A DNA stretch of 64,000 nt from Micromonospora antibiotica. Lineage in GTDB: Bacteria; Actinomycetota; Actinomycetes; Mycobacteriales; Micromonosporaceae. Position numbers and translations under genes: made by a program. Of this stretch, positions 1 to 64,000 are shown one piece after another (positions within the stretch are counted from its first letter, which is position 1; each line of letters starts with the position of its first letter). The stretch covers positions 248,001 through 312,000 of the forward strand of contig NZ_JAGFWR010000005.1 of assembly GCF_017599305.1 (NCBI RefSeq). Direction: 5' to 3'. The notes beneath the pieces were generated by a model. The model saw only the letters and a program-made list of their open reading frames with translations, searched no databases and had not been told where the DNA came from.

Positions 1-1430
1 GTGCCCTTGCCCTGCCCGTTGGTGGTGGTGATGCTGTAGACGTAGCCGGGCTGGACGGTGAGCGAGAAGCGCCCGCCGTTCGGGGTGATGTCGCTGCCCC
101 GGACGAAGTGGTCGGCGGTGTTGTTGGAGCGCACGTTCGTCGACCAGACCCGTACCGTGCCGGTGGACAGGCCGCCGGTGACGGTGAAGTCGAGGGTCTG
201 CGCGCCACCGGCGTCCATCGTCTCGACGATGGTGCTGTAGTCGCTGTTGTTGGTGGACTTCAGCGAGACGTAGCTGCCGTTGTTGCGGTTGCCGCCGATG
301 TACCCGCTCGACGCGTCGAGGTAGCGCCAGCCCGGTGCGGTGAACTGGGTGGTCTGCGCCATCACCCAGGCGTTCTTGCCGATCGAGTAGGCGCCGGACC
401 AGGGCTGCTGGGCCACCGCCACGCCCGTGGTCGCCCACGGGATGTTGGGGGTGATGGCGGCGATGACCGGCCAGTTGATGTAGCCGGTCATCTTGCCGTC
501 GAGGTAGCCCCGGTTGATGCCGCGGGCGAGCGCCTGCGCGCCCGCGTTGTAGTCGTCGGAGCCGTTCTCACTGGCCCACAGCGACTTGCCGGTGGAGACG
601 GCGTTGTTGGAGCTGGGGCAGTTGGTCTGGGCGCTGCGGTAGCCGCAGACGTAGTGGCTGCCGAAGACCTGCACGGCGTTGCCGAAGGCCGGGTCGCGCA
701 GCGAGTCGTCGGCCGCGCCCCAGCCGAAGTCGTCCGAGGCGACGATCTTGACGCTGCTGTAGCCACGGGCGTTGAGGGTGGAGCGCAGGTTCTTGTACCA
801 GGTGGTGTTGTAGCCCTTCTCGTTCCACCCGCCCAGGTAGTTGATGGTCAGCCCGTGGGTGCCCGCGCAGTCCAGCCAGGCCACCAGGTAGTCGATCGAG
901 TCGGTGGACCAGAAGTTGCCGTTGCCGATCCAGCCCGGCGCACCCCAGGCCAGGCCGACCAGGGCGATGTTGGGGTTACGGGTACGGGCCTGCTCCATCA
1001 GCCACCACTCGTAGCCCCGGTTGCAGTTGATGCTGCCCCGGGTGTGCTCGTGGCTGGGCTCGGCGCCGGAGGTGGAGTTGGTGTCGCCGCCGATCTCCAC
1101 CTTCATCAGCTGCATCGCCGCGCCGTAGCCCGGCTTGAACAGGTAGTCCAGGATGTCGCTGCGCTGCGGCTCGGGGTAGTCGACCAGCAGCCGGCTGTTG
1201 CCACCGCCGCCGCTGACCGCGCCGATGCCGTCCAGCGTCCGTCCGCCGGACCCGCCGTTGATCGTGATGGCGGTCGCCGCCTGTGCGGGTGCGGCGAAGC
1301 CGGTCAGCACCGCCGCCGCCGTCACCACCACTCCCAGCACCGATGCGGTCAACCGACGCGGACGCCACGCGCTGCGCCCCGGTCTGCGGCGTGGCTCGCC
1401 GTCGTGTCGACGGCTGCGTGCACTGAACAT
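1..1430 (-). CDS. Secreted GH59 galactosylceramidase-like glycoside hydrolase (3' end outside window)
   Basis: The encoded protein starts with a Tat/Sec-like signal (Arg-rich n-region, hydrophobic core, AQA-A cleavage near residue 55) and continues into a TIM-barrel glycosidase. Its opening LDGIGAVSGGGGNSRLLVDY is characteristic of GH59 (galactocerebrosidase family, removes beta-galactose from glycolipids or glycans). Two likely catalytic glutamates are visible, in GWNEKGYN (acid/base) and SENGSDDYN (nucleophile). After the barrel comes a beta-sandwich region, and the gene runs off the left edge. The ATG at 1430 is preceded by GGGGAGG at good spacing. It is monocistronic and opens a run of secreted-enzyme genes on the same strand. 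The true substrate in this bacterium is unknown. GH59 is the best fit; a related GH30-like enzyme is less likely. Confidence 0.85.
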   Translation of the reverse strand, partial: MFSARSRRHDGEPRRRPGRSAWRPRRLTASVLGVVVTAAAVLTGFAAPAQAATAITINGGSGGRTLDGIGAVSGGGGNSRLLVDYPEPQRSDILDYLFKPGYGAAMQLMKVEIGGDTNSTSGAEPSHEHTRGSINCNRGYEWWLMEQARTRNPNIALVGLAWGAPGWIGNGNFWSTDSIDYLVAWLDCAGTHGLTINYLGGWNEKGYNTTWYKNLRSTLNARGYSSVKIVASDDFGWGAADDSLRDPAFGNAVQVFGSHYVCGYRSAQTNCPSSNNAVSTGKSLWASENGSDDYNAGAQALARGINRGYLDGKMTGYINWPVIAAITPNIPWATTGVAVAQQPWSGAYSIGKNAWVMAQTTQFTAPGWRYLDASSGYIGGNRNNGSYVSLKSTNNSDYSTIVETMDAGGAQTLDFTVTGGLSTGTVRVWSTNVRSNNTADHFVRGSDITPNGGRFSLTVQPGYVYSITTTNGQGKG

Positions 1431-1539
1431 GTGACTCGCCTCCCCAGCCGGTCTCCGACCTCGAAGCGGTACGGCACACGTCGAACTGTCGCACCCCGCG
1501 CAGCACGGAAATCGGCGAACATCAATGATAAGACGTCGT

Positions 1540-1569
1540 ATGTTAGGCACCGCAGCGCTTACCGGTCAA
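1540..1569 (-). promoter_or_regulatory. Candidate sigma70-type promoter of the GH59 gene
   Basis: On the minus strand TTGACC (1569-1564) is followed after 18 nt by TAACAT (1545-1540), about 110 nt upstream of the GH59 start. This is close to the actinobacterial housekeeping consensus. The rest of the 327-base gap (1431-1757) shows no gene. Confidence 0.4.
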
Positions 1570-1757
1570 CGTCCTGTTCGGAGGGAAATAATCCATACTC
1601 ACCCGCACCGCACCCACCTGGGAATCCCGAATAGATCAGATGTATGGACTCTGCTGTGACGGGCGGGAAAACGGGACACGCCGCCGACCCGGACGCCACC
1701 GGATCGGCGGCGGTACGGGTCGGCGGCGCGGCATCGGCGCTTCCGGTTCAGCCGGTC

Positions 1758-2978
1758 CTACAGGACCAGCTGCGCCGGGGTCGACCGGTGGGTGGTGGTG
1801 CCGTCACCCAACTGCCCGGACATGTTGTTGCCCCAGCACCACAGGCCACCGTCGGTGCGGACGCCGCAGCTGTGGTAGCTGACGCCCAGGTTCTGCGTCC
1901 AGGTGGTCGCGGTGCCGACCCGGACCGGGGCGGACCGGTGGGTGGTGGTGCCGTCACCCAACTGCCCGAACCCGTTGTTGCCCCAGCACCACAGGCCACC
2001 GTCGGTACGCAGCGCGCACGACGAGTCGACGCTCGCCACGACCCCGGTCCAGGTGGTGGCGGTGCCGACCTGGATCGGACTGGTCTGGACACCGGTGCCG
2101 CCACCCACCTGGCCGTACCCGTTCTCGCCCCAGCACCACAGCGTGCCACCGGACTGCACCGCGCAGGTGTGCGCGTGGCCGGCCGTCACGCCGGTCCACG
2201 TGCTCGCGGTGCCCACCTGCGCCGGGGTCGCCCGGTAACCCAGGATGCCGACACCGAGCTGCCCGTCCGTGCTGTCACCCCAGCACCACAGCGTGCCGCC
2301 GGTCTGCACGGCGCAGCTGTGCGCGTAGCCGGTGGTGACGCTGGCCCAGGTGGTCCCCGTACCCACCTGCACCGGGCTGGTGGCCTTGGAGGGCGAGGTG
2401 CCGACGCCCAGCTGCGCGTTGCGGTTCAGGCCCCAGCACCACAGGGTGCCGGTGGTCTGCACGGCACAGGTGTGGTTGGCGCCCGCGCTGACGCTGGCCC
2501 AGTTGGTGGCGGTGCCGACCTGCACCGGGGTGCTCCGGCTGGTGGTGGTGCCGTCACCGAGCTGCCCGCTGTAGTTGCCGCCCCAGCACCACAGCGTGCC
2601 GTCGGTGCGGATCGCGCAGTTGTGGCTGGTGCCCGCGTCGACCCGCGACCAGGTGGTGGCGGTGCCGACCTGCACCGGGCTGGTCCGGTTGGTGGTGGTC
2701 CCGTCACCGAGCTTGCCGCCGTAGTTGTCACCCCAGCACCAGAGCGTCCCGTCGGTACGGATCGCACAGGTGTGCAGGTCACCCGCGGTGACCTGGGCGA
2801 CCGGCGCGGCGGCGAACGCCGCGTTCGTCGCGACCCCCCCGACGCCCGCGACGGCGGCACCCGCCGAGAATCCCACCGCGAGCGCGGCCACCCCGAGGGA
2901 CACCGCCGCCGCGGTGACCGCGCTGCGGGCCGCTCGCCGCCATCGGGCCCACAGGCGGCTGTTCTGTCGTTGCTCCAT
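1758..2978 (-). CDS. Secreted RCC1-repeat (regulator of chromosome condensation-like) beta-propeller protein
   Basis: A 406-aa protein with an N-terminal signal/hydrophobic segment (about residues 20-50, [18 protein letters not shown]), then seven tandem RCC1 repeats of about 50 residues. Each carries the core C-A-(I/V)-(R/Q)-T-x-G-T-L-W-C-W-G followed by G-Q-L-G-D-G-T. Seven repeats are exactly enough for one closed seven-bladed propeller. Paired Cys in each blade suggest disulfides, in keeping with export. The ATG at 2978 has GGGGAGAA 8 nt upstream; an upstream in-frame ATG lacks a ribosome site. RCC1 domains mediate protein binding, and no enzymatic residues are evident. It lies among CAZyme genes on the same strand, so a cell-surface or extracellular binding role is inferred. 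Confidence 0.88.
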
Positions 2979-3075
2979 GCTCTGTTCTCCCCAGAAAAAC
3001 GTCGATTCGTGCACGATGAGGGCAGCGTCGCCCCGGCGGGCCTCCATCGGCCCACCGCGTACAGCAGTGACCCTA

Positions 3076-3088
3076 TGCATTGAATGCA
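3076..3088. promoter_or_regulatory. 13-bp palindrome upstream of the RCC1 gene
   Basis: TGCATT-G-AATGCA is a perfect inverted repeat with one central base, about 100 nt upstream of the RCC1 start codon. It could be a regulator-binding site; no matching regulator is identified. Confidence 0.3.
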
Positions 3089-3154
3089 ATCAATGCGAGT
3101 TCCCGCCGGGGTTACGCTCGGCCTACTGCCGCCCTCCGTCGACGTCCGCCGGGC

Positions 3155-4525
3155 TCAGCTCCGGCTCCACCGCTGGCCGGCGGCGCCGTTGCAGTCCCAG
3201 ATCTGGGTACGCGTGCCGTTGGCCGTACCGTTGCCGACCACGTCCAGGCAGCGGCCCGAGCCGACGGCGGTGATCGTGCCGTCGGCGTTGAACCGCCAGC
3301 GCTGGTTGGCCTGGCCGTTGCAGTCCCAGATGATCACCGAGCTGCCGTTGGCGGTGGCCGCGCCGTTGACGTCCAGGCACTTGCCGCCGAAGACCCGCAG
3401 CTCCTGGGCGGCCGTCGCGGTCCAGCTCTGGTTGGTCTGCCCGTGGCAGTCCCAGATGATCGCCGCCGCGCCGTTGGTCTGCGTACCACCGTTGACGTCC
3501 AGGCAGCGCCCGGAGGACGAGTTGCGCACCGCGCCCGTGCCGGACGGCGGCGGGGTGGTCGGGTTGCCGGTCGGCGTCACCGTCGGGGTCGGCGTCGGGG
3601 TGGTGCTGTCGAACTGGGTGAAGAACCGCCACACCTCACCCTTGGTCCAGGTCCGGGCACCGCTGTCGCCGCCACCGTCGACCGGGCCGGGGGTGTGCCC
3701 GCCGTCGAACGCCGCCCACACCACCGGGTAGCCGGAGCGGCAGCCGGAGTAGGTGGTGGTGACGTGGGTCAGGCTGCCGGCGCGCGGCTCGGGCGGGCTC
3801 TGCGCCGTACACCCGTTGTTGCGCACGAAGGTGTCCCGCAGGGACCGGCCGGCCGAGACGTTGAGCACCGGGTCCCCGATGCCGTGGATGCCCATGTAGG
3901 CGATCGGCTGGCCGCCGCCGCTGCACCCGCTGAGCTGCCCGCCGGAGTAGACCGCGACGGCCCGGAAGACGTTCGCCCGGGAGCAGGCCAGCGAGTAGCT
4001 CATCCCGCCGCCGTAGCTGAAGCCCAGCGCGAACAGCTGCGTCGTGTCGACGCACAGGTCGTTCTCGATCAGCCGGACCATGTCGTCGACGAAGGTGACG
4101 TCCTGGCCGCCGGGGTTGGCCCAGCCGTTGCCGTTGCCCTGGGGGGCCACGAAGATGGTGCTGTTGTTCGCCTGCTGGCGCAGCCCGTAGTAGGACCAGG
4201 CGGCCCCGTCCGACCCGCCCCCGTCGACGTCGTTGGCGGTGCCGCCGTTCCAGTGGAAGCCGAAGATCAACCGGTACTGGTGGTTGCGGTCGTAGTTGTC
4301 GGGGATCCGGAGGATGAAGCTGCGGTTCTGGCCGCTGCTCTGGATCGACCGTTGGCCGCTGGTCAGGGTGGGGGCCTTGCCGCACCCGGCGGTCGCCGCC
4401 GCTGCCGAGACGTCGGCGGCGGCGGCCGTGGTGGTGAGGCCACCGGCGAGTGCCGTCGCGCCGACGGTCACGACGAGGGCCGCCGCCGCCGCTAGGGAAC
4501 CAAGGATGGGTCTGCGCCTGGTCAT
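3155..4525 (-). CDS. Secreted PHB-depolymerase/feruloyl-esterase-like esterase with C-terminal CBM13
   Basis: A 456-aa secreted protein with a signal peptide (residues 1-40, twin-Arg MTRRRP start), then an alpha/beta-hydrolase esterase domain (about 45-310). The esterase carries the nucleophile motif G-F-S-Y-G-G near residue 168 and a WNGGTANDVDGGG stretch typical of the PHB depolymerase/LpqC/CE1 group. A Pro/Thr linker (about 315-335) leads to a ricin-type CBM13 with three QxW-type repeats (QSW, QRW, QRW), expected to bind xylan or galactose-containing glycans. CE1-like esterases release ferulate or acetate from arabinoxylan, which fits the neighbours better than true PHB degradation. The ATG at 4525 has GGAG 8 nt upstream. 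Downstream of it lies the RCC1 gene, after a 176-nt gap. Confidence 0.85.
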   Translation of the reverse strand: MTRRRPILGSLAAAAALVVTVGATALAGGLTTTAAAADVSAAAATAGCGKAPTLTSGQRSIQSSGQNRSFILRIPDNYDRNHQYRLIFGFHWNGGTANDVDGGGSDGAAWSYYGLRQQANNSTIFVAPQGNGNGWANPGGQDVTFVDDMVRLIENDLCVDTTQLFALGFSYGGGMSYSLACSRANVFRAVAVYSGGQLSGCSGGGQPIAYMGIHGIGDPVLNVSAGRSLRDTFVRNNGCTAQSPPEPRAGSLTHVTTTYSGCRSGYPVVWAAFDGGHTPGPVDGGGDSGARTWTKGEVWRFFTQFDSTTPTPTPTVTPTGNPTTPPPSGTGAVRNSSSGRCLDVNGGTQTNGAAAIIWDCHGQTNQSWTATAAQELRVFGGKCLDVNGAATANGSSVIIWDCNGQANQRWRFNADGTITAVGSGRCLDVVGNGTANGTRTQIWDCNGAAGQRWSRS

Positions 4526-4825
4526 GATGGGGCTCCTGCCACTCAGCCTGTACTGCTTCAGGTATGTAGTCGACGGCGATCCCGACGTGTCGCGCCCGAC
4601 CGACCCCGCTGACCGCACCCGCCAAGGACGGAACACCGGAGGACACTCGATGCGCTCACCGCGCCGGCTGGCTCATCGCCGCGGCTGCCAGCCGCTGGTT
4701 CCGCTGCCCAGGCAGGACCGACTGGTCGTCGAACCGATCGGTGGCCACATCGCGCCCGCCCGGACGCCACCCGGTCGACCGCCGGTGCCGGAGCACCGGG
4801 CTCGACGTCGAATCGATTCGGCAAG

Positions 4826-4854
4826 ACCCTAGGTCGGAAAGTGAAATATGTCAA
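4826..4854 (-). promoter_or_regulatory. Candidate promoter of the esterase gene
   Basis: Minus-strand TTGACA (4854-4849), a 17-nt spacer and TAGGGT (4831-4826). It lies about 300 nt upstream of the esterase start, so a long leader is implied. The surrounding 466-base gap (4526-4991) has no other convincing feature. Confidence 0.4.
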
Positions 4855-4991
4855 TGCTGTGTCGAGCGGGTTGCGACCCTGGAACGTCCACCCGACGGCG
4901 ACGAACCGCAGGCCACACCCGCAGTCCCCCGCCGCCCGCGACGGGTCCGGTGCCCCCGGGGCCGGCGTCACCCGGCCCCGGGAACGCCCGG

Positions 4992-7685
4992 TCAGTTGCG
5001 CAGGCTCCACTGCTGGTTGGCGCCGCCGTTGCACGACCAGAGGATGATCTTCGTGCCGTTGGCGCTGGCCGCGCCGTTCGCGTCGAGGCACAACCCCGAC
5101 TGGCCGTTGGTCAGGGTGCCGTTGGCGTTGAGGTTCCACTGCTGGTTGGCCCCGCCGTGGCAGTCCCAGATGATGACGGCGGTGCCGTTGGACGTGCCCG
5201 CACCGCTCGCGTCCAGGCACTTGTTGCCGTACACGGTCAGCTGCCTGCCGGCGGAGTAGGTCCACTGCTGGCCGACGCCACCCGCACAGTCCCACAACTG
5301 CACCTGCGTGCCGTTGGTGGTGCTGGCGTTGGGTACGTCCACGCAGCGGCCGGACTGGCCGCCCACCAGACGCCCACCCTGCTGGCCGCTGCCGGTGCCC
5401 TGCTGCCGGACCAGCGAGCTGGACTCGGCCGACCGGTTGCCCTGCGCGTCCACCACGAACAGCCGGTACTCACCCTGGTTGGCGGGCACCGCGATGGACG
5501 TGGCGGTGCCCGTCGCCCGGGTCATCGTCGGACCGGCGGTGAAGGTGGTCGTGCCGGCAGGGGCCAGCCAGACCGTCCTGGCGGCGTCACCGGTGCTGCG
5601 GATCGGGATCGACGCCGTCGAGCTGGTGACGAAGGTGCTGGCCGGCAGGACGTGGTTCGGCAGGGAGAGGTTGCCCGCCGGGACGATGTCGCGGTACGCG
5701 TCCTCCAGCCCCGAGGCGGCGGCGATGCCGTACGCCTGCGCCGGCCAGACATAGTCGGAGGAGACCAGGATGTCGCTGACCGTGCTGTTGGGCAGGTTCT
5801 TGTTGGACACCTTGTTGATCGGGCCGTAGATCTGGGTGATGCTCAGGTCGTGCTTGCGCCCGAAGTCGTCTGAGTTGATCATCCAGGTGATGTTCTTGTC
5901 CACGCTCAGCACGTTGTCGCGGAAGGTGATGTACGCCGAACCCTCGTCCGGGTGCAGGCCGTACTTGTGCCCGGACGGCACACCCTGGAGATAGTTGTTG
6001 GTGATCGTCGTCCCCGGCTGCGCGCCCAACGTGTAGATGGGTGCGGTGTCGCTGAGCCGCTGCACCGTGTCGATGATGTGGTTGTAGCTGATGGTGTTGT
6101 TCCGGGCCGTCGTGGTGGGCCGGTTCGGCGCGATCGAGCCCGATGACCCGTCGAAGTTCCACCAGCCCCAGCCGAGCGTGATGCCCGACCACGGCGACTT
6201 CTCGATCCGGTTGCGCTGGATCGTCAGGGTGTCCACGAAGTACGCCGAGATGGGGCTGTGCCCGTTGAACAGCACCGCGCTGTCGTACAGGTAGTTGTTC
6301 TTGATGTCGATGTTCTTCGGCAGCCCCTCGACCTGCGGCAGCCACTTCTCCCGGTTGGTCGACGTCCCGTCGCCGATGTAGACGTGCTGGGGATGTCCGA
6401 CGGTGATCGCGGAACCCGCGATGTCGTTGGTGAAGTTCCCGGTCAACTGGGTGCCCTGCACGTCGTTGACCATGTTGACGCCGTCCGCGCCGCTGTGCTG
6501 GATGCGGTTACGGTTGAGCAGGATGCCGTCGGCGTTCTCCACCTGGATCATGCCCGGGGTGACGTCGACGTTGCGGTAGTAGTAGTCGTGGAAGTTCCGC
6601 TTCGCGTACGCCTGCGCGCCGAGGTTGCCCTGCTGCGCCTGCTTGTACGACGAGCCGGCCACGGAGAACAGGTTCCAGTCGGAGTGCTGCACGGTGAGCC
6701 CGGCGAACGTGAGGTTGCGGGCGTGGTTGCTCGTCGACGTGCCGGCGACCCGCAGCAGGGTGGTCACGTTGTTCGGCGCGAACACCGACGCGGTCGTCAT
6801 GTTCTCGGCGCTGCTCTTGTAGTAGTAGAGGGTCCTGCTGCCCTTGTCGAAGAAGAACTCACCCGGCGCGTCCAGGAACTCGTAGGCGTTCATCAGCTTG
6901 TGGCTGCCGCCGGCCTGGGCGTTGCCGTTGAACGCGCCCTGGGCGATGGCGGCACCCGGCTGCTGGAACAGCGCCACCCGGTTCGCCCCGTCGGAGGTGA
7001 CCTGGCGTACCCCGACGATGGCGGTGGTCCAGGTGGTCGCCGTCTCGATCTCGATGTCCTCGGCGTTGCGGGCGACGGCCGGGAAGTCGTTGAGGTTGTA
7101 CTTCGCGCCGTCGCACTGCGAGCCCGACTCCCAGGCCCACGCCGCCTGCCCGGCCGTGATGTTGTACGTCCCGTAGCAGCCCGCCGAGCCGACCGTCTTC
7201 GACGCCATGAACGTCCGCTTGTCGTTGACGTAGAGCGCGCGCAGCTTGTTGGCCCGGTCCAGCGGGGCCTTCCAGATGTTCCCGCTGTGCTGGGTCCACC
7301 CGGTCACCGGCACACCGCCGTCGAGCACCGGGGTCTCGCCGGGGTAGGCGGAATAGCTGACCCGGTAGCCGTTGCTGCCGGAGTCGGCCGCGCCGAACTC
7401 GATGGTGCTGGTCACCGGATACCGGCCACCCCGCAGGTAGACCTGGATGTCGCCGGTCATGTTCGCGTTCACTGTCCGCACGACGTCCCGGGCGCGTTGC
7501 ATCGTCCGGAACGGCGACTGCATCGTGCCGGGATTGGCATCGCTGCCGTCCGGCGCGACGTAGTAGGTCTCCTGGACTGCCGCCGACGCCGGCAGTTGAT
7601 TCGCGATCACGGCCGGGAACGCGGCGGCGACGAGCAACACGCCGGCCAGCAGCGACCTTCGGGCGGTGGAGAGGGCTGGTTTCAC
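4992..7685 (-). CDS. Secreted right-handed beta-helix protein with C-terminal CBM13
   Basis: An 897-aa secreted protein. A signal peptide (LLAGVLLVAAAFPAVIANQ) is followed by YYVAPDGSDANPGT, the usual opening of right-handed parallel beta-helix polysaccharide-active proteins. A long Asn-rich repetitive helix follows (about residues 40-640, many GNxxxxN turns such as IKNNYLYDS), then a fibronectin-like segment and a CBM13 with three QQW repeats. The fold is shared by lyases, alpha-1,3-galactosidase-like enzymes and epimerases; catalytic residues cannot be assigned by eye, so the reaction is open. GTG at 7685 is chosen because AAAGGAA lies 8 nt upstream and the hydrophobic core follows at once; an upstream in-frame ATG has no ribosome site. 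Its CBM13 closely resembles that of the esterase gene next door. Confidence 0.85.
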   Translation of the reverse strand: MKPALSTARRSLLAGVLLVAAAFPAVIANQLPASAAVQETYYVAPDGSDANPGTMQSPFRTMQRARDVVRTVNANMTGDIQVYLRGGRYPVTSTIEFGAADSGSNGYRVSYSAYPGETPVLDGGVPVTGWTQHSGNIWKAPLDRANKLRALYVNDKRTFMASKTVGSAGCYGTYNITAGQAAWAWESGSQCDGAKYNLNDFPAVARNAEDIEIETATTWTTAIVGVRQVTSDGANRVALFQQPGAAIAQGAFNGNAQAGGSHKLMNAYEFLDAPGEFFFDKGSRTLYYYKSSAENMTTASVFAPNNVTTLLRVAGTSTSNHARNLTFAGLTVQHSDWNLFSVAGSSYKQAQQGNLGAQAYAKRNFHDYYYRNVDVTPGMIQVENADGILLNRNRIQHSGADGVNMVNDVQGTQLTGNFTNDIAGSAITVGHPQHVYIGDGTSTNREKWLPQVEGLPKNIDIKNNYLYDSAVLFNGHSPISAYFVDTLTIQRNRIEKSPWSGITLGWGWWNFDGSSGSIAPNRPTTTARNNTISYNHIIDTVQRLSDTAPIYTLGAQPGTTITNNYLQGVPSGHKYGLHPDEGSAYITFRDNVLSVDKNITWMINSDDFGRKHDLSITQIYGPINKVSNKNLPNSTVSDILVSSDYVWPAQAYGIAAASGLEDAYRDIVPAGNLSLPNHVLPASTFVTSSTASIPIRSTGDAARTVWLAPAGTTTFTAGPTMTRATGTATSIAVPANQGEYRLFVVDAQGNRSAESSSLVRQQGTGSGQQGGRLVGGQSGRCVDVPNASTTNGTQVQLWDCAGGVGQQWTYSAGRQLTVYGNKCLDASGAGTSNGTAVIIWDCHGGANQQWNLNANGTLTNGQSGLCLDANGAASANGTKIILWSCNGGANQQWSLRN

Positions 7686-7978
7686 GTACCGTTCCTTTCG
7701 CAGGCCACCGACAGACATGTCCGCTGGACAGTCGTCCTGGGGGTGCGACAGTGAACCCGCCATGCGAACATGGGCCGCCGCGCCGGGAGACGGGGTGCTC
7801 CGGGCGGGTTCGGCCGTTGGCGGGTTACTGGGAGACACCGTGACCGGCAGTGGCAAGGTGCACGTGTGAGCGACCAGCATCAACCGGCGACAGTCCCCCG
7901 CCACAGGGAACTCCCGCCGACCACCCGGCCGCTCTTGCCCGTGGTCACGGAATTCTGCCCTGAAGCGTATGCGTCCGA

Positions 7979-8006
7979 CCCATAGGCCGCAACCATCAAT
8001 TGTCAA
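7979..8006 (-). promoter_or_regulatory. Candidate promoter of the beta-helix gene
   Basis: Minus-strand consensus TTGACA (8006-8001), 16-nt spacer, TATGGG (7984-7979), giving a leader of about 290 nt before the GTG start at 7685. The 550-base gap 7686-8235 contains no supportable gene. Confidence 0.45.
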
Positions 8007-8235
8007 CCACCTATGCGTAATCGTGACCGCAATGATCAGCCGATAGACCGGGCGGCGGGTCGGCCCACCAGCGGTGGCCCACCTGGCAGCCGGGTCGCGC
8101 CCGCGTCAGGTCCGCCGGCCGGGCCAGGCGTCGCGGCCCTGTCGACGGGCGGTGGAGCACCCCACGCCGTCCGGTCCTGCGTGGTGTGGGCGTCGCCGAC
8201 CAGCACGGTGTCGCGGGAGTGGACGTCCCCGGGAA

Positions 8236-9507
8236 CTACCGGTCGTCGCGTCGACGACGCGCCCGCTCGAACTCGGCGACATCCGACGTCCACGGGCCGT
8301 GCTGGTCGAGTGCGGCGCAGCCGCCACGGACGAAGGCACCCACCAGGGTCCGGTACCCGCCGATCCCGTCGACCAGGCGGTACTCGACCCGGTACTGCGG
8401 CGCCGACCCCGCCTCCCCGGGCCGCACCGTCGTGATCCGGGCGATGGAGTCCGCATAGAAGAGCAGCTGGATCCCCTCGCCCCGCTCCTCGTCCTCGATG
8501 GTGAACACCTCATTGTCCCCGGCGGAGCGACCGGCGACGAAGTCCCAGAACGCGGCGGAGGCGGTGCGGGGGCCGCCCCGAAGCCACGTCTGCTCGCCAC
8601 CCTTGTCGTCGGTGAACGACAGGGCGGTCTTCCGCGCGCTGTCGTCGCCCCCGGGGTGGTCGTCGGCAGCCTCGTCGTCGGCAGCCGGCGTGTTCCGGGA
8701 GCGGTCCGCAGCCTCCGAGCACATCAGGAAACTCACCGACCGCACCGCGTCATCGACGAGTTCGGGGTACGCCCGGCGTACGGCCGCGTCGACCGTCGCC
8801 GTCATCCGCTCCCAGTCGCGCTTGTCCGTCGCCCGGTTCCCCCGGCGCGGATCGAGGCCGATCCGCATCCCGGCGCACGCCTGCTCCGCCGTCGCGATCA
8901 CGCCCATGACCTGGGGCAGCAGGGTGGGGTCGACGGCATCGGGCAGCCGCCGGGGCACCGTCGCGCCGTGCAGGTACTGGCCGGTGAACCGCAGGATCCC
9001 CGCGTCGAGAGGCCCGAGGACCACTGCCCGCTCGGCGCGACGTCGGGCCGCCTGATGCTCCTGGGCACGTCTCTCGTCCGGCTGCTCCGACGCCCCGCGC
9101 ATCGCCGCGCAGACCTGACCGCGCTCCAGGAGGTCGATGTCGGCACCATGGGCGACGAGTCGGCTCCGGTCCCACCGGATACGCCGGAAGAGCGCGTCGA
9201 CGTCCGTGGGCGCGGACAGCAGGACCGGGTCGAGCAGCGCGACGGCAGCCTCCTCGTCGAGCCCGCCCCCGATTCCGGCGGCGTCGCACAGCGGAAGGAG
9301 CGCACTCCACAGCAGCAGGTGTCTGGCCAGGTCCTCCCGGATCACCGCGAGATGGGCCTCGCCGATCGGGACCGTGAACATCCGAGGCTCGTGGTTGGCG
9401 TCGGCCCCGGCGGCGAGCGTCAGCTCCAGCGCACCGTTCGCACGGATCACCTGCGGAAGCCAGCCGCTGCCACGTCGCGTGAAAACGACCTCACGCACCG
9501 CTCGCAC
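8236..9507 (-). CDS. DUF6357-family protein
   Basis: A 423-aa protein without signal peptide or membrane segment. The N-terminal two thirds are alpha-helical and Arg/Ala-rich. After an Asp/Ala-rich linker (about residues 270-295) comes a C-terminal beta-rich domain containing AFWDFVAGRSAGDNEVFTIE. From memory this matches the actinobacterial DUF6357 family, of unknown function. The next upstream gene encodes a stand-alone domain with the same pattern (FFRGRDCDTYTIEDE, then VISRIRRG), so the two are paralogues. Starts GTG 9507 and GTG 9498 are both possible; the GAGGGG sequence upstream favours 9498. It interrupts a block of secreted-enzyme genes but is itself cytoplasmic. Confidence 0.7.
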   Translation of the reverse strand: MRAVREVVFTRRGSGWLPQVIRANGALELTLAAGADANHEPRMFTVPIGEAHLAVIREDLARHLLLWSALLPLCDAAGIGGGLDEEAAVALLDPVLLSAPTDVDALFRRIRWDRSRLVAHGADIDLLERGQVCAAMRGASEQPDERRAQEHQAARRRAERAVVLGPLDAGILRFTGQYLHGATVPRRLPDAVDPTLLPQVMGVIATAEQACAGMRIGLDPRRGNRATDKRDWERMTATVDAAVRRAYPELVDDAVRSVSFLMCSEAADRSRNTPAADDEAADDHPGGDDSARKTALSFTDDKGGEQTWLRGGPRTASAAFWDFVAGRSAGDNEVFTIEDEERGEGIQLLFYADSIARITTVRPGEAGSAPQYRVEYRLVDGIGGYRTLVGAFVRGGCAALDQHGPWTSDVAEFERARRRRDDR

Positions 9508-9582
9508 CCCCTCGGAACCGTACCGGCCGGACCCGACCGGGTGAGGTCCCCAGCGTCTGGCGACCCACCCGGCACCCGCTGC

Positions 9583-10236
9583 TCACGACCACCTGGCGCA
9601 CTCGGCGTCGAGGCGTGGTTCGGTCCGCACCCAGACCTCGCCCCCGGCGGCCCCGGCCGGGGCGTCGACCCGTTCGAGACCGAGGAACCCGATCAACTGG
9701 AGCAGTTCGGCCCGCTCGGCCCGGTCGTCGTCGACACCGTGCGAATCGAAGAAGACGTGGTACTCGCCGCTCGGGTCGACGCAGCCCGAGTCCGCCCAGA
9801 TCCGGGCGACCTCCACGATCGCCGCCGCTTCCGTCGTGAACGTGGCGGCGCGGGCCGCACCACGGGCCTCCGGTGACGCGTCGAGGTCGGCGCGGCCGGG
9901 GAACCACTGGCCGAAGCGGTCGAGGCCGCCGTACCCGTTCTCGAAGAACAGCATCGCGCCCGGCAGGTAGCGGTTGGCCCGGTCGGTCCGCAGGTGTTCC
10001 GACCGGGGCTGGTCCCCGCGCCTGATCCGGGAGATCACCCCCGCCCGGGGCATGAGCACCACGCGCTGCCCCGCCGCCTCGTCCTCGATGGTGTAGGTGT
10101 CGCAGTCCCGCCCCCGGAAGAACGCCGAGAACGCCAGGTACGCCTCCTGCGGGTCACCCACCGAGACGTGTTCGACACTGCCGTCCCCGGCGGTGAAGAC
10201 GAACTGCTTCGGTCCGGGCTCGTAAGGGCGGGCCAT
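9583..10236 (-). CDS. Hypothetical protein, paralogue of the C-terminal domain of the downstream DUF6357 protein
   Basis: A 217-aa soluble protein. Residues 10-75 (FVFTAGDGSVEHVSVGDPQE, then AYLAFSAFFRGRDCDTYTIE and VVLMPRAGVISRIRRG) align with the C-terminal domain of the adjacent 423-aa protein. The motif Y/F-T-I-E-D-E is followed by a strand pair and the R-I-(R/T) block. It is followed after 75 nt by that gene on the same strand, so they are probably co-transcribed and may form a complex. No enzymatic motif is visible. The ATG at 10236 begins MARPYEPGPKQ and has a GAGG-like sequence just upstream. Confidence 0.65.
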   Translation of the reverse strand: MARPYEPGPKQFVFTAGDGSVEHVSVGDPQEAYLAFSAFFRGRDCDTYTIEDEAAGQRVVLMPRAGVISRIRRGDQPRSEHLRTDRANRYLPGAMLFFENGYGGLDRFGQWFPGRADLDASPEARGAARAATFTTEAAAIVEVARIWADSGCVDPSGEYHVFFDSHGVDDDRAERAELLQLIGFLGLERVDAPAGAAGGEVWVRTEPRLDAECARWS

Positions 10237-10290
10237 GCACGTCCTCGGTTAGCGGATGACAGCTCCACCGGGCGGTGGACCAGGGCAGAC

Positions 10291-10316
10291 ATGCCTACGG
10301 CCTTGATCATAGGCAT
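10291..10316. promoter_or_regulatory. Inverted repeat upstream of the DUF6357 pair
   Basis: ATGCCTA (10291-10297) and TAGGCAT (10310-10316) form 7-bp perfect arms around 12 nt, 55-80 nt upstream of the 10236 start. It could be an operator; no regulator is assigned. Confidence 0.35.
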
Positions 10317-10376
10317 GCCTGGCCGGGTGGTCCTGTGCTGGCGGTCAGCCGCCGGCCCGCGCAGGGCGGTGGGCGC

Positions 10377-12032
10377 TCAGTGCCGGCGCTGCGGCACGAC
10401 GAGCAGCGTCACGGAGTTCGCCGGGTACGTCGCGCTGACGCCGCCCCGGGTCACCCGCAGATCCGCACCCCGGACGATCGAGGTGAGGTCGGCCGGGCCG
10501 TAGGTGAACCGCTGCGCCCGGTCCCCGCCGCGCAGGCCGGGGAGCGCCAACCGGGACGTCAGGTCACCGCCCGTCTTGTTGACCACCATCACGGTCAGTG
10601 CCCGGTCGGACGAGCGTTGCGCGGCATAGACCGCGAGCTGCCCCTGGTCGCTGCTGACCGCCGAGACACTCACGTCGCCGAACCTGCTGCCGACGCCGTC
10701 GTAGTTCCGGTACATCCGGAAGGCGTACGCGCCGGGGTCCGTCGGTTTCGGCTCGCCCCAGATCGTGGCCAGGTCCAGCCCCTCACGGCCGAAGATGCCG
10801 AGGACGTCGGCCTGGGCGAGCGCGCCGTTGATGTCGTCCAGCGCACCCCAGTTGTATTCGGTGATGGCGACCTTCGTACCCGGGTAGTGCTGGGCGACCC
10901 ACGCCTTCATCTGCCGGATGAACTGCAACGGCGGCGCGTTGACCCCGCCCGGCCCGATCCACGACTCGTCGACGTACGTCGGGTCCCACAGCGACCGGGT
11001 GGACCGCAGCCGCAGCGCGTTGGCATCCGGGTCCTTACCGCCGCTGATCTGCGGGTAGTAGTGCTGGTCGAAGTAGTCGAGGAAGCGCTTCCCGCCGTGG
11101 GCGTCGCTGAAGTCCTTCATGTTCTTCAGGTACCACTGGGAGAGGTTGAGCCCGCCGTGCGCCGCCGCGTCCGCACCCGGCGCGCAGCCGTCCACACCGG
11201 ACGCCACCCACTCGCAGTATCCCCAGCCGGACGGGCCGAGCACCGCCGCATGCGGGTCGGCGGCCTTGATGGCAGCGGCGGTCGCGGTGCCCTTGCCACC
11301 CAACTCGTCGTAGCTCACCGGCTCGGGATGCACGTCACGGTGGGTGGAATTCCACAGGACCGGCTCGTTGTCGAGTTCGTAGATCTTCACGCCCCCGCGT
11401 GCCGCCGGGCCGAACTGGTTCACGAGATGGGACACCATCTCCCCGGCGAACGACGCGCCGGCCGGGATGGAGGTGTCGGTGGGAACCGCGCCGGTCAGGT
11501 TCGCGTCGGCACGCCGACCGTTGCCGCAGTTGGGATCCCACTGGTCGAACGAGTCCTGCTCCGGGAAGCGGGTGGCGGGGAAGCCGCAGGCGAACGGGTG
11601 CGACGAGGGCGAGTCCTTCGCCACCCAGCCGATCAACGGCACGGCGACCACCTGTTTCGTCCCGTGGTCCCGGTTGCGCTGGACGAACGCCTCGACCGTG
11701 TTGTCGGGCCCGGCGACGATGTTCTCGAAGTACCAGTCGCTACCCGTGTTGTAGGTGTGGTTCTTGAAGTTGTAGCGGCTGCTCGCGTTACCGCCCCAGC
11801 GGGCCACCGGCGTGTCGAGCTCGGCGACGAGGGCGGGGTCTCCGCCGTTCATGCCGTAGATGTCGGGGCTGATCCGGTGCCGGGCGGCGGACACGTCCAC
11901 GGTCAGGGTGAGATCGGCGGCGGCGGCCGCCGGGCCGACGCCCGCCTGGGTGGCCAACAACCCCACCACGAGAGAGCCGGCCACCCCGATCACCGTGGCC
12001 GGTCGTGGCCTGCGCCGTCGTCGCACACCCAT
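10377..12032 (-). CDS. Secreted GH44 endoglucanase/xyloglucanase
   Basis: A 551-aa secreted protein with a signal peptide (MGVRRRRRP n-region, hydrophobic core GVAGSLVVGLLATQ, AAAAA cleavage). The mature start TVDVSAARHRISPDIYGMN and the RWGGNASSRYNFKN and DWYFEN blocks are hallmarks of glycoside hydrolase family 44. Two catalytic Glu are visible: the acid/base in YELDNEPVLW and the nucleophile in AITEYNWG. The C-terminal beta-sandwich (VMVVNKTGGDL) is normal for GH44, and no carbohydrate-binding module follows. GH44 enzymes cut beta-1,4-glucans including xyloglucan and carboxymethylcellulose. ATG 12032 has AGGAGA at good spacing, and an intact promoter lies upstream. Confidence 0.9.
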   Translation of the reverse strand: MGVRRRRRPRPATVIGVAGSLVVGLLATQAGVGPAAAAADLTLTVDVSAARHRISPDIYGMNGGDPALVAELDTPVARWGGNASSRYNFKNHTYNTGSDWYFENIVAGPDNTVEAFVQRNRDHGTKQVVAVPLIGWVAKDSPSSHPFACGFPATRFPEQDSFDQWDPNCGNGRRADANLTGAVPTDTSIPAGASFAGEMVSHLVNQFGPAARGGVKIYELDNEPVLWNSTHRDVHPEPVSYDELGGKGTATAAAIKAADPHAAVLGPSGWGYCEWVASGVDGCAPGADAAAHGGLNLSQWYLKNMKDFSDAHGGKRFLDYFDQHYYPQISGGKDPDANALRLRSTRSLWDPTYVDESWIGPGGVNAPPLQFIRQMKAWVAQHYPGTKVAITEYNWGALDDINGALAQADVLGIFGREGLDLATIWGEPKPTDPGAYAFRMYRNYDGVGSRFGDVSVSAVSSDQGQLAVYAAQRSSDRALTVMVVNKTGGDLTSRLALPGLRGGDRAQRFTYGPADLTSIVRGADLRVTRGGVSATYPANSVTLLVVPQRRH

Positions 12033-12079
12033 CAGAGTCTCCTGCCGCCGATCGGCCCAGAGTGGCCGAACCGTCACCC

Positions 12080-12107
12080 ACATTACGTGTCGTCCAGATC
12101 AAGTCAA
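12080..12107 (-). promoter_or_regulatory. Promoter of the GH44 gene, overlapping an inverted repeat
   Basis: Minus-strand TTGACT (12107-12102), 16-nt spacer, TAATGT (12085-12080), giving a leader of about 40 nt. The -35 box overlaps an inverted repeat GTCAAT...ATTGAC (12103-12125, 11-nt centre), a plausible operator for substrate-dependent control. Confidence 0.5.
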
Positions 12108-12267
12108 TCGATTCATTCAATTGACATGCGACGATCTTAATTGCTGCCGCCATCGCCATGCGGACGGCAATCAGGGAGGCGGAAAAGGCCGACGGCTACC
12201 GTGCCCGGCTCCGTCCCCGGGCACCGGGCACCGGCATTTCGGCCGTCCGGGTGCCGGCTGTGGGCAG

Positions 12268-15200
12268 CTAGGGCCGAACCGGGTCCTGGCGCGGCAGCTC
12301 GGCTGACAGGACCTTGAAGTAGCGCAACGGCGACCATGCCTGCCGGTCGCCGATGACATAGAGCCGGCGCTTGGCCCGGCTCACCGCGACGTTGAGCAGG
12401 TTGGGCCTGCTCGACGCCCACCGGCGGGCACCCACCCGGTCCGGCGCACCGCCGAGCACCAACACGACGATGTCGGCCTGCTTGCCCTGTGCCGTGTGGA
12501 CGGTGCCGGCGACCAGACCGGGATACCGCCGGGTCCGCCGGCCGACCTCGCGGGCGACGTCCCGGAACGGCCCGATCACCATGACCTCGGACATGTCGAA
12601 GTCCAGCTCGGCGAGGGTGGCGAGGATACGGTCGAGCTGCCGGCCCTGGTCGGGAATCCAGTGGCCCTGCGCGCCGGTGCCCGCGACGTCGATCCACTTC
12701 GACGGGGGCAGCGTCGGGTAGACGAGCTGGAAGCGGTCCGCTGCCCCGGTGCCGGTGCCATCGATCATCAGACCGCCGTAGGCGACCTGGTTGACGATGT
12801 CGAACATCGGCTGGTCGCAGCGCCGGTGCACGGTCAGCGGCACACCAACCCAGGTCGGCTCGTCGTCACCGTCCAGCCAGGTGCCCAACGGCGTGAGCCG
12901 GTCGGCGAGGCGCTGGACGGAGGTACGGCTGGTCAGCCACTGCTCGTCCACCGCCTGCTCGGTCCGGATCGCCTGTTCGGTGCGGAACGGCAGGGTGGTG
13001 ATCGGCTCCAGTTGCAACGGGTCGCCGACGACCACCGCACGCCTGGTGCGCCAGAGCGCCCCGACCGCGTTCTGTGGTGTCGCCTGCCCGGCCTCGTCGA
13101 TGAGCAGCCAACCGAGCGCTTCCCTGCCGAGGTGACCGAACACCCGGGCGTACGAGGCGAAGGTGGTGGACACCACCGGCACCACGAAGAAGAGGCTCTG
13201 CCAGGCCGCCAGCGCCGCATCGGGGGCCAGATCGGTGGGGGCGTCGCCGCCTACGAGATCCATCGCGGCCTGCAGGTTGCGTCGCAGCCGGGTGGCGTTG
13301 TGTCGCAGGAACGCCTTGTGCAGCGCCAGGGCCGCCAGGAACAGGTCGCTACGCGCCTCGTTCCACTCCCGGTCGGTCCAGAGCGCCGCCAACTCCCGGC
13401 GCTGGCGGTCGGCGTGCCATTCGGGGTCGGGGAAGTGCCGGCCGAGCACGCTCGCAGCCCGCCTCAGCCGCGCCTGGAGGGTGGAGAGGTCGGCCTCGGC
13501 CGCCCGGATCGCGTCCTCGGCCGCGCCGTGGGCCTGGACGGCCGTGGAGAGTTCCTGTTCCGCCGACGCCACCGTCCGCCTGGCCGCGGTCAGCGGCGCG
13601 TGGTCGACCCGCGGCTTGGGTATGCCCGCCGCCAGCATGCGTCGGATCTCGTCCGCCTGCCGCCGGGCGGTGTCCACCGCCCGCTGTACCACGTCGATCT
13701 CCACCTGCACGGCAGCCCGCTCCGCCCGGGCCGCGTCCAACGCGACCTGGGCCTGCCGGACCCCGGCCAGGAGCTGACCGTCGTGGTACGACCAGCGCCG
13801 TCGTGCCTCGCCGAGGGTACGCAACCACTCCCACGGGCCGGGCTGCGCCCGTTGGTGCGCCGCCTGCGCGGTCAACCACCGGCTCAGCTCCGCCTCACTC
13901 GACCACAGGGCCCGCTCGGCGGTGGCCCTGCGGCCGGTGCTCAGGTGCTCGACCTGCCGCTCGGCCGTCGCGAGGGTCTGGTCGGCAGCCGCCGCGCGAC
14001 GGCGGGCGTCCCGTTCGGCCTCGGCCTGGAGGGCCGACGCGATCCGGTCGGCCTCGGCCACCCGCTCGCGCTCGGTGTCCAACGCCACCACGTGGCGACG
14101 CCGTGCCGACTCGACCGAACCCGCCGCCACCTTCACGGCGTGCCGCAGCTCGGCAAGGTGGAGCTCGGGATGATCCCGGCGCTCGACGTCGCGGTACACC
14201 TCGGCCCGCTTCGTACGCACCGCCTCGACCCGTGCCTGCGCGGCCCGGAACCGCGACACCGCAGTCGACCACGGGACCTCCGGGCCCGTCTGCTCGTACC
14301 CTTTCAGCACCGACAGCAGGCCGGACCAGATGTGGCCCTCGCCGGCTCCCTCCCGGGGCTCGTCCGGGGTGTGGTACCAGAACGTGTTGACGAACCGGCT
14401 CCGGTTGGCCTTGTTCCCCAGCCGCGCCGCGACCAGGGCCCATGCCCGCTCGCCGACCTGCGGTTGCTCGGCATCCGGCTGACCGGCCAACAGTGCCGTG
14501 GCGATGTCGGGAAAGTAGTCGGCCGCCGCCGCCCGTTCCCGCCACGAGTCATCGATCGCGTCAGCGGCGGGAATCTCGTCGGTGACGTTCTGCACGGCAC
14601 CGTTGTTGGCCGAGGCGACAACCATCTCGAAGCCCGTGAGGTCGGGCTGCCACACGTCGACGACCCGCGTACGTTGTCCTGTGCTCCAGCGGAGCTGCCG
14701 TCCGGTGAACGCCCGGGCCGGATCGGTCAGCGCGGCCAGCCGCCGGGCCCGCTCGACGACGAGCGCCGCGACGAGGTCGCGCAGCATCGTGGTCTTACCG
14801 GTGCCCGGCGGGCCGTTGACGCCGAGAATCCCGGCGGTCATGCCCAGCGCGGTGCAGACGGCCACCTGCTGGTTGAGCGCGAGCGCGTGCTCGGGATGGC
14901 TGGGCCACCGCCCCGCCGGCACCACCCCTGGTGCCGTCGCCGCCAACACGGCGTCGACACGGTCGCACACGTCGACCCGGCCGGCGGTGGCAAGATCGGC
15001 CTCGGGCCGCAGATAGTCGCGCAGTGCGACGCCGACCTCACCCTTGGCGACCTTTTCCGCGACCCGCTCCAGGTCGTACATGATGAAGCTGTTGAGAAAC
15101 GCGTGGCCCGCGGCGCTGTCCGGGTTGCGACGGGCCACGAGCTGGCTCTTGATCCGGATGTCGGTACAGGGTAGGGCTGCGCCGATCCCGGCCACCCCCA

Positions 15201-15780
15201 GGGCCAGATGCAGGCAGTCGGCGAGCAGGCCGTGGTCCACCACCCGCGGAGCCATCTGCGGCGCACAGTTCTCCGTACCGTCGCTGGTCACGGTCACCAA
15301 CTCCTGGAGCGACTCGTGGAGACCCTCGGTGGCGGACTCGAACCGCGCGAGCCAGTCGCCTCTGGCACGCCTGTCCCGCACCAACCGGCCGGTCGCCCAG
15401 GCGCAACTCGACAGCACCAGCGAGTCGAGCAACACGTGCCCCTGCTCGTCGACCGTCAGAGCGACGACGGCGCTCTCCCCCGCCGGCCTTTCGTCGTAGC
15501 TGTCCGGGTCCGGTTCGAATATCCGGGACAGCACCCCGAACAGTTCGTCGAGACGGTGGATGCCCAGATACACGACGTGTCGCCACGTCTGGTTCGGACG
15601 CAGCTTCCACCGCGAGAGCTCGTGACCCGCCTCCCACGGCAACGGCTGTCCCGGCTGGACCGCGAAGACCAACCGGTCCCGGCTGACCCGCTCGACGCTC
15701 TGCGGACTGAACATCTCCACGGTTCGCCAGAACCTGACAACCTCTGCCTGTGCGGCCTGCGCGCTCCGTCGCAACACCAC
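12268..15780 (-). CDS. Large SF1 (Upf1-like) helicase/AAA protein with coiled-coil insertion
   Basis: A 1,170-aa soluble protein. It has Walker A G-P-P-G-T-G-K-T-T near residue 325, motif II L-L-I-D-E-A-G-Q near 892, motif III GDPLQLEP, and C-terminal motifs V-H-T-A-Q-G-K-Q (V) and LNVAVSRAKRRLYVIG (VI). This is the signature set of superfamily 1B (Upf1/DNA2-like) helicases. Between motifs I and II lies a roughly 450-residue Ala/Arg/Glu-rich segment predicted to be coiled coil. Residues 1-300 form an accessory domain that is not recognised. GTG 15780 is immediately preceded by a stop in frame (15795-15793), and the ribosome site is weak. It is divergent from the NLR-like pair at 16054, sharing a 273-nt intergenic region. 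A role in nucleic-acid surveillance or defence is inferred from this context only. Confidence 0.8.
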   Translation of the reverse strand: MVLRRSAQAAQAEVVRFWRTVEMFSPQSVERVSRDRLVFAVQPGQPLPWEAGHELSRWKLRPNQTWRHVVYLGIHRLDELFGVLSRIFEPDPDSYDERPAGESAVVALTVDEQGHVLLDSLVLSSCAWATGRLVRDRRARGDWLARFESATEGLHESLQELVTVTSDGTENCAPQMAPRVVDHGLLADCLHLALGVAGIGAALPCTDIRIKSQLVARRNPDSAAGHAFLNSFIMYDLERVAEKVAKGEVGVALRDYLRPEADLATAGRVDVCDRVDAVLAATAPGVVPAGRWPSHPEHALALNQQVAVCTALGMTAGILGVNGPPGTGKTTMLRDLVAALVVERARRLAALTDPARAFTGRQLRWSTGQRTRVVDVWQPDLTGFEMVVASANNGAVQNVTDEIPAADAIDDSWRERAAAADYFPDIATALLAGQPDAEQPQVGERAWALVAARLGNKANRSRFVNTFWYHTPDEPREGAGEGHIWSGLLSVLKGYEQTGPEVPWSTAVSRFRAAQARVEAVRTKRAEVYRDVERRDHPELHLAELRHAVKVAAGSVESARRRHVVALDTERERVAEADRIASALQAEAERDARRRAAAADQTLATAERQVEHLSTGRRATAERALWSSEAELSRWLTAQAAHQRAQPGPWEWLRTLGEARRRWSYHDGQLLAGVRQAQVALDAARAERAAVQVEIDVVQRAVDTARRQADEIRRMLAAGIPKPRVDHAPLTAARRTVASAEQELSTAVQAHGAAEDAIRAAEADLSTLQARLRRAASVLGRHFPDPEWHADRQRRELAALWTDREWNEARSDLFLAALALHKAFLRHNATRLRRNLQAAMDLVGGDAPTDLAPDAALAAWQSLFFVVPVVSTTFASYARVFGHLGREALGWLLIDEAGQATPQNAVGALWRTRRAVVVGDPLQLEPITTLPFRTEQAIRTEQAVDEQWLTSRTSVQRLADRLTPLGTWLDGDDEPTWVGVPLTVHRRCDQPMFDIVNQVAYGGLMIDGTGTGAADRFQLVYPTLPPSKWIDVAGTGAQGHWIPDQGRQLDRILATLAELDFDMSEVMVIGPFRDVAREVGRRTRRYPGLVAGTVHTAQGKQADIVVLVLGGAPDRVGARRWASSRPNLLNVAVSRAKRRLYVIGDRQAWSPLRYFKVLSAELPRQDPVRP

Positions 15781-16053
15781 TCCGATCGTCGATCAGATCG
15801 TGCCCGGGCGGAGGATCGTATCGTTCGCAGAACGCCGACGGGCACCCGATGAGGCTCCCGTACGGGGGCACCGGATCTCGGTCGGCTCCGTCCTTGTCGT
15901 CACGGCCCGAGTCCTGTGTGGACACCGGTTTTCCTCCCCGCCCATCGTGACCGGGCCCGGCACGATGAAAGCCTCATTGTTGGGGGATTCGCTGTCGCCT
16001 CGGGATGGTAGAAACGAACCGACCGACCGGTGTGCCCAGCGGAGGGTGAATGG

Positions 16054-16803
16054 GTGTCTGACATCGCGGACCCGAGCCGGCATCTCGTCCTCACCGTGGA
16101 CGTGGAGCGGTACAGCGGGCGGGACAACGTGCTCCAGTGGCGTGTCCAGCAGGCCCTGCCGAGGATCATGCAGCGGGCCCGGGAGGAGCTGGGCCTACTC
16201 CCGGATGGCTGGCTGGTCCAGCCGAGCGGCGACGGGCAGCTCGCGATCCTGCCGCAGGGCACCAGCGAGCGGACGATCGTGACCCGACTGGCACCGACCG
16301 TGGACCGGCTGCTCCGCGAACACAACCACGGACTGGCCCCCGAAGCCCGCATCCGGCTACGGATCGGCGTCCACGAGGGCCTGGTCCACCTCGACGGCGG
16401 CAACGGCTTTCCCGGCGAGGCCGTCGTCACGGCCTGCCGACTGGTCGACTCTCCACAGCTCAAGGCCACCCTGCGACGGTTTCCCGAGGCGCAGGTCGCA
16501 CTGATCGTGTCGGACCGGCTCTACCAGGATGTCGTCCGGCACTACGGTGACCTGCGGCCAGAGCACTTCCTGCGGGTGACCGCCAGCCTGCCGGAAAAGA
16601 GCTTCGACGCCGTCGCCTGGATCCACCTGCCTGGCGAGAACGCCGCCGCAGAACAGCCCTCCCCCGCCACCACCCCGGTCCAGCCCTCCGCCGGCGGTCA
16701 GACCTTCCAGCACATCACGGCGCACGGGCCGACAGCGTTCGGCAACGGCAACGTGATCACCACGTACGGTTCCGCCGGCAGCGCGACCCCGCACCGGCCC
16801 TGA
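16054..16803 (+). CDS. Cyclase-fold signalling/effector protein with C-terminal amyloid-signalling-like motif
   Basis: A 249-aa protein. Residues 9-190 resemble a class III nucleotide-cyclase catalytic domain: metal-binding Asp16 in LTVDVERYS and Asp60 in SGDGQLAIL, RLRIGVHEG near 102-109, and GEAVVTACR at 121-129. Arg129 is present, but the Asn expected before the A-x-R is Val, so cyclase activity is doubtful. A Pro/Ala-rich linker leads to residues 221-235, ITAHGPTAFGNGNVI, which closely match residues 30-44 of the NTPase encoded next. GTG 16054 has GGAGG 8 nt upstream; the earlier in-frame GTG at 16030 does not. The stop overlaps the next start (TGATG), so the two are translationally coupled. 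A NACHT-regulated effector or sensor role is inferred. Confidence 0.75.
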   Translation: MSDIADPSRHLVLTVDVERYSGRDNVLQWRVQQALPRIMQRAREELGLLPDGWLVQPSGDGQLAILPQGTSERTIVTRLAPTVDRLLREHNHGLAPEARIRLRIGVHEGLVHLDGGNGFPGEAVVTACRLVDSPQLKATLRRFPEAQVALIVSDRLYQDVVRHYGDLRPEHFLRVTASLPEKSFDAVAWIHLPGENAAAEQPSPATTPVQPSAGGQTFQHITAHGPTAFGNGNVITTYGSAGSATPHRP

Positions 16804-18860
16804 TGACGGCGCAGGACCGTCCCCGCACCGACCAGGTGGCACCGTCACCCGGGCCGGGCACCGGCATCCACCAGGCCAGCTACTCCGGGATCACCACCCA
16901 CGGGCCGGCCGCCTTCGGTGACCACAACATCGTCAACCAGGTCAGCTACCGGAGCGCCCCGCCCACGCACGCCGACGACGTGCTGGTGTCGAAGGCCCTG
17001 GAGGCCCTGGCGGGACAGGTGGAGACCGAGCGACGGCGGGACGAGGAACGCAGCCAGGTGCTGCGACGCCCGCTGCCCGTCCGCTGGGCGGTGACCGCCG
17101 CCGCCGGCTCGGCGATGGCCGACGTCGACTGGTCGTCGATCGGGGTCACCGACGACCAACTCCCGGCTGGCGGGTTGGACGACCTCGCCGGTCTTCTCGC
17201 CCGACGGCTACCGCACCGCCGGCTGGTGATCCTGGGTACCGCAGGGGCGGGCAAGACCGTGCTGGCCACCCGGCTCGTGCGCGGTCTGCTCCGGGAACGC
17301 CTGGCCGGCCAGCCGGTCCCGGTGCTGCTGCCCGCCGACACCTGGCACCCGGGCGAGCAGCACCTGCGGGAGTGGATGGCGCAGCGGCTGACCCAGGACC
17401 ATCCCCACCTGGGGACACCGGCCCCGGGCCGCTCACGCACCCGTCGGACGATGGCCACCCACCTGATCGAGAGTCGGCTGGTGCTGCCGGTCCTTGACGG
17501 GTTGGACATGATCGGCGACGGGCTGCTCGGCACAGCGCTCAGCGAGCTGAACAGCCTCGGCACGGGAGAACCGCTGGTGGTGACCAGCCGCATCGAGCCG
17601 TACGAGGGCGCGGTCCGGATCGCCGGCTGTGGGTTGTCCGGCGCTGCGGTGGTGGAGGTGCTGCCCCTCCGGCTGACCGAGGTCCGGGACTACCTCGCCC
17701 CCGCAGGCGGAACCGGGCGGTGGCACCGGGCTTTCGCCGAGTTGGCGAACGAACCGGACGCCCCGCTCGCCCAGGCCCTGCGGACGCCGCTGATGGCCTG
17801 GCTGGCCCGCACCAGCTACCCGACAGCGACACCCACGACCGTCACCGCCGACCCGGCCACCACCGTGGCCGATCCGCACGAGCTGGGCGACCGGGCCCGT
17901 TTTCCGGGCCGGGACGCCATCGCCGACCATCTCATCGACGGTCTGCTGCCGGCGGTCTATCCGGCCGAGCCGACCCCGACCAGCCGCCGGGACTCCGACG
18001 AACGGTGGCACCGTCAGGATGCGGAACGGGCGCTGGTCTTCCTGGCCCGGCATCTGCACCAGAACGGCACCCACGAGATCGCCTGGTGGCGACTCGACCG
18101 GGCGGTCCGGCACCAACGAACCCTGTGGATTCCGCTGCTCGGCACGCTCTACGGACTGTTCTTCGGGCTCGGGCACAGCCTGACCGCCGGCCTGGCGATG
18201 GGGACGGTCATGGGCCTGGTCGGGACGAGCCGGCGGGCCCGCACCAAGCTGGGCTGGGTCGCCAGCGAGACGCCGTACCGCACGAAGGTGAGCTTCCGCC
18301 GGCTCCGGGTCACCCTCTGGCACGGCCTCGTCTCCGCCACGAAGCTGGTCGTGCCGCTGCTGGCGGGGCTGGTCCTGTTGAGCATGCCGGAACCTGGTCC
18401 GCTGGTCATCACGGCAGGCGTGCTCCTGCTGGTGACGACAGCCGTCCTACTCGTCCGGCAGACCTGGCCGGGAAGAGAACACGACCCGACCCGGGAACTC
18501 GTGGTGCCTGCCGATCCGTCCCGTGCCGTCAGTCCAACCTCGACGTTGCACGGCGACCGGGCGGCAGGACTGATAGTCATGCCGCCCGTGATCCTGTTCG
18601 GCGTACCGCCGGCGATCCTGTTCGACACCGGCCGCCCGATGATGGTCGCGACCGCGTTCACCATCGGCTGGATCGGCGCCGGCGCCTGGGCCAGGTACAC
18701 GGTCGCCCGGGCCGTCCTCGCGGCCCGGGGGCACCTGCCGTGGCGGACCATGGCCTTCCTCGACGACGCGGTCGACCGGGGCGTGCTGCGGCGGGTCGGT
18801 GCCACGTACCAGTTCCGGCATCCCCGGCTCCGCGACCGGCTGGCCGAGCATCCCCGGTGA
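16803..18860 (+). CDS. NACHT/STAND-type NTPase with N-terminal amyloid motif and C-terminal membrane helices
   Basis: A 685-aa protein. Residues 30-44 (ITTHGPAAFGDHNIV) repeat the C-terminal motif of the preceding protein. A short helical segment (60-90) leads to an NTPase with Walker A G-T-A-G-A-G-K-T (145-152), a Walker B-like LPVLDGLDM around 230 and a sensor LVVTSRIEP, as in NACHT modules. Residues 430-670 hold about four to six hydrophobic helices (for example LLGTLYGLFFGLGHSL, LVITAGVLLLVTTAVLLV), so the C terminus is probably membrane-bound. It has no WD40, TPR or LRR sensor repeats. The start overlaps the upstream stop by one base. Read as an NLR-like switch that recruits its partner by amyloid-type templating, possibly at the membrane. 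Confidence 0.78.
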   Translation: MTAQDRPRTDQVAPSPGPGTGIHQASYSGITTHGPAAFGDHNIVNQVSYRSAPPTHADDVLVSKALEALAGQVETERRRDEERSQVLRRPLPVRWAVTAAAGSAMADVDWSSIGVTDDQLPAGGLDDLAGLLARRLPHRRLVILGTAGAGKTVLATRLVRGLLRERLAGQPVPVLLPADTWHPGEQHLREWMAQRLTQDHPHLGTPAPGRSRTRRTMATHLIESRLVLPVLDGLDMIGDGLLGTALSELNSLGTGEPLVVTSRIEPYEGAVRIAGCGLSGAAVVEVLPLRLTEVRDYLAPAGGTGRWHRAFAELANEPDAPLAQALRTPLMAWLARTSYPTATPTTVTADPATTVADPHELGDRARFPGRDAIADHLIDGLLPAVYPAEPTPTSRRDSDERWHRQDAERALVFLARHLHQNGTHEIAWWRLDRAVRHQRTLWIPLLGTLYGLFFGLGHSLTAGLAMGTVMGLVGTSRRARTKLGWVASETPYRTKVSFRRLRVTLWHGLVSATKLVVPLLAGLVLLSMPEPGPLVITAGVLLLVTTAVLLVRQTWPGREHDPTRELVVPADPSRAVSPTSTLHGDRAAGLIVMPPVILFGVPPAILFDTGRPMMVATAFTIGWIGAGAWARYTVARAVLAARGHLPWRTMAFLDDAVDRGVLRRVGATYQFRHPRLRDRLAEHPR

Positions 18861-18990
18861 CCGCCCCACCGGGTGCGAAGCCAGCAATCGAAGACGCCCG
18901 CCCGGCCGGAGCGCCAGGTGCGCCGCCATGGGCCTCAGTCCATGTGGGCACGCAACGGTCCAACGGCGCGCACGTCCACAGACAGAAACG

Positions 18991-19038
18991 CCAAAAAGCT
19001 CCGACCCAGGGTGAAACCCCAGGTCAGAGCCTTTTTGG
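18991..19038. terminator. Rho-independent terminator (bidirectional), native to the tRNA-Lys locus
   Basis: AAAAAG...CTTTTT ends flank an imperfect GC-rich stem (CTCCGACCCAGGG / CCCCAGGTCAGAG) closed by a GAAA loop. It lies directly beyond the CCA end of the tRNA fragment and also downstream of the plus-strand NTPase gene. Confidence 0.75.
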
Positions 19039-19073
19039 TGGTGCGCCGCCAGGGACTCGAACCCCGAACCCGC
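19039..19073 (-). tRNA. 3' fragment of a tRNA-Lys gene (T arm, acceptor strand, CCA), probable att site
   Basis: Read on the minus strand, GCGGGTTCGGGGTTCGAGTC is followed by CCTGGCGGCGCACCA. The T stem CGGGG/CCCTG and acceptor strand GCGGCGC-A-CCA are intact, and the run matches the 3' half of actinobacterial tRNA-Lys as I recall it. No matching 5' acceptor strand (GCGCCGC) or D arm lies within 100 nt upstream, so this is not a functional tRNA. Such 3' ends are left at one border when an element integrates into a tRNA gene. Confidence 0.65.
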
Positions 19074-19159
19074 GGTTACCGAAAGTAGCGACTCCAACAT
19101 TGTCGCCGCCTGTCGAGAATTGGCGCTGAGCTGCCCAGACATGCCCGCGTAATGATCGC

Positions 19160-19213
19160 TTCCTGTCACTGCTTGTCACCCGCCGATGTGGGTTTTCGGG
19201 GGGTAAACGAGGG
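19160..19213 (+). repeat. Dispersed repeat, copy 1
   Basis: Contains CACTGCTTGTCACC followed by GGGTTTTCGGGGGGTAAACG. Related copies lie at 22116-22170 and 32584-32636. It sits next to the tRNA-Lys fragment. Apart from this repeat, the tRNA piece and the terminator, the 509-base gap 18861-19369 has nothing supportable. Confidence 0.5.
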
Positions 19214-19437
19214 ATGCCGACAGCGCGTTGCCATGATCCATCGGCCCCTGCTCAGAGTGGGGCACCATCGGCACATCGACGACCAGCGTCCGCCCTCATC
19301 GCGGCCCGCCCCCGACCGGCAGGGGTTCGTATCGGCGGGGTGATCGATACCGAAACCCCACCCTCACAGTGTCAACGGCGGACTGGAACTGACCCCCTAA
19401 CGACGGATTGGGATTGACCCCCGGTGGTCGTTTCGTG

Positions 19438-20232
19438 TTACTTGTCGCGGTCCTTTGCGAGGAGTTCTCGGCGGGCTCTGGTGCGGTAGGACTCGCCTGC
19501 GAGGGTGAGGACTTCGGCGTGGTGCACGAGGCGGTCGATCATCGCGGCGGCGACGACTTCGTCGCCGAAGACCTCGCCCCACCGCCCGAAGGGCAGGTTC
19601 GAGGTGACGAGGATGGAGCCGGTCTCGTAGCGAGATGCGACGAGTTGGAAGAACAGGTTCGCTGCGTCGGTGTCGAAGGGGATGTAGCCGACTTCGTCGA
19701 CGATGATGAGCTTGTAGCGGCGGATCTTCTTCAGCTCGGCTTCCAGGGCGCCGCGGTGGTGGGCGCGGGCGAGGCGGTCGATCCAGTTCGTCGCGGTGTC
19801 GAACAGGACCGAGTAGCCGGACTGGGTGGCCTTGATCCCGAGCCCGATCGCCAGGTGTGTCTTGCCCAGGCCAGGCGGGCCGAGCAGGATCACGTTCTCC
19901 GCCTTCGGGATGAACGTCGCCGTGGCCAGGTGCGCGAGGACGTCCTTGCGGAGGCTCGGCAGGTGGTCGAGGTTGAAGTCTTCCAGGGTCTTGATCGCTG
20001 GGAAGTGCGCGGTGCGGATCCGCATTGTCGTGCCGGCGGACTCGCGGTCGGCGACTTGCCGTTCCAACACGGCGGCGAGGTACTCCTCGTGCGACCAGTT
20101 CGCCTGTCTGGCTTGGTCGGCCAAGGTCTCCCAGGTCCGCCCGATGGTGGGTGTCTTGAGGACTCTGGTGAGGTAGGCGAGCTTGGATCCCAGCCCGTCC
20201 GGTGTCGGTCTACTCTTCGTTGTCGTGGTCAT
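19438..20232 (-). CDS. istB: IS21 helper ATPase IstB
   Basis: A 264-aa DnaA/AAA+-like ATPase with Walker A G-P-P-G-L-G-K-T-H and Walker B L-I-I-V-D-E-V-G-Y, the sensor motif LVTSNLPFGRWGEVFGD and the basic C terminus ARRELLAKDRDK seen in IstB. It assists the IstA transposase in target selection. It begins with ATG immediately after the istA stop, the usual IS21 coupling. Length and motifs are normal, so the element appears complete. Confidence 0.92.
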   Translation of the reverse strand: MTTTTKSRPTPDGLGSKLAYLTRVLKTPTIGRTWETLADQARQANWSHEEYLAAVLERQVADRESAGTTMRIRTAHFPAIKTLEDFNLDHLPSLRKDVLAHLATATFIPKAENVILLGPPGLGKTHLAIGLGIKATQSGYSVLFDTATNWIDRLARAHHRGALEAELKKIRRYKLIIVDEVGYIPFDTDAANLFFQLVASRYETGSILVTSNLPFGRWGEVFGDEVVAAAMIDRLVHHAEVLTLAGESYRTRARRELLAKDRDK

Positions 20233-21513
20233 CTACGTTCCTCCGGCTGCGCATTCCTGGACCGCCTCAAGGTTGGGGCGGGGGTCGAAGTCCACGCCGA
20301 ACAGGGCGTCGTAGTCCGGCAAGGCGCGGATCGCCACGACGTGTCCATCGGCGTGTAAACGAGTCGAGGCCTGCCGCCGGCGGGCGGCCAAGTCCTGGCG
20401 CAGCAGCCGGGCGGTGGCCTGATGCTCGGGATCGGTGATCGTGCGGGCGTGACCCCAGTCGCGGTCGTGATCAGCCACGACCTGCCCGGCGCACGAGGCG
20501 ACCATCCGGGAGGGGGTGGCGAGCACGTCGACGAACCTGCCGATGCACCGAGGGTCCACGGAGTAGTCGTTGCCGTCGATACGCACGTAGTAGTCCCGCC
20601 CCAGCCGCACCCGATGCGTGAGCCCGATCGCCGGCGCCACCGGCGGCAGAGCCACCATCGCGGCCCGGTCCGCCGCCCACCTGGCCGTGGGCGTCATCGA
20701 GCCGATCGCCCGCAGGACGCGCGTGTTCGCGCGCTGCACGAGCCAGTCGCTGATCTGGACGTTGAAGTCGAACGGCGAGGTGAACACGCGCCCAGGCAGG
20801 AACGAGGTCTCGAAGAACCCGTTGCGCCGCTCGACCAACCCCTTGAACTCCGGATCCCTGCGTGGGGCCAGGCGAATGCGCACCCCGATCGTCCCGGCGA
20901 ACGACGCCGCCTCCGTCGTGAGCTTCCCGGTGCCGCCGATCGCGGCCTCCCGGTCCCAGACCAAGGTCCGTGGACAGGCGCCCCACCCGGCCACGATCTC
21001 CCACATCCCCGCCAGGATGTCTCCGGCCTTCCGACTGGGGATCATGACCGCGTCCGTGACTCGCGAGTACCCGCAGGTCATCGCGAGCACCGGCAGGATC
21101 CGCTCAGCCCCGCTGCCAACCGGGATCGGCTGGGGTGGGAACCACAGGTCGCACTGGGCGACCTCGCCCGGGTCGTACTCCACTCGGTCGGTCGGGTCCG
21201 GTGGAACGAACAACGGGCGCAGCTCCCGGACCCGGTCTTTCAGGATCGTCAGCGACTTCGTCCACCCGATCCGCTCAGCGATCACCGTCGCAGGCATCCG
21301 CGGGAACTCCGCGAGCAACGCCCGGATCTGCGGCTCGACCCCGTCCACCAACGAACCACGAGGGCCACGCTCACGCGACGGCGGCGCCTGCGCCCGAAGC
21401 GCCGAACGGACCGTGTTACGCGCCACACCCAACCGACGCGCGATCTCCTTGATCGGAACACCCTCAGCCCGATGCAACCGACGGATCTCAGCCCAGTCTT
21501 CCAATGCGATCAC
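20233..21513 (-). CDS. istA: IS21 transposase IstA
   Basis: A 426-aa transposase. The N-terminal helix-turn-helix (IKEIARRLGVARNTVRSAL) is followed by a winged region and an RNase-H-like rve core with likely DDE residues in AQCDLWFPP, LVWDREAAIG and VERRNGFFETSF. The C-terminal domain carries YYVRIDGNDYSVDPRCIGR, a common IstA/Mu-type beta-barrel block. It starts at GTG 21513 close to the right terminal repeat and is directly followed by istB. Confidence 0.92.
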   Translation of the reverse strand: MIALEDWAEIRRLHRAEGVPIKEIARRLGVARNTVRSALRAQAPPSRERGPRGSLVDGVEPQIRALLAEFPRMPATVIAERIGWTKSLTILKDRVRELRPLFVPPDPTDRVEYDPGEVAQCDLWFPPQPIPVGSGAERILPVLAMTCGYSRVTDAVMIPSRKAGDILAGMWEIVAGWGACPRTLVWDREAAIGGTGKLTTEAASFAGTIGVRIRLAPRRDPEFKGLVERRNGFFETSFLPGRVFTSPFDFNVQISDWLVQRANTRVLRAIGSMTPTARWAADRAAMVALPPVAPAIGLTHRVRLGRDYYVRIDGNDYSVDPRCIGRFVDVLATPSRMVASCAGQVVADHDRDWGHARTITDPEHQATARLLRQDLAARRRQASTRLHADGHVVAIRALPDYDALFGVDFDPRPNLEAVQECAAGGT

Positions 21514-21586
21514 CCCTCCAGCCTCGGAGGGGTCAGTCCCAATCCGCCGCTAGAGGGTCAGTCTCAGCGCGTCGTCGACAATAGGT

Positions 21587-22129
21587 GTGGCTATCAACAT
21601 CCTGACGGCGCGAACGGACAGCTGGCGTGGGCCGTGGCGTCTCGTCCTTGATTTCGCCTACCTGTGGCTCCCGCTTTGCGTCGTCCTCTGGCTTGGCTGG
21701 CGCTTCTTCGTACACCGTCGGACAGCGGTCACGTGGCGCGGGGCGGAAAGCCCATACCCCGGCCTCGCGCCGTTCACGGTGGAACGCGCGGGCGTGTTCT
21801 TTGGTCGTGACCGCGAGGCAAGGGACGTGCTGCACCGACTCGAGCGGTCGGGGCCGAGCCCGGCGACCCGGATAGTCGCCATTGTCGGCCCGTCGGGAGT
21901 GGGTAAATCATCACTGATCCGCGCCGGCATCCTCGCTCGACTGCCAAGGCGGTGGACCGTAGTAGGTCCGCTACGCCCGGCTGCCGATCCCTTCATGAGC
22001 CTCGCCGCAGCCTTGACGGGCGGCCAGGGGGCTGCACTGCAGACGGCGCGGCTACTGCGCGAAGAATCGGCAGAATCTGTCGCTGACCTGTGCAGACGCA
22101 ATCGTCGCCTTGCCATTCCCTGTTACTGA
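21587..22129 (+). pseudogene. Truncated STAND NTPase (nSTAND1-like) fragment
   Basis: A 180-aa remnant with one membrane segment (VLDFAYLWLPLCVVLWLGWR), then SPYPGLAPFTVERAGVFFGR and VAIVGPSGVGKSSLIRAG (Walker A). This is the beginning of the large WD40/TPR-associated novel-STAND NTPases, which are normally 700-1,300 aa. The coding pattern stops before any Walker B (DQFEE-type) motif, where the dispersed repeat copy 2 begins. On the left it starts 7 nt from the IS21 end, so the natural start may be gone. Most likely non-functional. Confidence 0.7.
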
Positions 22130-22170
22130 CCGTCGAATCTAGGCAGGGGTTTCGAGGGGTGAACGGGGGG
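22116..22170 (+). repeat. Dispersed repeat, copy 2 (degenerate)
   Basis: TTCCCTGTTACTGACCGTC followed by GGGGTTTCGAGGGGTGAACG aligns with copy 1 (TTCCTGTCACTGCTTGTCAC ... GGGTTTTCGGGGGGTAAACG). It overlaps the 3' end of the truncated STAND gene. The remaining 22171-22526 contains no convincing gene, only a short HTH-like remnant (VADLAWRLGF). Confidence 0.4.
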
Positions 22171-22526
22171 CACCGTTGACGGCTGCCGGGACGTCTGCGG
22201 CCCCGCCGGGGGGTGCCTTTGCAGGCGACCCATCATCCCGCCAAGGTCGCGTACCCGGAAGGTAGCTGACCTGGCCTGGAGGCTGGGCTTCGCCATCACT
22301 CCAGCGGACGCGGCGTAGTTGGCGTTCAACCGTCCGAGCAACGGGCGTCCTACGTGCCGGCACACCAGATCAACGAGCCGACCATGATCGGTCGATACCA
22401 GACAAGAGCTCCATGTCTCGACGCGGCCGAGGCGAAACTGGTTGCGCCGTCGGCCGCCGCCGACGATCCTGTAGAGCTGGCAACACGCCGGCCGTCCCAG
22501 CAGGGAATACGAGAGGCGAGGTCGGC

Positions 22527-23909
22527 GTGACCAGTCCAGGTTTCGATGAGCGGGCAGCAGCGGTCGAACGGCTCGTGCGAGCGGTGCTGGGCAGGCTCGC
22601 CAGCGAAGTGGGATCGCCTCGGATTGACCGCCTTTCGGACAATCAGCACTGGTGGCGCTACGGACAGGAGTCGTTCGTCGGTTTGCGCCCTCGCGCCTGG
22701 CTGATGCCGCCGGACGTCCCGATTGTCGGCTGGCTCGACCGTATTCCGGAGATGGGAGCCGTGCGTGCGTCCTACGCTGCGGACCCGGTGCTCGGTCCCC
22801 GAGTCGATGCGTTGCTGGGGACCATCGCCTCCCGAGCCGCTCGCAACTTCGACTGGCTGCTCATTCAGCACGTCATCGAGCCGATGGTGCTGGCCACCGG
22901 CAGCTACGAGTTTCGCGAGGATGTCTTCTGGCGGGTGTACGCACAGTTCGAGCTCGGCTTCGGGGCCGCCACGGTCACGATGGTGGAGTTTCTGCCGCTT
23001 AACGGATTCGAGTCGACGATGCCTCGTCTGGAACTGCCAGGAGGTCTGGTCCTGCAGCCGATGAGCGACGGGCAGATGGACCACGCGATCAACGCGCTCG
23101 CCGTGCCACGAGTCGCTGCTAGCGGTGTCAATGGGGTGCAGGTCTCGCGCCTGGATCAGTGGGCGCTAACCCGGTCGCGCGTCGTTGAGGTGGTCGCCGG
23201 CCATGTTGATGTGATGCCGCCTGACACGGATCAGTTTCCGACTCTGCTTGAGCCCGCGTCGTGGCTGATCACAGCGCTGCGGATCGTCTGCGGTGGTTCG
23301 GCCATCACCACCCGTCCGTTGTACGCGCAGACCGACGACGAGTTTCCCATCGTGCGCGGGGCGCGTGCCGCGCTGACATCGTTCGGTGCAGCTGACAACG
23401 CCCGCCCGACTCACCTGATGTCGCAGGACGCCGAGACCGTCCGCATCGTCTACCTGGCGCTCGGCCTACCCGCCGTTCAGCAGGACCGCTCCCTGCAGGT
23501 TGCAATCCGGCGCCTCGTCGCCGCCGGCACGAGAAACGACGACGGCGACCGGCTGATCGACTTGTCGATCGCCGCCGAGGCCCTGTTCATCCAGCGCGTG
23601 AACCTCGCCGGGGCGAGCAAGGGGAACAAGATCGCGGCCGGGGCCGCGCAGATGCTCAGCAACGACCCGCAGATTACTGCGGACCCGACTGAGATCAGCG
23701 ACTTCATGGCTGAGATCTACCGGGCACGCAACGCCGAGATCCATGGCGACGGCCAGCCCTACGGTCGGCTCCGGAGGCTCTCCGGGGTGCCGACCGAATC
23801 GCTGGCACTGGCCGTCGCCGAAGCGGAACTCGTGATGCGCCGCGCGGTGCACATGGTCTTGCAGGACCACGTCACGGCCCACGGGTTGGCCCTGGCGGCA
23901 CAGACCTGA
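22527..23909 (+). CDS. ApeA-like HEPN-domain protein
   Basis: A 460-aa soluble protein. The C-terminal 150 residues look like an Apea-like HEPN domain: DRLIDLSIAAEALFI (helix 1), KGNKIAAGAAQML, then FMAEIYRARNAEIHG, which contains the R-x4-H (R-N-A-E-I-H) catalytic motif of HEPN ribonucleases. The N-terminal part (about 1-320) is not recognised; in ApeA-type anti-phage proteins this region senses or regulates. GTG 22527 is chosen for its AGGCGAGG upstream; the in-frame GTG/ATG at 22413 would add 38 poorly conserved-looking residues. It stands alone between a broken STAND gene and an IS, so an abortive-infection RNase is inferred. Confidence 0.7.
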   Translation: MTSPGFDERAAAVERLVRAVLGRLASEVGSPRIDRLSDNQHWWRYGQESFVGLRPRAWLMPPDVPIVGWLDRIPEMGAVRASYAADPVLGPRVDALLGTIASRAARNFDWLLIQHVIEPMVLATGSYEFREDVFWRVYAQFELGFGAATVTMVEFLPLNGFESTMPRLELPGGLVLQPMSDGQMDHAINALAVPRVAASGVNGVQVSRLDQWALTRSRVVEVVAGHVDVMPPDTDQFPTLLEPASWLITALRIVCGGSAITTRPLYAQTDDEFPIVRGARAALTSFGAADNARPTHLMSQDAETVRIVYLALGLPAVQQDRSLQVAIRRLVAAGTRNDDGDRLIDLSIAAEALFIQRVNLAGASKGNKIAAGAAQMLSNDPQITADPTEISDFMAEIYRARNAEIHGDGQPYGRLRRLSGVPTESLALAVAEAELVMRRAVHMVLQDHVTAHGLALAAQT

Positions 23910-24186
23910 TAAGTACGCGCGCCGTCACTAACCAGGTTGCTCGATGATCGATCGGCGAGACGTCACAGGGGCAAGGCGGCATCGAGACGGTAGCCTGCAC
24001 CGGTGGCAGCCCAGGCTCAGGTATGTGGCTTCCTCCTGGAGGAAGTCCTGGCCTGTCCCTCTGGGTAACCTGAGACGTCGCTCGTTTACGTGATGAATCG
24101 GGCGAGCAGAGGGTGGCAGTGAGCGCAGTCGAGCAGGTGTTTCTGGAGCGCGACGCGGTCTCCCCAGTGAGTTTCGGCGAGGTGTT

Positions 24187-25256
24187 CACTAACGACCTCG
24201 TGCACAGTTGGTGGCGCGATGATGAGCGCGTCTTACCGAACGTGAGGTGCGGCGGGTAGGGCCCTACGCCGCCGGGTGGTGTTCTTGCTGCGGCTGGTGT
24301 GTTGGTGGTCGGACAGGAGGCCGGCGATCGCGCGGATGGTGGTGTCGAAGGACTCCCGCCGGCCGTGGTAGCGGCCGAGGATTCGCCAGTTCGTGAGGTG
24401 TCCGATGGCCTGCTCGACTCGGATGCGCTGGGAGGAGTGCCGTTTGCGGGCCGCCTCGTGGGCGGCGATGACACTCGGTGGTAGGGAGGTTTGACGTTTG
24501 CGTGGCTTGGGTCTGGGGGTGATGACCGCGCCGCCTGTGTCGGTGCCGAGGCCCTGGTAGCCGGCGTCGGCGAGGATCTGTACGTCCAGGGGGCGTTCAG
24601 GAGAAGGGCGACCGGTCCGGCGGTGCGGGCCTGGGTGATGTCGTGCATCGACCCGGGACGTGTCTCGCCGCAGAACAGCAACCGCCCGAGCGGATCACCG
24701 ATCACCAGGGCTTTCATCGTGTTCAGCCGGGCCTTGCCAGACACGAACCGGTCCCGGCCCGCTCGGCCCGCGACCGGACGGCGCACCCGCACCTCGGTGG
24801 CGTCCATCAACGCATGCGGCTGGTAGCCGAGGTGGGCCACCACGTCGGAGAGGGGCCGGAGCCGGACACCGTCGCGTACCCGGCAGCCGCGTTCGGCCAG
24901 CAGAGGGCGGATCTGGGAGATGCTGCGGCTGATCGTCGAGCGGTGCACCCCGAACCAGGCCGCGATCACGTCGTGGGTGAGCCCGTGACGGAGATGGACC
25001 AGCGTGGCCAGCAGCCGATCCACGAACCCGAACCGGTGCCTGGCACCTGCTCCGATCCGGCGACGGCGTATCCGCGAGGCGAGCCGGTCACGGTGCTGAG
25101 CCTGCCACCGCGGCCTCAACTCGCTGACCAGGTCCTCAATCACGGAGCGGGACAGGCCCGTCAAACGCCGGTTGGTCATGATCGCAGCGCCCACCATGAC
25201 GCGAACAACGATCATCGATGCTCAAGGATTCGCTACCGCGCACGAGGTCGTTAGTG
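24187..25256 (-). mobile_element. IS5-type insertion sequence with frameshifted transposase
   Basis: A roughly 1,070-bp element bounded by perfect 17-bp inverted repeats: CACTAACGACCTCGTGC at 24187-24203 and its complement at 25240-25256. It holds one transposase in two frames. The right end abuts an EcsC-like fragment. No clear target duplication is visible. The short gap 23910-24186 on the left holds a small hairpin (CTTCCTC-CTG-GAGGAAG near 24031) and no supportable gene. Confidence 0.8.
24233..25179 (-). CDS. IS5-family DDE transposase, two overlapping frames (possible -1 frameshift)
   Basis: The first frame (from ATG 25179) encodes MTNRRLTGLSRSVIEDLVSE, an HTH region LTHDVIAAWFGVHRSTISRS and the first DDE Asp in LMDATEVRVRRP, then GETRPGSMHDITQ. 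The second frame continues with DVQILADAGYQGLG, KRHSSQRIRVEQAIGHLTNW and RILGRYHGRRESFD, ending TAA at 24233. These carry the second Asp and the Glu of the triad. The switch is -1 and occurs at or near a run of five C on the coding strand (24589-24593). IS5/IS427-group elements often use such frameshifting, so this may be programmed rather than a lesion. Confidence 0.75.
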
Positions 25257-25572
25257 ACCTCCATTCTTGTCGGCAACTCGGCTGCGAAGCGGATCCTAGG
25301 GCCGCTGGTCGGTCAGGTTACCCCGCACTGGGGACGGCTGATCGTGGAGTCGATTCCCGAACCCGCCATCGAACAAGGCCAACAAGGTTCTCGGCGAGCG
25401 GTTCATCACCAGGTGGGGAAGCGGTCCCCGTGGGATCGCCCTGGGACTACGAGTCTCCTCGCTCCTTGGCGGGGTGATCGGCGGTAGCTGCAGTGGCCTG
25501 TTCGGATGGTCCGTGATCAAGTCCTCGCGCAAGATCCGCGGCACGCCACCCGATTCCTGGGCCGCCCGCTGA
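25257..25572 (+). pseudogene. EcsC-family protein remnant
   Basis: Two reading frames together encode ILVGNSAAKRILGPLVGQVT, SIPEPAIE, then NKVLGERFITRWGSGPRGIA, SLLGGVIGGSCSGLFGWSVI and a Trp-containing end before TGA at 25570-25572. The Gly-rich membrane-associated pattern is that of the C-terminal part of EcsC-family proteins. A one-base insertion near 25372 shifts the frame, and the IS end at 25256 removes the 5' part. Dead gene. Confidence 0.55.
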
Positions 25573-25602
25573 TCCGACCGAGCGGCAGGCCCGGTGATCA
25601 AT

Positions 25603-25650
25603 GGACCCGAGACTCTAGGTAGGACGGCAGATCAACCGAGAGTCGGGTCC
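25603..25650. terminator. Candidate hairpin terminator after the EcsC remnant
   Basis: GGACCCGA(GA)CTCT pairs with AGAGTCGGGTCC across about 22 nt, a 12-bp stem with a two-base bulge and no U tract. The rest of 25573-25966 shows no gene. Confidence 0.35.
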
Positions 25651-25966
25651 CCGACCGGGAGTCCCGCCATGCTGTCCTACCCCGCCGTGATCCCGTTGTC
25701 CGACTGGGCAACCGGATCAGCTCGCCGAGCCCCATCCGTGGCACCACCGGCCAGCAGCGTACGGCCCGCTGTAGAAAGCTGAGCCCGGTCCGCCAGGTGC
25801 TGCTCGTCCTGGCTGTATCGAGCAACGGCGCCGCTTTTCGGCCGCAACTGTCGCATCGGCAGAAAGTGACCAACCGGGCACATGCGAACACCCGCGTCCG
25901 TGGCGAGCGCCCGATCGCCGATGGATGCGACTCATTGAGATTAAAGAACGCGTAGCGCGACGCAAC

Positions 25967-26641
25967 TCAGCCTCGTCGCTGCGGTGGAATCGGTGGTCGC
26001 CGGCGCGGCATCAAGTCGAGCGGTCCTCTAATGTACTCACCCGGGTCAATTCCATCTCTCTGCAGCTCCAGGAAGCCGTTGGCGAGCTGCCTTGCGGACG
26101 CTCGCTCTTCGGCAACGAGATGTCGAGCCAGATCGACTAGGGTTGCGGCCGACACTCCTAGTTGCTTGGCGACCCGACGGGCGTCGTTATCGTGGGAAAG
26201 AAGGGTGTGGTCGTAGCGGCTCGCGTGCAGCAGGCATTGAGCCTCACCCAGGTGCTCTCTTGGATCGGACGAGACGGCCTGACCAGGCCGTCGCTTGCTT
26301 GCCGCTAGAGCCTTTAGGCTGTCCCAAATCGGAGTGAGGTCTTGGTCATCGGCGGCCGTAAAGGAAATGGTGGCAGTCAGCCAGGACGCTCCCCTTCCGC
26401 TGTATGCTCTCGCCGCCAGAGCTACAGGGCCTGAGCCTCTTGACTGATGCGCAAGCTCGGCGCGAACCGCCTCTACCCAGTGAGTCTTGCCATGACAGCG
26501 AGCCGTGACGATATCGCGGAGCAGCCTGCCTGCCCTCGCCCCTAAGCAAAGCAAAGGCCCCGTGTCTGCTACGTAATTCGTGTCGGCGCCAAGGTCAGGA
26601 GCATGCCGGGAGATAGCCTGACCTTGACTCACCGCTGACAC
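25967..26641 (-). CDS. PIN-domain protein, last gene of the methyltransferase/GHKL/receiver operon
   Basis: A 224-aa protein. The PIN-type acidic residues are seen as Asp26 in YVADTGPLL, Glu in HLGEAQCLL (about 132) and Asp in LLSHDNDARRV (about 149-151), followed by a helical C terminus with GVSAATLVDLARHLV. PIN domains are Mg-dependent ribonucleases, often toxins or defence effectors. It starts at GTG 26641, overlapping the receiver gene by 13 nt, so production is coupled. No separate antitoxin gene is adjacent; the preceding receiver-domain protein is the natural candidate for controlling it. Residues 190-224 are basic and Pro-rich. Confidence 0.7.
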   Translation of the reverse strand: MSAVSQGQAISRHAPDLGADTNYVADTGPLLCLGARAGRLLRDIVTARCHGKTHWVEAVRAELAHQSRGSGPVALAARAYSGRGASWLTATISFTAADDQDLTPIWDSLKALAASKRRPGQAVSSDPREHLGEAQCLLHASRYDHTLLSHDNDARRVAKQLGVSAATLVDLARHLVAEERASARQLANGFLELQRDGIDPGEYIRGPLDLMPRRRPPIPPQRRG

Positions 26642-27921
26642 GTCCCACCTTCTGGACGAATGGCCTTCGTAGGCAGGGTCTCCTCGTGAATAGGAGGACT
26701 ATACTGGCCCTCGTTCGGCGCGCCACTATCGTCTTGATGAATGCGCCAACGGTCGGTCGACACGACGAGAGCCAGCAGTTCCGGATCAACATATTCTCCG
26801 GTCAGGACATCCCGTGCCGCCCAAGCGTCGTCGGCGTAGGGCGGCCAGTCGTCGGGCTGTAGACGGACAGCCGAGGCCGCGCTGAGGGGAACAGATAGCG
26901 AAGAATAGTCGGCTTTGACTCCGACGACAGGGTCTTCGACCTTGATCGCTTTGAGAGGGCGGCCGTGCGAAGCTGCCGCCGCGGCCGCGATGGCCTGGAT
27001 GTGGTCCGAGCCGTTCTCGGGGTTAGCCTCCAGCAGTTGTTCCACGAGATGGCTCAATCCTGCCCGCCACCACCTCTCGCCGAGAAATTCGCCGAGCGGA
27101 CCACCGTATCTCAACTCATCGAGCCGTACAGCAAGCGGACTTTCGCTGCTCAGGACATCCTCGATGGAGGCCATGTCGAGTCCTAGCGTTACCGCCAAGT
27201 GTGTCCGGTCGAGTAGAAACGTGGGGAAGGGAAGGATCCTCTGCAGGAACCACCGCAGCCAAGCTAAGCCGGCGGTCCTCTCTGCGACAACATGTTGGGG
27301 CGGCCGGCACTGTTCAATCTGCCAGCGGGCGTCCTCGGCCCAGGCAACGTCGGGAAGTGCGAGCCAATGTAGACCGGGATCCTGGCTACCAGGACCCCAA
27401 TTCGCCGGCAACGTACTGGTGGCGCGAGCGACGGCAGCAACGCGACGGGCCGGCGACGGCATGTTGGGCAGCGGCTCTTCGCCCTTATTGAAAACCCATT
27501 CCAGATTGTACTGTCGAGCAAGGAGATACTCGCGCGCAGCCTTAGGGAGGCCGACGCCCAGCCTATCCAGCTCGCCTGTTCGAAGCATGATCGCTACTGG
27601 AGCGGGGCGTGACTGCGTATCGGAGCGAATACCTTCGACATGCGAGCGGAGTACAGCTGAGAGTGCGAGTCCGTCGGGCACACTAAGCGCGAGCGGAAGA
27701 CCGTGCTGATCACGACCCGGCCATGTGTCGAGATATTGATCCAACACCAGGGTTGTGGCCCTGTTTAGCAGCTCAGGTTCAAGATCATCCGGCTTGAGCG
27801 AGACGGCCTCGACTCCTTGATCACGGATAAGCTCGGCGAAGTCGTCCTGATCTTCATCATCGATGATGATCACCAAAGGTTCACGTGCACCATCGAAATT
27901 CGCAGGGAGGGGTTTAGTCAT
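26629..27921 (-). CDS. Receiver-domain (response-regulator-like) protein of unknown output
   Basis: A 430-aa protein. Residues 15-150 form a CheY-like receiver with all key positions: acidic pair Asp21-Asp22 (VIIIDDED), phospho-acceptor Asp61 (LVLDQYL), Thr115 (IMLRTGEL) and Lys146 (VFNKGEE). The long beta3-beta4 connection is unusual. Residues 160-430 match no output domain I know; they are Trp- and Pro-rich (GLHWLALPDVAWAEDARWQI, ERWWRAGLSHLVEQLLEANP) and contain no HTH. ATG 27921 overlaps the upstream stop as ATGA and has GGAG 6 nt before it. Inferred partner of the histidine-kinase-like module encoded just upstream; the large C-terminal domain may bind the PIN protein or the methyltransferase. 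Confidence 0.7.
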   Translation of the reverse strand: MTKPLPANFDGAREPLVIIIDDEDQDDFAELIRDQGVEAVSLKPDDLEPELLNRATTLVLDQYLDTWPGRDQHGLPLALSVPDGLALSAVLRSHVEGIRSDTQSRPAPVAIMLRTGELDRLGVGLPKAAREYLLARQYNLEWVFNKGEEPLPNMPSPARRVAAVARATSTLPANWGPGSQDPGLHWLALPDVAWAEDARWQIEQCRPPQHVVAERTAGLAWLRWFLQRILPFPTFLLDRTHLAVTLGLDMASIEDVLSSESPLAVRLDELRYGGPLGEFLGERWWRAGLSHLVEQLLEANPENGSDHIQAIAAAAAASHGRPLKAIKVEDPVVGVKADYSSLSVPLSAASAVRLQPDDWPPYADDAWAARDVLTGEYVDPELLALVVSTDRWRIHQDDSGAPNEGQYSPPIHEETLPTKAIRPEGGTCQR

Positions 27922-30380
27922 CGACGCTCCTGAGGGTCGGGGAGATCGACACGGATGCTAGTAGCATAGTCCGGCGGAGGCTGAACGAATTGAATAGAGC
28001 CTCGGTAATCCTCAACCAGCGCTCGGGTGATTGGTAGACCCAGCCCGAGCCCCTGGCCTAATACTTCATTGACCTCGACCGTCGTGCTTTCGAAGGGCAG
28101 GAACCAGCGCTCTGCATCCTCGAGGTCAATGGCCGTGCCGGTGTTGTGGATAAAGATCGTGGCACCTCGGACGCCAAGCGGTTTTCCGGTGATGTGGACA
28201 ACGCCTGGCGATCCCGCGTTCTTGACGGCGTTAGTGAGCAAGTTGGTGAGCATCACGCCGACTTCTGCAGGAAACATAGGGGGTGTCTTCAGATCTGCCG
28301 GCAGAGCATCCTCGATTGTCACCTCCAGACGCACAACTTGATCAGCAAGGAGCCTGCGTACGACATCAAGCCGGTCGGTTACGAGCACCCGTGATCGCCT
28401 ACGGCGAGGATCGGCCACGAGAACGTCTGTAAGGTAGCTGCTCTGCCGAGCCAGGGTATGAGTCAAATCATCGAGCGCGCGGATAACGCGCCGTACGCGT
28501 GCGGCTTGTTGCCGGCTGAGCCCTGGATCTGAGGCGAGCGGATCAAGCAGCTCCTTTACGGTCCGCGATTGCCCCAGCATTCCATTAATATCATGCACGA
28601 AAGCCCCGAGCTGAAGGCCGACGCTGGCGAGTATTCGAAGCTCCGGCTGGACTTCACGCAGGCGAACAAGTTCGGACTCGGCCACCTCGAATCCCGCGGC
28701 AATTGCTTCCGCTGTCACGGCATCTAGCACGGGAGTCGTTGCCGTTCGCAGCGCGGTCACTGCTCGATGCGCTTCCTCGACGACGCGCCTAAACCTTGCC
28801 GGGCGCACAGAGGGTTGCAGGGCGTCAGCGGACCGCGCCTCGGTTCGGGTATCGACTGTAGAGCCGGCTCCGCCGCTCCCGTCTTGCTCGTTCCTCTCGT
28901 TGGCCTGACTGTCCGATTTTGATCCAGGTTCCGCTTCGAGCTCTTGTGGGGCCGGCTCGTCCGGGTGGGTAGCTTGATGAGCAGGGTTCGGGAATGGCCT
29001 GCTGGTCTTCACTGCCGCATGCTGGGCGGCGGACTCGGCCTCCTGGCGTTGTCGCTGGCGTTCCCCGATGCGAAGAAGCACCGACCTGCGGACGCGTACG
29101 CTCAGGCGGATGCCAGTTTGAACCAGATCTACAAGAGCTTCGTATGCTGAGTCGGGAACGAACCCCTCTCGGTTAACCAGACTGCGGAGTCCCCCAGCAC
29201 CTTCTTCGGTCAGAAAAACAGCGCCAAAATAGCCCGTATTGCCGGTTGCAACAAGGCCTTCTTTTCGATCGACTTCGATTTGATCACTGGCCTCAGCGTC
29301 GATATCGATCGCGTAGAATCTTGGACCACCTCTATAGTCACGGTCGATACCGAGCCAGTCATCGCCATACTCTCCGTACGGCAAAACCCTAAAGCCCTCT
29401 AAATACACTCGCACACCGCTGGTGGAGCGTACGAAACCGGATAGCGGACCGCGTCGGGTGCTCGCGTTCGGCATCGTCAGAACGCGAGCCTGAAAGCGCG
29501 GGCGACCTACTAGCGAGGCTCTTCTCTGAAATCGGTATGTCTGAGCCTCCGGTTCAGCCTCCGCATACCGGCGCAGAGGAGTAATCTGGTATTGGACCTC
29601 TTCCGTTGTAGCGTCGATCTCCAACAGCCATTCAAAATCATCTCCGGCACGCTGCCATAGATCATCACCTATGTCAAGGTCCCCGGTGAGTCGTACACGA
29701 AACCCAGGATCCCTATCGTGGCCCGTATCCCGCACAATTGGGTGCCGGATTAGTGGTGGAGATGCGGGGGCGGCAGACAGCCACGCGGGATCGGTCAGGG
29801 CGCGTGGAGGCTGCGCAGACCTCAATTCCGTAACGAACGTAGCCAACTGCCGGTCAGTCCAGGAGCTCCGCAATCGCCGAAGCTCCAACGCCGTCCCATG
29901 CGCCACGCCGGGAGAAGACGGCAAACCTACAACATTCAGCCCTTCAGCAAGATCATCCAGGTTCTCCTGCTTCTCGATGAGGTCCCAGTCCAAGACAGCT
30001 CGGACTCCGACAGAATCCGGTTCCCCCCGCTGCTGATCGTCTTTGATCCGAGGAACACTCGTGACACCCAGCCAGGCCGCAAGCTTGTGCGCCGCCAACC
30101 GGCCGATGCCCTTCTGGCCCGTATAGCGGCGACGATAGTTCGGCGACCGCCTGTCGTCCGCTTCCTTCACGCGACTAGCGATACGCAGGAAGGCCGACTC
30201 GAACCGCTGCCGCGACATGCCATTTCCATCGTCTACGACCCGCAGAACTGCCCCTGACTTCCCAAGGTCAACCGCCTCAACGGTCACCTGCGATGCATCA
30301 GCATCGTAGGCGTTCTTAATAAGTTCGAGGAGTGCGGTACTTTCGCGACCGACGAGCAGTTCGCCGAGTTCGCGCAGCAA
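27918..30380 (-). CDS. Double-GHKL protein: Hsp90-like ATPase fused to a histidine-kinase-like module
   Basis: A protein of about 820 aa. The N-terminal GHKL module has the N box ELIKNAYDAD (19-28), G1 VVDDGNGM (about 52-60) and lid GQKGIGRLAAHK (about 92). It is followed by an S5/middle-like region (to about 430) and a Gln/Glu/Ser-rich linker. The second module has an H box LQLGAFVHDINGM (His near 593), N box LLTNAVKNAG (about 715), FLPFES and G box GQGLGLGLPITR (about 775), which is a full cytoplasmic histidine kinase. No membrane segment or PAS domain is present. TTG 30380 is the first standard start. An upstream in-frame ACG (30407), 9 nt after GGGAGG, would add GFSFDTH, which looks homologous to relatives. 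The downstream receiver is its likely phospho-acceptor. Confidence 0.78.
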   Translation of the reverse strand: MLRELGELLVGRESTALLELIKNAYDADASQVTVEAVDLGKSGAVLRVVDDGNGMSRQRFESAFLRIASRVKEADDRRSPNYRRRYTGQKGIGRLAAHKLAAWLGVTSVPRIKDDQQRGEPDSVGVRAVLDWDLIEKQENLDDLAEGLNVVGLPSSPGVAHGTALELRRLRSSWTDRQLATFVTELRSAQPPRALTDPAWLSAAPASPPLIRHPIVRDTGHDRDPGFRVRLTGDLDIGDDLWQRAGDDFEWLLEIDATTEEVQYQITPLRRYAEAEPEAQTYRFQRRASLVGRPRFQARVLTMPNASTRRGPLSGFVRSTSGVRVYLEGFRVLPYGEYGDDWLGIDRDYRGGPRFYAIDIDAEASDQIEVDRKEGLVATGNTGYFGAVFLTEEGAGGLRSLVNREGFVPDSAYEALVDLVQTGIRLSVRVRRSVLLRIGERQRQRQEAESAAQHAAVKTSRPFPNPAHQATHPDEPAPQELEAEPGSKSDSQANERNEQDGSGGAGSTVDTRTEARSADALQPSVRPARFRRVVEEAHRAVTALRTATTPVLDAVTAEAIAAGFEVAESELVRLREVQPELRILASVGLQLGAFVHDINGMLGQSRTVKELLDPLASDPGLSRQQAARVRRVIRALDDLTHTLARQSSYLTDVLVADPRRRRSRVLVTDRLDVVRRLLADQVVRLEVTIEDALPADLKTPPMFPAEVGVMLTNLLTNAVKNAGSPGVVHITGKPLGVRGATIFIHNTGTAIDLEDAERWFLPFESTTVEVNEVLGQGLGLGLPITRALVEDYRGSIQFVQPPPDYATSIRVDLPDPQERR

Positions 30381-30468
30381 GTGCGTGTCGAAGCTGAATC
30401 CAGCCGTGGCCGCTCACCTCCCGGGTTAGTTGAGAGTCACGCTACCAAGATCGCAAAGGCAGCATAGT

Positions 30469-32244
30469 TCAGCTATGAGGGGTCTCCAACCCCTGTGGCA
30501 CCCTCAGCCAACGAAGCGACTTAGGTTCGATCTTGAGCGACCCTCCGTGGTAGTGACGTGCAAGCTCCGCAAGCGGCCGCTGGCCATCCTCTGAGCGTAG
30601 CCAGCGGGCCAGGGCTTCCTTGCTCCAGGGCGCGTCCTCGCTCAAGTAGATTCCGTACAGGTTGTTGCTGGCCACGGCCGCCGCGTCGTTGATGATCACT
30701 CGGTGAAAAGGCTTACCTACGGGGACCAAGAACAAGTCCGGCGCTTGCACCGGTTCTACCTTGTACCAGTTTGTCGGCCGGTGGCTCGTCAAGTGTCTGG
30801 TATCGATGCCCAGTTCCCGGCCACGGTCGAGGTATGCCGCCACTCGCTCGTCGGTCTCCGCCAGCTCTGATCCGTTCAAATCCAAGAGCCAGCGGGGCAG
30901 GCCGGCAAGGCCGAGGGCGTCATGGGCTCGCACATCAAGGCGAACACCTGTGCAGTGGGCCGGCTTCACGAGTGCACGGCGCATACTATTGCTCGGCAGA
31001 CGGTGCTCGTCGCGTTGGGCATCTGAGACAAAGAAGAACTCACTCGCACCGGTAGCTACGCCGCGACGAATCTTCGCCACCTCCCCAAGCGCCACGGTGG
31101 CCAACACCGTGCGCGGCGCAGGACGACGAAGAAGACTGGTGAACGTAGCCGGACAGCTTCCGGTCCTGTCGGGCTCGACTGATCGCCCTGGAGCCACATC
31201 AGCTCGCGGGTCATCGGCAGGCAAGTCGATATGTTGGGCCACGAAGGGCTGGTCAACACGCTTTACCGGCCCTATGAGTAGTACCATTGCGGTTACCTGA
31301 GTCCCCGGAAAGACCTCTAGCTCGCTCGGGAAGAAGTGCGCCTCGACGCGCCTGCGGCGAGCTTCCCACAGCCATTGGCGTATCTCCCGGCCGTATCGGG
31401 CTTCGCACCAGGATGCTGGGAGAAGGAAACAGACTGCGTCCTTCGGGCCGAGCGCATTAAGGGTGGCGGCCAGAAAGTAAGCGGAAAGGCCAGCTAGCCC
31501 ACTCGTTATAAGATCCCCTGCAATCTTTCGCGCCGCTTGCTTATCCTTCTCCGTCATCCGCTGATGTCGCGTATACGGCGGATTTCCCAGAATTAGACGC
31601 GGACTTTCCAGCCCCGGCCATTCTTCCTGCAACCACGCGAGATAGTCGGCGGGGGCGAACGTTAATCTGCCTACTTTTGGCTGGCTCTTAGCCTCCCGCA
31701 CAGCAGCCCGCGCGGCAAGCAAGCCAAGCGTAACGACGTTAACGTCGACAGCCGTAACTGACGCCCGCCGCCAGGCTGAGAGCGCAGCCAAGGTAAATGC
31801 TCCAACACCCGCACCAGGATCAACCACGTATCGCGGAGGCCCCGCAAGCAATCGTCGTGATTGGTTGACCATGTACCGCACAATGGGTGCGGGTGTGAAG
31901 AAAGTGCCGAGCTGACGGCGATTTACGCCGCTGACTATATATTCATAGGCGATTGCAAGTACGTCTTCGTCACCTTTTTCTAGGGAGTCGCGCACCGCCG
32001 TTGCCACTGATTCATCCACGACGACGTCGGCATCTCTAGCCCAAGACGCGAGCGGCTCGGGCCACGCCTCGACCATCGACGGCGCTAGAACGCGGGCCAG
32101 AGCGCCGAGTGCGGCGAGGCGGCTCAGTTCGGGACCTTCGGCGCCCGGCACCCGATCAGGAGTTAGTGGAGCCGCTTGGCTCGCGTCCGCCCACCGGATG
32201 AGATCGATTGCTGACTGGGGAAGGTTACCAGGGAGGCGGCGCAT
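30469..32244 (-). CDS. N6-adenine DNA methyltransferase (Eco57I/TaqI-like gamma class)
   Basis: A 591-aa protein. An N-terminal helical region leads to TFFTPAPIVRYMV, SAM-binding motif I VVDPGAGVGAFTL (about 137-149) and catalytic motif IV LILGNPPYTRHQR (NPPY near 219). The C-terminal half (about 330-591) resembles a target-recognition domain (VAKIRRGVATGASEFFFVS). No PD-(D/E)xK or other nuclease motif is seen, so it is not an obvious type IIG enzyme. ATG 32244 has GGGAG upstream. It is the first gene of a four-gene operon, with an 88-nt gap to the GHKL gene and overlaps thereafter. Probably marks self DNA for the defence module, though an epigenetic role alone is possible. Confidence 0.82.
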   Translation of the reverse strand: MRRLPGNLPQSAIDLIRWADASQAAPLTPDRVPGAEGPELSRLAALGALARVLAPSMVEAWPEPLASWARDADVVVDESVATAVRDSLEKGDEDVLAIAYEYIVSGVNRRQLGTFFTPAPIVRYMVNQSRRLLAGPPRYVVDPGAGVGAFTLAALSAWRRASVTAVDVNVVTLGLLAARAAVREAKSQPKVGRLTFAPADYLAWLQEEWPGLESPRLILGNPPYTRHQRMTEKDKQAARKIAGDLITSGLAGLSAYFLAATLNALGPKDAVCFLLPASWCEARYGREIRQWLWEARRRRVEAHFFPSELEVFPGTQVTAMVLLIGPVKRVDQPFVAQHIDLPADDPRADVAPGRSVEPDRTGSCPATFTSLLRRPAPRTVLATVALGEVAKIRRGVATGASEFFFVSDAQRDEHRLPSNSMRRALVKPAHCTGVRLDVRAHDALGLAGLPRWLLDLNGSELAETDERVAAYLDRGRELGIDTRHLTSHRPTNWYKVEPVQAPDLFLVPVGKPFHRVIINDAAAVASNNLYGIYLSEDAPWSKEALARWLRSEDGQRPLAELARHYHGGSLKIEPKSLRWLRVPQGLETPHS

Positions 32245-32297
32245 GGGACTAGTCTCCCGTATTACGTAGTGTGAGCATCCCCATCCTCCATCCACAT

Positions 32298-32323
32298 GCT
32301 AGCAGCTAGACAATCGCTAGCAG
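32298..32323. repeat. Paired direct repeats upstream of the methyltransferase operon
   Basis: GCTAGCAG occurs at 32298-32305 and 32316-32323 (18-bp period), 54-80 nt upstream of the methyltransferase start, with a third partial copy (GCTAG) between. A repressor or autoregulatory site is possible. Confidence 0.35.
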
Positions 32324-32583
32324 GTCGAGACTTTCGTCGAGGGCGACCATAGTTGACCAAGTCCCGACCCGGGAGTCGCTGGCCGCAATGCGGCTTGCCC
32401 CTCCGCCGTAGCGACAGGCGTGGGCTGCTCGGCCACACCACCTACGACACGGACAGCGATGAGTGGATCCTGCCGCTCCGACCGCCGAACACTTATCAAC
32501 TTTTACCGACCGTCATGCTCTGAGGCTTGTCATTGATCGTCGCTTCTTGCCACTGGGCTGCATGAACGTCGCCGGATCACGGC

Positions 32584-32636
32584 CACTGCTTGTCACCGGT
32601 GGTCACGCCTAGAGGGAGTTTTCGGGTAAACGGGGG
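32584..32636 (+). repeat. Dispersed repeat, copy 3
   Basis: CACTGCTTGTCACC is identical to copy 1 and is followed by GTTTTCGGGTAAACGGGGG. A weaker half copy (TGATCGTCGCTTCTTGCCAC) precedes it at 32534. It marks the right side of the defence island. Confidence 0.5.
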
Positions 32637-33210
32637 CATGAGCCGGTGCCCCGTGTCCCTTGCGCCGAGGGAACGGGATGCTGGCACACCGGTTGGTGCA
32701 GCCGGGGCACCTCGGCCTACATGGCAAGGACTTGGCGCAAATCGCCGCCCCACCGGGTCGGGTCTGCAGCTGCCCAGCCGGCGGCAGCTCGGATGCGAAG
32801 CGTCAGCGAGGGGCGGGGACGCCACGGTGGCCACCGCCATGAACCAGGACGGGTCTTCTGCGCCGTAGGACTTCGCCAGCGGGTGTAGAACCGCCGACGT
32901 CATCGGAGACCCGGTCGGCACACTGGTGATGGTGCACAAGCCGCCCCGACCCCGATTCCGGCTCTCGTTGCTCGCGGAGGACTGCTCGCAGTCGTGCGCG
33001 TGCGTCCCCGTCCGCAACCCTCAGAAATCATTCAGCCGTTGCCGCCATAGTTGTGATCTTGCAGATCGCCGTCGTGGGCAATGCCCCGACCCCGAGGCCC
33101 GCGTCGGCTGCGATGCGGCGTAGGTGGACCTATTGGTCTCGGGTGATGCCGGGCAAGGGCTCGCGGAAGCCGAGGGCATCCCAAGCGGCATAACCGTCTT
33201 CGGCTCTGTC
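32637..33210. other. Stretch without a supportable gene
   Basis: Several open frames exist, but none has a ribosome site together with believable codon use or a recognisable product. A short GHLGLHGKDLAQIAA-like peptide suggests decayed coding sequence. This is consistent with island-border debris. Confidence 0.4.
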
Positions 33211-34443
33211 TCACATTCGTTTTACAGTCCCCTGCGCCGTGACGAACTCCGTCACAGACGCCGCCTTGCGGGCGTGGGGCTGCATACGGCGGGCCAGCCC
33301 GGCGAAGCGTAGAGAGAGCCTGCCGGAACGGATGTCGCCTGCTGCCTCCGTCGCTGCGAGCGCGACGCGACCGGCTTCGTCGAACTCGCCGGCATACAGC
33401 AGCGCTTCGGCCAGGCTGAGCTGGTCGAGGACGCGGTTGCGGGCCAGAGACACGCCGCGTAAGTCCAGGGCCTGGTTGAGGCGTTCGATGGCCGCGTCGG
33501 CGTACCGGTGGTTGGTACGGGCCAGGTCGGTGTAGGCGGCACCGGAGAGGCTGTAAAGCTCCGCTTCGGTGACGTGCTGCGCTGCCCAGTTTGGCGTACC
33601 CGTGTTGTCGACACGCGTGAACGCATCCTCGGCGTCGCCCACAGCACGACGCACCATGTCGGCGTCACCGACCTGCGCATACGCCCAGGCTCGGATGCAC
33701 GACTGGTTGGCGCGGTCGCCCGGGGTGAACAGGTCACCGGCTCGCTTTGCGGCTGCGTCCAGCAGCGACAGCGTCTTCTCGGGGCGGCGCAGTTCGATGT
33801 TGTGGCCCGCCATCCGGACCACGGTATGGCCGCCGAGCGCGGTGTTGCCGGCGGCGGTGGCGGCGGACAGGGCGAGCCAGGCGTGCTCGTCTGCACTGCG
33901 GTGGTCACCGATGTCGCGGGCGATGTAGGCGCCGAGCCCGGCGAGGTCGGCGATCGCGACGAGCAGCGCGGTTCGGACCTTCGGCTCGGAGGCAGCGGTG
34001 TGCATGGCGGCGGCCCGATCGAGCAACTGCGCGGCCGGCTTTTGAACGGCGGCTCCGCCGTGGCGGGACACCCAGCCTCGGTAGACGGCGGTGGTGTCGG
34101 TGATGTCGGTGACGTGGTCTATGCCGACTCTGCGGGGCGTTTCCGCCGAGGGGAGGGGCCAGCCGGCTACCGCCATGCCGGCCGCGCTGAGGGCCTGAAG
34201 TACCGTTCGCCGCCGCACGTCCTCACCGCCTTCCTGTTCTTCGCTCGCCAGGGCGAACAGTGCGCCGTTGGCACCGAGGGCCTGGTCGAGGCTGGCCGTC
34301 ATGTCCGGGCCGGGCCGTCGGTGGCCGTTCTCGACCTTGCTCAGGTACCCCTGGTCGCAGGGGACCAGCTCGGCGAGCTGGTGCAGGGAGAGGTTGGCTT
34401 CCAGCCTCCGGCGGCGCAGCTCGGTACGGAAATTGTCGCTCAC
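33211..34443 (-). CDS. XRE-family regulator with TPR-like C-terminal domain
   Basis: A 410-aa protein. The N-terminal helix-turn-helix (residues 5-60, LSLHQLAELVPCDQGYLSKV) is of the XRE/Cro type. A linker follows, then about 300 residues of helical repeats (DLAGLGAYIARDIGDHRSAD, YAQVGDADMVRRAVGDAEDA, LSLAEALLYAGEFDEAGRVA) as in TPR-bearing actinobacterial regulators that respond to a peptide or small ligand. GTG 34443 has AAGGAG about 9 nt upstream; the in-frame ATG at 34482 does not. It is divergent from the pterin gene cluster beginning at 34607, which it probably controls. Confidence 0.85.
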   Translation of the reverse strand: MSDNFRTELRRRRLEANLSLHQLAELVPCDQGYLSKVENGHRRPGPDMTASLDQALGANGALFALASEEQEGGEDVRRRTVLQALSAAGMAVAGWPLPSAETPRRVGIDHVTDITDTTAVYRGWVSRHGGAAVQKPAAQLLDRAAAMHTAASEPKVRTALLVAIADLAGLGAYIARDIGDHRSADEHAWLALSAATAAGNTALGGHTVVRMAGHNIELRRPEKTLSLLDAAAKRAGDLFTPGDRANQSCIRAWAYAQVGDADMVRRAVGDAEDAFTRVDNTGTPNWAAQHVTEAELYSLSGAAYTDLARTNHRYADAAIERLNQALDLRGVSLARNRVLDQLSLAEALLYAGEFDEAGRVALAATEAAGDIRSGRLSLRFAGLARRMQPHARKAASVTEFVTAQGTVKRM

Positions 34444-34606
34444 GGTGCTTCGCTCCTTGGCGATATGCCTCGCTGCTGGCATGGGGCAACCCCGTGGGGA
34501 TCTGATCGCGCACTCGTACGGTCAATCTACACAGCCCGCTACACCCTGATTGCCTCATGTGACCGCGGGGTGGATGGGGTGAACGGTCTCGACCCGGGAG
34601 TGCAGA

Positions 34607-34960
34607 GTGGATCTGATCGAAGTGACGGCGCTACGGCTCCGCTGCATCATCGGCGTACGCGCCGAGGAACGTCGTGACCTCAGCGACCTGGTCATCGACC
34701 TGGCCATCGGCACCGAAGCACGGCCGGCTGCCCTCGTCGACGACGTCACGGAGGTGTGGAACTACCGCACCGCCACCAAGGGCGTCATCGCCCTGGTCCA
34801 GCAGTCCGAGTACCACACGATCGAGGCGCTGGCAGAGGCGATCGCGACGCACCTGGTGGACGATCACCACGCCCCGTACGCCAAGGTGCGGGTGTCCAAG
34901 CCCGGCGCGCTGCGGTTCGCCGACGACGTCGCCGTGGTCATCGAGCGGGGCCACCGGTGA
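34607..34960 (+). CDS. FolB-like dihydroneopterin aldolase/epimerase
   Basis: A 117-aa protein, full length for FolB/FolX. It has the tunnelling-fold pattern: MDLIEVTALRLRCIIGVRAE at the start, VWNYRTATKGVIALVQQSEY, H-T-I-E-A-L-A-E-A-I with the active-site region, and VRVSKPGALRFADDVAVVIE with the Lys of the K-P-x-A motif. FolB converts 7,8-dihydroneopterin to 6-hydroxymethyl-dihydropterin; FolX epimerises the triphosphate. GTG 34607 has GGGAG 6 nt upstream. It opens a seven-gene set in which every junction except that into the DUF2797 and P-loop genes overlaps by 4 nt or so. The chromosomal folate copy is presumably elsewhere. Confidence 0.85.
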   Translation: MDLIEVTALRLRCIIGVRAEERRDLSDLVIDLAIGTEARPAALVDDVTEVWNYRTATKGVIALVQQSEYHTIEALAEAIATHLVDDHHAPYAKVRVSKPGALRFADDVAVVIERGHR

Positions 34961-35544
34961 CCGCCCCGGCCGTCGTCCGGCCGGACCGGGACCTGGTCGC
35001 CGCCGAGGAAGCCGCCCGCGCGTTCCTGGCCGCCCTGGGCTGGGACCTCAACACCCCGTCGACACGGGACACCCCCCACAGGATGGCGAAGGCGTATGCC
35101 GATCTGGCTAGCCCGCGTCAGTTTACCCCTACCGCCTTCGACAACGAGGAAGGCTGCGACCAGCTGATCGTGCAGCAGGCGATCCCGTTCGCCAGCGTGT
35201 GCGAGCACCACTGTCTGCCGTTCGTCGGCAGCGTGGACTTCGGCTACTTGCCGGGTAGCCAGATCATCGGTCTGTCGAAGTTGGCCCGTGGCGTTGAGCT
35301 GTTCGCTCGGGGTCCGCAGGTGCAGGAGCGGTTGACCAGCCAGATTGCGAACTGGCTGGTGGAGACTCTCCGGCCGAAGGGTGTCGGGGTGGTGGTACGC
35401 GCGGAGCACATGTGCATGCGGCTGCGTGGTGCACAGGTATCCGGCACGTTGACGATCACGTCGGCGCTGCGCGGGCTTGTGCTCGACGACCCGCGTACCC
35501 GGTCGGAGTTCTACTCCTTCGTCAACGCGGGGGCCGGCCGGTGA
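34957..35544 (+). CDS. folE: GTP cyclohydrolase I (FolE type IA)
   Basis: A 195-aa protein, the usual length for FolE. It carries the zinc/catalytic block SVCEHHCLPFVGSVDFGYLP (Cys near 83, His 85-86) and a later Cys in AEHMCMRLRGAQ (about 151), plus the G-L-S-K-L-A-R motif. Zinc ligands are complete, so it should be the Zn-dependent IA enzyme making dihydroneopterin triphosphate from GTP, the first pterin or deazapurine step. GTG 34957 overlaps the FolB-like stop (GTGA). FolE supplies the substrate for the PTPS-like protein encoded next. Confidence 0.93.
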   Translation: MTAPAVVRPDRDLVAAEEAARAFLAALGWDLNTPSTRDTPHRMAKAYADLASPRQFTPTAFDNEEGCDQLIVQQAIPFASVCEHHCLPFVGSVDFGYLPGSQIIGLSKLARGVELFARGPQVQERLTSQIANWLVETLRPKGVGVVVRAEHMCMRLRGAQVSGTLTITSALRGLVLDDPRTRSEFYSFVNAGAGR

Positions 35545-35999
35545 CCGCTGTCATCGTGCTGCGCGGCGGTGAGTTCAGCTTCTGCGCCGCGCACGCCGGC
35601 CTACACGCCGACGGCTACGAGCCCTTGCACGGGCACACCTTCGTAGTCACGCTGCGGCTGGCCGGCCAGGCTGACGACAACGGCATGGTGACCGACTTCG
35701 GGCCCGTGAAGACGACCCTGCGGAGGGTTATCGCACCGCTGCGACGGCGGACCCTGGTCGCCGGCCGGGCCTCGGGCGTCGACCTGAGCGTGCCCGACCA
35801 GGTGCGGTTCGGCGACTACACCCTGCCCGCCCTCGCGGTGGCCGTCCTGCCGGTGGTTAACACCACCACGGAGGCCATCGCCGGTCACCTCCTCGACCAG
35901 GTGCTGCTGCACGCCCCGGTGCCCGGACTGCACTGGGCGGAGCTGGACCTCGCGGAGGCCCCGGACGTCTCCGCCACCGTACGCAGGCTGCTCGCATGA
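35541..35999 (+). CDS. 6-pyruvoyl-tetrahydropterin synthase/QueD family protein (Glu-type)
   Basis: A 152-aa protein with the tunnelling-fold PTPS pattern: FSFCAAHAGLH (first zinc His), E-P-L-H-G-H-T-F (second and third His), VTDFGPVKTTLRRVI and NTTTEAIAGHLLDQV. The QueD catalytic Cys (C-x-x-L-HGH) is missing: Tyr stands there and a Glu lies three residues before the first His of HGH, as in PTPS-III-type proteins that make 6-hydroxymethyl-dihydropterin. So a pterin rather than queuosine role is favoured (inference). GTG 35541 overlaps the folE stop. Confidence 0.8.
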   Translation: MTAVIVLRGGEFSFCAAHAGLHADGYEPLHGHTFVVTLRLAGQADDNGMVTDFGPVKTTLRRVIAPLRRRTLVAGRASGVDLSVPDQVRFGDYTLPALAVAVLPVVNTTTEAIAGHLLDQVLLHAPVPGLHWAELDLAEAPDVSATVRRLLA

Positions 36000-36778
36000 C
36001 CGCCCCGGCGTACCGCGCCAGGGTCGCGGCCCTGCTCGCCTACGTCACCGAGTCCCACCTGATCGGTGCGCACGTCGCGCCGGTCCGCGCCGACAGCCCG
36101 TGGGACATCTGGTGGGTCTGCTACCGCGCCCAGACACCGGCGCCCGACCTCGGCCTGCGGGTGTGGGCGCACCCCGGGGCATGCGGAAGGTGCTTCGACA
36201 CGGCCACCGCCCTGACGCAAGCCGGCCCGGTGCGGCACCCGGACTCGCTGACGCAGAGCCCCTGCACCTGCCTCGTCGACTGGGCGAAGCTGATGCGCGC
36301 AGCCGGCGGCGACACCGACTGGCCGCCACTGCGCACCAGCGTCGCCATGGTCAAGCCCGGCGGCGACGCACCCGCAGTGCTGCAGGCGCTCAGCCGCGAC
36401 CACCTGGTCACCGCCGTCACCACGAGAACGTTGACGGCCACCGATGCCAGAAGGCTCTACCCCGACGCGTACGGCGCAGAGTACGTCGCCCGGCAGGACG
36501 ACTACCTCACCAGCAGCCCGGTCACCGTGTACGCCCTGCTGCTCAACGGCGATGCCGCCCGGAACCCGAAGGACCTCAAGCTGGGCATCCGGGCACAACT
36601 CGCCGACGGCGACGTGTTGCGCAACCACCTGCACATGCCGGACTCTCCGGGGGACGCGCTCTGCGACCTGGCCCACCTGATCAGCGAAAACACCCGCGAC
36701 GACCTGTACGGGAGGTACGACCGTGTCGCAGCCGAGCACCGGATTGCTCGCTACCGGGACTGTCTGGACTTCGGGTAG
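35996..36778 (+). CDS. Nucleoside-diphosphate-kinase-like domain protein
   Basis: A 260-aa protein. Residues 115-250 resemble an NDP-kinase core: RTSVAMVKPGGDA at the start (as TLIKPDAV) and NHLHMPDSPGDALCDLAHLI at the end (as N-x-x-H-G-S-D-S), so the phosphohistidine position is kept, although the core has low similarity and an extra region. Residues 1-110 are an added domain with two Cys pairs (GACGRC, SPCTCL) that may bind zinc. ATG 35996 overlaps the upstream stop (ATGA). A kinase acting on a pterin- or nucleotide-related intermediate is possible; activity is unproven. Confidence 0.6.
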   Translation: MTAPAYRARVAALLAYVTESHLIGAHVAPVRADSPWDIWWVCYRAQTPAPDLGLRVWAHPGACGRCFDTATALTQAGPVRHPDSLTQSPCTCLVDWAKLMRAAGGDTDWPPLRTSVAMVKPGGDAPAVLQALSRDHLVTAVTTRTLTATDARRLYPDAYGAEYVARQDDYLTSSPVTVYALLLNGDAARNPKDLKLGIRAQLADGDVLRNHLHMPDSPGDALCDLAHLISENTRDDLYGRYDRVAAEHRIARYRDCLDFG

Positions 36779-37643
36779 CGCCACGCTGGCGCTCGCCGCG
36801 TCCGACGGCACGATCCGCCAGCAGCCGCTCTCGCTCGGCCAGCTCGTCGGCTGGAACCTGCACGGGCCGCGCCGCTGCATCGGCACCTGGAACGGCGAAA
36901 CCCGGCGGCAGCAACTGTGCCCCCACCGACACCCCATCGAGGTGGACGCCTCCGCCAGCCAGTGCCCGCCCTGCCAAGCAGCAGACCCCGGCCGCCGGTT
37001 CGCCAGGGGTGACGATCTGACCGACCCTCGCACCTTCGGGCTGTACCTCGCCTGGTTCGCGCCCGGCCTGATCAAGGTCGGTCTCACCGCCGTCGACCGC
37101 GGCAACGACCGGCTCACCGAGCAGGCCGCCGTCGCCTTCACCTGGCTCGCCGAAGGACCGCTGCCCGCTGTCCGTCGCGCCGAAAGGCTGATCTCTGGGC
37201 TCGGCGAGTTCGGCGAATCAGTCCGCCGAGACCGGAAGGTCAGCGCGTGGTGGCACCTCGGCGAGCCGCAGCAGCGCATCGCGCAGCTCCGCGACGCGTG
37301 GCACCGCACCGTGCCGCAGATCGCAGGGGACGCGCGGCTCACCGTCGCCAGGCCGCGCATGTGCGACCTGGCCGACACCTACGGCCTCAACACACGGCCA
37401 TCCTCACCCGCCCGAGAGATCGGGCCGCTTCGCGTCGACGTGACGCTGGTCGGCCGGATCAGCGCGGTCGCTGGCAGCGACCTCATCCTCGACACGATCG
37501 CCGGACCGGGCCTGCTGAACACTCGCACGCTCGCCGGCTGGACCCTGACCAGCGCGGACGTACGCGGTGCCGCCGCACCCCCGATGCGCGCCCTGAACCT
37601 GGTAGGAACCCATGAGCAGAACGTTCCCGAGACGCTCTTCTAG
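36723..37643 (+). CDS. DUF2797-family protein
   Basis: A 306-aa protein with CPHRHPIE...SQCPPCQ (putative zinc site), TFGLYLAWFAPGLIKVGLTA and RLTEQAAVAFTWLAEGPLP, the pattern of DUF2797 (GIY-YIG-like fold suggested by the K-V-G-L-T block). It starts inside the preceding gene (GTG 36723, 56-nt overlap), preceded by GGGAGG. Function unknown. Its constant presence beside pterin genes here suggests membership in the same pathway or a regulatory role. Confidence 0.7.
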   Translation: MSQPSTGLLATGTVWTSGSATLALAASDGTIRQQPLSLGQLVGWNLHGPRRCIGTWNGETRRQQLCPHRHPIEVDASASQCPPCQAADPGRRFARGDDLTDPRTFGLYLAWFAPGLIKVGLTAVDRGNDRLTEQAAVAFTWLAEGPLPAVRRAERLISGLGEFGESVRRDRKVSAWWHLGEPQQRIAQLRDAWHRTVPQIAGDARLTVARPRMCDLADTYGLNTRPSSPAREIGPLRVDVTLVGRISAVAGSDLILDTIAGPGLLNTRTLAGWTLTSADVRGAAAPPMRALNLVGTHEQNVPETLF

Positions 37644-38262
37644 CCATCACGCCCGACTGGGCCGGCTCGTCGTCCTGGAAGGCATGCCCGGCTCCGGAAA
37701 GACCACCACGGCGAACACCCTCGCGGCCGCCGGGTACGCCGTCGTCGGCGAGTACGTCACCCCCGGCGGGATCACGATTCCGGTCCCGCACCATCCGCAC
37801 GTCGGCGACGACGACGCGCACCAGGCGAACTGGCTCCTCAAGCACCGCCACATCACTTCGGCGTCCCACGGCGGGCCCGTCCTCAGCGACCGTGACTGGC
37901 TCTCCGCGCTGGCGTACGCCGCGTCGCTCGGCGACCAGGCGCTCCTGGCCCGCCGCGCGTCATGGGCGTACGGGCACCTGGCCCTCGGCCATCTTGCCGT
38001 TCCCGACGCGTACCTCATCGTCGGGTGCAGCCCGGAGACAAGCCTGGCCCGCCGCGCCGAGCGGCTCACCCCCGACCACCCATGGAGCACCCCGTCCAGC
38101 CTCGCCCGGCTGGCCGACTTCTACACCGACCCGCCAGCGGCCATCGGCCGCACGCACCCAGCGCTCGCCGCGGAACTACGGGCCGCCTCGTGGCACCGGC
38201 TCCCGGCGGTCGACCTCGCCACGATCCGCCAGCACGCCACCAGCCTGCTGACGACACCATGA
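37612..38262 (+). CDS. P-loop kinase (thymidylate/adenylate-kinase-like)
   Basis: A 216-aa protein with Walker A L-E-G-M-P-G-S-G-K-T-T-T near residues 22-33, a DRDWLSALAYA block (DRx motif as in dNMP kinases) and a lid-like basic region AERLTPDHPW. No transmembrane segments. It fits the ATP-dependent nucleotide/small-molecule kinase group and could phosphorylate a pterin or nucleoside. ATG 37612 lies 32 nt inside the DUF2797 gene; its stop overlaps the next ATG. Confidence 0.7.
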   Translation: MSRTFPRRSSSHHARLGRLVVLEGMPGSGKTTTANTLAAAGYAVVGEYVTPGGITIPVPHHPHVGDDDAHQANWLLKHRHITSASHGGPVLSDRDWLSALAYAASLGDQALLARRASWAYGHLALGHLAVPDAYLIVGCSPETSLARRAERLTPDHPWSTPSSLARLADFYTDPPAAIGRTHPALAAELRAASWHRLPAVDLATIRQHATSLLTTP

Positions 38263-39509
38263 CCCGCCGAACCCTCATCGTTTGCCTCCACGACGGCTTC
38301 TACGGAGCAGGCACCGGAGCCGGGTACGCCAACCGGGCATTCCTACGCGCAGTGATCCGGCATCTCGCCCCGGACGTGCAACTGGTGGTCGCCCCGGTCT
38401 ACCTGAACCCCACCAGCACCGAGTACGACACGGCGTGGGCGGCCGACATCGCGCACACGCTCAGCAGCATCGGCGCGCACGTCGCGCCCCTGCACAACGG
38501 CTCCGGCGGCGTCACCCGCTTCGGTGGGCTGGCCGCATTCCAGCACCTCGCCGCCAAAGCCGGCCGGATCCTGCCGGAGATCGCCCCGCCGACCGGCGCA
38601 CCCCCGGCGATCGTCGCGTTCGACGTGCCCTTCGCTGGCCTCGCGCTACACCTACCCGCGCCGTACCTGCCATGCCTGACGTACGTGCCCCGATCGAGTG
38701 CCCTCCAGCATGACCCCGGCAACACCGATCGCATCGACTACGAGCATCGCGGCGTGGCGGCGGCCATCGCCGGTGGTACCCGGATCGGGGTGATCTCCGA
38801 ACACATGCGAAGGCACCTGAACGACTCCCTGGCGGTGCCGGCCACAGCGATGGTCGACCTTCCCGACGGGCTCACCGTCGACGAGCGCCGCCCACTGCCC
38901 CCAGCTGACGACCTGATACCCGCCACCGCCAGAGCCGACTTCCTGCTATCGCTGGGCCGAGCGGAGCCCTACAAGGGCTTCGACGACCTTCTCGACGCAC
39001 TGGCCCTACTGCGTAGCGATCATCCCGGCGGCCGTCTCCCGCACCTGGTGCTCGCGGCGGTGACCGACGGCGACTCGACCAACGACCACCAGCGGCACCT
39101 CGCCAGGCGGATCGCCGACCTGGAACCCGAGGTCACTCTCTACACCCGGTTCGACACCCGGTTGCGCACCCTACTAGCGCATCCCGGCTTGAGGGCGGTG
39201 GTGGTGCCGTCGCGACAGGAGCCGTTCGGCCGCATCCCCCTGGAAGCGTTCGCGGCCGGTGCCGCGCCGATCGTGACCACCACCGCCGGCGGCCTGGCCG
39301 AACAGGTGACGGACGGGGTCACCGGGTTCACCAGCGAACCGAACCGCCCTGACGCCCTGGCAGCCGCGATCGATCGGGCGCTGGCCACCACCCCGAAGCA
39401 GCGGGATCGGATGCGCCAGGCAGGCCAGAACGCGCTGAACTCCCGCTTCAACCACGATGCTGCGGTGGGCCGGTTCCTGGGTGAGGTCGCGCCGTGGGCT
39501 GTCCGCTAG
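38259..39509 (+). CDS. GT4-family glycosyltransferase
   Basis: A 416-aa GT-B glycosyltransferase. The N-terminal acceptor domain starts LIVCLHDGFYGAGTGAGYAN. The C-terminal donor domain shows LLSLGRAEPYKGFDDLLDAL, VVVPSRQEPFGRIPLEAFAA (E-x7-E motif) and TTTAGGLAEQV, all typical of retaining GT4 enzymes that use UDP- or GDP-sugars. No signal or membrane helix. Being the last gene of a pterin cluster, it may glycosylate the pterin product as in cyanobacterial pterin glycosides; this is inference. Its stop TAG forms a CTAG overlap with the convergent Nudix gene. Confidence 0.85.
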   Translation: MTRRTLIVCLHDGFYGAGTGAGYANRAFLRAVIRHLAPDVQLVVAPVYLNPTSTEYDTAWAADIAHTLSSIGAHVAPLHNGSGGVTRFGGLAAFQHLAAKAGRILPEIAPPTGAPPAIVAFDVPFAGLALHLPAPYLPCLTYVPRSSALQHDPGNTDRIDYEHRGVAAAIAGGTRIGVISEHMRRHLNDSLAVPATAMVDLPDGLTVDERRPLPPADDLIPATARADFLLSLGRAEPYKGFDDLLDALALLRSDHPGGRLPHLVLAAVTDGDSTNDHQRHLARRIADLEPEVTLYTRFDTRLRTLLAHPGLRAVVVPSRQEPFGRIPLEAFAAGAAPIVTTTAGGLAEQVTDGVTGFTSEPNRPDALAAAIDRALATTPKQRDRMRQAGQNALNSRFNHDAAVGRFLGEVAPWAVR

Positions 39510-39994
39510 TCGATCACGGCCGCCGGTGCCGTCGGCGACCCAACAGGCAGACCCCACCTGGTCGCTGCGACCCGGGCCGCGGCAGCCGCCTGCTCGGCTC
39601 CCGAGTCGCCCCACCCGAGCAGGGGAGGAACGTCGACCACCGGAACCAGTCGTCGCCCGAGCAGCCGGCCGCCATCCGGGTCCGGACGGCGCGCGTCGAA
39701 TCCAACGATCCGCGCTGCCATCCGCAGGTACGCGTGACCGTCGGCCAGCTCATGGCCGAGGAGCACCGGGTCAGTCAGGCGCACCTGGGACTCCTCGGCA
39801 GCTTCCCGATGCAGGGTGGCGGCCGGGTCGGCGTCGACCAGCTCGGGGCTTCCGCCGGGGAGGTTGTGGCCGTCCGGGGTGTCCTGCACGAGCACTCGCC
39901 CGTGGTCATCGAACAACCAGCCGTAGACCTGCACCACCGTTGCGGTTGGTGCTGGCCGGTCAGCGATCCACCGGAATGGGAGGGTGATGGACAT
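39506..39994 (-). CDS. Nudix hydrolase
   Basis: A 162-aa protein. The Nudix box is G-G-S-P-E-L-V-D...L-H-R-E-A-A-E-E-S, retaining the R-E-x-x-E-E metal site although the usual spacing after the first Gly is altered and the final Gly is replaced. QVYGWLFDDHGRVLVQDTPD is the normal strand pattern before the box. Substrate unknown. ATG 39994 lacks a clear ribosome site. It is convergent with the GT4 gene, sharing four bases. With the GntR regulator nearby it recalls the Pif (Nudix)/KorSA (GntR) pair of the element pSAM2. Confidence 0.8.
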   Translation of the reverse strand: MSITLPFRWIADRPAPTATVVQVYGWLFDDHGRVLVQDTPDGHNLPGGSPELVDADPAATLHREAAEESQVRLTDPVLLGHELADGHAYLRMAARIVGFDARRPDPDGGRLLGRRLVPVVDVPPLLGWGDSGAEQAAAAARVAATRWGLPVGSPTAPAAVID

Positions 39995-40072
39995 GGCGGC
40001 AGGCTACGGGGTGGGCAGGCGCACGTCCTGGAGGCCCGCCGAACTGATCGTGCGGTGGGCGTGACCCGCTGC

Positions 40073-40627
40073 TCAGGCTCCCTCGGTCTTGAGTCTGCCG
40101 CTGACGTACGGCTGCGCCGGCCGCTGGAAGCAGGCACCCGATACCCGGGACTCAACGGTGCGGATGTGCTGGAAGTCCTGCCTGCGGTAGTAGTCGTGCA
40201 GCCGAGAGTTGGTCGTCCAGGCGTCCAACCGCAGCCACGTCAGCCCGGCCTCGTACGCCCGGCCGCCAGCCCAGTCCAGCATCTCGCCACCCAGCCCCTC
40301 GCCGGCATACCGCAGCGGGATCATCATCTTCGCCGCATACAGCGCGTCGGCCGGGTCGTCCTCCGGATACCACAGCGCCTCGGGATCCCGGTCAGGTTTC
40401 CACAAGCCGTCGACGTCGACGTACGCGGTCAGGGTGATCGTAGCGATCGGATCGTTACCGTCCCAGACCATCCATGTCTGCCCGGCGGAGACGGTCGACG
40501 CGACGGCGGAGCGCGGTAGGGGTATGGACCACTGCTCCTCGCCCCTCGCTGCGAGCCAGATGGCGCGCTCGCGTCGCCAGCTCATGATGACGTCGACATC
40601 GCTCAGTCGCGCAGGCGTGATGATCAT
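40073..40627 (-). CDS. GNAT-family N-acetyltransferase
   Basis: A 184-aa protein with an N-terminal ITPARLSDVDVIMSWRRERA block and the acetyl-CoA region Y-A-G-E-G-L-G-G-E-M-L-D-W (R/Q-x-x-G-x-G/A type), ending with TTNSRLHDYYRRQDFQHIRT as usual in GNATs. Substrate unknown. ATG 40627 overlaps the stop of the upstream GntR gene by 4 nt, so both are one operon under GntR autoregulation. Confidence 0.85.
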   Translation of the reverse strand: MIITPARLSDVDVIMSWRRERAIWLAARGEEQWSIPLPRSAVASTVSAGQTWMVWDGNDPIATITLTAYVDVDGLWKPDRDPEALWYPEDDPADALYAAKMMIPLRYAGEGLGGEMLDWAGGRAYEAGLTWLRLDAWTTNSRLHDYYRRQDFQHIRTVESRVSGACFQRPAQPYVSGRLKTEGA

Positions 40628-41412
40628 CTGGGCTCTTCCTCCGGCCGGAATCGAGCGATGATGCTGGCATCGCCGTGAGTGCTGACGATCCGGTTTCGGT
40701 CGCCAGCGAACGGGGTCACGGACACCCGCACCGGCCGCTCCTCGGTGTACCCGGTGCGGATGTAGTGCAGCACCGGCGTGCCGGGCTGCAACCGCAGCAG
40801 CGTCGCCTCCTCCGGCGTCGGCATGCGCGAGACGTACTCGTCGTAGTACGCGACCTGCTTGTATCCGCGCTCGGCGAGCAACCTGGTGGTCCCTTGTGGG
40901 ATATCCCTCGGCGACAGCAGCTCCGGCACCTTCTCGGCCAGGTCCATGGGGTAGTAGGTGTCCTGCACGGACGATGGCTGCCCGTTGACGAACCGGACGC
41001 AGCGGCGCAGTACCGCAGCAGACTCCGGTTCCACCTTCAGCCGTTCGGCAAGTTCCCCTGGCAGAACCTCGATGGTCAGCCGAAACTCCTGCGTCGCCTC
41101 GTATCCCTGCTGCTCTACTTCCGAGCGCCACGCATCAGTCTCGGCCGTCGGGCCCGGCATCTCCGCACGGTGGGCGTGGAAGGTCAGCGTGACCTTCTCA
41201 CGGACCAGCATGCCGCCGCTGCGGCCCGGCACGCTCTCGACCAGCCCTTCGTGCACGAGTAGCGCGGTGGCGTCGCGGACGGTGTTGCGCGATACGCCGT
41301 ACTGCTCCTGAAGCTGAGGCTCGGTCGGAAGCCGGTCGCCCACGCGCAGCGCTCCGGAGACGATGCGTTCCCGGAGCTCGTCTGCGATCTGGCGGCACTT
41401 CGGCTGCGCCAC
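40624..41412 (-). CDS. GntR/HutC-family regulator with UTRA domain
   Basis: A 262-aa protein. The winged HTH (residues 5-70: RQIADELRERIVSGALRVGD, then YGVSRNTVRDATALLVHEG) is GntR type. Residues 95-255 form a UTRA ligand-binding domain (LRRCVRFVNGQPSSVQDTYY, PGTPVLHYIRTGYTEERPVR). GTG 41412 has GGAGG 8 nt upstream. It is divergent from the 41541 gene, with a strong inverted repeat in between. By position and family it resembles KorSA-type repressors of actinobacterial integrative elements; this is inference. Confidence 0.88.
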   Translation of the reverse strand: MAQPKCRQIADELRERIVSGALRVGDRLPTEPQLQEQYGVSRNTVRDATALLVHEGLVESVPGRSGGMLVREKVTLTFHAHRAEMPGPTAETDAWRSEVEQQGYEATQEFRLTIEVLPGELAERLKVEPESAAVLRRCVRFVNGQPSSVQDTYYPMDLAEKVPELLSPRDIPQGTTRLLAERGYKQVAYYDEYVSRMPTPEEATLLRLQPGTPVLHYIRTGYTEERPVRVSVTPFAGDRNRIVSTHGDASIIARFRPEEEPR

Positions 41413-41498
41413 GCTCTCACCCTCCCTTATTTCGTCCCAACCAATCTAGCGGGATGGCCTTGACTGTGCCCCATCACACTGCAATGGTTGGTATGATT

Positions 41499-41517
41499 CC
41501 AACGTTACCCACGTTGG
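41499..41517. promoter_or_regulatory. Likely GntR operator
   Basis: CCAACGT-TACCC-ACGTTGG is a perfect 7-bp inverted repeat in the 128-bp divergent region between the GntR gene and 41541. A second overlapping TTGG...CCAA repeat lies just left of it (41488-41502), and AACCAAT near 41440 may be a further half-site. Confidence 0.6.
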
Positions 41518-41540
41518 TTGATGATCGCCAGGGAGCAGAC

Positions 41541-41783
41541 ATGAGCGATGAGGGCAGGCAGGCTACGCCGGCCAGTCTCGAAGCTGGGGACTTCGCGCGG
41601 GAGATGGAACGCGTGAATCGTGCGCTCGACAACGTCGGTGTCCTGCTGGCCGGTCTCGACCAGGCCGACAGCGCACGTGCTCTGAGGAACCCGAGCTACT
41701 CGCCGCTGCGCACCCTCATCGAGCAGGCCAGAACGTCGGCCGCCCGGGTGACGGAGTACCTGCGGGCACAAGCCCGCCCGTGA
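41541..41783 (+). CDS. Small hypothetical protein controlled by the GntR region
   Basis: An 80-aa acidic/helical protein (DFAREMERVNRALDNVGVLL, SPLRTLIEQARTSAARVTEY), probably a short coiled-coil bundle. ATG 41541 is preceded by GGGAG at 6 nt. It faces the GntR gene across the palindromic operator and is followed by a hairpin, so it forms a single-gene transcript. No family recognised. Confidence 0.6.
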   Translation: MSDEGRQATPASLEAGDFAREMERVNRALDNVGVLLAGLDQADSARALRNPSYSPLRTLIEQARTSAARVTEYLRAQARP

Positions 41784-41787
41784 GCCG

Positions 41788-41830
41788 GCGCAGGACCGGC
41801 CCCCGTCCCCGCGCGGGGCGGTCTCTGCGC
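41788..41830 (+). terminator. Hairpin terminator after the 80-aa gene
   Basis: Nested arms GCGCAG/CTGCGC, GACCG/CGGTC and CCCCGC/GCGGGG form a long GC stem with an internal asymmetric loop, 5 nt after the stop codon at 41783. There is no U tract, which is common in actinobacteria. Confidence 0.55.
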
Positions 41831-41895
41831 CCATCGGTCAGGGTCCGCACCCCGCACCAGGGAGTGCTCGGACGCGAATCTCACACAGGGAGGTG

Positions 41896-42138
41896 ATGGC
41901 ATTGACCCGTATCAAGTGGTTCGTTCCTCGGGAGGGGCAGTCGTACCGGCCGTTCGGTATCGATCGGGAGGGCGCGGCCACGCTCTACGGTCACCGGGGC
42001 GGTTGGAGCCGAACCGCAGAGGCCACGGCCCAGGACGTGGCACGCGACAACCGCCGATTCTGGGCCAGCCTCAGCCTCCCGACGCAGACTCCCAACCGCC
42101 CGAAGCGACGCCGCTGGCGTTGGTGGCCACGCGCATGA
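41896..42138 (+). CDS. Small hypothetical protein
   Basis: An 80-aa basic protein (KWFVPREGQSYRPFGIDREG, GWSRTAEATAQDVARDNRRF, basic Trp-rich tail). GGGAGG (41888-41893) is too close to the ATG at 41896 and is ideally placed for the in-frame TTG at 41902, which may be the true start. First of four genes joined by stop/start overlaps (41896-43377). Family unknown; typical of small accessory genes of actinobacterial elements. Confidence 0.55.
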   Translation: MALTRIKWFVPREGQSYRPFGIDREGAATLYGHRGGWSRTAEATAQDVARDNRRFWASLSLPTQTPNRPKRRRWRWWPRA

Positions 42139-42413
42139 ACGGCAGCAACCATCCCCCACCCCGGGTCGACCCCGGCACCCTGCTGCAACTCGACGGCGAC
42201 GACTGGTCCTTCGGCCGCAGCCTCACACCCGGAGTCCACGTCGATGTCGTCCTGGTACGGCTACGCACCGACCTCGCACATCTCAGTGACGAGTGGATGT
42301 GGGTCCTCGGCCACCGTCCACAGTGCGAGTACACGCACGTGGAGCAGCACCCGCCCTGCCTGGAACTACGGGTCCGCATCACCGCGCTGCGTCGTTACGG
42401 CCCCACACGATGA
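42135..42413 (+). CDS. Small hypothetical protein
   Basis: A 92-aa protein, VDPGTLLQLDGDDWSFGRSL and DEWMWVLGHRPQCEYTHVEQ, with beta-rich character and no recognised family. ATG 42135 overlaps the previous stop (ATGA) and its own stop overlaps the next ATG, so it belongs to the coupled 41896-43377 operon. Confidence 0.6.
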   Translation: MNGSNHPPPRVDPGTLLQLDGDDWSFGRSLTPGVHVDVVLVRLRTDLAHLSDEWMWVLGHRPQCEYTHVEQHPPCLELRVRITALRRYGPTR

Positions 42414-42640
42414 CCGGCACCCACGAGAGCGACCACCCCGGCGCACGGTACGACTCAGCCCGCAGGACGGTCCTGGGCCACCTCGGCCGCACCTGCTTCG
42501 AGTGCCGCGACAACGGATGCGCGCAGCACCGCTGGGCCGTCGCGGAGCTGCGCGACCACCCGATCGGCCGTGGCCTCCTCCAACGTCACGGCCTCCTCGA
42601 CCCCTCCGACGACCCGACCCAGGAAGGCCAGCAGCGGTGA
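42410..42640 (+). CDS. Small Cys-containing hypothetical protein
   Basis: A 76-aa protein with C-F-E-C-R-D-N-G-C-x-x-H (residues about 29-38), a plausible zinc-binding knuckle, followed by a helical tail AVAELRDHPIGRGLL. ATG 42410 and the stop overlap the neighbouring genes by 4 nt each. Family unknown. Confidence 0.6.
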   Translation: MTGTHESDHPGARYDSARRTVLGHLGRTCFECRDNGCAQHRWAVAELRDHPIGRGLLQRHGLLDPSDDPTQEGQQR

Positions 42641-43377
42641 CCACCTCCCCCGCCGACGGCGACGAGCACACTCGGCCCGCCCACCACGCACCCGCCCCCG
42701 CCCACCGGCCGGCCCGCGCGGTCGCCACCGCACACCGTCAGCCGCCACTGATCGCCAACGACTTCTACTTCCTCGCCCACCACGATCAGACCGGGCAGCC
42801 CCGCCTGTTCCACGCCGCGATCTCCCTCGGGCTGGCAGCCGGACTGCTCATGGAGCTGCACTACGCCGGCCGAATCAGCTTCTCCCACGGCGCGGTCCAC
42901 GTCTGGCGCGACGGCCCCACCCCGGCGGACTGGCTGCAACACAAGATCCTCGACCGGATGCTCACCGAGCCGCAGAACACCCCCGTACGGCAGTGGCTGT
43001 CGTACCTCGCCACCACCGCCGAGGAACAGGTCGCCCAGCGTATGACCCAGGCCGGTCTGCTCCGGGAGCAGACGACCGGCCCGAGGTGGCGACGGCGCAC
43101 CGTCTACGTACCGACGGACATCAACACCGCCGCCTGGCCCTGGGCCCGGCTGTCCCAACAGCTCCGCAACCGCAGCGACCTCTTCGAGCACGACGTCCTC
43201 CTCGCCGGCCTGGTCCTACGCACCCAACTGGACATGGCGCTGCTCGACGGAGCCTCCTGGCTCGCCCGTGACTACCTGGCCCGCCTGGTCAGGCAGCTCT
43301 GGCCGCCCTGGCCGGAACTGCTCGGCGAACTCGGCGCCGCCGTCGGCGCAGCCGTGCTGAGCCACCGCACCTCCTGA
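42637..43377 (+). CDS. GPP34 (Golgi phosphoprotein 3-like) family protein
   Basis: A 246-aa protein. After a Pro/His-rich N terminus (1-40) the GPP34 pattern appears: LIANDFYFLAHHDQTGQPRL, ISLGLAAGLLMELHYAGRIS, HKILDRMLTEP, PVRQWLSYLA and VAQRMTQAGLLR. GPP34 proteins bind phosphoinositides in eukaryotes; in actinobacteria they are common but functionally unclear, perhaps membrane-associated. GTG 42637 overlaps the preceding stop. Last gene of the coupled set. Confidence 0.85.
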   Translation: MTTSPADGDEHTRPAHHAPAPAHRPARAVATAHRQPPLIANDFYFLAHHDQTGQPRLFHAAISLGLAAGLLMELHYAGRISFSHGAVHVWRDGPTPADWLQHKILDRMLTEPQNTPVRQWLSYLATTAEEQVAQRMTQAGLLREQTTGPRWRRRTVYVPTDINTAAWPWARLSQQLRNRSDLFEHDVLLAGLVLRTQLDMALLDGASWLARDYLARLVRQLWPPWPELLGELGAAVGAAVLSHRTS

Positions 43378-43442
43378 GGGTGCGCGAAGCATCGCCTGCC
43401 GCCGATAGCCGGCAGCACCTCATCGATCTCAAGAGACGTTCC

Positions 43443-43685
43443 ATGACCAACGGAGAACCACGCCCACCTCGGGCCTCCACCGGTCGAGACCGCCGGCCGC
43501 CGGGACAGGTGGGCGTCATCGTCGGTGTGCTGGTAGCAGCCGCCGTCGCCGCGGACCTCGCCGCGTGCGCCGCCCTCCTCACCAGGCCGTTCGTGGCGGA
43601 ATCCACGGCCACGCTGGTTCGCCTGCTCCGGCCGCTGCTCAGGCTGTTCATCGACGCAACGGTCCTCACCGGCGGCGGAACCTAG
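43443..43685 (+). CDS. Small membrane protein, hypothetical
   Basis: An 80-aa protein with a basic Pro/Arg-rich N terminus and one or two hydrophobic helices (VGVIVGVLVAAAVAADLAAC, LVRLLRPLLRLFIDATV). ATG 43443 has only a weak AAGAGA ribosome site. It follows GPP34 after 65 nt. Function unknown. Confidence 0.45.
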   Translation: MTNGEPRPPRASTGRDRRPPGQVGVIVGVLVAAAVAADLAACAALLTRPFVAESTATLVRLLRPLLRLFIDATVLTGGGT

Positions 43686-43917
43686 CCCACCGGCCGAACC
43701 CCCTGCCCGCCATCCCGTCGCCTGTTCCTCATCGCCCCCGGGGAGTCCCGCCATGCCCGCTCCCGTTCTCCGTCCACCCGCGCCGGGCTCGCCTACGCCT
43801 CCGTGACTCGCATCCTGGCCGCATCGCACCCGCCGCCGTGTTCCCGCCCCACCCCACCGCCTAGCCCGCCCCGACCTCCCCCGCCCATCCCCAACCCACC
43901 CGTATGGAAGAGAGCCC

Positions 43918-45413
43918 ATGTCCCCCACCTCACCCGACACCATCTCCGCGACCCTGGCACGCGGTCGACTCGGCATCCCCGCCGTCGTGTTCTTCGTGAT
44001 CGCCGCCGCCGCGCCGCTGACCGTCGTCGCCGGAGGCGCGACCACCGGGTACGCCGTCACCGGTGTCACCGGCATCCCGGTGGCGTACCTCGTGGTCGCC
44101 GCCGTGCTCGCGCTCTTCGCGGTCGGCTACGTGGCGATGTCCCGACACATCGTCAACGCCGGAGCGTTCTACACCTAACCTACGTCACCCGGGGACTCGG
44201 CCGCCCGGCCGGCGTCGCCGCCGCAGCCGTCGCGCTACTGGCGTACAACGCCATGCAGATCGGCCTGTACGGCGGCTTCGGCGCGGTCCTCGCCCAGTTC
44301 CTCCACGACCGGTACGGGTGGGGCGTCACCTGGTGGCTGTGTGCCCTGGCCGCCTGGGCGGCGGTGGCGGTCCTCGGGGTGCTGCGCATCGACCTCAACG
44401 GCGCGGTCCTGGCCGTCATGCTGATCGCCGAGTGTGCGGTGGTGGTCGTCTTCGACGCCGTCATGGTCACCCACCCCGCCGGCGGGACCGTCACCGTCGA
44501 CACCCTCGCCCCGACGCACGTCCTCGCCGCCGGGATCGGCGCGGCGCTGGTCACCGCGATCACCGGGTTCGTGGGCTTCGAGGGCACGGTCGTGTTCTCC
44601 GAGGAGACGAAGGACCCGCGCCGCACCGTCGCCCGCGCCACGTACCTCGCCGTCGCGGTCACCGGCCTGCTCTACGGCCTGTCCGCGTGGGCGATGTCGG
44701 TCGCCACCGGCCCCGACCGGATCGTCGATGCCGCCCGCGCCGACGGCACGGACCTCATCTTCCACCTGGTCTCCCCGCACCTCGGCGCGAGCGTCGTGAC
44801 CATCGGCCGGGTCCTCTTCATCACCAGCCTGTTCGCCGCGCTGCTCAGCTTCCACCACACCGTGGCCCGGTACCTGTTCGCCCTCGGCCGGGAACGAGTC
44901 GTCCCCGCCCCGTTCGGCCGCACCAGCCGGCGCACCGGCGCGCCGAAGGTCGGCTCGATGACCCAGAGCGGCCTCGCACTCGCCGTCCTCGTCGGCTACG
45001 CGGCAGCCGACGCCGACCCGATCGTGCACCTGTTCTTCTGGGTCACCGTCACCGGCGGGCTCGGCGTCCTGATCCTGATGACCGTCACCTCCGCCGCCGT
45101 CGTCGGCTACTTCGCCCGGACCAGCCACCACGAGGGCCACTGGCGGGGCACGGTCGCGCCGCTGACCGCCACGCTGGCGCTCGCCGCGATCCTCGCCGTC
45201 ACCCTCCGCGAGTTCGACACCCTGCTCGGCGTCGACCCGCACTCCCCGCTGCGCTGGCTCTTCCCCGCGGCCTACGCCGCCGCCGCGCTGCTCGGCGCGG
45301 TCTGGGCGCTGACCCTGCGCACCACGAACCCGCCCGTCTACGCCGCCATCGGCTTGGGCGCGGACAGCCACACCCTGCCCCTGCGCAACGACCCGATCCG
45401 CCAACCGGCCTGA
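43918..45413 (+). pseudogene. APC-family amino-acid permease disrupted by a 5-bp tandem duplication
   Basis: The first frame (43918-44178) gives GIPAVVFFVIAAAAPLTVVA and ends NAGAFYT-stop. The second continues YVTRGLGRPAGVAAAAVALL through about ten more helices to PIRQPA at 45413. Joined, they form a normal APC (AAT/GABA-type) transporter of about 500 aa including the conserved F-V-G-F-E-G and SEETKDPRRTVARAT region. The break is an ACCTA-ACCTA tandem duplication at 44173-44182; removing one unit restores N-A-G-A-F-Y-T-Y-V. It may be a recent lesion, a reversible slip or an assembly error. Confidence 0.85.
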
Positions 45414-45431
45414 CCCCGCGAGGGAGACACC

Positions 45432-46088
45432 ATGCCCGACACCCACACCGTCGCCGTACGTCGAGCGACACCCGAGAACGCGGGGCCGCTGATCGCCGTC
45501 CTCGCCGAGGCCTTCCACGACGGACCCGTCGCCGACTGGCTGATCCCCGACCCCGCCGACCGGCGCGTGGTCTTCTACCGCTACTTCAGAGACGCGTTCC
45601 AGCACGGCCTGGCGCACGGCCACGTCGACACCACCGCCGACCTGTCCGCCGTAGCGATCTGGTACCCCCGGCTCGACCCACCCCAGAGCCACACCCGGGA
45701 ACGCCAAAAGGCGCTGGAACACGCCACCGGCCCCTACGCGCCGAAGTTCACCCTGATGGAGGCCATGTTCGACGCCTTCCACCCCGACGAGCCGCACCAC
45801 TACCTCGCGTACCTCGCGGTCGACCCGGAGCAGCAGAACCGGGGCATCGGGGCCGCCCTGCTCCACGAGCACCACCGGCACCTCGACAAGCTGGGCCTTC
45901 CCGCGTACCTGGAGGCCAGCAACACCCGCAACCGGCAGCTCTACCGTCGGCTCGGCTACACCGCCGGCCCACCGCTGATCCTGCCCACCGACGGCCTACC
46001 GATCTGGCGGATGTGGCGCGGCCGACAAACCCCCACCGGCCGGTCGCCGTTCCCACCCGCCCCGCAGCCCCGACGGCCGACCCGGTGA
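45432..46088 (+). CDS. GNAT-family N-acetyltransferase
   Basis: A 218-aa protein with VRRATPENAGPLIAVLAEAF, YLAYLAVDPEQQNRGIGAAL (acetyl-CoA motif Q-N-R-G-I-G-A-A) and LEASNTRNRQLYRRLGYTAG, the standard GNAT end. ATG 45432 follows GAGGGAGA. It lies 18 nt after the broken permease gene and overlaps the next GNAT gene; the two are about 30-40% alike by eye (DxPVA-WL(I/V)PDPA-R), so they arose by duplication. Substrate unknown. Confidence 0.85.
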   Translation: MPDTHTVAVRRATPENAGPLIAVLAEAFHDGPVADWLIPDPADRRVVFYRYFRDAFQHGLAHGHVDTTADLSAVAIWYPRLDPPQSHTRERQKALEHATGPYAPKFTLMEAMFDAFHPDEPHHYLAYLAVDPEQQNRGIGAALLHEHHRHLDKLGLPAYLEASNTRNRQLYRRLGYTAGPPLILPTDGLPIWRMWRGRQTPTGRSPFPPAPQPRRPTR

Positions 46089-46747
46089 ACCCGATGGCCG
46101 AGATCCGACCCGCGCAACCCGGCGACGTGCCCACGATCACCGCCCTGCTCGTCGACGCCGTCACCGACGACCCCGTCGCCGAATGGCTGGTGCCCGACCC
46201 CGCCGAACGGCAGACGGTCTTCCACGGCCTGCTGGCCATGGAGATCGACCACGCCGTCGAATGGGGCCACGTCGACGTCCCCCTCGACCTGACCGCAGTG
46301 GCGGTGTGGCACCGCCACCCCGTCCCCGACACCGCCGTCCTGTCCGAACACCACCTGGGCGTCTTCGCCGGCCGCGCGCTGCCCCGCTTCCGGCAACTGC
46401 ACGCACTCGTCGGCAGCTACCGATCCGACGCGCCGCACCACTGGCTGTCCTGGCTCCACGTCACCCCCACCCGACGGCGACAGGGCATCGGCGGGCGTCT
46501 GCTCGACCGGCACCACCACCGGGCCGACCACCTCGACGACCCCTACGACACGGTCGTGACGACGGAGGCGACCCGGGACTTCCTGAGCGGCCACGGCTAC
46601 CGCGCCGGCCTGCCCCTGCACCTGCCCAGCGGACCCCGGCTCTGGCCGCTCACCCGCAGCGGCAACCCGGCCGCCACCACGGAGAGCGCCGGGTCCGCAT
46701 CACCTGAACTGGCCGTTCCCGACGACCTCCGCGACAGGAGGCACTGA
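46085..46747 (+). CDS. GNAT-family N-acetyltransferase, paralogue of the preceding gene
   Basis: A 220-aa protein with IRPAQPGDVPTITALLVDAV, WLSWLHVTPTRRRQGIGGRL (R-R-R-Q-G-I-G-G) and VTTEATRDFLSGHGYRAG. GTG 46085 overlaps the previous stop; ATG 46094 is an alternative. It shares the DDPVAEWLVPDPAERQTVF block with its neighbour. The C-terminal 30 residues are Ser/Ala-rich. Confidence 0.82.
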   Translation: MNPMAEIRPAQPGDVPTITALLVDAVTDDPVAEWLVPDPAERQTVFHGLLAMEIDHAVEWGHVDVPLDLTAVAVWHRHPVPDTAVLSEHHLGVFAGRALPRFRQLHALVGSYRSDAPHHWLSWLHVTPTRRRQGIGGRLLDRHHHRADHLDDPYDTVVTTEATRDFLSGHGYRAGLPLHLPSGPRLWPLTRSGNPAATTESAGSASPELAVPDDLRDRRH

Positions 46748-46749
46748 CC

Positions 46750-47649
46750 ATGACCAAGGTCCGAACCGCCGCCGGGTGGCAGCGGCCCACCCGCGCCCTG
46801 GTCTTCGCTCTCGTTCTCGCCGTCACCGTGCCCACCGCCTGCGCCCCCGTCCGCACTTCCACGCCATCCGCCGACGTGGCCGTGCAGCCGCCTGCCTCTT
46901 CGACACCGACGAACGAACCGCGGACGGCGCAGGAGCGGCTGCGCCTCCTGGCCGACGCGATCACACCGGTCGCGGCCGACGCCGAGCCCGGCCCGCACAC
47001 CTACCTGCACATTCAGTCGTGGTCCCGAGCGACGACGCTCGTCAGCCGGTGGGACATCCGTCGCTGGAGCCAGCCGGACGGGTCCGGCCGGGTCATCGAG
47101 CGCCGATTACCCGACCGAGGAAATCTCACCCGGCTACCGGACGGCAGCGACCGGGACGCCCTCGCGGCGGCACCCATGGTGTCCGACGAGACATACGCAC
47201 GCGGCGGCCTCGCGCGCCCCGGCTCCGAGCCGATTCCCGGCGATCGTGCCGGCCTCCAACAGCAACTCGGCACCATATCCCCGCCCGAGAACGGCCCCGG
47301 CTCGGTCATCACCGGCGTGGTGAGTCTGAACAACGAGCACTACCTCGGCCACCGACAGCGCCAAGTCATCCTGCTGATCCTGGCCGACCTGCCCGGCATC
47401 ACGATCGACACCACCGCCGCCGACATCGCCGGTCGCACCGGGATCGCCGTGAGCCTCAACCGCGACGGATCCACCAAGCGCCTGATCATCCACCCCACGA
47501 GCGGGGAACTCCTCGCCTTCCAGGAAACCTTCAACGCCTGCCCAGCCCGAGGCAAACCATGCCCCCGGCCCGGCCTGTTCGACTACCGGCTCTACCTCGA
47601 ACGCAGCCGCACCGCACCGGCCAACGGGTCACCCACAACACAGCGTTGA
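46750..47649 (+). CDS. Lipoprotein, CU044_5270-like
   Basis: A 299-aa protein. The signal peptide (RALVFALVLAVTVPTAC) ends in a lipobox with Cys near residue 31, so it is membrane-anchored on the outside. The remainder (RLRLLADAITPVAADAEPGP, THLHIQSW-type strands, RLIIHPTSGELLAFQE) resembles the actinobacterial CU044_5270 family, whose role is unknown. ATG 46750 has AGGAGG 8 nt upstream. It follows the GNAT pair with 2 nt between. Confidence 0.65.
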   Translation: MTKVRTAAGWQRPTRALVFALVLAVTVPTACAPVRTSTPSADVAVQPPASSTPTNEPRTAQERLRLLADAITPVAADAEPGPHTYLHIQSWSRATTLVSRWDIRRWSQPDGSGRVIERRLPDRGNLTRLPDGSDRDALAAAPMVSDETYARGGLARPGSEPIPGDRAGLQQQLGTISPPENGPGSVITGVVSLNNEHYLGHRQRQVILLILADLPGITIDTTAADIAGRTGIAVSLNRDGSTKRLIIHPTSGELLAFQETFNACPARGKPCPRPGLFDYRLYLERSRTAPANGSPTTQR

Positions 47650-47773
47650 ACCCGGCACCGGGAAGCCGTCGACACCACCTCGCGGTGATGCGCGCCCCGG
47701 TACCCCTCAGTCTCGCCGCGTTCGTCGCGGCGATCCCTCCGGCACGGTGCCGGAGAGGACGAGAAAGGAACCC

Positions 47774-48685
47774 ATGAAGATCACCCTGTACCGGCCGATC
47801 GCCACCGGCGCGGCCGTGCTCGGCCTGCTGGCCAGCGCCATGCCGGCCTCGGCAGCACCGCTCGATCAGCAGCCCGCGCCCTCGGAGGTCACGCCGTCCG
47901 TCGTCGGTGGACACGACGCCACCGAGGACTACCCGGGCATGGCGACGTTGCAGTACAACCGCAACGGAGTGTTCGGGCATCTGTGCGGTGCGACCCTCGT
48001 CGACCGCCGTCACGTCGTCACCAACGCACACTGTGTGACCGAACCCGACTCCGGCACCGTCGACCCAACGCTGTTGCAAGTCCGGATCGGCTCAGCCGAT
48101 CGGACCAACGGCGGCGTGGTCGTCGGCATCGAACGGGTCCTCCCACACGCCGAGTGGGACTGGGGCACCGGAACCGACCGGGTCGCAGACGTGGCCGTGC
48201 TCCGCCTGAACAACCGGGTCAACCTCAAGCCCTTCACCATCGCCCCTCGCGTCACCGGGCGAGGGGCGGTCACCCGCATCCTCGGCTGGGGATCGACCAA
48301 GGCATCGGGCGAAGGACCGCTCCCGGTCACCCTCCAGGAGCTGGACACCACCGTCACGGGCAAGACGGCGTGCGCGGCAGCGGGCATCACCGCCGGTGAG
48401 ATCTGCATCGCGAACGTGAACGGCACCGACGGTGCCTGCTACGGCGACAGCGGCAGCCCCGCCCTCCAACGGCTCACCCCACGCACGTGGGCCGTCATCG
48501 GCGGCGCAAGCCGCGAGACCGCACCCATCTGCGGAACGGGCGCAACCGTCTACACCTCCCTGCCCTACTACGCGGGCTGGATCCACCGAGTGATCGCCAC
48601 CGGCAAAGTCCCGCCGCGCACCACCCCCGCCGACAACACCCCCTCGGCAACCACCCCATCGCTGCGCTGGACCAGCACGGCGTAA
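47774..48685 (+). CDS. Secreted trypsin-like serine protease (S1)
   Basis: A 303-aa secreted protease. The signal peptide ends ASA; a short propeptide precedes VVGGHDATEDYPGMATLQYN. The catalytic triad is visible: His in VVTNAHCV, Asp in VADVAVLRL, Ser in ACYGDSGSPAL. Cys pairs match S1A disulfides. The C-terminal tail beyond YAGWIHRVI is Thr/Pro-rich and unstructured. ATG 47774 has AAAGGA 6 nt upstream. A GC hairpin 15 nt after the stop ends transcription. Confidence 0.9.
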   Translation: MKITLYRPIATGAAVLGLLASAMPASAAPLDQQPAPSEVTPSVVGGHDATEDYPGMATLQYNRNGVFGHLCGATLVDRRHVVTNAHCVTEPDSGTVDPTLLQVRIGSADRTNGGVVVGIERVLPHAEWDWGTGTDRVADVAVLRLNNRVNLKPFTIAPRVTGRGAVTRILGWGSTKASGEGPLPVTLQELDTTVTGKTACAAAGITAGEICIANVNGTDGACYGDSGSPALQRLTPRTWAVIGGASRETAPICGTGATVYTSLPYYAGWIHRVIATGKVPPRTTPADNTPSATTPSLRWTSTA

Positions 48686-48699
48686 ACGCCTGCGGCCCG

Positions 48700-48732
48700 G
48701 CCCGCCCCGGCAACACCCTCGCCGGGGCGGGC
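48700..48732 (+). terminator. Hairpin terminator after the serine protease gene
   Basis: A perfect 12-bp stem GCCCGCCCCGGC/GCCGGGGCGGGC with a 9-nt loop. The remaining 48733-49266 contains no convincing gene; a strong AGGAGG site for the next gene lies at 49257-49262. Confidence 0.7.
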
Positions 48733-49266
48733 TGGCAGCAGCAAACCTCCAAATCCAGGGCGCAGACCGTGATCGGCCCTCGTGATGGCCGTGTTCCACC
48801 GAGCCTCCGCGACCGATAGCCGAACTTGGAGCATGCCCCTGATGCCCCTGTGGTAAGCGGCGGCTCCTCGTGATCGAGCTGGTTACCAGAGCCCTCCCCG
48901 AACGGGCCGAGTTCTCAACGGTGCCCGACCGGACGGCGTGATCAACGGGCACACTCCCGATCCGGCGGGAGTTCCGCCCGATGGCCCGTTGACACCGGAG
49001 CCGGTCCGGCTGTGAGGGGCACTGGGCGACCGGGGGCGCCAGCCTCATCGGCAGCAGCTCTCCCCAGCCCGAGCGCCGCCATGCACCGTTCGTCCGGAAC
49101 GCTCGGTTGCAAGCAACAGGTGTCACCGGCTCAACCCGCTACCGCAACCCGCCAACCGTAAGCCCCAACCAGGAGGAGCAGCGGATGCCCGCCAAAAGCA
49201 CCACGATCGCTAGGAGGTGCCCCTGGCCTGGACTGCTTCGATTCTCCTGAGTGATCAGGAGGTGAC

Positions 49267-51171
49267 TTGAATGGGCATTCATGTTTGACTACCTGCGTGG
49301 GGGCGGGGGGAGCACGGCTGTCGATCGACTGCGGTAGCGCGAGCACCGTAGCCGTGCTGGCGTGGGCTGACGGTGGTGCGTCGGTGTTGCCGTTCGATGG
49401 TCTGCCCTACCTGCCCAGCGGCCTGTTCCTGGCCGAGGGTGGGCAGGTATGGACGGGCCGGCAGGCGTGGCAGGCCGCCGAGACGCAGCCGCACCGGTTC
49501 GTACCGAACCCCCGCCGTACCGGCGATGGCGAGTCGGTCGTCGACAGCGCTGAGGCAGAGGCGGTGGAGCTGGCAGCGGCACCTTTGCGGCGGGCTGCTG
49601 CGGAGGCCGAAGGTGTTGTCGGTGAGCCGGTACGGGATGTGCGGTTGGTGGTTCCAGCCGGGTGGGGGCCACGTCGGCGTACCTGGATGCGGCAGGTCGC
49701 GCACCGGGCAGGTCTCGGGCAGCCGCGCCTGGTGGAGGCTCCGGTGGCCGTCGCGGAGCACCTGGTAGCCACAGGTGCACGGCTGACGGCCGGATCCTTC
49801 ATCGTCGTATGTGATGTCGGCGCGGGCGTCGAGGTGACGGTGCTGCGCCGAGGCCCGGCAGGGTTCGAGGTCCTCGCCACCCTCGCCGACCCTACGGCCG
49901 GTGGTGCTGCCGTCGACCTGGCATTGACCGCTGCTGTACTCAACGGCCGGGAGGTGCCTACTGGCGGGATGGGCCAATGGGTGATGGCGGAAAGCGTCCG
50001 GGTCGCGAAGGAAACCCTGGGCTCGCACCCGGCGGTCACCGTGCCGGTCGCCGGCCACCACCCGGTCATCGCGGACCGCGCCATGCTCGACGCCGCCGCC
50101 CAACCGGTCGTACGGCGGGTCGCGGAGTTGACCCAGCAGTGCATCGCCGCCGCCGAACTGACCCCCGGCGACCTCGCGGCAATCTACTGCGTCGGCGGCA
50201 GTGCTCACCTTCCGCGCCTAGACACCGCCATCGCCGAGCACACGGGAACCAGTCCGGTGCTGGTGGCAGAGCCTCAACTCGTCGCGGCGCGGGGCGCCGC
50301 CGAGGTGAGCGCTCCCGCAGTCGGGGTGGGTGCGGTGGAGGTGACGGTGCCGCCGATCCGGCGGGCCGTCGCCATCGCGGTGCCCGGCCTCGCCTCCCTG
50401 GCACTGCTGTGGCAGGCCCTTCTGACCGCCGAACGCAACAACACCCTGAGCGCGTACTACTACGTCCTGTTCAACCTGGGCGAGTTGACGATGGCGGCGG
50501 TGTTCGCCCTGGTGGCCTGCATCGCGGCGGGCACCATCCTCGGCTCGTTGATCGCCGCCCGCAGCCCCACCCCCGAACTACACACCGAAGGCGGGAAAGT
50601 CAGCATCGGCATTCTCGCCGGAGTCTCCCTCGGCGTCGCCATCGCCGCCCTCTACGCAGTCGTCATCAGCCAATACTTCGGCCTACCCCTGCGCGGGTTC
50701 CTCACCTGGGCGCTCTGGCCGATCGCCCCCACCGCCGCCCTCGCCGTGGTCATGGCGATGATCGCCGCCCGACAATGGCGTACACCCTCCGGCGGCTGGT
50801 CCACGCTCCTGGCCACACCGACCGGCTCGGTCGTCACCGCCGCCGTGGGCATGGGACTCATCCAGTACGGACGCACCGCCGACCGATGGCCGCACCTGGT
50901 GGTATGGCTCGACCTCACCGCCCGCATCGGCGGACTCCTCCTCGGCATCGGCACCGTCATGGCCCTCGTAACACCCCTGATGTTCCGCATCGTGCTCGCC
51001 ATCCCAGTAGCGTTGATCAGCGCGGCGATCGTCACAGGCCCCGCCACCGGCATCCTCGGCGTCAGCTACGCCATAGCGATCACCGTCTGGTGGGCAGCAC
51101 GCGTATGGACCCGCCTCATCCACCCCACCACCGGCCCCACCGCCCTCAGCCCACCGGGTCGAGGCGGGTGA
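49267..51171 (+). CDS. Hsp70-like ATPase fused to a polytopic membrane domain
   Basis: A 634-aa protein. Residues 18-350 are an Hsp70/actin-type ATPase (LSIDCGSASTVAVLAWADGG, VRLVVPAGWG, VVCDVGAGVEVTVLRRG, IYCVGGSAHLPRLD, that is phosphate-1, phosphate-2 and adenosine motifs). From about 365 on there are seven or eight hydrophobic helices. No canonical Hsp70 peptide-binding domain is present. TTG 49267 is 4 nt after GGAGG; the ATG at 49271 is in another frame and stops after five codons. It is followed directly by the membrane BTAD gene, suggesting a joint membrane complex. Confidence 0.75.
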   Translation: MNGHSCLTTCVGAGGARLSIDCGSASTVAVLAWADGGASVLPFDGLPYLPSGLFLAEGGQVWTGRQAWQAAETQPHRFVPNPRRTGDGESVVDSAEAEAVELAAAPLRRAAAEAEGVVGEPVRDVRLVVPAGWGPRRRTWMRQVAHRAGLGQPRLVEAPVAVAEHLVATGARLTAGSFIVVCDVGAGVEVTVLRRGPAGFEVLATLADPTAGGAAVDLALTAAVLNGREVPTGGMGQWVMAESVRVAKETLGSHPAVTVPVAGHHPVIADRAMLDAAAQPVVRRVAELTQQCIAAAELTPGDLAAIYCVGGSAHLPRLDTAIAEHTGTSPVLVAEPQLVAARGAAEVSAPAVGVGAVEVTVPPIRRAVAIAVPGLASLALLWQALLTAERNNTLSAYYYVLFNLGELTMAAVFALVACIAAGTILGSLIAARSPTPELHTEGGKVSIGILAGVSLGVAIAALYAVVISQYFGLPLRGFLTWALWPIAPTAALAVVMAMIAARQWRTPSGGWSTLLATPTGSVVTAAVGMGLIQYGRTADRWPHLVVWLDLTARIGGLLLGIGTVMALVTPLMFRIVLAIPVALISAAIVTGPATGILGVSYAIAITVWWAARVWTRLIHPTTGPTALSPPGRGG

Positions 51172-51172
51172 C

Positions 51173-53203
51173 ATGCGCTGGCCACGACAATTGATGTCGC
51201 TGCTGTTCGTCCTGGCGTTCCTGGTCGGCCCACCGGCGGTGCTCCTGACCTTTATCGGCCCGCCCCTTCGCGGGTGGCCGACCTCGGAGCAGTTGCGGGC
51301 CTGGTTGCAGCAGCCGTTGACCGAGGAGACGCTCACCGCCGGACTCGCCATCGGCGCGTGGCTGGTCTGGCTGCTTGTCGCCTACACCGTTGCCGTCCGG
51401 GTCATCATCCGCCTCCGCGCGACCACGGCGTGGCTACGGCGGATGCCCCTTCCCACACCGTTACAGGCGACGGCCAGTGGAATGGCTGGTGCGGCCGTCT
51501 TCGGCGTCGCTACCAACACCGTCACCACCACCCCGCCGGAACCGCCACAGCCTGTAGCAACAGGCACCGCCACATTCCACGACGAGACCGCCCCGGACGA
51601 CCATCGCGACCAGGCCGTACGCGAGGACGGGGTCACGGTTACCGGCGGTTGGCTGCCCCGGGACGTCGCCGAACAGGTCACCGCCGCCGCAGCACTGGTC
51701 TGGCTACGCCGCCGCCGCGACTACCAACCCCACCCCACCCACCCCGACGACACCGACCTCACCCCACTACCGCCCACCGTCACCGCCGTCCAAGCCGCCC
51801 TCGCCGACACCCCCTCCACGCCGCCGTCGAACGAAAGCGCGGCCCCCTTCGAAGCCCTGCCTGCCGGCGGGGTGGGCCTCACCGGACCTGGCACGCTGCC
51901 CGTCGGGCGAGGACTGCTGGTCACCGCCATCCTGGCTGGACAACGCCGCAGCTCTACGTCGTTGATCGTCACGAAGGCAACGCTGGCCATCCTTCTCGGA
52001 CCGGCTGCGGAGACGCTCGGTCAACGCCTGCCACTGACGATCGTCGACACCGTTGACGAAGCAGCACAGCTACTCCAGCCCGCCAACCCCGTCGCCGGTG
52101 AAGCCATCCCTGGCCAGCGTCCGGGCGAGACGTCGAGTGGACACGGCCATCGAAAGATGGTGCTGCTGAACGACCACGACGGCAGCGAGCAGCAGTTGAA
52201 GCACCTCGCCGAGACAGGCACCGCCGCTGCTGCTCTCGTCGTCGTTCTGGGAGAACAGCCGGACGGGCCAAGCTGGCACGCCGACTCCACCGGCTATCTG
52301 CGCGACCCACACCACCCCGACATGCCTGGCCCACGGCTATGCATCCTGGACTGGACGGCGACCACCGACCTGCTCACCGTCATCGCCAGTCCCGGCCCGG
52401 CACCCGCCCATCCCGACAGTGGACGCCCACCACTCCCCTACGCGGGATCACCAGAGCTGCCACTGTCACGACAGGTTGCCCGGCACGAACCTACGCGCCT
52501 GTCCACCGCATCCCGGCAACGGCTTCACCTGCGCGTCCTGGGTGACCCGCAACTGCTCATCGACGGCGAGCCCCTGACCATCCGCCGCAGCGCCAGCCTC
52601 CAAGTCCTCGTCTACCTGGCCATCCACCCCAGCGGGGCCGACACCGCACAACTCACCGACGCCATCTGGCCAGGACTGCCCCGTCACTCCCTCACCGGCC
52701 GCCTCTACACCGCCCTCAGCGACCTCCGCAGCACCATCCGAACAGCAAGCGACCTACCCGTCATCGACCACTCCGATGACCGCTACCGCCTCAACCCCGC
52801 ACACATCGACGTCGACCTGTGGCAGCTCCACACCACCATCCACCAAACCGCCGCCACCCTCGCCCACACCACGGCAGCCTGGCAGGCCGTCCTCGACGCC
52901 TACCCCGCCGACCTCGCCACCACCCGCACCTGGCCATGGCTCGACCCCCACCGCGAAGCAACCCGCCGCCGAGTGATCGACCTATGCGCCGCCCTCGCTG
53001 CCAAGGAGTCCGACCCACACCGCGCCCTGCAGTTACTGCAGGATGGCATCGGCGTCGACCCGTACAACACCGACCTACACAGGCTCGCCGACGGTGCCCT
53101 CACCGACCTCGGCTGCACTCAAGCAGCCGCTAAGCTGCAGCACCGCCACCAGCAGACCCTTCGACGTGCTCGATCGGCATACCGCCTCCGAGAGGATCAG
53201 TAG
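51173..53203 (+). CDS. Membrane protein with C-terminal BTAD (SARP-type) domain
   Basis: A 676-aa protein with two N-terminal membrane helices (LMSLLFVLAFLVGPPAVLLT, AIGAWLVWLLVAYTVAVRVI), a Pro/Thr-rich stretch, a central domain (about 225-400), an HTH-like segment (HLRVLGDPQLLIDGEPLTIR, then LQVLVYLAIHPSG) and a BTAD region (DVDLWQLHTTIHQTAATLAH, LDAYPADLAT). BTAD proteins are usually soluble activators, so the membrane anchor is notable. It shares its N-terminal plan and the (R)LRAW(L/V)xQPLT motif with the LysM-BTAD protein at 55739. ATG 51173 lies 1 nt after the Hsp70-like stop. Confidence 0.78.
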   Translation: MRWPRQLMSLLFVLAFLVGPPAVLLTFIGPPLRGWPTSEQLRAWLQQPLTEETLTAGLAIGAWLVWLLVAYTVAVRVIIRLRATTAWLRRMPLPTPLQATASGMAGAAVFGVATNTVTTTPPEPPQPVATGTATFHDETAPDDHRDQAVREDGVTVTGGWLPRDVAEQVTAAAALVWLRRRRDYQPHPTHPDDTDLTPLPPTVTAVQAALADTPSTPPSNESAAPFEALPAGGVGLTGPGTLPVGRGLLVTAILAGQRRSSTSLIVTKATLAILLGPAAETLGQRLPLTIVDTVDEAAQLLQPANPVAGEAIPGQRPGETSSGHGHRKMVLLNDHDGSEQQLKHLAETGTAAAALVVVLGEQPDGPSWHADSTGYLRDPHHPDMPGPRLCILDWTATTDLLTVIASPGPAPAHPDSGRPPLPYAGSPELPLSRQVARHEPTRLSTASRQRLHLRVLGDPQLLIDGEPLTIRRSASLQVLVYLAIHPSGADTAQLTDAIWPGLPRHSLTGRLYTALSDLRSTIRTASDLPVIDHSDDRYRLNPAHIDVDLWQLHTTIHQTAATLAHTTAAWQAVLDAYPADLATTRTWPWLDPHREATRRRVIDLCAALAAKESDPHRALQLLQDGIGVDPYNTDLHRLADGALTDLGCTQAAAKLQHRHQQTLRRARSAYRLREDQ

Positions 53204-53648
53204 TCGAAACCGCTGCGCCTGTACGTATATGCGGGTAGCATCATCGAGCCGTCGGCTGGCGGGCTCGCTACGGCCGGCTACCTCCAAGGTGCTTACAGTT
53301 CTCGTCTTGCGACCCGCTGGAGTCCGCGCCCTTCTCTGTCAGGCACTTGCGCAGCCACCATTGAGGGCCATATGACTGTCAGCGCTAGGTCGCGACAGGA
53401 GGTCAATCTGAGGCGAGATCCTGCACCCAATCCAGCTGATCTCGATCGAGGATGGATATCGCAGAGAAGCGATAGCAATTGCGCTAGCGCATCGGCGACG
53501 CACGACCGAGATGTTCCGAACCCCCAACTAGCCGCCCCCTCTACAGCGGTAGTTTGGCTGCCCTCGCTTGCCATTTCCTCAACAAAGGATTAGGCGACGA
53601 ATGAAGCAACTCATGCAAGTTTCCGCTCCAAAATCGCCCGTATAACCA

Positions 53649-53670
53649 AATGCGGCATTTTATCCGCATT
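53649..53670. promoter_or_regulatory. Inverted repeat in an AT-rich pocket
   Basis: AATGCGG...CCGCATT, perfect 7-bp arms around 8 nt, within an unusually AT-rich stretch (53600-53705) just before the 53703 gene. Operator or promoter site suspected. The preceding 53204-53600 has no supportable gene. Confidence 0.4.
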
Positions 53671-53702
53671 AGATAGTTAAAAACGTATAACCGATAATTT
53701 GA

Positions 53703-54224
53703 TTGCCTTCAACGAGCCTCGACCGAAAAGGATACGGGCACTGTCGGATTCTTTACACTACTCCCCGTACACCCTTGGTAACTTCTGCTTCCCTCGACGG
53801 CGCGGCTACCGAAGGCGGACCGAGATTGCCCGGCCAGAGAACCAACAAAGCCCAGCCCTTGCATCTGAACGATGACGTTGAGCTCACCCAGTTTGGGGAG
53901 GATGGCGTCGGCTACCGCAACGCCCTGCGGATGGAAATCGGCGAGAACGAGATGTCGCTGGTCATTGGCCGCCAGACTCCTCTAGCTGCCGCCTTGCTGG
54001 TGACCAAAACAGCCCCACCCTGGGCAATCGCCCGATACACGACCGTTGGGGCCCTTCGAGCAGCTAGGTTCCGTGTAGAGCATACGCCGACGCGAGGCAA
54101 CTCCCTTCATGTCTCAGCCTATCCACCTGATGGGACACATGGGCCTGCCGAGTGGGACGACAGTATGGCGACCAGCTTCGATAAGTGCTTCACTGGGGAG
54201 ACAGGAGGTGTCTCTAATGAGTAG
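53703..54224 (+). CDS. Hypothetical protein of a lower-GC gene pair
   Basis: Up to 173 aa. The C-terminal part reads as genuine protein (MEIGENEMSLVIGRQTPLAA, VGALRAARFRVEHTPTRGNS, LHVSAYPPDGTHGPAEWDDS). The N-terminal 70 residues are low in pattern and start at TTG, so the true start may be internal. The gene overlaps the next by 8 nt. Base composition is less GC-rich than neighbours, suggesting transfer. No family recognised; toxin/immunity or antitoxin roles are possible but unproven. Confidence 0.45.
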   Translation: MPSTSLDRKGYGHCRILYTTPRTPLVTSASLDGAATEGGPRLPGQRTNKAQPLHLNDDVELTQFGEDGVGYRNALRMEIGENEMSLVIGRQTPLAAALLVTKTAPPWAIARYTTVGALRAARFRVEHTPTRGNSLHVSAYPPDGTHGPAEWDDSMATSFDKCFTGETGGVSNE

Positions 54225-54708
54225 ATCCGTTTTGCCGGACGTGGGAAACTTGGCTTGGGCGCCCATTACCTCACTGGAGGAAGTCGAGATTTTTGACCGC
54301 CACAACGGCGTTCCAACACTCGGCATCTTTCGCACGAATGGCCAGAATCATCTTTTTTGGCGCGTGATCGGATATACAGGAGACATCTCTCTCTGGCTGT
54401 ACGTACCCCTCAGCCCAGAAGAAGACGTAATTGTCGAAGAGGATGAAGGTCCCGGAATTCTCGACGGCATCATTTTCCGATGCAAAGAGCCGCGATATGT
54501 TGCGGTTGGGGTAGCCGACTATCACAGAATTGTGTTTGAGCGTGAGTGGAACATCCCTCCTGGCCTCAGCAATACTGACCTACTGCAGCCCCTTCTGGAG
54601 TTTGTTGCAGAGGCGTTGCAGCTAGCTATCAACCAAGGGCTACCAGCCAGCCGTAGAGATCTTTTCCAGAAGGCTCGCGAGGCTGTACGAAATCTCGTCT
54701 CCTGCTGA
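54217..54708 (+). CDS. Hypothetical protein, partner of the preceding gene
   Basis: A 163-aa acidic protein (LPDVGNLAWAPITSLEEVEI, SLWLYVPLSPEEDVIVEEDE, RYVAVGVADYHRIVFEREWN, then a helical C terminus). ATG 54217 has GGAGG 8 nt upstream, within the end of the preceding frame. The even strand pattern and acidity resemble immunity proteins or small regulators, but no family is recognised. Lower GC than the surroundings. Confidence 0.6.
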   Translation: MSRSVLPDVGNLAWAPITSLEEVEIFDRHNGVPTLGIFRTNGQNHLFWRVIGYTGDISLWLYVPLSPEEDVIVEEDEGPGILDGIIFRCKEPRYVAVGVADYHRIVFEREWNIPPGLSNTDLLQPLLEFVAEALQLAINQGLPASRRDLFQKAREAVRNLVSC

Positions 54709-55211
54709 AATAGTTGGGTACCGAATCGCGACTCCGATAGTGCAAGATCCAGCACTTCCGCAGAAGCCACAGCAGCACCAGCGAGCGTAGCCTTCGCCAT
54801 TGCCCTGCCTTCCCGTCTGCCGCCAGCCCACACATCGTGGAGTAGGTCGGGGCCAGGGTGACAAGGTGGAGCGCCCTACCGTACGAACGACCTTGTCGCC
54901 CCAGCCCTGACCTGCTCGGCTCTCTGCCCGGGCCAGTGGCTGCCGGGATGGGCATCCCACCGCCCACTTCCCCGCCCTCATTCCTTCCCTACCTCGGACC
55001 CGTGAGCGCCTGACGGAATCCAATCGGGTAACTTCGTCCCGGCCGGCCGTCGACCGGTCCAAGGTGAGACGTCACGTGGTGGAAGACCGCCGGGAGGATC
55101 GGGGTTGTCGTCCTGCTCTTGGTCAGCGTGGACTCGTGATCGGTTCCCTTCACGGAACCAGTGGGTGACGCGCGGGGCGGGCCTGGGCTTCGGGCCGGCT
55201 GACTTTCCGCC

Positions 55212-55276
55212 CCGCCGCCGAAGGCGAGCAGGGCGGCGGCTCCGCAGGAGCCGGTTACCGCGCGCGCGTAGCGCGC
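55212..55276. other. Cluster of three stem-loops in a gene-free kilobase
   Basis: Successive hairpins CCGCCGCC/GGCGGCGG (55212-55239), GGCTCC-GCA-GGAGCC (55238-55252) and GCGCGC-GTA-GCGCGC (55262-55276). The gap 54709-55738 (1,030 bases) holds these and the direct repeats at 55624, and otherwise no supportable gene. Such structures are typical of transfer or replication origins but could be decayed sequence. Confidence 0.4.
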
Positions 55277-55623
55277 TTGATCTAGTACAAGCTATTCGGC
55301 AACAGATCACCGCAAGCTTCGAGCCAACCAGAGCCAGCACGACGACACCAACCGCCTGGCATCTCTCACCCGCAACGACTGCGCAGCCCGCATGGTTCTC
55401 GGCTCATCGTGCCCGTCGATCTTGATCCATTGCCATGACGCGAATAGGCCGAGCCTTGCGCACGTACGTGCCCTGCCCCCTGCACGGACCCGACCAGACC
55501 CTGCGACTTGAGGTCGGACGTGCGACCTGCTCAGGCCCAACGATGGTCCTCGACTAGGACGCCCTCGACATCCTCAACCCCGGGGGGGCGACCAGCTACT
55601 CCGGTAGCCCTGTGACCTGCGGT

Positions 55624-55660
55624 TGTGAGGTCGTGTAAGGAAGTGTGAGGTGTTGTAAGG
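55624..55660 (+). repeat. Two tandem 17-nt direct repeats (iteron-like)
   Basis: TGTGAGGTCGTGTAAGG (55624-55640) and TGTGAGGTGTTGTAAGG (55644-55660), period 20 bp, that is two helical turns. They lie 80-115 nt upstream of the LysM-BTAD gene, which fits activator binding; SARP/BTAD regulators bind such direct repeats. Confidence 0.5.
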
Positions 55661-55738
55661 TCCTCAACCCGCCGTCTCGCCCATCGCGCTCTTACGGTCT
55701 GTCTCACCAACCGCGGCAACGCCGGAGGGAGACAGGCC

Positions 55739-58501
55739 ATGGCGAAACGGGTCTCGGCAGCAGCCGTACACGCCGTCACCGCAGTCCTCGCGTTGGCACC
55801 GCCAGCGCTGCTCTACCAGGTCGGCTGGCTCACCGTCCCCGTGCTTCCCACGGACCGGCTCCGGGCGTGGGTGCACCAACCGCTGACCGCCGGCTTCATC
55901 GCCATGTTGGGATACGCCGGAGCTTGGGCGCTGTGGGTGCTACTCGTGGCCGCCGTCGCCGACCACGCACACCAGTACCTCACCGCTCGCCTGCGATGGC
56001 ATCTCACCCTGCACCTACCCGGCCCTCTGCAGGCGCTCGCGGCGGCGCTGCTGGGTACTACCGCCGTCACGACCGCTGCTGCCCTTCCCGCCGTCGCGCA
56101 CGACCACACCGCAGCCGATACCGATCCACCCCCGGCCGACAGGGCCACCCCGATCCGCGATGCCCCAGCCCAACCGCCGCCAGCCGAACCTGTACCTCCC
56201 CGCCAGGGAGCCACTGCCACCTCGACAACAGCGACCGCCGCCTCGCCGCCGCCGACGACGGGATCCGCACGTCACGCTTCCCCGCCGGTCCTCAACCGCA
56301 CCAGCGCCCATCCCCCACCTCACGCCTCGGGCGAGAAGGTTCGGGTCGTTGCCGGAGACACCCTGTGGGACCTGGCTGCCGAGCATCTCGGTGATGCGAC
56401 CCGTTGGCGGGAGATCTACACCCTTAACCGAGGACATCGCCAAGCCAACGGCCACGCGCTTACCAACCCCGACACGATCCACGTCGGATGGAAACTCACC
56501 CTCCCCTCCCACCAGGCCACATCAGCACCCGTTCCACCTCGTCCCGAGCCTCCTGCCGCCGGCAACTCCGGCCCCGCCGCACCCGAAGCAGAGACGACGC
56601 CCTCTGCCCCATCCACCCCTCACACGTCGCCAGCCCCGCAGCACTCGACGCCGCACACCACTACGCCGAGCACACCAGCAGAGACGACCGGCGCCACGAC
56701 ATCGGCCCCGCAACCCGAGCGACCCCACACCGAGCCGTACGACGAGACAGGCATCGTGCTGCCGGCGCAAGGCTGGATCAGTCTCGGTCTGGCCGCCGCC
56801 ATCGCCGCCGTAGCCACGCTGCTTCGCCTTCAACGACGCCGCCTCGCCCGGCTGACCTTCACCGCAGCCGCATGCACCGCGCCGCACTCTGCCCCGGTGC
56901 CGCCGCCTCTGGCGCACGCCGATGCGATCGGTTGCCGCCACCTCGGCCTCACCAGCAACGACCAACAGCCCGCTCACCCCACCATGCCGGCTCCCATCGG
57001 AGTCCACGGCAACGGCACCGAGGTGAGCCTGTTCCGCCTCCCCGGCCACGGCCTCGCCTTGCACGGTGAAGGGGCCGTTCCGGCGGCCCGCGCGGTCCTC
57101 GCCGCCGTGCTGACCACCGGCGCGGCCGACACCGCTTCCACTCGCCCGGTCGTCGTCACGACCACCGACCTACTGGGGCAGCTTCTGCCTGCAGACGTCC
57201 CGGTGGTGGGGTTGGATCCCGACGGCACCGCATACGACGGAGAGCGCCTGATCGTCCTCGCCGACACCGACGCCGCTGTCACTCACGCCGAGGAGGAGAT
57301 GATCAGCCGACGACGACTGCTGGACACCTTCGACACCACCACCATCGCCGACGTGAACGCCCGCAGCGACCATGCCGAGACCCCGCCGCCGTACGTCCTG
57401 CTCATTGAACCGGCCACTCGGTACGCGGGCCGCGTGCAGGCCATCGCCGCTCACCGCAGCGCCCTGGATCTCCACCCGATCGTCCTCGGCCTTCACGACG
57501 GCCTTCCCACGGTCGAGATCACCCGCGACGGCATCACCCGCAGCGACCGCCCGCACCCCCTGAGTCGGGTGTCCACCCTGAGCGCGGAGGACCTGGCCGC
57601 CGTTCTGGCCATGCTCACTGACGCCCAGGCCCGCCCGGAGCCCGGTGTCGAGTTCGACGATCCGGCCGCCGCCGCCACACCGACCGTGCCGACCGTCGAG
57701 CCCTGCCCGGTTCCGCCGGAGAACCCGACAGCCCTGGTGCACCTTCGGGTCCTCGGCCCGGTCACCGTCACCACCGCCGCTGGCCCGGTGACCACCGGGA
57801 TGCGCAACGGCTCCTACGCCGTCCTCGCCGTCCTCGCCGCCCACCCCGCCGGCCGCACTCTCTACCAGCTCACCGCCGACCTGCACCCCGACGTGGACCC
57901 GGCCTCCGCCGTCAAGCGCGTCCGGACCGACATCACCACCGCCCGCCGCGTCCTGCGTACCGCGAGCGGCCACGAGGAGCACATGTTCATCGTCTTCGAC
58001 CCCGCCACCGGTCGCTATCACCTCGACCCGCAGACCGTCACCGTGGACCTCTGGCACATGCTCACCGCCATCAACCACGCCACCACCACCGACAACGACG
58101 ACGAGGCGCTCGCCGCGCTACGCCGCGCGACCGACCTGTATGCGGGTGACTTCGCCGAAGGCCACGACCACCCGTGGGCCGTCGACTACGCCACCATCTA
58201 CCGCCACCAGATCCTCACCGCCTACGCCCGCATCGCCGAGTTCCTCGAACCCGACCATCCTGACCGCGCGGTGGCCGCCCTCGAACGTGCCACCGACCTC
58301 GACCCGGTCAATGAGGAGCTGTACCAGCGGATCATGCGGATCCACGGCCGGCAGCAACGCCCCGACGCCGTCCGGCGCACCCTGCGCCGTCTGGAGGAAC
58401 GCCTCGCCGATCTGGTCGACGCCGAACCGTCGCAGGCTACCCGCCGTGTCGCCGAACGCCAGCTTCTGCCCGCCGCTTCCCGGGTGGGGAGGGCGTCATG
58501 A
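55739..58501 (+). CDS. LysM and BTAD domain membrane protein
   Basis: A 920-aa protein. Two N-terminal membrane helices (VTAVLALAPPALLYQVGWLT, LGYAGAWALWVLLVAAVADH) and a third hydrophobic segment near 105 lead to a LysM domain (about 200-255: VRVVAGDTLWDLAAEHLGDA, NPDTIHVGWKLTL). A long Pro/Thr linker follows, then another helix (WISLGLAAAIAAVATLL), a nucleotide-binding-like middle and a C-terminal BTAD region (LVHLRVLGPVTVTTAAGPVT, VKRVRTDITTARRVL, VDLWHMLTAINHAT, YQRIMRIHGRQQRPDAVRRT). LysM plus BTAD proteins are typical of actinobacterial mobile elements. ATG 55739 has GGAGGGAGA upstream; tandem repeats precede it. Confidence 0.85.
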   Translation: MAKRVSAAAVHAVTAVLALAPPALLYQVGWLTVPVLPTDRLRAWVHQPLTAGFIAMLGYAGAWALWVLLVAAVADHAHQYLTARLRWHLTLHLPGPLQALAAALLGTTAVTTAAALPAVAHDHTAADTDPPPADRATPIRDAPAQPPPAEPVPPRQGATATSTTATAASPPPTTGSARHASPPVLNRTSAHPPPHASGEKVRVVAGDTLWDLAAEHLGDATRWREIYTLNRGHRQANGHALTNPDTIHVGWKLTLPSHQATSAPVPPRPEPPAAGNSGPAAPEAETTPSAPSTPHTSPAPQHSTPHTTTPSTPAETTGATTSAPQPERPHTEPYDETGIVLPAQGWISLGLAAAIAAVATLLRLQRRRLARLTFTAAACTAPHSAPVPPPLAHADAIGCRHLGLTSNDQQPAHPTMPAPIGVHGNGTEVSLFRLPGHGLALHGEGAVPAARAVLAAVLTTGAADTASTRPVVVTTTDLLGQLLPADVPVVGLDPDGTAYDGERLIVLADTDAAVTHAEEEMISRRRLLDTFDTTTIADVNARSDHAETPPPYVLLIEPATRYAGRVQAIAAHRSALDLHPIVLGLHDGLPTVEITRDGITRSDRPHPLSRVSTLSAEDLAAVLAMLTDAQARPEPGVEFDDPAAAATPTVPTVEPCPVPPENPTALVHLRVLGPVTVTTAAGPVTTGMRNGSYAVLAVLAAHPAGRTLYQLTADLHPDVDPASAVKRVRTDITTARRVLRTASGHEEHMFIVFDPATGRYHLDPQTVTVDLWHMLTAINHATTTDNDDEALAALRRATDLYAGDFAEGHDHPWAVDYATIYRHQILTAYARIAEFLEPDHPDRAVAALERATDLDPVNEELYQRIMRIHGRQQRPDAVRRTLRRLEERLADLVDAEPSQATRRVAERQLLPAASRVGRAS

Positions 58502-59445
58502 CCGAGACCCGGCTCCGTCGGATGCAGTGGGCGGTGCGGGCCACGCTGGCCCTGGGGGTGGCCGCGTCGGTCACCGCGAACATCCTGCATGCGCAGGCAG
58601 ACCCGATTGCCCAGGCCATCGCGGCATGGCCACCTCTGGCCCTGCTGATCACCGTCGAGCTGGTCACCCGCATCCCCGTGCACCAGCGGGCGCTGGGCGC
58701 GATCCGGGTCATCGCCGCCTCGACCATCGCCGCCATCGCGGCCTGGATCAGCTACCACCACATGGTCGGAGTCGTCGCCCGCTACGGCGAAACCGGCACC
58801 GTGCCCTACCTCCTGCCGCTCTCCGTCGACGGGCTCATCATCGTCGCCTCGGTTTCCCTGGTGGAACTCTCCGCCCGCCGCCGCGAATCCGAGAACCCCC
58901 GACCGGCACCCGCCACAGCGACGCCCCCGCCCGCCGCGCCCACAGCGACAGCGCAGCCGCCGGTTCCCGATAACACCGCACCACCCCATCCGAATCCCGC
59001 ACTCGAACGCCATGACGACGGCGACCGGTCGCGCCCGGAGGTCATACCCGTCCCCGAGCAGCGCCCGGCCATCCACAGCTTGCAGGGCCCCCGGCTCCAG
59101 AGTGATCGGGACAGTGAGCCGCCTGCGGACGAAGTCTCCGCTAAGGAGATCGACGCGGACGATGACGTGGGCCTGTCTGCGGATCTCGTGCCGCTGCTGC
59201 CCGCCGCCCGCACTGCCCGCGACGAGCTGATCCGCGAAGGCCACACGGTCAGCCGCGATGCCCTCGCGCGCCGGTTACGCCGCAACGGCCATTCCCTCCG
59301 CAACAGCGGGGTGTCGGAACTTCTCGCCGCCATCCGGCCGAAGACCTCTCCGGCCGTCGGTTCCCGTCCGCTGTCCACCGCTGGTGAGCCTCACCTCGTC
59401 GCCTCGCGCGCAGAGGCCGCTGTCCCCGGCCCCGGTTCGCCCTGA
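58498..59445 (+). CDS. DUF2637 (SpdB-like) membrane protein
   Basis: A 315-aa protein with four N-terminal membrane helices (WAVRATLALGVAASVTANIL, WPPLALLITVELVTRIPVHQ, VIAASTIAAIAAWISYHHMV, VPYLLPLSVDGLIIVASVSL), the DUF2637 pattern found in spread proteins of Streptomyces plasmids and integrative elements. A Pro/Ala-rich linker follows, then an HTH-like tail (LIREGHTVSRDALARRLRRN). ATG 58498 overlaps the LysM-BTAD stop (ATGA). Role inferred: intramycelial spread of a conjugative element. Confidence 0.85.
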   Translation: MTETRLRRMQWAVRATLALGVAASVTANILHAQADPIAQAIAAWPPLALLITVELVTRIPVHQRALGAIRVIAASTIAAIAAWISYHHMVGVVARYGETGTVPYLLPLSVDGLIIVASVSLVELSARRRESENPRPAPATATPPPAAPTATAQPPVPDNTAPPHPNPALERHDDGDRSRPEVIPVPEQRPAIHSLQGPRLQSDRDSEPPADEVSAKEIDADDDVGLSADLVPLLPAARTARDELIREGHTVSRDALARRLRRNGHSLRNSGVSELLAAIRPKTSPAVGSRPLSTAGEPHLVASRAEAAVPGPGSP

Positions 59446-59537
59446 CCGGCGGTCTTGATCGGGGCGTGGAGGTCGACGTGGATGGGCACGGCTGCCCGGT
59501 CGGGCAGCATGCCGAACAACGTCAGGAGGCACCAGAG

Positions 59538-59702
59538 ATGACCGACCATCCACCCACGCGCCGCACCGTTGAGGTCGACGCTGACGTGTACGACGTGTTG
59601 GCGCGTACTGCCGCCAGTCGAGACACCGACGTCAACGGCGCGCTGCGCTACCTGATCGAGGCGCCGACGCCTCGGACCGTCGCGGACGACGACGAAGACT
59701 GA
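59538..59702 (+). CDS. Small ribbon-helix-helix-like protein
   Basis: A 54-aa protein, TVEVDADVYDVLARTAASRD followed by VNGALRYLI, which fits a ribbon-helix-helix DNA-binding fold. ATG 59538 is fixed by AGGAGG (59523-59528). Single gene, ended by a perfect hairpin. Possibly a regulator of the adjacent element genes. Confidence 0.65.
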   Translation: MTDHPPTRRTVEVDADVYDVLARTAASRDTDVNGALRYLIEAPTPRTVADDDED

Positions 59703-59716
59703 AGCAGCACACAGGA

Positions 59717-59754
59717 CACGTCGCCCGGTCCGCGCTGGCGGACCGGGCGACGTG
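59717..59754. terminator. Strong bidirectional terminator between convergent genes
   Basis: A perfect 16-bp stem CACGTCGCCCGGTCCG/CGGACCGGGCGACGTG with a 6-nt loop, lying between the plus-strand 59538 gene and the minus-strand gene ending at 59776. Confidence 0.85.
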
Positions 59755-59775
59755 TTCTGCGGGTCCGCGTGACCC

Positions 59776-60432
59776 CTACGCGGGTGCAGCGCCGGTCGCG
59801 TCGGCGGCAGCGGCGAGGAGTCGTTGCGCGGTGCGCGGGGTGATGCCGAGTTGTTGAGCAAGGATCACGCCGAGCCCACGCCGGTCCTGCCCGGCGGCAT
59901 TGGCCTCGGCGAGGAGCGTGACGGCGGCCCGGAGGCGAGGGTCGTCGGCGTAGGGGTGCGGCTGGCGAGCACCGGACGCGCCGAGGGGCCGGCCGGTGGA
60001 CTGCCGGCCGGTGCGGGCATCGGCGACAGCCCAGACGGTGCGGCGGAACCACAGGCGGCGGACCCGTCCGTCGGGCAGCGTCTCGACCCGGTCGGGATGG
60101 TGGAGCAGGGTGTCGGGCAGGTTGCGGTACGAGCCGTAGCCGAGAACCTTCGCCGCCGCGCCCGAGCCGAGGAGATCCTCCGGGTCACCGCGGCGGTCGA
60201 CCCTCGTCAGCTCCGCCCGTTTCGCCCTCAGGTGGGCGGCGTGGAACGCCTCGATGTCGTCGAGCCAGAACCACTCCCGGCCGTCGTGGGCGAAGCCTTC
60301 GGGGAAGCCGAAGCGGGCGCGGTGGCTGCGCCAGTGGATGACGGTGGAGTAGGCCGCGCCGGTGTGCGCGGCGACTCCGGCCCGGTCGAGGGCGATCCGT
60401 CCGTCGATGACCTGTCGTGCCACGCCGTTCAT
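59776..60432 (-). CDS. Hypothetical DNA-binding-like protein
   Basis: A 218-aa protein. IALDRAGVAAHTGAAYSTVI plus HRARFGFPEGFA looks like a MerR/excisionase-type helix-turn-helix with a Trp-rich recognition segment. A second HTH-like unit GSGAAAKVLGYGSYRNLPDT follows, and the C terminus ILAQQLGITPRTAQRLLAAA is another HTH. ATG 60432 follows GGAGAGGAAG. Last of a minus-strand series. Possibly an element regulator; family not recognised. Confidence 0.6.
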   Translation of the reverse strand: MNGVARQVIDGRIALDRAGVAAHTGAAYSTVIHWRSHRARFGFPEGFAHDGREWFWLDDIEAFHAAHLRAKRAELTRVDRRGDPEDLLGSGAAAKVLGYGSYRNLPDTLLHHPDRVETLPDGRVRRLWFRRTVWAVADARTGRQSTGRPLGASGARQPHPYADDPRLRAAVTLLAEANAAGQDRRGLGVILAQQLGITPRTAQRLLAAAADATGAAPA

Positions 60433-60614
60433 CTTCCTCTCCGGCCAGCGGCTACCGCTCGCGTGGTCGAGATGGCGGTGCTCGGGCCAGAGGGTCGGGT
60501 ACTTCCTGGCTCGGTGGGAAGCCGTGTACTCAGCGGCCCCGCAGCGGGCGAGGTGACCGGCCGGGCGGTGCCCGCACTTCCGGGTCCGCCCGCCGGTCAC
60601 CGTTCCTCACCCGG

Positions 60615-61010
60615 TCACGTGGGTGGGCGTAGCACCTTCCATGCCACCTGCGCCATGCGGTCGATGCGCAGCGCGGCCAGTTTCGCGCGGGTGGCGGGCT
60701 TGAGCGCGTCGTACACGGTCAGGATCGCGGCGGCGGTGGTCGCGTCCACCAGCACCCCGTCGATCTTGCGGCACGCGCCGCCCTTCGCCTCGCGCAGCAA
60801 CTCGATGACACGGGGGTCACCTGCGGTGGCGTCGTCGGGGAGCGCGTCGATGTCGGCCAGCCCTTCACAGTCGGGGCAGGTGACAAGGTGCGGGTCCTCG
60901 GTGATCCGGCCCACCGGCACGCGCTCTGCGCCGCACACCGGCCCGACCCGGCGGCGGGTCTTCGCGTGGGTGAGCACGGGCCACCCGGGCGTCCCCGTGT
61001 CGGTGGTCAT
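60615..61010 (-). CDS. Small zinc-ribbon-like hypothetical protein
   Basis: A 131-aa protein with VGPVCGAERVP and VTCPDCEGLADID (one Cys plus a CPDC pair), then a helical half TTAAAILTVYDALKPATRAK. ATG 61010 has GGGAGG 5 nt upstream and overlaps the stop of the upstream gene (ATGA). Function unknown. Confidence 0.65.
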   Translation of the reverse strand: MTTDTGTPGWPVLTHAKTRRRVGPVCGAERVPVGRITEDPHLVTCPDCEGLADIDALPDDATAGDPRVIELLREAKGGACRKIDGVLVDATTAAAILTVYDALKPATRAKLAALRIDRMAQVAWKVLRPPT

Positions 61011-61672
61011 GGTGCCTCCCCCGTCGGATGGGTCCAGATGCCGAGCGGGCGGCCGGGCACGATCCGGCCTCGGCCGGGGACGAGGGTGTCGAACACGTCG
61101 GAATACCGTTCGTGGAGTTGGCCCCGGGTGCGCATGAGGTGTTTGCCTCGGGTGAGCTTCGCGGGCAGGGCCTCGACCACCCGCCCGATCAGCCCGTACA
61201 GGTCCCGGGCCTCAATGAAGGCGGCGCACCCGTCGCACGCCGACCAGCCTTCGCCCCACGCCTGGGTGAAGGCGTGCTCGGTGTCGGTGCGGCGCACCCG
61301 TGCCGCGTGGTGTCGAGTCTGGTAGTCGCCTACGGCGAAGACCCGTGCGGTGACTCGGCGGGCGTCGGTGATCTGGTTGGCGCACCGGTAGATCCAGGCG
61401 GCCCCCGGTGCGGAGCAGAAATCACAGTCGATGATCGGATCGGGGATCTCGGTGACGGGTGCGGGCTCGGGGCGGTGGTCGCTGGACTGGCCGCGCTGCT
61501 CGGCCGCGTGCAGGTACTCGACGATCAGACCCCGGTTGTTGAGGCGTACGTTAAGCGCGCGACGGCAGCGGCGGCAGTAGAACGGCTCCGGGACCGGCGC
61601 CACACTCGCGCTGACTACTACCGCCTCGGGGAGTCGGGCGGATTCCTCGTGGTGCGGGGAGTGCGGTGGCAT
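61007..61672 (-). CDS. Hypothetical Cys-rich protein
   Basis: A 221-aa protein with three Cys motifs: FYCRRCRRALN (CxxC), DCDFCSAPGAAWIYRC and SACDGCAAFIEARD, suggesting zinc binding. The C-terminal half is RVVEALPAKLTRGKHLMRTR. ATG 61672 shares its A with the upstream TAA (TAATG). It is a recurrent type of gene in actinobacterial plasmids and elements, without known function. Confidence 0.65.
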   Translation of the reverse strand: MPPHSPHHEESARLPEAVVVSASVAPVPEPFYCRRCRRALNVRLNNRGLIVEYLHAAEQRGQSSDHRPEPAPVTEIPDPIIDCDFCSAPGAAWIYRCANQITDARRVTARVFAVGDYQTRHHAARVRRTDTEHAFTQAWGEGWSACDGCAAFIEARDLYGLIGRVVEALPAKLTRGKHLMRTRGQLHERYSDVFDTLVPGRGRIVPGRPLGIWTHPTGEAP

Positions 61673-62091
61673 TACTGGTCGCCTCCGTCCTGGTTGCGGG
61701 TGGGCTGCGGCGGGGCGGGGTGAGCGGGGCCGAGAGTCAGGCCGAGGCGCAGGGTCGCGAGGTCGACCAGGCGTCGCAGCAGGCTCGCCGTGCCGGTGCT
61801 GAGGTCGGCGTCGTAGTCGCGGGCGATACGGCAGGCCTCGCGCACCGCCACGCACGCGGAGGTGAGGGCGGCCTCCAGGGCGGCGCGGTCGTCCTCGCGG
61901 GTGGCCCGCCTGACGTTCTCCGCCGGGTAGGTGCGCTCGTCACCGGTGGGAAAGCGGAGGGTGTAGCGGCGGGCGTAGGTGGTGTGCGGGGTGGAATAGC
62001 GGACATCGGTGACGGTGCCGAGGCGGTACTCGACCGGGTCGGCCGGGCTGATCACCCGGGCGGTGTCGCCGTACTCCAGGGACCGGTACAT
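61672..62091 (-). CDS. Hypothetical protein
   Basis: A 139-aa protein. The N-terminal half is beta-rich (YGDTARVISPADPVEYRLGT, YARRYTLRFPTGDERTYPAE), like a small SH3/KOW-type barrel; the C-terminal half is helical (ALEAALTSACVAVREACRIA). ATG 62091 has GGAG 6 nt upstream. Coupled to the next gene by TAATG. Confidence 0.6.
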   Translation of the reverse strand: MYRSLEYGDTARVISPADPVEYRLGTVTDVRYSTPHTTYARRYTLRFPTGDERTYPAENVRRATREDDRAALEAALTSACVAVREACRIARDYDADLSTGTASLLRRLVDLATLRLGLTLGPAHPAPPQPTRNQDGGDQ

Positions 62092-62193
62092 CAGGACTCC
62101 GTTCAGGGGTGCGTGCTGGTGGGATAGCCGTTCTCCGGGGGGTGCCGCGCGTCCCGGGGGTGGGACCGGGTCGCGCGGCTCCCGTCGCGGCGG

Positions 62194-62715
62194 TCAGGGT
62201 TGGGCGGCGGCCGGTGGGCGGTCGGCACCGCCGGGGGTGGCCGGTGGCCAGGTGGTCCCTTCGGTGGGGAACGGTGGTGCGGCCTTCACGTGGGGCAGGC
62301 CGGGGTCGAGTTTCTGGCCGATGCGGTCGAGGCTGACCGCTCCGTACGCGGTCAGGTGCGCGCCCACGGCGAGGGCCTGTGCGCCGGTGAGCAGGACGAC
62401 GAGGCGGCGGGCGTGGGTGTCGTGGACTCGCAGCTCGACGTACCCGGTGGTCAGCGGCCGGACCGGGAGGAACCGCTCGACCTGTGCGCCGCCGGGTGCC
62501 GTCGCCCAGATCGCCGCGCACAGCGCGTTCCACTGCTCGTTGACAAGGGTTTCCCAGTGCTCCGCGCGGGCGGTGAGGGTCGCGTGTTCGGCCTGACTGG
62601 TGGAGTGTTCGGCGAGCGCGCGGGCGACCTCGGCCGCCGCGAAGTTCGCGCACACCCGGTTGGCCAGCGCGATCATGGTCCCGGCGGTGTGTTCCGGCGT
62701 CGGCAGCGTCGTCAC
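62194..62715 (-). CDS. Hypothetical protein
   Basis: A 173-aa mainly helical protein (TMIALANRVCANFAAAEVAR, HWETLVNEQWNALCAAIWAT, RVHDTHARRLVVLLTGAQAL). GTG 62715 is chosen because GGAG lies 7 nt upstream; the longer frame adds only a Pro-rich stretch. It sits between DUF932 and the small genes of the same transcript. Function unknown. Confidence 0.6.
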   Translation of the reverse strand: MTTLPTPEHTAGTMIALANRVCANFAAAEVARALAEHSTSQAEHATLTARAEHWETLVNEQWNALCAAIWATAPGGAQVERFLPVRPLTTGYVELRVHDTHARRLVVLLTGAQALAVGAHLTAYGAVSLDRIGQKLDPGLPHVKAAPPFPTEGTTWPPATPGGADRPPAAAQP

Positions 62716-62839
62716 GGGAGACTCCGGTGGAGGCGGGGGCGTCGAGGCAGGCGGGGTGGGGGCGGTATCGGCGGCGGGGTGCGCGCCGGTACCGGAGCCG
62801 GGCGGGGTGTTCCCGCGCCGGCCCCAATGCCGGCCCACC

Positions 62840-63826
62840 TCAGACCGCCAACAGCTCGAACGCGCGGGCCTTGAGGTCCGCTCCGGCACCGGTCAGCGCC
62901 CGGCTCGCCCGAACGAGGTTGGTCTTCGCGGGGGCGAAGTGGTCCACGTACTCGGTGATGGCCTGGTAGCCGGCCCACCGAGTGCCCTTGATCGCCCTCT
63001 GCGTGTCCGCGTCCCGGATGAGGTAGCGCAGCGTCGCGGTGCGCTGCTTCGCGTTGTTGCGCGCCGTGTCAGAGGCGTCGTCGGCGAGGGGCCACACCTG
63101 CGCGACGATCTTCTCGAACTCGCCCATCGTCAACGACTCGTTGATCATCTTCTCGGCTTCGGCCTCGAACGCGTCGAACGCCGTCCACATCAGCCCGAGG
63201 GCCTGCCGCGCCTCGGCGATCTTGCTGGTCACGTTCGACGTGTGCCGAAATGTGTACGAGCTGCGCGACCGCTGGTAGGCGAGGGCCTGGGTGTTCGCGC
63301 ACACGATCCGCACCGGGGTCGCGTCCAGGCGCAACGAGGCGGTGCCGTCGTGGGAGGTGGTGGCCGCGAGGTACAGGTCCATGTCATCCACCCCGGCAAT
63401 CCGCATCGCCGTCGGCAGCTTCATGGTCACGAACACCGACCGGCCCTTCCGCATCGAGCCGGCGGTCTCGAAGTGCGCGCCGGAGGCGTCGACCAGAAGG
63501 TTGAGGGTCTCGGCGACCTGCTCGTTCTGCACCACCGAGTAGTCCTCGCCGACCACCCCGAGGTACTCGGTCTGCCCAGTGGCCGGGTTGGTGCGCACGG
63601 TCATGTACTTGTCGGGGCAGTCGACCTTCGTCACCCCCCGCTCGGTGACCTCGATGCCCTGAAGGGCGATCTTGCGGACCTCCCAACCGCCGAGCCACGC
63701 CTTACTCATCACCTCCTGCGCGGTCATGCAGGCATCGGTGACGGTGCCGAGCTGGTGCCAGGCGGTCAGCCGCGCGGAGGCGAAGGCCGTCTGGCCGTTG
63801 GCGAGGGTTTCCAGTTCGTGTGCCAC
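62840..63826 (-). CDS. DUF932 phage/plasmid-like protein
   Basis: A 328-aa protein with the DUF932 pattern: TAWHQLGTVTDACMTAQEVM, YLGVVGEDYSVVQNEQVAET, AHFETAGSMRKGRSVFVTMK, ATPVRIVCANTQALAYQRSR and a conserved end (ITEYVDHFAPAKTNLVRASR). Common on plasmids, phages and integrative elements of actinobacteria; a role in recombination or DNA protection has been proposed but is unproven. GTG 63826 has GGAAGGGG about 8 nt upstream. First gene of the minus-strand series; 63827-64000 holds its promoter region and no other gene. Confidence 0.88.
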   Translation of the reverse strand: MAHELETLANGQTAFASARLTAWHQLGTVTDACMTAQEVMSKAWLGGWEVRKIALQGIEVTERGVTKVDCPDKYMTVRTNPATGQTEYLGVVGEDYSVVQNEQVAETLNLLVDASGAHFETAGSMRKGRSVFVTMKLPTAMRIAGVDDMDLYLAATTSHDGTASLRLDATPVRIVCANTQALAYQRSRSSYTFRHTSNVTSKIAEARQALGLMWTAFDAFEAEAEKMINESLTMGEFEKIVAQVWPLADDASDTARNNAKQRTATLRYLIRDADTQRAIKGTRWAGYQAITEYVDHFAPAKTNLVRASRALTGAGADLKARAFELLAV

Positions 63827-64000
63827 GGTGGCACCCCTTCCCGGTCGTGTGGTGTTCGGGTGGGGCGGCGGGCCGGGGATTCCGGCCCCGACCGCGCCGT
63901 CAACATCAATGTTTCCTACCTCCACGTGTCGATCAAGGCGATTGGTTCGAGTCGATGGAGGTTTCTGCGGCGAATCTGACGCCCGCCGCCGGGCGCGGCC

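Follow-up and report, generated by a model that had tools for sequence, protein, structure and literature searches.

The four-gene operon and its genomic setting

The analyzed window, a stretch of 64,000 nucleotides of Micromonospora antibiotica DNA, contains four real genes on its minus strand, all of which have open reading frames (Table 1). An earlier note on this DNA had described the genes as joined by overlaps; this applies to the kinase and receiver genes (4 nt) and to the receiver and PIN genes (13 nt), but the methyltransferase and kinase genes are separated by a gap of 61-88 nt, depending on the start. The neighborhood had been said to contain HEPN, STAND, and IS genes. While an IS21 pair, another transposase, and an nSTAND1 fragment do lie nearby, the HEPN label of 22413-23909 had no Pfam support. 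The GC content of the operon was 60.8%, compared with 70.6% and 69.8% in the flanks, and the gene set, apparently acquired, lies in a low-GC Micromonospora island beside IS elements. Because the regulator adjoining the operon occurs only in its own genome (1 of 31), no empty site was seen.

Table 1. Genes of the operon, with positions in the window
Gene product	Position	Strand	Basis and remarks
Eco57I-like N6-adenine DNA methyltransferase	30469-32295	-	608 aa from the first GTG; the ATG at 32244 was the start in the earlier note
Double-GHKL kinase (HATPase_c_3, His596 helix, HATPase_c)	27918-30407	-	Pfam; first listed start TTG 30380; ACG 30407-30405 proposed
Response-regulator-like protein (receiver domain, about residues 13-180, and output domain without recognized family)	26629-27921	-	Profile, predicted fold, conserved sites
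PIN-like nuclease, predicted effector	25967-26641	-	Conserved acids, weak database matches

The gene set is rare (3 of 298 genomes of the order, one of the three weak, and 2 of 394 genomes of the class). Related cassettes occur on plasmids; 33 of 72,556 plasmid records had relatives of the kinase, two of them over most of its length, and a homologue of the PIN protein occurred in a single record, from Clavibacter. Three of 50,697 phage records had homologues of the kinase, all partial.

Conserved features of the four proteins

The methyltransferase matched Pfam Eco57I and N6_Mtase, both above the cut-off, and PADLOC MTase_II (E 1e-40), and its motif I (D159-P-G-A-G) and N238-P-P-Y were invariant in all six PIN-type cassettes. 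No cognate endonuclease domain was recognized among the four proteins of the window.

Pfam found HATPase_c_3 and HATPase_c in the kinase, which is about 830 aa long. A resemblance to restriction enzymes of the BbrUII/HgiDII family was seen in its GHKL part (E 2.7e-19, well short of the family cut-off), and PADLOC REase_II models matched this part only. The histidine that had been placed in a "His593-region" is of the phospho-acceptor type and does not vary among the 90 kinases aligned, although its number is 596 when counted from the TTG. The N-terminal GHKL motifs are fully retained, as are the His, N, and G2 boxes. In the G1 box of the C-terminal ATPase, however, Asn replaces Asp and the second Gly is lost in all 16 kinases of the window clade, so kinase activity is uncertain; the change weakens the case for a kinase step without excluding it. 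A standard start codon is absent from the expected place. After the in-frame TGA at 30416, the first ATG, GTG, or TTG is the TTG at 30380, already inside the conserved N-terminus; we propose the ACG at 30407-30405, behind GGAGGTGA, as the best-placed candidate.

Although the receiver protein had no Pfam match at E ≤ 1, its domain was recognized in other ways. The best PDB sequence matches by profile were response regulators (E 9e-5), and the predicted fold (pLDDT 88) matched receiver domains at Z of about 12 over residues 13-180, while Foldseek returned nothing below E 0.001 (best E 0.0037). That the receiver is intact, as had been claimed, was borne out in 14 near relatives, all of which have D21, D22, D61, and K146 and either Thr or Ser at position 115. 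For the output domain, no known family was found; the best PDB sequence match, to an HTH-type regulator, was not significant (E 1), and the fold-search lists for the whole protein were taken up by the receiver domain.

The PIN-like protein has the conserved acidic quartet of a PIN-domain nuclease, with D26, E62, and E133 in 6 of 6 and Asp or Glu at position 151, likewise in 6 of 6. Sequence profiles gave weak PDB matches to 2mdt (E 0.022) and 3i8o (E 0.64), which we take to be PIN structures. PADLOC PDC-S70 matched the window protein weakly (E 0.005) and that of locus L012 better (E 2e-7), but not that of L004. Pfam gave no PIN match; its single hit, below the threshold, was to HTH_50 (E 0.02), a family that is unrelated. 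RNA is the substrate of most PIN nucleases, and PIN domains are common toxins.

Distribution of the cassette and its last gene

The earlier note had made its reading depend on conserved co-localization of the four families; six Actinomycetes loci, one of them the window, contain all four together, in five cases in the same order. Kinase, receiver, and N6 methylase co-localize far more widely than the four-gene set. With the kinase as the only bait, the search led to a broader cassette, present in both bacteria and archaea, that consists of the kinase, the receiver, X1 (a protein of about 240 residues without known fold), and an N6 methyltransferase. Among 60 kinase-bait loci, a receiver gene lay directly downstream in 52 by profile, an N6 methylase was encoded within -3 to +4 genes of the kinase in 48, and the third gene was by profile X1 in 43 and PIN in four. 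These four, the window, and L092 make up the six PIN cassettes; where Actinomycetes carry a kinase of the window's clade, PIN stands in the place of X1. Two of the 52 receivers (L031 and L067) are cut by contig ends, and simple ORF calling missed the receiver genes of L004 (annotated) and L016 (open in one frame). The count leaves aside L008 (the same locus as L013), L037 (whose contig ends in the kinase), and the tree's other branch (23 loci), and it does not include the window, L092, or L114. We call the 23 loci "C5-type" as a shorthand for tree position, because a motif test found a cytosine-methylase-like neighbor in only 11 of them; an N6-type match was found in one (L087).

A distant homology between PIN and X1 was rejected (profile comparison probability 0.2%). 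The X1 members tested gave no hits with Pfam, PADLOC, NCBIfam, or PHROGs. Foldseek found nothing in the PDB for the X1 model at E ≤ 0.001 (best E 0.54), a missing match not being equivalent to a new fold, and a second fold comparison gave no convincing PDB match (best Z 3.3). Found by profile in 43 of 60 cassettes and lacking a library or convincing structural match, X1 can therefore be named as a candidate new effector. A GIY-YIG gene is annotated after X1 in L005, and a Vsr-like gene was recognized by eye in L021.

Possible function and relation to known systems

We tentatively favor, at somewhat less than an even chance, the reading that the operon is a methylation-linked phosphorelay defense cassette, which is related to restriction-modification (R-M), moves horizontally, and carries an exchangeable effector; its defense role, phosphotransfer, and PIN activity are what we infer. 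The adenine methyltransferase would, as its family suggests, mark a DNA motif as self, and the N-terminal MORC/MutL-like GHKL module of the kinase would probably sense DNA or else the methyltransferase's state. Once triggered, the kinase would pass the phosphoryl group on its His596 to the receiver's Asp61, both residues being conserved, and the output domain may then free or activate the product of the last gene. In the window, this product, the PIN nuclease, would cut RNA and halt the growth of the infected cell. Because most relatives have X1, which is unrelated to PIN, in the effector position, the relay appears to be constant and the effector exchangeable. PADLOC had no match for the receiver protein or X1 and matched the kinase in its GHKL part only, so no defense-system library backs this role. 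It is possible, though we hold it with less confidence, that the cassettes form a widespread and distinct class of immunity that combines self-marking by adenine methylation with an intracellular His-Asp phosphorelay, the receiver switching an effector that would usually be X1 (toxic or nuclease-like, with a novel fold) and, in Actinomycetes, a PIN RNase. To our knowledge, little is known of phosphorelays in bacterial immunity. The cassette would link one to DNA self-marking in bacteria and archaea, with the relay kept while the effector changes, and would provide a way to test the target of a MORC-like GHKL sensor and the control of a nuclease by a receiver.

The N6 methylase at 48 of the 60 loci would also suit a regulated R-M system, in which PIN (or X1) cuts DNA as the partner of the methylase, and the kinase and receiver control the timing of gene expression or nuclease loading instead of growth arrest. 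The GIY-YIG and Vsr-like genes of L005 and L021 and the resemblance of the kinase to BbrUII/HgiDII and REase_II point in this direction. However, no restriction-enzyme domain beyond the shared GHKL part was recognized in the four proteins, which also speaks against an ordinary or type IIG R-M system; moreover, the usual targets of PIN nucleases are RNA and no DNA-binding protein matched the output domain significantly (best E 1), and we consider a regulated R-M system unlikely.

The G1 box, changed throughout the clade (16 of 16), together with the intact N-terminal motifs, could instead mean that the kinase, its C-terminal ATPase having degenerated, acts as a MutL/MORC-like DNA clamp gated by ATP, onto which the receiver docks as a switch with no His-Asp transfer; paraMORC families occur in R-M operons according to the available text of PMC2292703. 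A mere dock would need neither His596, conserved in 90 of 90 kinases, nor the phospho-site, conserved in 14 of 14 receivers, which makes such a clamp distinctly doubtful. As for an addiction module that maintains a plasmid or island, with a PIN toxin restrained by the other proteins and the cell dying once the operon is lost, the available parts of two papers treat PIN domains as toxins (PMC13092281) and discuss post-segregational killing by R-M systems (PMC8011034), and the plasmid-borne kinase relatives are consistent with it. Yet a methylase and two signaling proteins exceed what such a module needs, and X1 cassettes outnumber PIN cassettes by 43 to 4; we regard this explanation as very improbable.

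A kinase, a receiver, and an effector are encoded in one operon in Detocs, as in the window. The Detocs effector is a purine nucleoside phosphorylase, according to the available part of PMC10952713, whereas the window has PIN and a methylase; since Pfam found no such domain in the four proteins and a PIN-like protein takes the effector place, identity with Detocs was rejected, in agreement with the earlier note. The likeness to a predicted, unvalidated DefensePredictor candidate consists of the abbreviations HATPase and REC in a legend in the available part of PMC13092281. With the paraMORC/MORC proteins in R-M operons (Iyer et al., 2008; PMC2292703), the kinase shares an N-terminal GHKL ATPase and an operon with a methylase and a nuclease, but the accessible text of that paper names neither a receiver nor a histidine-kinase half.

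A close parallel is provided by the HEF_HK/Response_reg_2 pairs beside cytosine (C5) methylases (Bellieny-Rabelo et al., 2021; PMC8011034). In the available part of that paper, HEF_HK kinases are R-M-associated soluble proteins with an N-terminal HATPase_c_3, a DHp-like His helix, and a C-terminal HATPase_c, linked to receiver-like neighbors in 91.6% of 644 regions, and cytosine methylases and Vsr/HNH nucleases are stressed. The window kinase has the same arrangement and adjoins a receiver-like gene; unlike the systems described there, its branch has an N6 methylase and X1 or PIN. It is also shorter than the nine PF19191 (HEF_HK) kinases examined (about 990-1080 aa). At E ≤ 1, neither PF19191 in the kinase nor PF19192 (Response_reg_2) in the receiver protein was matched, and none of 14 genomes, its own included, exceeded the PF19191 cut-off; membership was thus rejected. 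Among 12 PF19191 loci, L105, L107, L111, L112, and L114 entered the tree, and L115 (over the cut-off only with in-frame neighbors) and L116 (under the cut-off) were unused, being membrane sensor kinase-like by eye. L114 passes the PF19191 cut-off yet groups with the N6-type kinases; by this bridge, the HEF_HK and window families are related. The suggestion that the system may be undescribed stands in part: a 2021 paper (PMC8011034, as far as its available part goes) already reported double-GHKL kinases that have receiver-like neighbors and lie beside R-M genes, but the literature searched contained no account of the branch in which an N6 methylase accompanies X1 or PIN, and the operon appears to represent an as yet undescribed branch within a family of restriction-like systems that has received little study.

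Gene content and setting of the cassette

On the minus strand of the 64-kb stretch, in a host genome of 7.56 Mb, we found the four genes that the earlier note had read as an operon, namely a methyltransferase, a kinase, a receiver protein and a PIN-like protein, with corrections of detail. The operon has a GC content of 60.8%, compared with 70.6% and 69.8% in its flanks, and its immediate neighbors include an IS21 pair, a further transposase and a fragment of nSTAND1; because of these features, it looks like an acquired island. Third-position GC in the operon is 0.61-0.64. The IS21 pair adjoins a truncated nSTAND1 gene, and the 498-aa protein of the same region, previously labeled HEPN, had no Pfam match to bear out that label. 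On the other side lies a cluster of pterin or deazapurine type, in which a strain-specific XRE-type regulator (1/31 relatives) stands beside FolB, with GTP-cyclohydrolase-I-like and PTPS/QueD-like genes (by eye) nearby.

Coordinates of the cassette and of other features discussed
Feature	Locus	Coordinates	Strand
Methyltransferase	window	30469-32295	-
Kinase	window	27918-30407	-
Receiver protein	window	26629-27921	-
PIN-like protein	window	25967-26641	-
Truncated nSTAND1 gene (beside the IS21 pair), 498-aa protein	window	21587-23909	
XRE-type regulator, FolB and neighbors	window	33211-35999	
X1	L015	13430-14188	
Cytosine methylase, kinase, 457-aa receiver-like protein, Vsr-like protein (all but the methylase identified by eye or local profile)	L073	8706-13865	

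The methyltransferase belongs to the Eco57I/N6 family, and its motif I and NPPY are invariant in all six PIN-type cassettes. The kinase, numbered here from the TTG at 30380, carries two GHKL domains. Positions 30380-30417 hold no standard start codon upstream of its conserved N-terminus, and the ACG at 30407-30405, preceded by a strong GGAGGTGA, could serve as a rare start, unless the sequence is in error here.

Searches of Pfam, PADLOC, NCBIfam and PHROGs gave no match to the receiver protein. Among PDB sequences, its profile picked out response regulators, the best at E 9e-5, and its predicted structure (pLDDT 88) matches receiver domains (Z about 12); Foldseek alone returned nothing below E 0.001 for this model. 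D21, D22, D61 and K146 are invariant in 14/14 near relatives, and a broader set of 47 diverse relatives keeps D22 and D61 without exception and K146 in at least 90%. A Tyr is invariant in the output half, which also contains an Arg-Trp-Trp region; no recognized family was found for this half. Database support for the PIN-like protein, whose PIN fold is putative, was weak; the PIN-site acids are present in all six cassettes. Across 298 genomes of the order, its profile scored 296-300 bits in the two cassette carriers versus at most 48 bits in 16 others, and thus this PIN version goes with the cassette.

Distribution and the variable third gene

Using the kinase alone as bait, we scanned genome contigs, took the best 80 among the matches listed (L010-L089), added four plasmid loci (L004-L007) and labeled the neighbors with local profiles. 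Counts are based on 60 loci, leaving out 23 loci on another branch of the kinase tree, one duplicate and one truncated locus. Among the matches listed, the receiver gene lies immediately 3' of the kinase in 52/60 loci by profile; L004 and L016, whose receiver frame is intact, fall outside this count since the ORF caller missed them. A 398-440-residue gene, receiver-like by eye only, takes this position in L045, L070, L071, L074 and L084, and an unrelated gene does so in L035. Again among the matches listed, an N6 methylase occurs within -3 to +4 genes in 48/60 loci, and the third gene by profile is X1 in 43/60 and PIN in 4/60. An X1-like His/Gln motif was seen by eye in 194-277-residue third genes of L006, L045, L070, L071, L074, L080 and L084. 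X1 lies further downstream in L016, a methylase takes third place in L019, and the contigs of L014, L031, L035 and L067 run out shortly thereafter. Among the matches listed, the genome loci that fall outside the other branch number 57; they span 14 named phyla and include two archaeal loci.

The six PIN cassettes (window, L004, L010, L012, L013 and L092) are all from Actinomycetes, L092 being assigned at class level ("same class" as the window), and L013 is on a Micromonospora halophytica contig. The order methylase-kinase-receiver-PIN holds in five of them; in L010 the methylase follows PIN. L070 and L071, also from Actinomycetes, belong to a more distant kinase group and lack PIN. The cassette is rare: with its own genome counted, it was found in 3/298 genomes of the order (one a weak 59-residue match) and 2/394 of the class, two samples that overlap.

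X1 proteins form a conserved family, are about 200-290 aa long (L015 and 40 further loci, alignment A7) and share the consensus W-H-x-D...H-P-x-Y-H-x-Q...P-R-x-x-H-x-P-M-D; a single His, H151 in L015, never varies (41/41). No family was found in Pfam (L015 and the X1-like L006 protein), PADLOC and NCBIfam (L015, L024, L005 and L006) or PHROGs (L015 and L024). The X1 profile had no significant match among PDB sequences, its model (pLDDT 88) had no convincing match among PDB structures, and profile comparison found X1 and PIN unrelated. After X1 lies an annotated GIY-YIG gene in L005, and a Vsr-like gene (by eye) follows it in L021.

Kinase phylogeny and the proposed relay

A quick maximum-likelihood tree built from 90 kinases, its root drawn only at the midpoint, pairs the window kinase with that of the Clavibacter plasmid locus L004 (support 100); both fall in a clade of 16 rows (support 100) made up of six PIN cassettes, eight X1 cassettes, L019 and the truncated L014. 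Because the PIN cassettes share no single supported branch, one and several PIN/X1 exchanges are indistinguishable. The opposite side of the tree holds the 23 other-branch kinases, with a cytosine-methylase-like neighbor by motif in 11/23 loci, and four kinases of PF19191 (HEF_HK). The kinase of L073, where a cytosine methylase, the kinase, a receiver-like protein and a Vsr-like protein are consecutive, gave no PF19191 match at E<=1; therefore, that family is wider than its Pfam model.

Alignment of the 90 kinases showed that the N-terminal ATP-site motifs are retained and that His596 is present in all (16/16 window clade, 47/47 other N6-type, 23/23 other branch and 4/4 PF19191), followed by Glu or Asp in 87/90. 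In the G1 box of the C-terminal HATPase_c domain (residues 746-750), Asn replaces Asp in 16/16 kinases of the window clade and in 2/4 PF19191 rows; Asp is retained in 46/46 gap-free other N6-type rows and 23/23 other-branch rows. The second Gly of this box is also missing in 16/16 kinases of the window clade, and the N-terminal GHKL site is intact. Asn at that position occurs in some active kinase families.

The gene set, motifs, receiver fold, conservation and signs of mobility are established by our analysis. We propose that the methylase would mark self, and that the MORC/MutL-like N-terminus of the kinase may sense foreign or unmarked DNA or methylase failure. Phosphoryl transfer from His596 to Asp61 could then allow the receiver output domain to activate PIN, which would halt phage growth through RNA cleavage. 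PIN and X1 are read as effectors mainly because the relay is fixed while the third gene changes; what chiefly calls for caution is the altered G1 box.

Comparison with known kinase/receiver systems

Bellieny-Rabelo et al. (2021; PMC8011034) described kinases of the same architecture with a receiver-like neighbor (91.6% linkage in 644 regions) and associated them with R-M; the window cassette shares both the architecture and the neighbor, and its proteins were unmatched by the models of that study. PF19191 exceeded its cut-off in 11/349 genomes of the phylum around genome G308. One of these kinases, L114, matched PF19191 at 28.3 bits (cut-off 24.1), scored 287.8 bits with our kinase profile, on which nine other PF19191 kinases reached 101-121 bits, and was placed inside the N6-type group; thus, PF19191 and N6-type kinases look like branches of one superfamily. 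In a figure legend, DefensePredictor (2026; PMC13092281) lists HATPase and REC for a candidate that is so far unvalidated and may or may not be related to this branch. Since the 2021 architecture is shared and no description of the N6-methylase/X1/PIN branch was found in the literature searched (main texts, few of them from subscription journals), we regard the cassette as a variant within the known kinase/receiver/R-M theme.
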